Of a stretch of DNA of 20,070 nucleotides, positions 1 to 20,070 are shown piece by piece. The number at the start of each line of letters is the position of its first letter. The stretch's first letter is position 1. Source of the stretch: Ignavibacteriaceae bacterium (GTDB lineage: Bacteria; Bacteroidota; Ignavibacteria; Ignavibacteriales; Ignavibacteriaceae); assembly GCA_026193755.1 (NCBI GenBank), contig JAPHUI010000092.1, positions 1-20,070 on the forward strand, read 5' to 3'. Below the pieces are notes generated by a model, which made no database searches, was not told where the DNA came from, and saw nothing but the letters and a program-made list of their open reading frames with translations. The position numbers and the translations under genes were made by a program.

Positions 1-2222
1 ATATTCTCTCCGTAATCTTTCGCTTTAAATTTTGTGTATTTGAATGTCGGAGGCGCGTCTTTAAGATATTTTTCTTCGAAAACCTTTGCTCTTATAGTTG
101 CATGAGGACAAACTATTATACACTTGTTGCACTGGATGCACACTTCAGTATCCCACACTGGAACCTCTAATGCGATATTTCTCTTTTCCCACTTCGTAGT
201 TGCAAGCGGGAAAGTGCCGTCAACAGGAAATTTGCTTACCGGAATATCATCACCTTCGAAGGCAATAATTTTTGCGGTAACTTCTTTTACAAACTCGGGA
301 GCGTTAGCGCTTACCGCAGGCTGTAATTGTATTGTGCTTGTAATAACTCTGGGGATTTCAACTTCAAACAAGTTAGCAAGTGTTTTATCAACAGCATCAA
401 AGTTCATTTGTACTATTTTATCACCTTTAACACCATATGTTTTCTTTATCGAGTCCTTAATCATCTCAATAGCTTTTTCTTTAGGAAAGATATTCGAGAT
501 CGCGAAGAAACAGGTCTGCATTATTGTATTTATCCTTGCCCCCATACCAGTTTCGTCAGCAACCTTGTAAGCATCAATAATGTAAAACTTCATTTTCTTT
601 TCGATTAAGTCTTTCTGGACTTTTTCAGGTAATGAATCCCATACTTTGTCTTTAGGAACTTTTGTGTTTAACAAAAACGTAGCGCCATTAATAGCTTCCT
701 TCAGCATATCAAGTTTTTCCAGAAATACCTGCTGATGACACGCAATGAAGTTTGCACGGTTAATTAGATAAGTTGATTTTAATTCTTTCGGACCGAAACG
801 TAAATGGGAGATAGTCATTGAGCCGGATTTTTTTGAATCGTAGACAAAATAACCTTGGGCATAATAATCTGTACCTTCACCAATAATCTTAATTGAGTTT
901 TTATTTGCACCGACTGTACCGTCGGCACCTAAACCATAAAACTTGCCTCTGAATGTTTCCTCAGCTTCAACTGAAAAGCTGGGATCGAAATCCAAACTCG
1001 AGTTTGTTACATCTTCTTTAATTCCAACAGTAAAATGATTTTTAGGTTTATCGTTATCAAGATTATCGAATACAGATTTAACCATTGCAGGATTGAATTC
1101 CTTTGAAGATAAGCCATATCTTCCACCAACAATTTTAGGATAGTTAATCCTGAGTTCTCCATTAGAAAATTTTTCTGAAATGGCATTAACAACATCCATA
1201 TAAAGAGGTTCACCCGGAGCACCCGGTTCCTTCGTTCTATCTAATACGGCAATTGATTTTACAGTCGGTGGTAAAGCATTTACAAAGTGCTCGATTGAAA
1301 AAGGTCTGTATAACCTAACTTTAATTAATCCAACCTTTTCACCTTTTGAAGTCAGGTAATCAACAGTCTCCTCTGCTGCCTGCGCACCTGAACCCATCAT
1401 AATAATTATTTTCTCTGCATCTGGAGCTCCTACATAATCAAAAAGTTTATATTGTCTTCCAACTACTTTAGCAAATTTATCCATCTGCTGCTGAACAATT
1501 CCCGGACAGGCAATATAGTAAGGATTTACTGTCTCTCTTCCCTGGAAAAATACGTCGGGATTTTGTGCAGTACCTCGTAGCACCGGATGATCAGGACTTA
1601 GCGCTCTTTTCCTGTGAGCTATAACTAAATCGTCATCAATCATTGCACGCATATCATCCAAAGTAAGCTCTTCAATTTTCATCACTTCGTGAGAAGTACG
1701 AAATCCATCAAAGAAATGAACGAATGGAATTCTTGAATTTAAAGTGGCAGCTTGTGCAATCAATGCAAAGTCCATTACTTCCTGTGGATTGTTTGAAGCC
1801 ATTAGAGCAAAACCTGTTTGTCTTGTCGACATTACATCACTATGATCACCAAAAATAGAGAGAGCGTGAGCTGCTACTGAACGAGCTGAAACATGAAAAA
1901 CTGTAGAAGTTAACTCGCCGGCTATCTTAAACATATTTGGAATCATCAGCAGCAATCCCTGCGATGCAGTAAAAGTCGTTGTTAATGCTCCACTCTGCAA
2001 TGCACCATGAACACTACCAGAAGCACCACCTTCACTCTGTAGTTCGCTTACTGAAGGAATAATTCCCCATATATTCTTTTTACCTACTGCCGACCAATCA
2101 TCACAGTGTTCACCCATATTGGACGATGGTGTGATAGGATAAATTGCAATTACTTCATTAATGTGAAATGCGGTATACGCAGCTGCTTCATTTCCATCAA
2201 TAGTTACTTTATTTCGATTCAT
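1..2222 (-). CDS. nifJ: Pyruvate:ferredoxin (flavodoxin) oxidoreductase, N-terminal 740 residues (cut by left edge)
   Basis: This enzyme interconverts pyruvate plus CoA and acetyl-CoA plus CO2, passing electrons to ferredoxin or flavodoxin in the cytoplasm. The frame is open from the ATG at 2222-2220 to the edge. Residues 28-34 read YPITPSS, which includes the pyruvate-contacting Thr31 position of the family. FDGFRTSHE lies near residue 170 and a gamma-domain GLGADGTVGAN motif near 430-440. A ferredoxin-type CIQCNKCIIVCP cluster site has Cys at 695, 698, 701 and 705. The family is usually about 1170-1200 residues, so the rest of the ferredoxin domain and the thiamine-diphosphate domain lie beyond the window. 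GGAAG just upstream is a plausible ribosome-binding site. No frameshift was seen. Product identity is very secure; whether it oxidises pyruvate or works reductively cannot be read from sequence. Confidence 0.96.
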   Translation of the reverse strand, partial: MNRNKVTIDGNEAAAYTAFHINEVIAIYPITPSSNMGEHCDDWSAVGKKNIWGIIPSVSELQSEGGASGSVHGALQSGALTTTFTASQGLLLMIPNMFKIAGELTSTVFHVSARSVAAHALSIFGDHSDVMSTRQTGFALMASNNPQEVMDFALIAQAATLNSRIPFVHFFDGFRTSHEVMKIEELTLDDMRAMIDDDLVIAHRKRALSPDHPVLRGTAQNPDVFFQGRETVNPYYIACPGIVQQQMDKFAKVVGRQYKLFDYVGAPDAEKIIIMMGSGAQAAEETVDYLTSKGEKVGLIKVRLYRPFSIEHFVNALPPTVKSIAVLDRTKEPGAPGEPLYMDVVNAISEKFSNGELRINYPKIVGGRYGLSSKEFNPAMVKSVFDNLDNDKPKNHFTVGIKEDVTNSSLDFDPSFSVEAEETFRGKFYGLGADGTVGANKNSIKIIGEGTDYYAQGYFVYDSKKSGSMTISHLRFGPKELKSTYLINRANFIACHQQVFLEKLDMLKEAINGATFLLNTKVPKDKVWDSLPEKVQKDLIEKKMKFYIIDAYKVADETGMGARINTIMQTCFFAISNIFPKEKAIEMIKDSIKKTYGVKGDKIVQMNFDAVDKTLANLFEVEIPRVITSTIQLQPAVSANAPEFVKEVTAKIIAFEGDDIPVSKFPVDGTFPLATTKWEKRNIALEVPVWDTEVCIQCNKCIIVCPHATIRAKVFEEKYLKDAPPTFKYTKFKAKDYGEN

Positions 2223-2572
2223 TTTTCTTCCATAATTTTAATAAAAAGCCCTGGAAATTTGACTACTCAAAAACCCAACAATTATACCATCTGAATAGCT
2301 GCGTTTATAGACTAATTAACTAACTTTTTTTTCAAATTTGGAAATGAAACCTTTTATCTAAAATTGAATTCCCACTTTTAAGAATGAGTAAAATTCAGAA
2401 GCAAGTATTTACTTTTTAAAGTAATTTATTAATTATCAAAAAGTTGCAACAGATTTTTTACTTATAATTTATGAATGGTTACCAAATATTTACTATATTT
2501 TGAAAGCAAATAAGATTTATCTGCTGTCTTTCTTTTATTTAAAATTCTTTAATCCACAAAATTGGAGGCCTC
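2223..2572. other. Divergent intergenic region between nifJ and a small membrane protein gene
   Basis: This 350-base AT-rich stretch separates two divergently transcribed genes, so promoters for both should lie here. No coding frame is convincing. A TATAAT-like hexamer for nifJ reads on the minus strand at 2281-2286, and another for the plus strand lies at 2463-2468, but neither has a well-spaced partner box. No exact TAnnTTTG box was found in either direction. No riboswitch-like or hairpin structure was recognised. Confidence 0.5.
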
Positions 2573-2842
2573 ATGGAACAGCAAAACTTACCGGGAGTTA
2601 TCAAACAGGATGTTTCAGTCGGTGATTGGGTAATAACTATCCTGATTACAGCTATACCACTAGTAGGTCTGATTATGTTATTTGTATGGGCATTTGGTGG
2701 CGGAACACATCAGTGTAAAAAGAATTGGGCAATTGCTACACTAATTTGGTATGCTATTGCGATAGTCCTCGCAATTATTTTCTTTATAGTATTCGCCTCA
2801 ATTTTTGCAAGTATGTTTGGGGGGATGAAAACTTATTCTTGA
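2573..2842 (+). CDS. Small two-helix inner-membrane protein of unknown function
   Basis: An 89-residue protein. A polar N-terminus of about 18 residues is followed by two hydrophobic segments at about 19-41 and 52-78, joined by a short loop with GGGTHQCKKNW. The pattern VGDWVITILITAIPLVGLIML followed by WAFGGG resembles uncharacterised small bacterial membrane proteins that often occur without other domains; I know no function for them. The start is well supported by GGAGG at 2564-2568. A strong terminator follows the stop, so it is probably a single-gene transcript. There is one cysteine in the loop and no metal-binding pair. Confidence 0.8.
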   Translation: MEQQNLPGVIKQDVSVGDWVITILITAIPLVGLIMLFVWAFGGGTHQCKKNWAIATLIWYAIAIVLAIIFFIVFASIFASMFGGMKTYS

Positions 2843-2876
2843 GTAAAGAATCCTAAAAATTGAGACTATAAACCTT

Positions 2877-2900
2877 AAGAGGGCCTGACAGCCCTCTTTT
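2877..2900 (+). terminator. Rho-independent terminator after the small membrane protein
   Basis: A perfect 8-base stem (2877-2884 with 2891-2898), GC-rich at its inner end, encloses a 6-base loop and runs into a T tract at 2897-2900. It lies 34 bases after the preceding stop codon. Confidence 0.85.
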
Positions 2901-2971
2901 AATTTGTCCAACATCAAATACAAAATTTCGATATCCTAAATTTCTAATTATCATTAATAACAGGAGTTAGT

Positions 2972-3781
2972 ATGGAAGATATATTAAAACAATTACAGGC
3001 AGTCATGGCTGAATACGGATTACAGGTTATCGGTGCTTTAGCAACAATAATAATTGGAACCTGGATTGCAAAAATGTTGGCAAAATATGTTGGCAAGCTG
3101 ATGAGAAAGCGTGAAGTTGACGAAACACTTACAAAATTTCTTGTGAGTTTGATTAGAATTGGTTTGATAATTTTCGTTATAATTTCTGCAGCCTCTCAAG
3201 TAGGTATACAAACAGCTTCATTTGTTGCAGTAATAGGTGCTGCCGGACTAGCAATTGGTTTTGCTTTGCAAGGATCATTATCAAATCTTGCTGCTGGAGT
3301 TATGCTGATTATTTTTAAACCTATCAAAGTCGGAGATTTTATAGAAGGCGGTGGTGGAACTGGTACAGTTGAAACAGTTGGAATTTTTGTAACAACATTG
3401 GTAACAGTTGACAATAAAGTTGTATATATTCCGAATTCTACTTTAACGGGCAGCAACATAACAAACTATTCAGCAAAAGATACTAGAAGAGTAGATATGG
3501 TTTTTGGCATAGGTTACAGCGATGATATCGATAAGGCAAAAAACGTAATCCAATCGGTTATTAATAATGATTCCAGAATTTTAAAAGACCCGGCACCTCA
3601 GGTAGTAGTTTCAGAACTTGGAGACAGTAGTGTAAATTTCAATGTGCGTCCCTGGGTAAATAAAGCAGATTATTGGGGAGTTTATTTTGATACTACGGAA
3701 CAGATAAAGAAAAAATTTGATGAACAGAATATTTCTATTCCATTTCCACAAAGAGATGTGCATATGTATCAGAGCAATTAG
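2972..3781 (+). CDS. mscS: Small-conductance mechanosensitive channel, MscS family
   Basis: Probably a tension-gated channel of the inner membrane that releases solutes on osmotic down-shock. At 269 residues it has the compact MscS layout (E. coli MscS is 286). Transmembrane segments lie at about 15-37 and 58-80. The pore helix at about 84-112 is rich in Gly and Ala (AVIGAAGLAIGFALQGSLSN). A beta domain contains KPIKVGDFIE and YIPNSTL, and an alpha/beta C-terminal domain ends with the family motif PFPQRDVH. A Gly-rich loop (GGGGTGTVE) sits in the beta domain. AGGAG at 2962-2966 supports the start. It has its own terminator and is probably monocistronic. Family assignment is secure; gating and ion preference are not readable. 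Confidence 0.95.
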   Translation: MEDILKQLQAVMAEYGLQVIGALATIIIGTWIAKMLAKYVGKLMRKREVDETLTKFLVSLIRIGLIIFVIISAASQVGIQTASFVAVIGAAGLAIGFALQGSLSNLAAGVMLIIFKPIKVGDFIEGGGGTGTVETVGIFVTTLVTVDNKVVYIPNSTLTGSNITNYSAKDTRRVDMVFGIGYSDDIDKAKNVIQSVINNDSRILKDPAPQVVVSELGDSSVNFNVRPWVNKADYWGVYFDTTEQIKKKFDEQNISIPFPQRDVHMYQSN

Positions 3782-3810
3782 TGTAATTCTTAAATAATAT
3801 TATTTCGAAG

Positions 3811-3845
3811 TCCCCTCAAACTTATTTGATGAGGGGATTTTTTTT
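3811..3845 (+). terminator. Rho-independent terminator after mscS
   Basis: An 8-base perfect stem (3811-3818 pairing with 3830-3837) with an 11-base AT-rich loop is followed by eight T residues (3838-3845). It lies 29 bases after the mscS stop and should end that transcript before the acyltransferase gene. Confidence 0.88.
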
Positions 3846-4015
3846 CTGTAAGCTAATTCATTCTTTAATTATCGCAACATAACAAAAAGGTCAACTAAAT
3901 GATTTAGTTAATTTGTTTCTTTAGTATCTGCAAGTAGTTTTAATGAGTACTATTTCCTAATTTGCTAAAAGAATTTTTATTTGGTTTAATTGGTTTTACT
4001 CATAACTAATAGAGT

Positions 4016-5146
4016 TTGAAGATTAACTCTCTTCTCAAATCCGGTACTGATAAACAGCAACGCTTTGATTTTGTCGATCAGTTCAGGGGACTGATAATTA
4101 TCTTAATGCTGGTTGACCACTGTTCTTATTATCTTAATTCAACCTGGGAGTTTCTTGATCCTTTGGATCCGCTTTTCGCAAGCTGGGGACAGGTAGTGCT
4201 CAGATATGTAAGTTATTTATGTGCTCCCGGTTTTCTGCTTATAAATGGTGCTATGGTATGGTGGTTTTATTATCGAAGAAAGAATAAAGGTCTCAACAAC
4301 TGGTCAATCCGTAAAGAACTAATTCAACGTGGCTTCTTTCTTATTCTTCTGCAAATGACATGGGTGAATTCATCCTGGAGTGGATTCAACAGATTCGATC
4401 CATTTCATCTGGGTATTATTGCTTGTATCGGCTTTTCAATGATTTTCCAGTCGTTTATTGTGAACTGGCGTTGGGAATTACAACTTGCAGTTGCCGTAAT
4501 TATTTTACTTCTTCATCCAATACTTATAAAAATTCCTTATAACCCTGGTGATAATTTACCAACTGTTCTAATGCAGACTTTTATAGACGCCGGTGATTTC
4601 AACAAGTATCCTGTAATTCCATGGTTTGCTGTTGCCCTGCTGGGTTCTGTAATGGCACATGGTTGGTTGAAAGCATGGGATAGTGATAAAAAAAGAATTT
4701 ACTGGGGAACGATAATTGGAGCTTGTGCCATAATCGTTTCCATTTTAATCAGAATGCTGAGGGGCTACGGAAATATTTTTCCATTCTCTGATTTTGGTTC
4801 TTATTCATTTTTCTTCGATCAAAAGTATTCGCCGAGTTTATACTTTAATCTTTGGTTCTTTGGATGGTCCGTCCTGGTAATTACCCTATTTATAGCAATC
4901 AGTAAATTCTTCCCAAAAGTTTTTCTGATATTCGATATCACGGGAAAGACAGCGCTATTCTTTTATTGCATACACATAGCAATTCTTGGAATCTTCTCGA
5001 AAAGAATCGGAATCTATTATCACCAGGGTGAAATTACAGAAACTCTCATTGGTGTTGTAATTATGATGCTAATTATGGTTCCGCTATCAAAGTGGTTCTT
5101 TAAATTTAAGAGCCGCAGTAGTAACCCTATAATTCGCATGATATGA
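4016..5146 (+). CDS. Multi-pass membrane acyltransferase-like protein (DUF1624 / HGSNAT-type)
   Basis: A 376-residue protein with roughly nine or ten hydrophobic segments. Residues 17-40 contain Asp21, Arg24-Gly25 and His35 in a DxxRG...LMxxxH pattern. This is the signature of DUF1624 proteins related to heparan-alpha-glucosaminide N-acetyltransferase, which move acyl groups across the membrane to sugars. APGFLLINGA at about 70-79 also fits. The acceptor here is unknown. No ATG exists before codon 31, inside the conserved motif, and a stop codon precedes the frame at 4010-4012, so TTG at 4016 is the best start; no strong ribosome-binding site is visible. The next gene begins 10 bases after the stop, suggesting co-transcription. 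Other membrane acyltransferase families remain possible. Confidence 0.75.
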   Translation: MKINSLLKSGTDKQQRFDFVDQFRGLIIILMLVDHCSYYLNSTWEFLDPLDPLFASWGQVVLRYVSYLCAPGFLLINGAMVWWFYYRRKNKGLNNWSIRKELIQRGFFLILLQMTWVNSSWSGFNRFDPFHLGIIACIGFSMIFQSFIVNWRWELQLAVAVIILLLHPILIKIPYNPGDNLPTVLMQTFIDAGDFNKYPVIPWFAVALLGSVMAHGWLKAWDSDKKRIYWGTIIGACAIIVSILIRMLRGYGNIFPFSDFGSYSFFFDQKYSPSLYFNLWFFGWSVLVITLFIAISKFFPKVFLIFDITGKTALFFYCIHIAILGIFSKRIGIYYHQGEITETLIGVVIMMLIMVPLSKWFFKFKSRSSNPIIRMI

Positions 5147-5156
5147 TTTCAATAAG

Positions 5157-6434
5157 ATGATTGATAAAAAACTAATATTATTCCTGATCATTCTCCTGCA
5201 ATTATTTTTGACGGTTTGTTCCGATAGAGTTGAAACTCCTTCTGACGGGGAAAACTCAACAACAATATATCACTCAAAATCAGTTAACGGAATCGAAGCA
5301 TCAATTACTTTTTGTGAAAAGATAAAAAATCAAACCGGTGAGCCAGTCAACGAAGATACTATCTTTAATTTAAACGAAGATTCAAAAGTTTATTCAATTG
5401 TCAATTTAAAGAACAGAGAATTAAACACTGACAAAGATTTAATGTTTCACATTGATTGGCTGGATTCGACAGGGAACTCATTCTTCAAAAAAAGAATTGA
5501 TTTGACTACCAACGATTCATCTTCCACGTTAATGAGTTTAATTAATATTTCACCGGATAGAAGAGAGCCCGGTAAATATTCTCTTCGTGTTTATCTTTTT
5601 CGTGAATTGATTGCTGAAAAAAATTTTGAACTAGTTAACGCTGCTATAGAACCACAAGCTATTGTGAAAAACGAATTGATAGAAAAAGTTAAAGCGAATA
5701 TTACTTTATGTAAAGGCATTAGCAAAAAAACTAAAAAATTATTAGGAGTCGGAAATAAATTTGAGATAAAAGATAAAGGAAAAGTCTTAGCAGTAATTAA
5801 AATAGAAAATAAAGACAGTATTAATCATCCATTAACTTTTTATGCGGACTGGATAAGTCCCGATGGAAGTTCACTATATAGAAAAGAAGTAAATATTAAA
5901 TCGAATGAAGCATCATTTTCAAGTTCAATTTCAGCATCACCAAACAAACGCAAACCCGGTAAATACTGTTTACGAATTTATCTATTTGAAAAATTAATTG
6001 GTGAAAAAAGTTTTGGTTTAGTGAAGACTGAAAAACAAGGAAAAGCCGTTTCTGAAGTTAATTCCGAAAATTTTTCTGCAAGGATTATTTTCTGTGAGAA
6101 AATAAGTAAAAAGACCGGTTTACCGATTAATCCCGATTCAGTTTTTACTTTGAAAGATAAAAGAAAATTAAGGGCAGTAATTTACATTGAGAAATCAGAC
6201 ACGATCGTTAAAATTCAAAAGAGTTTTTTTATCAAATGGATAGGTTCGGATAATAATTCTTTCTACAAGAAAAAGGTTAGGTTTTCACCCGAAGATTCCA
6301 CATTAAAAATAATAAGCTCTATCTCGCTTTCACCACAGAAGAGGCTACCTGGTAATTACCTCCTTAAAGTTTATTATACCAAAGATTTAATCGGGGAGAA
6401 AAAATTCTTACTTAAAGAACAGGCTGAAAAATAA
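5157..6434 (+). CDS. Exported protein of three tandem copies of an unrecognised domain
   Basis: A 425-residue protein with a hydrophobic N-terminus ending in LFLTVC. Cys21 may be a lipidation site, although Val before the Cys is unusual, so an ordinary signal peptide is possible. The rest is three copies of one domain of about 110 residues (47-160, 179-289, 307-420). Each has a Cys near its start (53, 185, 313), a central Trp (101, 232, 361) and a C-terminal PGxYxLxxY block (Pro138, Pro267, Pro398). The alternating hydrophobic pattern suggests beta-sandwich folds. I recognise no family. The gene follows the acyltransferase-like gene by 10 bases and probably shares its transcript. It is Lys-rich and ends 10 bases before the stop of the convergent LVIVD gene. 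Confidence 0.8.
   Translation: MIDKKLILFLIILLQLFLTVCSDRVETPSDGENSTTIYHSKSVNGIEASITFCEKIKNQTGEPVNEDTIFNLNEDSKVYSIVNLKNRELNTDKDLMFHIDWLDSTGNSFFKKRIDLTTNDSSSTLMSLINISPDRREPGKYSLRVYLFRELIAEKNFELVNAAIEPQAIVKNELIEKVKANITLCKGISKKTKKLLGVGNKFEIKDKGKVLAVIKIENKDSINHPLTFYADWISPDGSSLYRKEVNIKSNEASFSSSISASPNKRKPGKYCLRIYLFEKLIGEKSFGLVKTEKQGKAVSEVNSENFSARIIFCEKISKKTGLPINPDSVFTLKDKRKLRAVIYIEKSDTIVKIQKSFFIKWIGSDNNSFYKKKVRFSPEDSTLKIISSISLSPQKRLPGNYLLKVYYTKDLIGEKKFLLKEQAEK
5295..6416 (+). repeat. Triplicated domain within the 425-residue exported protein
   Basis: The three protein-level repeats map to about 5295-5636, 5691-6023 and 6075-6416. Spacing from Cys to Trp is 48, 47 and 48 residues and from Trp to Pro-Gly is 37, 35 and 37 residues. 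The copies share the ends EPGKYSLRVYLF, KPGKYCLRIYLF and LPGNYLLKVYYT. The DNA copies have diverged, so this is an old internal duplication, not a recent tandem repeat. Confidence 0.85.
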
Positions 6435-6444
6435 TTTTTTACAT

Positions 6445-7446
6445 TTACGGAGTTGAAACTACTATCAATCCCTCTTTCTCATCTGCAACATATATATATT
6501 TATCATCAGCGGTTAATCCCAATGCGTATTCCGTCTCAACAGTACCGATTAGAAAAGGTGAGGTTACATTCGATACATCTATAATTTGCAACCCCCTTAA
6601 TTCAGTTGCAACATAAACTTTATTGTTTTGATAAAATACCTCTTTAGCATAACCACCAGTACTAAAACTACCTACTATTTTTACATCGTTTGTATCTGAA
6701 TAGTCAGCAATCACTAGACCTCCTGTACCACAAGCGACAAATGCAATCGGAAGATTTGGGTGGATGATTACATCTTCAGCAAATCCGGGAGTATCAAGTG
6801 TACCGAGCAGTGGATATATGTTATACCCATCCTGGAAATCAGAAATATCAAAAATTGATAGTCCAACTTCTCCACTAGCAATAAGCAAGTAATTACTATC
6901 GGCGGAAGTACATACGGCTTGTCCAAAGCCAGGGATAAAGAATGTTTGTCTAATATCAGGGTGTGCAGGATCAACTATTTTCGAAATGTTAACACCTTCT
7001 TCACTAACCGCAGTAAAAAGAAAATCTCCCATTATATGAAAATTTTTTGCGGGCGAAATAGCACGATTTTCCGGAACAATTAATGGTTTAAATGGATCTT
7101 TAACATTTACTATATTTACACCGAATGTGCCTGTAGCAAGATAAATTATGCTATCCTTCTTTGCTATCTTATACCCATATCCTCTCAAACCGTAAGTCAA
7201 TTCCGATAGAAATCTTGGCTGATTAGGATTTGAAATTGATACTGTTATTAATCCGGCCTGCCCCTGGCATATAAAAGCAACCGTATCTTTAATCACTATG
7301 TCCTGAGCATATCCTGAAGTTGCGTACTTACTTACAATTTTATATCCGCCATCTCCTCCGATAATAGACTCAGGATCGTTTGGTGTGCCGCAGCTCATCA
7401 AAAAAATAATAATTAATAATGAAGTTAATAGATAAAACTTTTTCAT
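6445..7446 (-). CDS. LVIVD-repeat lipoprotein (beta-propeller-like)
   Basis: A 333-residue predicted lipoprotein: the signal peptide ends in FLMSC with Cys19 as the lipid site. The mature part consists of about six repeats of roughly 43 residues with the form GxAxDVxxxxxxxYVAxGxxGLxIxDVSxP, the LVIVD repeat expected to fold as a beta-propeller. Good copies include GGLVIADYSD and RGLQIIDVSN. Such proteins usually sit on the cell surface or in the periplasm and bind partners; no enzymatic residues are apparent. It is last in the cluster that starts with pgsB, 35 bases after the barrel gene, so it is a candidate surface component of that system. It converges on the plus-strand gene with a 10-base gap and no clear terminator. 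Confidence 0.85.
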   Translation of the reverse strand: MKKFYLLTSLLIIIFLMSCGTPNDPESIIGGDGGYKIVSKYATSGYAQDIVIKDTVAFICQGQAGLITVSISNPNQPRFLSELTYGLRGYGYKIAKKDSIIYLATGTFGVNIVNVKDPFKPLIVPENRAISPAKNFHIMGDFLFTAVSEEGVNISKIVDPAHPDIRQTFFIPGFGQAVCTSADSNYLLIASGEVGLSIFDISDFQDGYNIYPLLGTLDTPGFAEDVIIHPNLPIAFVACGTGGLVIADYSDTNDVKIVGSFSTGGYAKEVFYQNNKVYVATELRGLQIIDVSNVTSPFLIGTVETEYALGLTADDKYIYVADEKEGLIVVSTP

Positions 7447-7481
7447 ACCAATTCTCTTAATAAATGTTTGATTTATAATAA

Positions 7482-8624
7482 TTAAAAACTAAATGAATAT
7501 TTAAACCTTACTCCAATACGGTACTGAGTGTAATCCTTTTCATTGGAAACATATTCCCTGTTTGCCTCAGCGGAAGTACTGGATTCTCTTTTCATCCATT
7601 GATAAAAAGCAGTAAGTGAAAAATTTTTATATACATCCCAGTTGTAATTAACAAAGACTCGATAATTATAATCATATCTTCCTGCATGAAGCGGATCCAG
7701 TTCAAGGAAATGATCAGTTGTATAAAATGCTCGCTGGTATTGTGCATCAATACTAATTTCATTTTTCAGTTTGAAAATTTTTGGCATCTGATAATCAAAA
7801 CCAACCGCGTATACATGTTCATAGTTGCTGGCATCGGAATCATCAGATAATTCTTTAACCTCACCGGGTTCATCATAACCTTTTGCATCAGAAGTTATAT
7901 AGTAATACGCAAAATTTACATCCAGTTTTTTTGTTAGCGACTGATAGATTCTCAGACCATATAAAAAATCGTTGCTGTCGTATTCTGTATTGGACGGGTT
8001 TAGAAAATATCTCATATACGAAAAGTAAGCCCGCGCACGCGTTGTTTTCCAGCTGAATGTATGGTGAAGCCAGACACTGTAATCATCCTTAGAAAATTCA
8101 TAAGGTTGAAAAGTTTCGGGAACATATCCATAATATTTTACCCAGTCCTCATCGCGGAAATGACGTACATAGAATTTCGGGATATATGAATAAGAAACAT
8201 AAAATGATGTGGACTTTGATAAGTACTGACGTAAGAAAATATCATAAGTAAACCAGCTTTTAATTGAATTATAAGAGTAAGCATCCGAATCAAAGCCAGC
8301 TCCAAGAATAGTTTTCAACTTGCCGATTATTTGGTTAGAATAAACCAGACCAAATGAATAACCGAATGTAAGATCATCAATACTGTGAATATGAAACCTT
8401 CCTTCGTCCTCACCGTTTTTAAATCTTTCAATATATTTATTTGAATACTTTAAGATATTGCTGTCATAATAAGGACTTAATGAAAGTCTAACCGACCATT
8501 TATCTTTTGCTTTAGCAGGATTTTCACCAGCAACAATCTTGCTGTTCATAAAAAACAGAAGAGAGAAAATACAATAGAATGAAATGTAAAACGGCAAAAA
8601 ACTTCTGTAACAGTGTTTGTACAT
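7482..8624 (-). CDS. Predicted outer-membrane beta-barrel protein in the poly-gamma-glutamate cluster
   Basis: A 380-residue protein with a long hydrophobic leader (about residues 8-32). The mature part is full of alternating amphipathic strands rich in Tyr, Phe and Trp, such as FTYDIFLRQYL, FYVSYSYIPKFYV and YNYRVFVNYNW. It ends YRIGVRFKYSFSF, a C-terminal aromatic strand typical of outer-membrane barrels. Acidic, Asp/Ser-rich loops alternate with the strands. No named family is recognisable. It lies 9 bases downstream of the two-repeat exported protein and 35 bases before the LVIVD lipoprotein, inside the pgsBC gene string. By position it could be an outer-membrane exit or anchor for the polymer; this is inference. 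An internal Met at about residue 26 falls inside the leader and is unlikely to be the start. Confidence 0.8.
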   Translation of the reverse strand: MYKHCYRSFLPFYISFYCIFSLLFFMNSKIVAGENPAKAKDKWSVRLSLSPYYDSNILKYSNKYIERFKNGEDEGRFHIHSIDDLTFGYSFGLVYSNQIIGKLKTILGAGFDSDAYSYNSIKSWFTYDIFLRQYLSKSTSFYVSYSYIPKFYVRHFRDEDWVKYYGYVPETFQPYEFSKDDYSVWLHHTFSWKTTRARAYFSYMRYFLNPSNTEYDSNDFLYGLRIYQSLTKKLDVNFAYYYITSDAKGYDEPGEVKELSDDSDASNYEHVYAVGFDYQMPKIFKLKNEISIDAQYQRAFYTTDHFLELDPLHAGRYDYNYRVFVNYNWDVYKNFSLTAFYQWMKRESSTSAEANREYVSNEKDYTQYRIGVRFKYSFSF

Positions 8625-8633
8625 TTTAGCGGG

Positions 8634-9551
8634 TTACTCTTTTAGTTTAACATCATTCTTAGGAAAGAGAATTCTTGCCAGAATTGAATTCTTGTCTTTG
8701 TCCAACGGTCTAATTTGATATAGATGCGTTCCTCCGGGAACAGAAATAACGATTTCGTTCGCTTTTCCGGGAGTTTTTCCACATCCCTTTTTATAAACAG
8801 TTACATCAGAACGGACACTACTCAGCTGATATGTGTTCATCACCGCTTTATCTTCTTTCACCTGTATTCTGTAAATTATTCTGCCCTTCATCTGGTAATG
8901 ATTCTCTATTCGGTTTAAAACTCTTAATGTTGTTGGCCCGGTAACCTTAACTCTTAGTGGTTTAGTTTCGGTATAACGATAGTAAGTATAGACCTCTTCG
9001 TTGGTTACAAGTGAGACGGGTTCATTTGGAAACAGCGGAGACATTGAAACCCATTTAATTTTCTTCTCTTTAGTTTCAGTAAATAAAAATCTTGAGTCGA
9101 TTAGTGGTTTTTCATTGCCGCGCCAAAATTCGATAGTATTTTCGCCTCGCCCCAATTCTATTGAAAAAATTCCTGCTCGACCGGGAAAACCCAATTTTGA
9201 ATCTTTGAACGACGCTTTTTTATCCCGATAAATATTATTAAAGTTTACTTTATTCTTTTGCTCTCCGTTTATACTATAGTATACAGTGTAGTCCAAAGAA
9301 TTTTGAGACTGTATTCTTTCCCTCGTTAGAACTTTTAATGTGCCTGGACCTTTAACGCTTACAATCGTTGAATGATTATAGTTTAAAGGATAATATGTTC
9401 TGGCTTTTCCCCAAATAATAATCATGGTTTTTGAAGCTGCATTTTTTGGTTTGATAACTTTGGTATTTGAACCAGCCAACGTCAGAAACGAAAATGCAAT
9501 GAAAATAAATACTATAAATAACGATTTCATATTTTCCCTGAAAATTTTCAT
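8634..9551 (-). CDS. Exported protein with two copies of an unrecognised domain, poly-gamma-glutamate cluster
   Basis: A 305-residue protein with a signal peptide (about 9-27, ending TLAG); Met8 is an alternative start. Two related domains follow, at about 51-158 and 187-297. They share GPGTLKVLTR (68-77) and GPTTLRVLNR (205-214), PGRAGIFSIEL (123-133) and PGKANEIVISV (261-271), and SRFLF (153-157) and ARILF (292-296). The pattern suggests periplasmic beta-rich modules with no obvious catalytic residues. It starts 12 bases after the gamma-glutamate system gene and ends 9 bases before the barrel gene, so it is very likely co-transcribed. I know no function for the domain; a periplasmic linker or polymer-binding role is only a guess from position. 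Confidence 0.8.
   Translation of the reverse strand: MKIFRENMKSLFIVFIFIAFSFLTLAGSNTKVIKPKNAASKTMIIIWGKARTYYPLNYNHSTIVSVKGPGTLKVLTRERIQSQNSLDYTVYYSINGEQKNKVNFNNIYRDKKASFKDSKLGFPGRAGIFSIELGRGENTIEFWRGNEKPLIDSRFLFTETKEKKIKWVSMSPLFPNEPVSLVTNEEVYTYYRYTETKPLRVKVTGPTTLRVLNRIENHYQMKGRIIYRIQVKEDKAVMNTYQLSSVRSDVTVYKKGCGKTPGKANEIVISVPGGTHLYQIRPLDKDKNSILARILFPKNDVKLKE
8661..9401 (-). repeat. Duplicated domain within the 305-residue exported protein
   Basis: The two protein-level copies map to about 9078-9401 and 8661-8993. From the GPxTLxVL motif to the PG motif is 55 and 56 residues, and from PG to the closing RxLF strand is 30 and 31 residues. The matched spacing supports an ancient internal duplication. 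Confidence 0.78.
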
Positions 9552-9563
9552 GCTGCCAAATTT

Positions 9564-10697
9564 TTAAATTTCATCCAAATTAGTTTTTCTTTGTATAGGA
9601 ATTTGTTCGGTGCCAAGACGATGTCTTTTCCTCTCCATAAAAAATACTAGGGCGATGGCAACAGTTAAAAATAATGTTACTGCTGAAGTAAGAATGACAC
9701 TATATCTTTTTTGAATAAAGACCTCACCTTCACCTGGCATTGGAAGCGGTGTAGGACTGATTGGTAAACCATACTTTTTTGCAAGCTGATTTATATTTAA
9801 TAAATGAATAACAGGAATGTTCTCTTCTGCCATCTTTATCAACACTCCTCTCATTGGATAATTCATCATCGGAAGAGACATCGTCAGACCGCTTGGTACG
9901 AACTGTGAATTTTCGGTAGAACCCATACTTGCAATTCCACCGCCAACATTTATGAACGCCTTGATTTTACTTTTCTTTCTATGCTGATCATAAATTTCCA
10001 TTCGTCTTTGAATGCTTTTCTCAAGGTACTCTTCATTGATAAAATCAACCTTGTTTCTTTCGATTGCATCCACTATTAACTGTCTTCCTTCGGGGCTAAG
10101 ACCTCTGCCCCTGTCAAGTCCACCACCAATTGATGCAGCAACAGATGTGTTCTTAAAAATTCTCGCATCATAAAGTAATTTTTCCATATCAAGCCACGTA
10201 TAGTATGGATCGTTGGCTCCCCAGTTAGAAGCACCAACAGAAGTAATTATTATTGGCTTTAAATCCAAAGTCTGAATTGCAGCATGCACGGCTATGTTTA
10301 AACCCGGTAAAGAACCTGTAAATGAAATGGCTACGACATCGTTTTTTTCCAGTCCGGCTTTCTTTAACATCTCAACCAAAACCGCAGCAAAATTCGGATT
10401 GGTTGCTGTGAGCTTGGCTTCAATGTTCCCTCTATCTGTAGTAATCGGTGTGATATCCTGCCCAATTAATGCCGTTTCATTTGGATCATTTATTGCATCA
10501 ATAAAAACACCTTTTTGAAGTCGAAATTCCTTTAAATAATCAATAGCCGTTTTGGCAAGGTTGGCCGCTTCGAGTTTCTGGTCGTACCATTTAAGTTTTA
10601 CATCTTCTTTCTGAAATTCGACAGCGAGAAAAGCCATTAAAGCAAGTAATGCTAAAACACTTAATACTATTTTTGAGCCGGCACTAAAATTATTCAA
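9564..10697 (-). CDS. pgsW: Poly-gamma-glutamate system protein (TIGR04332-type)
   Basis: A 377-residue protein with transmembrane segments near both ends (about 9-27 and 332-353) and a large soluble domain between them containing ISFTGSLPGLNIAV, SVGASNWGANDP and INVGGGIASMGS. I recognise it as the family named poly-gamma-glutamate system protein that accompanies pgsB and pgsC; its biochemical role is not established as far as I know, and I am less sure of the symbol than of the family. With both ends in the membrane, the middle domain probably faces the periplasm. The start is TTG at 10697-10695 with an AGG seven bases upstream; a stop-free in-frame ATT is the only other nearby option. It lies 16 bases after pgsC. 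Confidence 0.85.
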   Translation of the reverse strand: MNNFSAGSKIVLSVLALLALMAFLAVEFQKEDVKLKWYDQKLEAANLAKTAIDYLKEFRLQKGVFIDAINDPNETALIGQDITPITTDRGNIEAKLTATNPNFAAVLVEMLKKAGLEKNDVVAISFTGSLPGLNIAVHAAIQTLDLKPIIITSVGASNWGANDPYYTWLDMEKLLYDARIFKNTSVAASIGGGLDRGRGLSPEGRQLIVDAIERNKVDFINEEYLEKSIQRRMEIYDQHRKKSKIKAFINVGGGIASMGSTENSQFVPSGLTMSLPMMNYPMRGVLIKMAEENIPVIHLLNINQLAKKYGLPISPTPLPMPGEGEVFIQKRYSVILTSAVTLFLTVAIALVFFMERKRHRLGTEQIPIQRKTNLDEI

Positions 10698-10713
10698 CCA
10701 AATACCTGGTAAT

Positions 10714-11166
10714 TTATGTTGGAATTAATTCGCCGTTAAATATTATTATAACAATTAATCTTACAAGCACAGCAGCAATGAACAAAACACAAAGCGTTCT
10801 GTAAATACCTTGCTTGCCAAACCAATGTGCAATTAAACCCGGAACAACCCATCCGACTGCTTGCAACTGAATTGTGCTGGAAGTTAAGTCAAGCAATAAA
10901 AATTGACGGGAAAAATTTGCAAGCAGACATCCGACCAGAAGACATAATACCATTTGTCTTCTGCCATAAAGAAAAGTATAGTTACCTAAAATTTTTATAA
11001 TAAGGTAAGTTGCAAGGCTGACAAATATAATTCCTGCAAGTCTGTCCGGCTGAGATAGGTGCAAGGCAATATAACCCGGCACAACTATTCCACCAGCGGC
11101 CAAACCGAAAACTTCGTAGGACAACAAACTGAACGTTAAGCCCAAAGTAATAGCAAGCTCAATCAT
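10714..11166 (-). CDS. pgsC: Poly-gamma-glutamate biosynthesis membrane protein PgsC/CapC
   Basis: A 150-residue integral membrane protein, nearly the same length as Bacillus PgsC/CapC (about 149), with four or five hydrophobic segments. Diagnostic stretches are SYEVFGLAAGGIVVPGYIAL near the N-terminus, YGRRQMVLCLLVGCLL in the middle and VGWVVPGLIAHWF towards the end. PgsC partners PgsB in the membrane complex that polymerises glutamate through gamma linkages. Its ATG overlaps the pgsB stop in a 4-base ATGA junction (11163-11166), pointing to translational coupling and a shared stoichiometry. The assignment is strong because the two genes are adjacent and both recognisable. Confidence 0.93.
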   Translation of the reverse strand: MIELAITLGLTFSLLSYEVFGLAAGGIVVPGYIALHLSQPDRLAGIIFVSLATYLIIKILGNYTFLYGRRQMVLCLLVGCLLANFSRQFLLLDLTSSTIQLQAVGWVVPGLIAHWFGKQGIYRTLCVLFIAAVLVRLIVIIIFNGELIPT

Positions 11167-12344
11167 ACGTGACTCCGGTTTTCGAAATATTCAGCGACGT
11201 CCGCACCCATAGCACCCATGTTCCCTATGGCAAGAACAGTTGATTCTTTTTCTGTGCAGGCTAAGATCGCTTCAAAGACGGCCTCGGGTTCAGTCCATCC
11301 CAGGTTCAAAATTTTATTTCGTTTTACTCCGTTGCTAGTTGCCAGGTTTTCCACAACTTCCGACGATTCTCCTACTAATATCAAATAGTCATATTCATCA
11401 TTAAATTGCTTTCCTACCATTCCTGTTAACTGTCTTGCCCTATCCAATCTATCTTTTCTTGAGTTAAGCAAAATTATCTTGAATTCTTTTAAACCGATTT
11501 CATCTTTAATCTGCTGCCAGATCATTAAAGTTGATTGTGGATCATTTGCAGCAAATGCATTATAAAATTTAATACTCTTACCGAAAACATTAACTTTAGA
11601 AAGCTTCAATACACCAGCATCGGGAATTGCTTTATACATGCCTCTAAGAGCAATATTCCTTTCGATTCCAAGGTGTTCACAAACCGAAAGTGCAAGTGCA
11701 ACGTTTTCTTTATGCTCCAGATAATTAAAGCTGTTCATTTCATCATCGGTTACCGAGTCACTATTAGCCAAATGAAGAACCGTATTTTGTTTTTTCGAAA
11801 TTTTTTCAAGTTGATTTAAAGTTTGATTTTCCGTGGTAAAAAAATGTTGATTTCGTGGGATAGTCTTTCCGAGGACATTGGCAATCTCAGGTAATGTGTA
11901 ACCCATTACTTCTACATGATCCAGCCTTACATTAGTAATCAAACCGATGGTCGAATGCATCATCTTGGTTTCAGTTATCCATTGGTATTGCGGCTGGATT
12001 GCCATGCATTCCATTACAATTGCCTTGGCTTTTCTTTGTGCTGCGAGTTTAATAATGGATAGCTGTTCAATAATATTCGGATCTGTCTTTCTATAAATAT
12101 CAACTTCGCAACCATCCTCAAGAACCAGACGAGGATAAGTTCCGGTAACCTTTGTAATCGTTTTTATACCACCCTCTCTTAATGCTGCCCCGATCAGCCT
12201 TGTAACACTAGATTTTCCTCTTGTTCCATTTACATGGATCCTGATCGGAATAGACAGGATTCTTTTTTGATGGAGTGCAAACTCAACTATGCCGTATACA
12301 GACACGATTAGAAAGAGAATCAACAGAACCGTAAAAACGTACAT
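11163..12344 (-). CDS. pgsB: Poly-gamma-glutamate synthase PgsB/CapB (ATP-dependent ligase)
   Basis: The catalytic ligase of gamma-polyglutamate synthesis, related to the Mur ligases; it uses ATP to join glutamate through the gamma-carboxyl. At 393 residues it matches the family length. An N-terminal membrane anchor (about 3-23) is followed by the P-loop HVNGTRGKSS (P-loop 40-46). Further family motifs are MECMAIQP (111-118), TNVRLDHVEVMG (137-148), NAFAANDPQST (262-272), NSRKDR (294-299) and IGNMGAMG (373-380). It is first in a six-gene string with gaps of at most 35 bases. The 79-base gap upstream has a TATAAT-like hexamer on the minus strand (12377-12382) but no good partner box, so read-through from the C25 gene is also possible. 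No clear ribosome-binding site is seen. Confidence 0.95.
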   Translation of the reverse strand: MYVFTVLLILFLIVSVYGIVEFALHQKRILSIPIRIHVNGTRGKSSVTRLIGAALREGGIKTITKVTGTYPRLVLEDGCEVDIYRKTDPNIIEQLSIIKLAAQRKAKAIVMECMAIQPQYQWITETKMMHSTIGLITNVRLDHVEVMGYTLPEIANVLGKTIPRNQHFFTTENQTLNQLEKISKKQNTVLHLANSDSVTDDEMNSFNYLEHKENVALALSVCEHLGIERNIALRGMYKAIPDAGVLKLSKVNVFGKSIKFYNAFAANDPQSTLMIWQQIKDEIGLKEFKIILLNSRKDRLDRARQLTGMVGKQFNDEYDYLILVGESSEVVENLATSNGVKRNKILNLGWTEPEAVFEAILACTEKESTVLAIGNMGAMGADVAEYFENRSHV

Positions 12345-12423
12345 ATCAGTTCACTTATTCCCATGAATCAATCTGCATTATAAATAACGAAAAATATTTC
12401 GCTGATGAAATGCACGCATCATC

Positions 12424-15400
12424 TTATTTCAATAGAATCATCTTTTTAACCTGTATAAAGCTATTTGCCTGAAGCCTGTAGAAATATACTCCGGAACCAA
12501 CTTTACTTCCGAAATTATTCTTACCATCCCAGATAACTTCGTATCTACCCACAGATTTATTGCCTTCCTCTAATGTTCTTACCAGCATACCATTGATATC
12601 GTATATATTCAGCTTGACATATGCATCTTCGGGAACTGCAAACCTAATCCGTGTCTGCGGGTTAAACGGGTTCGGGTAATTTTGTTTTAAAACATAATCA
12701 GTCGGAAGACTTGTAATTTCGTTTTCTCCCTTTACCGATACTACAGTTGCACTATCGGTTGTAAATCTAATTGCAATTCCATTTATCAATACATTTGCAG
12801 TTGGATCATACAGTTCATTAAATAAATACAGCAAACCAATATCTTCAGTACTGTTTTCAATTCCCACTGTGCAACTTCCAGCTTCTTCAACTTCCTTGTA
12901 CTGAAATATTATTTCACCATCTCCAGTTTGCGTGATATAATAAGCTGGATCGTAAAGAATTATTTCAAAGGTTTCTTTAATTGTTATATCTGAGTGATGT
13001 GGTACCGTATCCCATTCAACAATGAATCTGTGATTTACAGGATCAGAATAATAATAAAGTTTTCCACCACCCTGTGGTCCTTCGGAAAAGAAATCATCCC
13101 AAAATACAGCAGTCATATTGTTTAGTGTATCTAAACAAGGTAAAGGACAGTTCAGGGATTTTGTCTGCGTTCCACTGCCGAAAGCGATCCAACCATCACC
13201 GCTGATTCTCACTTGGGAAAAATTATTTCCATAATACTTAAAGTAGTTAAATGGCAAATTTACTGTTTGCGTAAAATCGCTCAAACCGCCCGGTTTCGTT
13301 ATTTCTGTTCCTATTGAACTGATCTCAATCCAGTTGTATTCAGGATGCTGCTCCCAAAGAGTATCATAACTTGAATATGCGTAATAACCATAAGCATCTG
13401 GAGTTGGATCTGAAGCTATTGGCATAGCAACCGGTAATGTGATTGAATCTGTTTTTGAATAAGGATAAAAACCATTCTGTGTTGAAAGCATAAGTAAAAA
13501 GTCGGCGTTATATTGAACAGGACAGTTTCCACTAACTGATATTGTATAAGTATCGGTTTGGTTAATTGCATTGCTGTCTGGCAAAATGTTTCCAAATGTT
13601 GCCATAGAATCAACTATTGTCATATAAGGATCATTGGTTCTAATTATTCCTGTTACGTTTGGTGCAATGTCATCGCCTGTATTTAAAATTTTAAAAGTCA
13701 ACTTTGCTGTTTCACCCGGATCGAGTCTAAAGTTATGATGCAAGTTTCCTTCATCATCTACAAAAAACTCGCCGAATTTAAGTTGACAGCCATGGACTTC
13801 TTCATTAACTGTATAATCCCATGAAGACGTAGTGCTTGCAACGTGAAGTTGAAAATGAATTACATAACCGACAGGACATTCTGGTTTGATAAAAAACTTG
13901 AATGGTGAACCTGTTACTGTATCACCCGGTGCAATATCTCCAAAAGCCACCGAATCAACATTCATTTCAATGTAGTTCAAAGTGTCGGGCACCGAAAGTA
14001 TAGCATAAACACTGTTGGATGTAATAGTTCCCCAGTTTTTTAGTTTGAATGTTATCGAAGCGTTTTCATTTGGATTTATCATCCCGTCATCATTACCGTC
14101 AAGATCTGTAACTACAGGATTTCCGTATGTTGTAACATTCTCTGTTCCTATTGATACTATAATTGAATCTTCATAAGGAATAACATTACCGCCCGTCACG
14201 GTTAAATTCAGTGTGCCTTCCGAACTTGGTTCGATATCAAGAATGACAATACCAGTTTCACCAGTTTTACCAGTGGCATAAACACCATTGCCGGAAATAC
14301 ATACTCTTGCATTACGAACCGGCAAACCACTGGATGTGTTATTCACTTCAATTTCTACCTGATTGAATCCCACATAAATTTCGTTTGGATGAATTACAGT
14401 AACTGCTTCCGGTACATCTTTCCAAATATGCATACTTGGATCTCCAAGCGCGCAGTAAATCTTATAATGATACTCAACTTCAGAGGTATTACCGAATTGC
14501 TGGTACATATACAATTTCCCATTAAGAAGTGCCTCTCCCGGGCTGTCTATTCCCTCCTGGGGCATTCCGATTTCCTCCGGGAACATTCCAATATAAATAC
14601 CCTTATCAATCTGGTTATTGTAAGCAGTATGAGTATTTGAAGTTGGTCCCAGGAAGGCACAGGCACCTTTTGGCGGGTCTGTTAATGAACCCTTCTCAAT
14701 CCAAGTTTCGCCAAAACAATTTCCTTGGTCAAAAGCGGCTACACCGCATCCTATGCTCGTTACAAAAGTTAACTTATTAGCATTATTGATATTGTTGACG
14801 TAATTTGAATTAAAATAATAGCAGTTTGCATGCCATCCGTCATACCATCCCTCACCACGGTAATTGAGGAAACTTCTCCCATCGTTAATAGCTGCAACGA
14901 TATCATTTACATCATAAGTACATTGCCAATTACTCATCATTGTATCAACTGAAGTAAAATGTCCATTTACCAGCATTTGTTGTGCAGCAAACCGCTTTGT
15001 ATCAACCTGCGATTGATAAGCATTGTTTGAACAGACAGTAGCTTTCTTAAACCATTCGGGTTCTGAAGTGTATGGGTATTTTTCATATTTCAGAAACTTA
15101 TCAACCATAACCTGCAATATGTATTCACCGCCACCAGTAGCTCCATTGTAATTTGTGAATCTCCCGATCATCATCTCGGGGAAGTAATCATTTCCTTCGA
15201 GCTCAACGAAATAATCCTCATTAACAAAAGTCCATCCCCAACCTGTCCAATATTTTACCGGTGCGTTGCCTTCAGGTGAACCTTTATCCCCGATAATTAA
15301 AATATGCGTGGGAACATTTTCCCAGGAGTTATAGACACTCAAAATGTAATTTTTAATGATGTCAGGATCATTTTGATTTGCACCTATATCGCTGAATTTA

Positions 15401-16224
15401 GTGACGAAGATTTCTGTCCCGGATTTGTTTTTCCATTCAGCGTATGGTTGAAATTCATCTACATATATATCGTGCATAATACAAAGCATAATATCATGAC
15501 CCTCCTCCATTCCATTATATCTTCGTTGCAAAACCTCCTTATAATTAAAAATAAAATTACGATACAACTTGGCGAACGAAGGAGCTATTGGTTTTTGCAG
15601 AGTTGTTTTTCGATTTATTCCCAAACCTGCTTTATAATTTACCCTGATTGTGATTGAGGGAACTACCTGTAGTTCTTTTTTCACCGGAGAATACCTTATG
15701 GGAAAAATTGATACTCTTGCAATACGAAAATCTCTGAAGATGGCAGGGTCTTCAACTCCTGCAAAATTTTTCGGATAGATGTCAGACGATAAATATGCTT
15801 CCTGTTTTTCCACATATGGAGTCTCGGGTTTTCCTTCTTCCCAGCTTTCTCTCGCAGGTGCAATATTAATTCCTTCGAAAGTCTGTATAGGGCTTGATTC
15901 CAGAACTTCCACACTGACAGTACCTTGATCGGGTATAGCCAGTATTTTAGCGATGTATGGAATTTCAGGAAAACCAACTTCTCTTGTAATAGCTTCTGAA
16001 TCGAAACTTAAGGAGTGATAAGTTTTTCCATTCGCATTAAACTCGTTGATCTGAAAACCAGGCAGGTCAATTTTAATCGTTGTACCTGAAGCATCATCAC
16101 TGATGAGCTGGACAAAAGGTGCCGAACCTGCATTCGAATATTTATCTAGAGATACCCATTGGGCAAAACAAATCGAACTGATAAAAACAACAGCAGAAAA
16201 AATAAAAAGTATAGTCCTTTTCAT
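12424..16224 (-). CDS. Secreted C25 (gingipain-family) peptidase-like protein with type IX sorting domain
   Basis: A 1266-residue secreted protein. A signal peptide (1-21, cleaved after FA) precedes a C25 propeptide-like region (about 60-210) and a C25 caspase-fold domain (about 240-605). An Ig-like domain follows (about 608-690), then CARDB-like spacer domains, a beta-rich domain containing RISGDGWIAFGS and, from about 1175, a type A sorting domain with NYPNPFNP and the ending KKMILLK. That tail directs type IX secretion. The expected catalytic Cys is present (Cys493 in SIGCGV), but the usual Gly-His-Gly reads Gly-Glu-Gly (Glu458); a His lies 7 residues later (465). Activity is therefore uncertain. 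The GGGAG at 16233-16237, eight bases before the ATG, supports the start. It lies 79 bases upstream of pgsB on the same strand, with no evident functional link. Confidence 0.92.
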   Translation of the reverse strand: MKRTILFIFSAVVFISSICFAQWVSLDKYSNAGSAPFVQLISDDASGTTIKIDLPGFQINEFNANGKTYHSLSFDSEAITREVGFPEIPYIAKILAIPDQGTVSVEVLESSPIQTFEGINIAPARESWEEGKPETPYVEKQEAYLSSDIYPKNFAGVEDPAIFRDFRIARVSIFPIRYSPVKKELQVVPSITIRVNYKAGLGINRKTTLQKPIAPSFAKLYRNFIFNYKEVLQRRYNGMEEGHDIMLCIMHDIYVDEFQPYAEWKNKSGTEIFVTKFSDIGANQNDPDIIKNYILSVYNSWENVPTHILIIGDKGSPEGNAPVKYWTGWGWTFVNEDYFVELEGNDYFPEMMIGRFTNYNGATGGGEYILQVMVDKFLKYEKYPYTSEPEWFKKATVCSNNAYQSQVDTKRFAAQQMLVNGHFTSVDTMMSNWQCTYDVNDIVAAINDGRSFLNYRGEGWYDGWHANCYYFNSNYVNNINNANKLTFVTSIGCGVAAFDQGNCFGETWIEKGSLTDPPKGACAFLGPTSNTHTAYNNQIDKGIYIGMFPEEIGMPQEGIDSPGEALLNGKLYMYQQFGNTSEVEYHYKIYCALGDPSMHIWKDVPEAVTVIHPNEIYVGFNQVEIEVNNTSSGLPVRNARVCISGNGVYATGKTGETGIVILDIEPSSEGTLNLTVTGGNVIPYEDSIIVSIGTENVTTYGNPVVTDLDGNDDGMINPNENASITFKLKNWGTITSNSVYAILSVPDTLNYIEMNVDSVAFGDIAPGDTVTGSPFKFFIKPECPVGYVIHFQLHVASTTSSWDYTVNEEVHGCQLKFGEFFVDDEGNLHHNFRLDPGETAKLTFKILNTGDDIAPNVTGIIRTNDPYMTIVDSMATFGNILPDSNAINQTDTYTISVSGNCPVQYNADFLLMLSTQNGFYPYSKTDSITLPVAMPIASDPTPDAYGYYAYSSYDTLWEQHPEYNWIEISSIGTEITKPGGLSDFTQTVNLPFNYFKYYGNNFSQVRISGDGWIAFGSGTQTKSLNCPLPCLDTLNNMTAVFWDDFFSEGPQGGGKLYYYSDPVNHRFIVEWDTVPHHSDITIKETFEIILYDPAYYITQTGDGEIIFQYKEVEEAGSCTVGIENSTEDIGLLYLFNELYDPTANVLINGIAIRFTTDSATVVSVKGENEITSLPTDYVLKQNYPNPFNPQTRIRFAVPEDAYVKLNIYDINGMLVRTLEEGNKSVGRYEVIWDGKNNFGSKVGSGVYFYRLQANSFIQVKKMILLK

Positions 16225-16520
16225 AGAAGTGGCTCCCGCTTATTTTATTAAGAGAAAGGATCATAGAATTGATGAACCCTTTTGATGGATTAACTAATAC
16301 GTAGTATTTTACGTGTAACAAACATGCAAACTTATCCTGAAATTTATTCTTTCACAACAATTATTAACAAATAATAAGTGAAAAAATTAAAAATATTATG
16401 TAATTAATTAAGATAAAGTCTTTAGAATAAGTCAGGAAAGCAATTTTCTCAATTTGAATTTTCAAATGAAAAAAAATGATTTAAAGATTGGGAATTTTCG
16501 TCCTGCAGGTTTTAATATTA
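16225..16520 (-). other. Intergenic region upstream of the C25 gene
   Basis: A 296-base AT-rich gap between the ychF-type gene and the C25 gene, both on the minus strand. It holds a putative promoter (16327-16357) and the ribosome-binding site at 16233-16237. No convincing terminator hairpin follows the NTPase stop at 16521, and no coding frame is supported. Confidence 0.5.
16327..16357 (-). promoter_or_regulatory. Putative Bacteroidota-type promoter for the C25 gene
   Basis: On the minus strand TTG (16357-16355) is followed after 20 bases by TAAGTTTG (16334-16327), an exact match to the TAnnTTTG -7 element known from Bacteroidota. It lies about 100 bases before the start codon. It is a motif match only. 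Confidence 0.4.
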
Positions 16521-17603
16521 CTAACTGTGACGAATAATCATAATATCTCCATCTCTAACAATGTATTCTTTCCCCTCTAAACGCCAGGTCCCCTGTTCCT
16601 TCGCTTTAACAAATGAACCCGCAGAAATAAAATCTTCATAACCAACTACTTCTGCGCGAATAAATTTTTTATAAAAATCGGTGTGAATTTCTCCAGCAGC
16701 TTCCTGAGCATTATAGCCCTTCTTTATCGTCCAGGCACGGCATTCATCTTCTCCACAAGTAAAGAATGACTGCAAACCCAAAAGATCGTAAGCTTCGCCG
16801 ATAATATTATTTAATGCTGATTCTTTAATACCGTACTCTTTCATAAAAACCGCAGCTTCTTTTTCCGAAAGTTCTGACATTTCCTGTTCAATCTTTCCAA
16901 AAAAGAAAAGAGCTTTTGTATGCTTGCTTAATTTTTTCTTAGTGAGTTCGGAAAGATATTTATCAGTTTCACCAACTTGGCTTTCATCCAGATTAAGAGC
17001 TATTAACATTGGTTTAACCGATAAAAGTTGAAATGAGCTTAATATTTTTAATTCATTATTTGTAAGATGTGCCTCTCTTAATGGCTGCTCCTTCTGAAGG
17101 ATTTCAAAACATTTTTCCAAAATGGGGAGCTCACGTTTAAGCTTGTCATCCTGTGTCTTTTGTACCTGCTTTTTAACCGTATCAATTCTTTTTTCAACTA
17201 TTGCTAAATCGGATAAGATAAATTCAGTTTCAAAATTATTAATGTCTCTCATCATATTTACTGAACCATCAGGATGAGGAACAATTTCATTTTTAAATAA
17301 TCTTACAACCTGAATAAGTGCGTCGTTTGTTTTTACTTTACCGAGGAAATTGCTTGTAAACTGAGTTGAGCCTGAATCACCCTTACTAAGTCCAACAACA
17401 TCAAGTACTTCAATTGTTGCATTTGCTTTTTTCTTGGGATTGAAGATTTCTGTCAATGTATCAAGACGAATATCAGGAACTTTAATTATTGCCTGATGGG
17501 TTTCTACCTTCGCCATTGCTGAAGGGTCAAGATGAGTTTTTGTAATTGTCTGAAAGAGAGTTGATTTACCTGACTGCGGTAGTCCTACTATCCCTATTTG
17601 CAT
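16521..17603 (-). CDS. ychF: YchF/OLA1-type NTPase, divergent subfamily
   Basis: A 360-residue cytoplasmic Obg-like NTPase; E. coli YchF is 363. Members bind ribosomes and hydrolyse ATP or GTP. The P-loop is GLPQSGKST (7-15) where the family usually has GLPNVGKST. The G3 motif is DVVGL (68-72) where DIAGL is usual, and the G4-position motif is NLDE (204-207). A Lys-rich helical region at about 130-180 is probably the coiled coil. The C-terminal DUF933/TGS domain (about 279-359) is classic, with RAWTI, AAGEIHTDF, FIRAEVV and EGKEYIVRDGD. No Shine-Dalgarno sequence is seen; a TATATTTG box lies 31 bases upstream. The replaced G-motif residues suggest a second, paralogous lineage and not necessarily the housekeeping copy. 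Family assignment is secure. Confidence 0.92.
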   Translation of the reverse strand: MQIGIVGLPQSGKSTLFQTITKTHLDPSAMAKVETHQAIIKVPDIRLDTLTEIFNPKKKANATIEVLDVVGLSKGDSGSTQFTSNFLGKVKTNDALIQVVRLFKNEIVPHPDGSVNMMRDINNFETEFILSDLAIVEKRIDTVKKQVQKTQDDKLKRELPILEKCFEILQKEQPLREAHLTNNELKILSSFQLLSVKPMLIALNLDESQVGETDKYLSELTKKKLSKHTKALFFFGKIEQEMSELSEKEAAVFMKEYGIKESALNNIIGEAYDLLGLQSFFTCGEDECRAWTIKKGYNAQEAAGEIHTDFYKKFIRAEVVGYEDFISAGSFVKAKEQGTWRLEGKEYIVRDGDIMIIRHS

Positions 17604-17634
17604 TAATTTTTCAATTTGATGTTAATGTTTATGG

Positions 17635-17642
17635 CAAATATA
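17635..17642 (-). promoter_or_regulatory. Putative -7 element upstream of the ychF-type gene
   Basis: The minus strand reads TATATTTG, an exact TAnnTTTG box, 31 bases before the ATG at 17603. No TTTG/TTG box is found at the usual distance upstream, so support is partial. Confidence 0.35.
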
Positions 17643-17677
17643 ATAAACCCGTTGCTAGGAATGATTTTATTATAATT

Positions 17678-17701
17678 AAAAAGCCGCTCTGAAAGCGGCT
17701 T
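17678..17701 (-). terminator. Rho-independent terminator after the DUF4382 lipoprotein gene
   Basis: A perfect 8-base stem (17681-17688 with 17694-17701) closes a 5-base loop and, read on the minus strand, runs into five T residues (17682-17678) and further AT-rich sequence. It lies 24 bases after the stop of the gene at 17726 and separates it from the ychF-type gene. Confidence 0.85.
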
Positions 17702-17725
17702 ATGTTTCATTAGAAAAATTTGTAA

Positions 17726-18520
17726 TTATCTCGTCTCTAATGTTACAGTTCCTATATCCGTAACCTGATTTGCAATAACTTGAATATCAGTTATTGTTGT
17801 ATCTCTGTACATTAGTGTATCAGCGGGGATAATATTAACATCATACTGACCAGCGGGTAAAGCCATCAATTTAAAGAAACCCTGCAGATTTGTGTAAGTA
17901 GTAATTGTATCTGTTCCATATACTGTCCAGACAGTTGGTTGAGCGTCAAGTGGCAGGATCTGTCCAGAAATACTTCCGGAAATTATAATCGGCATAACTC
18001 TTATAGTTGGTTTAAGCTTGTATCTTCCGTTACCTGTTATTACGATCGATTTATCAACATTAAAATCTAAAAGTAATTCATAAAGCTTTCCTGATTCAAT
18101 TGTAAATTGATGAATTAATTTTAATCCGCTCTGTGAACCACTGGGAACTTCAAGATCATGTTTTACTCCCTGATCAATTACATAACTTCCACTGCCAATT
18201 ATAAGTCTTATCTGAGTATATTTTCCCGGAGTTAAGGAGGTGTCGCCTAATACTACTGAAGCTCCGTTAGTTAATTGTAAAAGATCAAAATATCTTGTTG
18301 AATCATTGATAACAAACCATCCACTTGTTGAATCACTTCCACTCTTGTGAATCTCTACTCTCGTAACACAGATTATTACTGAGTCTAGTTGTGAAGGTGA
18401 GTCTACTAGATACATTTTGATCCTGCCATTTTGTTCGTCAGCGGGGACGTTTGTCGTCTGATCAGAACAACTTACTAAAGTTATAAAGGCCAGAAAAGCT
18501 GATAGAAAAATTATTTTCAT
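17726..18520 (-). CDS. DUF4382 lipoprotein with a C-terminal regulatory-like beta domain
   Basis: A 264-residue predicted lipoprotein: MKIIFLSAFLAFITLVSC gives lipid-attachment Cys18. Residues about 32-178 match the DUF4382 pattern: GRIKMYLVDSP, then DSVIICVTRVEIHKSG, GWFVIN, LLQLTNG, PGKYTQIRL and LLLDFNVDKSIV, closing with KLKPTIRVM. The remaining part (about 182-262, from SGSISGQILP to QGFFKLMALPAGQYDVNI) resembles a carboxypeptidase-regulatory-like beta-sandwich domain. The family is envelope-associated and of unknown function. AGGAG at 18526-18530 supports the start. The gene is divergent from the M48 peptidase gene and has its own terminator, so it is probably monocistronic. Confidence 0.88.
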   Translation of the reverse strand: MKIIFLSAFLAFITLVSCSDQTTNVPADEQNGRIKMYLVDSPSQLDSVIICVTRVEIHKSGSDSTSGWFVINDSTRYFDLLQLTNGASVVLGDTSLTPGKYTQIRLIIGSGSYVIDQGVKHDLEVPSGSQSGLKLIHQFTIESGKLYELLLDFNVDKSIVITGNGRYKLKPTIRVMPIIISGSISGQILPLDAQPTVWTVYGTDTITTYTNLQGFFKLMALPAGQYDVNIIPADTLMYRDTTITDIQVIANQVTDIGTVTLETR

Positions 18521-18558
18521 TATTACTCCTATTTAAAATATTATCTGCATAAATTTCA

Positions 18559-18566
18559 CAAATCTA
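18559..18566 (-). promoter_or_regulatory. Putative -7 element upstream of the DUF4382 lipoprotein gene
   Basis: The minus strand reads TAGATTTG, an exact TAnnTTTG match, 38 bases before the start codon. The nearest upstream TTTG (18597-18594) is 27 bases away, longer than usual, so the -33 half is not well supported. Confidence 0.35.
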
Positions 18567-18619
18567 AAGCCAAAATAAAATATATTAATAATTCAAAAAT
18601 TGCTCCTGCAAATTCCTAT

Positions 18620-18650
18620 TTTGTCCTTTTAATTCATATTGATACATTTC
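18620..18650 (+). promoter_or_regulatory. Putative promoter for the M48 peptidase gene
   Basis: TTTG (18620-18623), a 19-base spacer, then TACATTTC (18643-18650), one mismatch from TAnnTTTG. It lies 37 bases before the ATG in the 167-base divergent gap shared with the DUF4382 gene. Confidence 0.35.
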
Positions 18651-18687
18651 ACACAAAATTAATTATTAGTTTAACCAGGAGTAAAAA

Positions 18688-19494
18688 ATGAGACGAGCAA
18701 TTTTATCACTTGTATCTGCAATAATAACCTTTTTGCTCATTCAATCCTGCAGTACAGTACCCTTAACAGGAAGATCGCAGCTTAATATGATACCAAACAG
18801 TGAAATGCTAACTATGAGTTTTCAACAATACGATCAGTTTTTAAAAGAGAATAAGCTTAGCACAAATCAGGCTGAAGTGAATATGGTTAAAAATACGGGA
18901 GTAAAAATACAGCACGCAGTTGAGCGTTATTTGCAAGCAAATAATTTATCATCGAGACTAAATGGCTACAAATGGGATTTCAACCTTGTGGAGGATGACC
19001 AGGTAAATGCATGGTGTATGCCCGGTGGAAAAGTTGTTGTCTATACCGGAATACTTCCTGTAACACAGGATGAGGCAGGATTAGCTGTTGTAATGGGACA
19101 CGAAATTGCACACGCAATTGCAGAGCATGGCAATGAAAGAATGAGCCAGCAATTATTACAGCAAGTCGGAGCAGTAGGATTAATGGTTGCGATGAACGAA
19201 GAACCTGCTGAAACTCAGGCTTTGTGGCTAAGTGTTTATGGTGTTGGAACTACAGTAGGAATTATGCTTCCATACAGTAGGGCACAAGAAAGTGAAGCAG
19301 ATCACCTTGGATTAATTTTTATGGCAATGGCTGGATACGATCCGCACGTAGCACCAGAATTCTGGAAAAGAATGGCTGCAAGTAAACAAGGAGGTTCACC
19401 ACCGGAATTTTTGAGCACTCATCCTTCTGACCAGACAAGAATTAATGACATTACAGCCTGGATACCGGAGGCGATGAAGTATTATAAAAAATAA
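18688..19494 (+). CDS. M48-family zinc metallopeptidase lipoprotein
   Basis: A 268-residue predicted lipoprotein peptidase, probably involved in envelope protein quality control. The signal peptide ends LIQSC (Cys21), followed by VPLTGRSQLNMIP, a stretch common in periplasmic M48 enzymes. The zinc site is HEIAH (138-142) with third-ligand candidate Glu201 in ESEAD (201-205). STHPSDQTRI near residue 243 completes the usual C-terminal signature. No TPR repeats follow, so it is the short type (as in E. coli LoiP/YcaL), not the long BepA type. AGGAG at 18677-18681 supports the start. The next gene begins 16 bases after the stop and may be co-transcribed. All active-site residues are present, so activity is expected. 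Confidence 0.93.
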   Translation: MRRAILSLVSAIITFLLIQSCSTVPLTGRSQLNMIPNSEMLTMSFQQYDQFLKENKLSTNQAEVNMVKNTGVKIQHAVERYLQANNLSSRLNGYKWDFNLVEDDQVNAWCMPGGKVVVYTGILPVTQDEAGLAVVMGHEIAHAIAEHGNERMSQQLLQQVGAVGLMVAMNEEPAETQALWLSVYGVGTTVGIMLPYSRAQESEADHLGLIFMAMAGYDPHVAPEFWKRMAASKQGGSPPEFLSTHPSDQTRINDITAWIPEAMKYYKK

Positions 19495-19510
19495 TTATAT
19501 ATCTAAATCG

Positions 19511-20070
19511 ATGGATAATGTAATTAAATTTATAATTCTTTCGGTTGCTCTCACTTCTCTCGTTAATCCTCAAGACAAGAATGAAGGTAATTACAAATTG
19601 GTTGGTGGGCCATGCGAAGGCTGTGAAGCAATATTTGAATTTGGCAACAGAATTTTATCTAATGTTGATACACTACCTGACTTCAACATTGATGGACCAA
19701 GATTAAAAATAACAGGTACAATTTATAAACCTGATGGAAAGACTCCTGCAAAAGATGTGATAGTTTATATTTATCATACTAACCAGGATGGAATTTATGA
19801 AACAAAAGGAGATGAAACAGGCTGGGGAAAGAGACACGGTTACATACGAGGCTGGATTAAAACTGATAAAGATGGAAAATTTACTTTCTATACCCTTAAA
19901 CCCGGAACATATCCAAACAGGTCTGAACCAGCACACATTCACATAACGATTCTTGAACCAAATGGAAAATACTATTGGCTTGGCAGTTATCATTTTGAAG
20001 GGGATCCTTTGCTTACTGAGAAAGAAACTAATCCCGAGTTACCGAGAGGCGGCAGTTCAGGACTCTTATC
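19511..20070 (+). CDS. Intradiol ring-cleavage dioxygenase-like protein (cut by right edge)
   Basis: Open from ATG at 19511 to the edge (186 complete codons, no stop). A weak signal peptide (about 1-20) is followed by GGPCEGCEA (32-40), a stretch typical of intradiol-like proteins in Bacteroidota. The dioxygenase fold follows: TGTIYKPDGKTPAKDVIVYIYHTNQDG, then YIRGWIKTDKDGKF and PGTYPNRSEPAHIHI. Candidate ferric-iron ligands Tyr96, Tyr134, His142 and His144, and the nearby Arg113, are all in place. The family cleaves catechol or protocatechuate rings between the hydroxyls, but these exported short members have no known substrate. It follows the M48 gene by 16 bases. The C-terminus is outside the window. 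Confidence 0.87.
   Translation, partial: MDNVIKFIILSVALTSLVNPQDKNEGNYKLVGGPCEGCEAIFEFGNRILSNVDTLPDFNIDGPRLKITGTIYKPDGKTPAKDVIVYIYHTNQDGIYETKGDETGWGKRHGYIRGWIKTDKDGKFTFYTLKPGTYPNRSEPAHIHITILEPNGKYYWLGSYHFEGDPLLTEKETNPELPRGGSSGLL

What the first reader, a model, noticed from the sequence alone, without database searches (positions are those of the whole stretch)
6445..12344. Poly-gamma-glutamate operon that appears to carry its own Gram-negative export module and lacks pgsA/capA
Seen: pgsB, pgsC and a gamma-glutamate system protein are followed by three predicted exported proteins with a 4-base overlap and gaps of 16, 12, 9 and 35 bases. Known: in Gram-positive bacteria the ligase works with PgsA/CapA, and release or anchoring uses PgdS, GGT or CapD-type enzymes. 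None is recognisable in this window. Inference: the two-repeat protein, the barrel and the LVIVD lipoprotein replace these parts and take the polymer across the periplasm and outer membrane. I do not recognise this six-gene set as a described system.
Basis: partly seen in the sequence, partly recalled or inferred. Interest (0 to 1): 0.72.

Follow-up and report, generated by a model that had tools for sequence, protein, structure and literature searches.

The report
Polyglutamate capsule operon with outer-membrane exporter
A gene cluster in an uncultured bacterium pairs the known enzymes that make the polymer poly-gamma-glutamate with a conserved set of proteins that look built to carry it across the cell's outer membrane, a step left open in the papers seen here.

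Summary
In detail: pgsB, pgsC and a TIGR04332 protein ('PgsW') are followed by three exported proteins with the stated overlap and gaps. The export reading is largely supported. In 80 named relatives found through PgsW alone (best 80 of 234), the two-repeat protein follows or is fused to PgsW in 70 of 78 testable loci, and a barrel is present in 62 of 73. In 294 genomes of the class, all 10 clear two-repeat genes and all 9 clear barrels lie in the pgsC locus; 12 other pgsC genomes carry a different module (DUF6305, AstE-like, DctM-like, GGT in 8), as does the Gram-positive Clostridium tetanomorphum. Fusions PgsW–two-repeat (5 loci, one clade) and two-repeat–barrel (1) link inner to outer membrane. 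Models: two basic CBM/BcsB-like beta-sandwiches and a 14-strand CymA/OmpG-like pore. The locus is larger than six genes: a type IX-tailed C25 protein lacking the catalytic His, a membrane acyltransferase and a repeat lipoprotein are recurrent neighbours. Two claims need trimming: LVIVD is optional (34 of 59), and CapA- and GGT-family genes exist elsewhere in the genome, including a large CapA protein whose relatives adjoin the operon in two genomes. Export itself is inferred, not shown.

The parts
11163..12344 (-). pgsB (capB): Mur-ligase-like gamma-glutamate ligase, one N-terminal hydrophobic helix
   Evidence: TIGR04012 427.8 bits, PF08245 39 bits; hydropathy
10714..11166 (-). pgsC (capC): integral membrane partner
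   Evidence: TIGR04011 115.9 bits, PF14102 112.8 bits; four hydrophobic segments
9564..10697 (-). 'PgsW' (TIGR04332): hydrophobic helices at residues 10-28 and 334-352 with a ~300-residue domain between, probably periplasmic; candidate stand-in for PgsA/CapA
   Evidence: TIGR04332 340.1 bits; hydropathy; no profile similarity to two CapA domains
8634..9551 (-). two-repeat exported protein: signal peptide plus two tandem beta-sandwich domains, strongly basic (net +26); candidate periplasmic polymer carrier
   Evidence: AlphaFold pLDDT 92.3; CBM35/CBM6 and BcsB-like folds; repeats E=2.6e-28; charge; relatives fused to PgsW in five loci
7482..8624 (-). 14-stranded outer-membrane beta-barrel; candidate polymer pore
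6445..7446 (-). LVIVD-repeat (predicted beta-propeller, recalled for the family) lipoprotein; optional member
   Evidence: PF08309 85.5 bits; lipobox-like LMSC (sequence), a lipobox pattern in 29 of 37 relatives as called; present in 34 of 59 loci with room
12424..16224 (-). C25-family (gingipain-like) protein with type IX secretion tail, catalytic His position Glu458, Cys493 kept; recurrent neighbour upstream of pgsB
   Evidence: PF01364 176.9 bits, PF08126 79.5, PF18962 28.0 bits; residues; next to pgsB in relatives
5157..6434 (+). three-repeat basic lipoprotein, convergent here; its relatives sit in the same operon after the acyltransferase in Bacteroidales loci
   Evidence: 41% identity over 284 aa to L030:15530-16399; relatives in 13 of 80 loci
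4016..5146 (+). HGSNAT-type transmembrane acyltransferase, possible polymer-modifying enzyme; recurrent neighbour
   Evidence: PF07786 57.8 bits; relatives in 18 of 80 loci and, at 77 bits to my own model, before pgsB in L143 and L144

Best explanation
This is a gamma-polyglutamate capsule locus of a diderm bacterium that carries its own trans-envelope export path. PgsB and PgsC make and extrude the polymer at the inner membrane (known for the families). PgsW, anchored by two helices with its main domain probably in the periplasm, takes the place of PgsA/CapA in the synthase complex (inferred). The basic two-domain beta-sandwich protein receives the polyanion in the periplasm and hands it to the 14-strand barrel, which lets it out through the outer membrane (inferred from fusions, fold, charge and strict co-occurrence). 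The LVIVD lipoprotein, where present, and the type IX-exported C25-like pseudoenzyme act at the outer face, most likely by holding or trimming the polymer (weakest step). The acyltransferase may modify it.
For: Loci were found through PgsW alone. The two-repeat protein follows or is fused in 70 of 78, a barrel is present in 62 of 73, and median gaps between neighbours are -5.5 to 15 bases with starts taken as the first start codon. In 294 genomes of the class, all 10 clear two-repeat genes and all 9 clear barrels fall among the 23 pgsC genomes, in the pgsC locus (hypergeometric 1e-12 and 2e-11, no correction for kinship). PgsW–two-repeat fusions occur in 5 loci and a two-repeat–barrel fusion in L064. 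Models are confident with BcsB/CBM-like and CymA/OmpG-like folds. The two-repeat protein is basic in 68 of 74. In one genome (L141) the barrel slot holds a different outer-membrane barrel (PF14905). Clostridium tetanomorphum, a monoderm, has pgsBCW with none of these genes in the fetched 21 kb. In PgsW's tree the module type follows the clades (5 changes, shuffled mean 23.0).
Against: No polymer, transcript or protein was measured. CymA and OmpG are general or uptake channels (recalled), so the fold alone does not give direction. Myxococcota and Verrucomicrobiota loci have pgsW without this module, so a diderm need not have it. Six of 74 two-repeat proteins are neutral or acidic. The hydrophobicity scan gives exactly two helices in only 37 of 75 PgsW proteins, and the flanking charges fit an N-in, C-in layout in 33 of 71. 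Barrels as called end in F or Y in only 32 of 67, some being cut by contig ends. Promoter and terminator scans do not exceed chance. LVIVD is missing in 25 of 59 loci with room and C25 in 13 of 59. The split from the GGT-type module is not perfect: two loci with the export module, L139 and L140, also have a GGT gene upstream.
Confidence: 0.62

Rival explanations
1. Uptake or recycling: the barrel and two-repeat protein bring polyglutamate fragments in, and the operon balances synthesis with re-use.
For: The barrel's closest folds, CymA and OmpG, are diffusion channels for sugars (function recalled). CBM-like domains often bind ligands for uptake (fold; role recalled).
Against: No polyglutamate hydrolase or uptake transporter was recognised among the 11 window proteins scanned with Pfam. 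Relatives of the two-repeat protein are fused to the synthase-side protein PgsW. The other module (DUF6305, AstE-like, DctM-like, mostly GGT) looks more like processing or uptake and is shared with a monoderm.
Confidence: 0.12
2. The polymer is not a free capsule but a surface anchor for type IX-secreted proteins: the C25-like protein works like the PorU sortase and links cargo to polyglutamate, as A-LPS is used in Porphyromonas.
For: A C25-like protein adjoins pgsB in nearly all Bacteroidota loci with upstream sequence, the two Winogradskyella loci excepted; its type IX tail was tested by Pfam in the window protein only. Sortilin-like proteins with type IX tail sit there in L139 and L140, and dockerin-tailed proteins follow LVIVD in L076. 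A CapA-domain protein whose end resembles a type IX tail adjoins the operon in L147 and L148. The Cys is kept in 62 of 62.
Against: The catalytic His position holds another residue in 61 of 62. The adjacent protein is not always C25. The A-LPS parallel comes from abstracts seen in a listing; PorU's role is recalled.
Confidence: 0.13
3. Different product: PgsBC here add glutamate to another molecule, and the exported proteins serve that product.
For: Only sequence supports PgsB's activity here; Mur-ligase relatives vary in substrate (recalled).
Against: PgsB scores 427.8 bits against an equivalog cut-off of 222.7 and PgsC passes its equivalog cut-off. A paper on Cloacimonadota, whose loci here carry pgsBCW with the two-repeat and barrel genes, mentions PGA clumps by PGA-DAPI staining (PMC13082233, figure-legend passage seen).
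Confidence: 0.08
4. The exported genes are habitual neighbours with separate surface roles (adhesion, lipoprotein sorting), kept nearby by operon inheritance only.
For: LVIVD, C25, the acyltransferase and the repeat lipoprotein vary in presence and order.
Against: The two-repeat and barrel genes keep their place across several phyla, are fused in some, and were not clearly found away from pgsC in 294 genomes.
Confidence: 0.05

Closest known systems
PgsBCA/CapBCA gamma-polyglutamate synthase of Bacillus and Fusobacterium
   Same: PgsB and PgsC at family level.
   Different: No PgsA/CapA in the locus; PgsW in its place; exported two-repeat protein, barrel and LVIVD follow. The CapsuleFinder PGA model is based on CapABCDE and its text names no outer-membrane part (PMC5542703, sections 29-30 read; its Fig 1 not seen).
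Cloacimonadota polyglutamate operon (Ca. Digestoria; Ace Lake MAGs)
   Same: Cloacimonadota loci here, Ca. Tenebribacter among them, carry pgsBCW, two-repeat and barrel.
   Different: One paper names CapB, CapC and 'CapA (PgsF)' (PMC13082233, section 20 read), the other CapBC and unnamed other proteins (PMC8542988, passages). That the third gene of Ca. Digestoria is PgsW is my inference; its operon was not fetched.
Synthase-dependent polysaccharide secretion (BcsA-BcsB-BcsC cellulose)
   Same: Layout (recalled): inner-membrane synthase, periplasmic CBM-like protein (BcsB among the fold matches), outer-membrane barrel.
   Different: Amide ligase instead of glycosyltransferase; CymA/OmpG-like 14-strand barrel; no significant sequence relation to solved structures.
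CymA and OmpG outer-membrane channels
   Different: 8-9% identity; own conserved residues; fixed place in the polyglutamate operon.
Gingipains (peptidase C25)
   Same: PF01364, propeptide and type IX tail; gingipain R2 aligns.
   Different: GHG of gingipain R2 is GEG here; the His position is lost in 61 of 62 C25 proteins scored in these loci.

Membership tests
Gamma-polyglutamate synthase locus (CapsuleFinder PGA model) | CapB/PgsB present | tested here: met
   TIGR04012 427.8 bits, cut-off 222.7
Gamma-polyglutamate synthase locus (CapsuleFinder PGA model) | CapC/PgsC present | tested here: met
   TIGR04011 115.9 bits, cut-off 96.45; PF14102
Gamma-polyglutamate synthase locus (CapsuleFinder PGA model) | CapA/PgsA in the locus (accessory in that model) | tested here: not met
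   PF09587 searched in the whole genome: matches on C173 and C184 only, none in the window
Gamma-polyglutamate synthase locus (CapsuleFinder PGA model) | Polymer is gamma-linked glutamate | not testable with these tools
   Needs chemistry
Synthase-dependent secretion (Bcs/Alg/Pel type; features recalled) | Processive glycosyltransferase as synthase | tested here: not met
   Synthase is a Mur-ligase-like PgsB
Synthase-dependent secretion (Bcs/Alg/Pel type; features recalled) | Periplasmic TPR scaffold | tested here: not met
   No TPR match in the six operon proteins (E up to 1) or the C25 protein (E up to 0.01)
Synthase-dependent secretion (Bcs/Alg/Pel type; features recalled) | Dedicated outer-membrane barrel encoded with the synthase | tested here: met
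   14-strand model, conserved position
CymA/OmpG-like 14-strand channels | 14-strand barrel fold | tested here: met
   Predicted model only
CymA/OmpG-like 14-strand channels | Recognisable sequence relation | tested here: not met
   No match among solved chains up to E = 1
Peptidase family C25 | C25 domain | tested here: met
   PF01364 176.9 bits
Peptidase family C25 | Catalytic His and Cys | tested here: not met
   Cys493 kept, His position is Glu458; that these are the catalytic residues is recalled
Type IX secretion substrate | C-terminal sorting domain | tested here: met
   PF18962 28.0 bits, cut-off 27
Type IX secretion substrate | SprA translocon in the genome | tested here: inconclusive
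   SprA_N in 5 of 6 genomes searched, including same-genus G002; not found in the 84% complete window genome

The most novel reading that the evidence does not exclude
A further class of diderm capsule export: a poly-amino-acid is carried from an amide-ligase synthase through a periplasmic CBM-like relay (PgsW plus two-repeat protein) to a dedicated 14-strand outer-membrane pore, and is then held at the surface by proteins sent out by type IX secretion (a C25 pseudoprotease and, in some species, a type IX-tailed CapA). Capsule assembly and type IX secretion would thus form one surface system across the FCB phyla.
Probability: 0.3. Interest if true: 0.85.

Novelty: new variant of a known kind. 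Interest (0 to 1): 0.72.

Why it matters
[quoted passage not shown] This locus names concrete, testable candidates, found over Ignavibacteriota, Bacteroidota, Cloacimonadota, Fidelibacterota, WOR-3, Krumholzibacteriota and others. It also splits PgsW-containing loci into two module types within one class. One carrier of pgsBCW and the two-repeat gene, Winogradskyella haliclonae, is a named strain (CCM 8681; L085), so the idea can be tested by gene removal.

Full report
WHAT IS THERE. The window is a complete 20,070-base contig (C300) of an 84% complete, 476-contig genome. A contig of the same-genus genome G004 (L016) has the same length and the same gene coordinates as L046, an 'Ignavibacteriaceae bacterium' record. 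PgsB and PgsC pass equivalog cut-offs, gene 3 is TIGR04332 and gene 6 has LVIVD repeats; genes 4 and 5 match no Pfam or NCBIfam family. The name PgsW for TIGR04332 is recalled, not from a call.

CONSERVATION. A scan of one genome for each of 84,980 species with a PgsW alignment gave 234 relatives, of which the best 80 were kept; selection did not use genes 4-6. Family models (built first from the window's near relatives and listed database homologues, then widened with these loci) were used to annotate them. Counting only loci with enough sequence, the two-repeat protein follows or is fused in 70 of 78, a barrel is present in 62 of 73, LVIVD in 34 of 59 and a C25 protein of more than 250 residues anywhere in the locus in 46 of 59. 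The eight without the two-repeat gene are Myxococcota (L091, L093, L099, L105), Verrucomicrobiia (L097, L103), an unnamed bacterium (L102) and Clostridium tetanomorphum (L098). Two Winogradskyella loci have a 384-394-residue protein in the barrel slot that matches the barrel profile only weakly (hhalign E 2.3e-5, probability 76%, 82 columns); they count as without a barrel.

CENSUS. In 294 genomes drawn from the window's class, pgsC passes its cut-off in 23. The two-repeat model matches 10 clearly (E below 1e-60) and one weakly; the barrel model matches 9 clearly and one weakly. All clear matches are in pgsC genomes, in the pgsC locus. The hypergeometric values of 1e-12 and 2e-11 ignore kinship. 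The loci of the remaining 13 pgsC genomes were read: 12 carry DUF6305, AstE-like and DctM-like genes beside pgsBCW, with a gamma-glutamyltranspeptidase gene close by in 8 of the 12; G305 is a 3-kb contig end. The same four gene families accompany pgsBCW in Clostridium tetanomorphum. So the class holds two module types. No fetched locus showed both full sets, but two loci with the export module (L139, L140) also have a GGT gene upstream, and whole genomes were not searched for DUF6305. In a quick maximum-likelihood tree of 103 PgsW proteins the labels need 5 changes (shuffled mean 23.0, none as low in 200); all 79 rows with the export module fall in one group of 88 (SH-aLRT 94), whose other 9 rows are a clade of seven (Myxococcota, Verrucomicrobiota and one unnamed) and two contigs that end after pgsW.

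BEYOND SIX GENES. The 1,266-residue protein upstream (79-base gap) is a C25-family protein with type IX tail. Where gingipain R2 has GHG it has GEG. Among C25 proteins anywhere in the fetched loci (L016 and L046, one record, both counted), 61 of 62 that cover the site lack His and all 62 keep Cys; 3 more rows did not cover it. In five genomes searched for C25, 16 proteins have His; the three pgs-linked ones have Glu or Gln, one unlinked paralogue has Glu, and 3 of the 23 matches could not be scored. An HGSNAT-type acyltransferase occurs in 18 of the 80 loci and relatives of the window's 5157-6434 lipoprotein in 13; in the window both lie convergent to the operon. In two genomes (G079, G149) a CapA-domain protein of about 1,000 residues follows the C25 gene; the window's genome has a 52-54% identical protein on contig C184, unlinked. 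Their type IX tail is read from their C-terminal ends and, for the C184 protein, from its match to the window's C25 protein, not from Pfam. In four genomes (G120, G155, G275, G200) a sortilin-like protein sits upstream of pgsB; a type IX tail passes its cut-off in two of them.

AGAINST. No expression or polymer data exist here. Some diderms have pgsW without the module. The barrel's nearest folds are not known exporters (recalled). PgsW's topology rests on a simple hydropathy scan that is uneven across the family. GGT is present in 23 of 24 pgsC genomes tested, so a GGT-type step elsewhere is not excluded; PF09587 is present in 17 of 24.

PRIOR WORK. Seen: PMC5542703 (passages, sections 29-30), PMC13082233 (passages, section 20), PMC8542988 (passages), PMC3815933 (passages). 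Others appeared only in listings. None of the text seen describes genes 4-6 as part of polyglutamate export; the library holds open-licence papers only.

VERDICT. The locus is real and conserved. The most likely reading is a polyglutamate synthase with its own periplasmic and outer-membrane export module: a new variant of a known kind.

Noticed in passing
L025:6871-9891 (own genome contig C184), L147:3485-6487, L148:9407-12427: CapA-domain (PF09587) proteins of about 1,000 residues with a type IX-like C-terminal end; CapA is otherwise a membrane-anchored protein (recalled). Adjoins the polyglutamate operon in two relatives, unlinked in the window's genome.
   Followed up: partly
L018, L019, L020, L021, L129, L130, L132, L134, L136, L098: A second pgsBCW module: DctM-like, AstE/AspA-like, DUF6305 and gamma-glutamyltranspeptidase, shared by Ignavibacteria relatives and Clostridium tetanomorphum; DUF6305 is basic in 14 of 14.
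   Followed up: partly
G002:C1:3611229-3612233 (L164): Unlinked paralogue of the C25 pseudoprotease with the same Glu at the His position.
   Followed up: no
L141:4997-7540: TonB-receptor-like barrel (PF14905) in the slot of the 14-strand barrel, directly after the two-repeat gene.
   Followed up: no
window 4016-5146: Membrane acyltransferase of the HGSNAT type as recurrent neighbour; it could cap or modify the polymer, substrate unknown.
   Followed up: partly
L091, L093, L099, L105, L097, L103: Myxococcota and Verrucomicrobiota PgsW loci without the module; their outer-membrane route is unknown.
   Followed up: partly
L015:4631-5634: The LVIVD gene of same-genus genome G002 appears as two overlapping ORFs, so it may be broken there or hold a sequencing error.
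   Followed up: no
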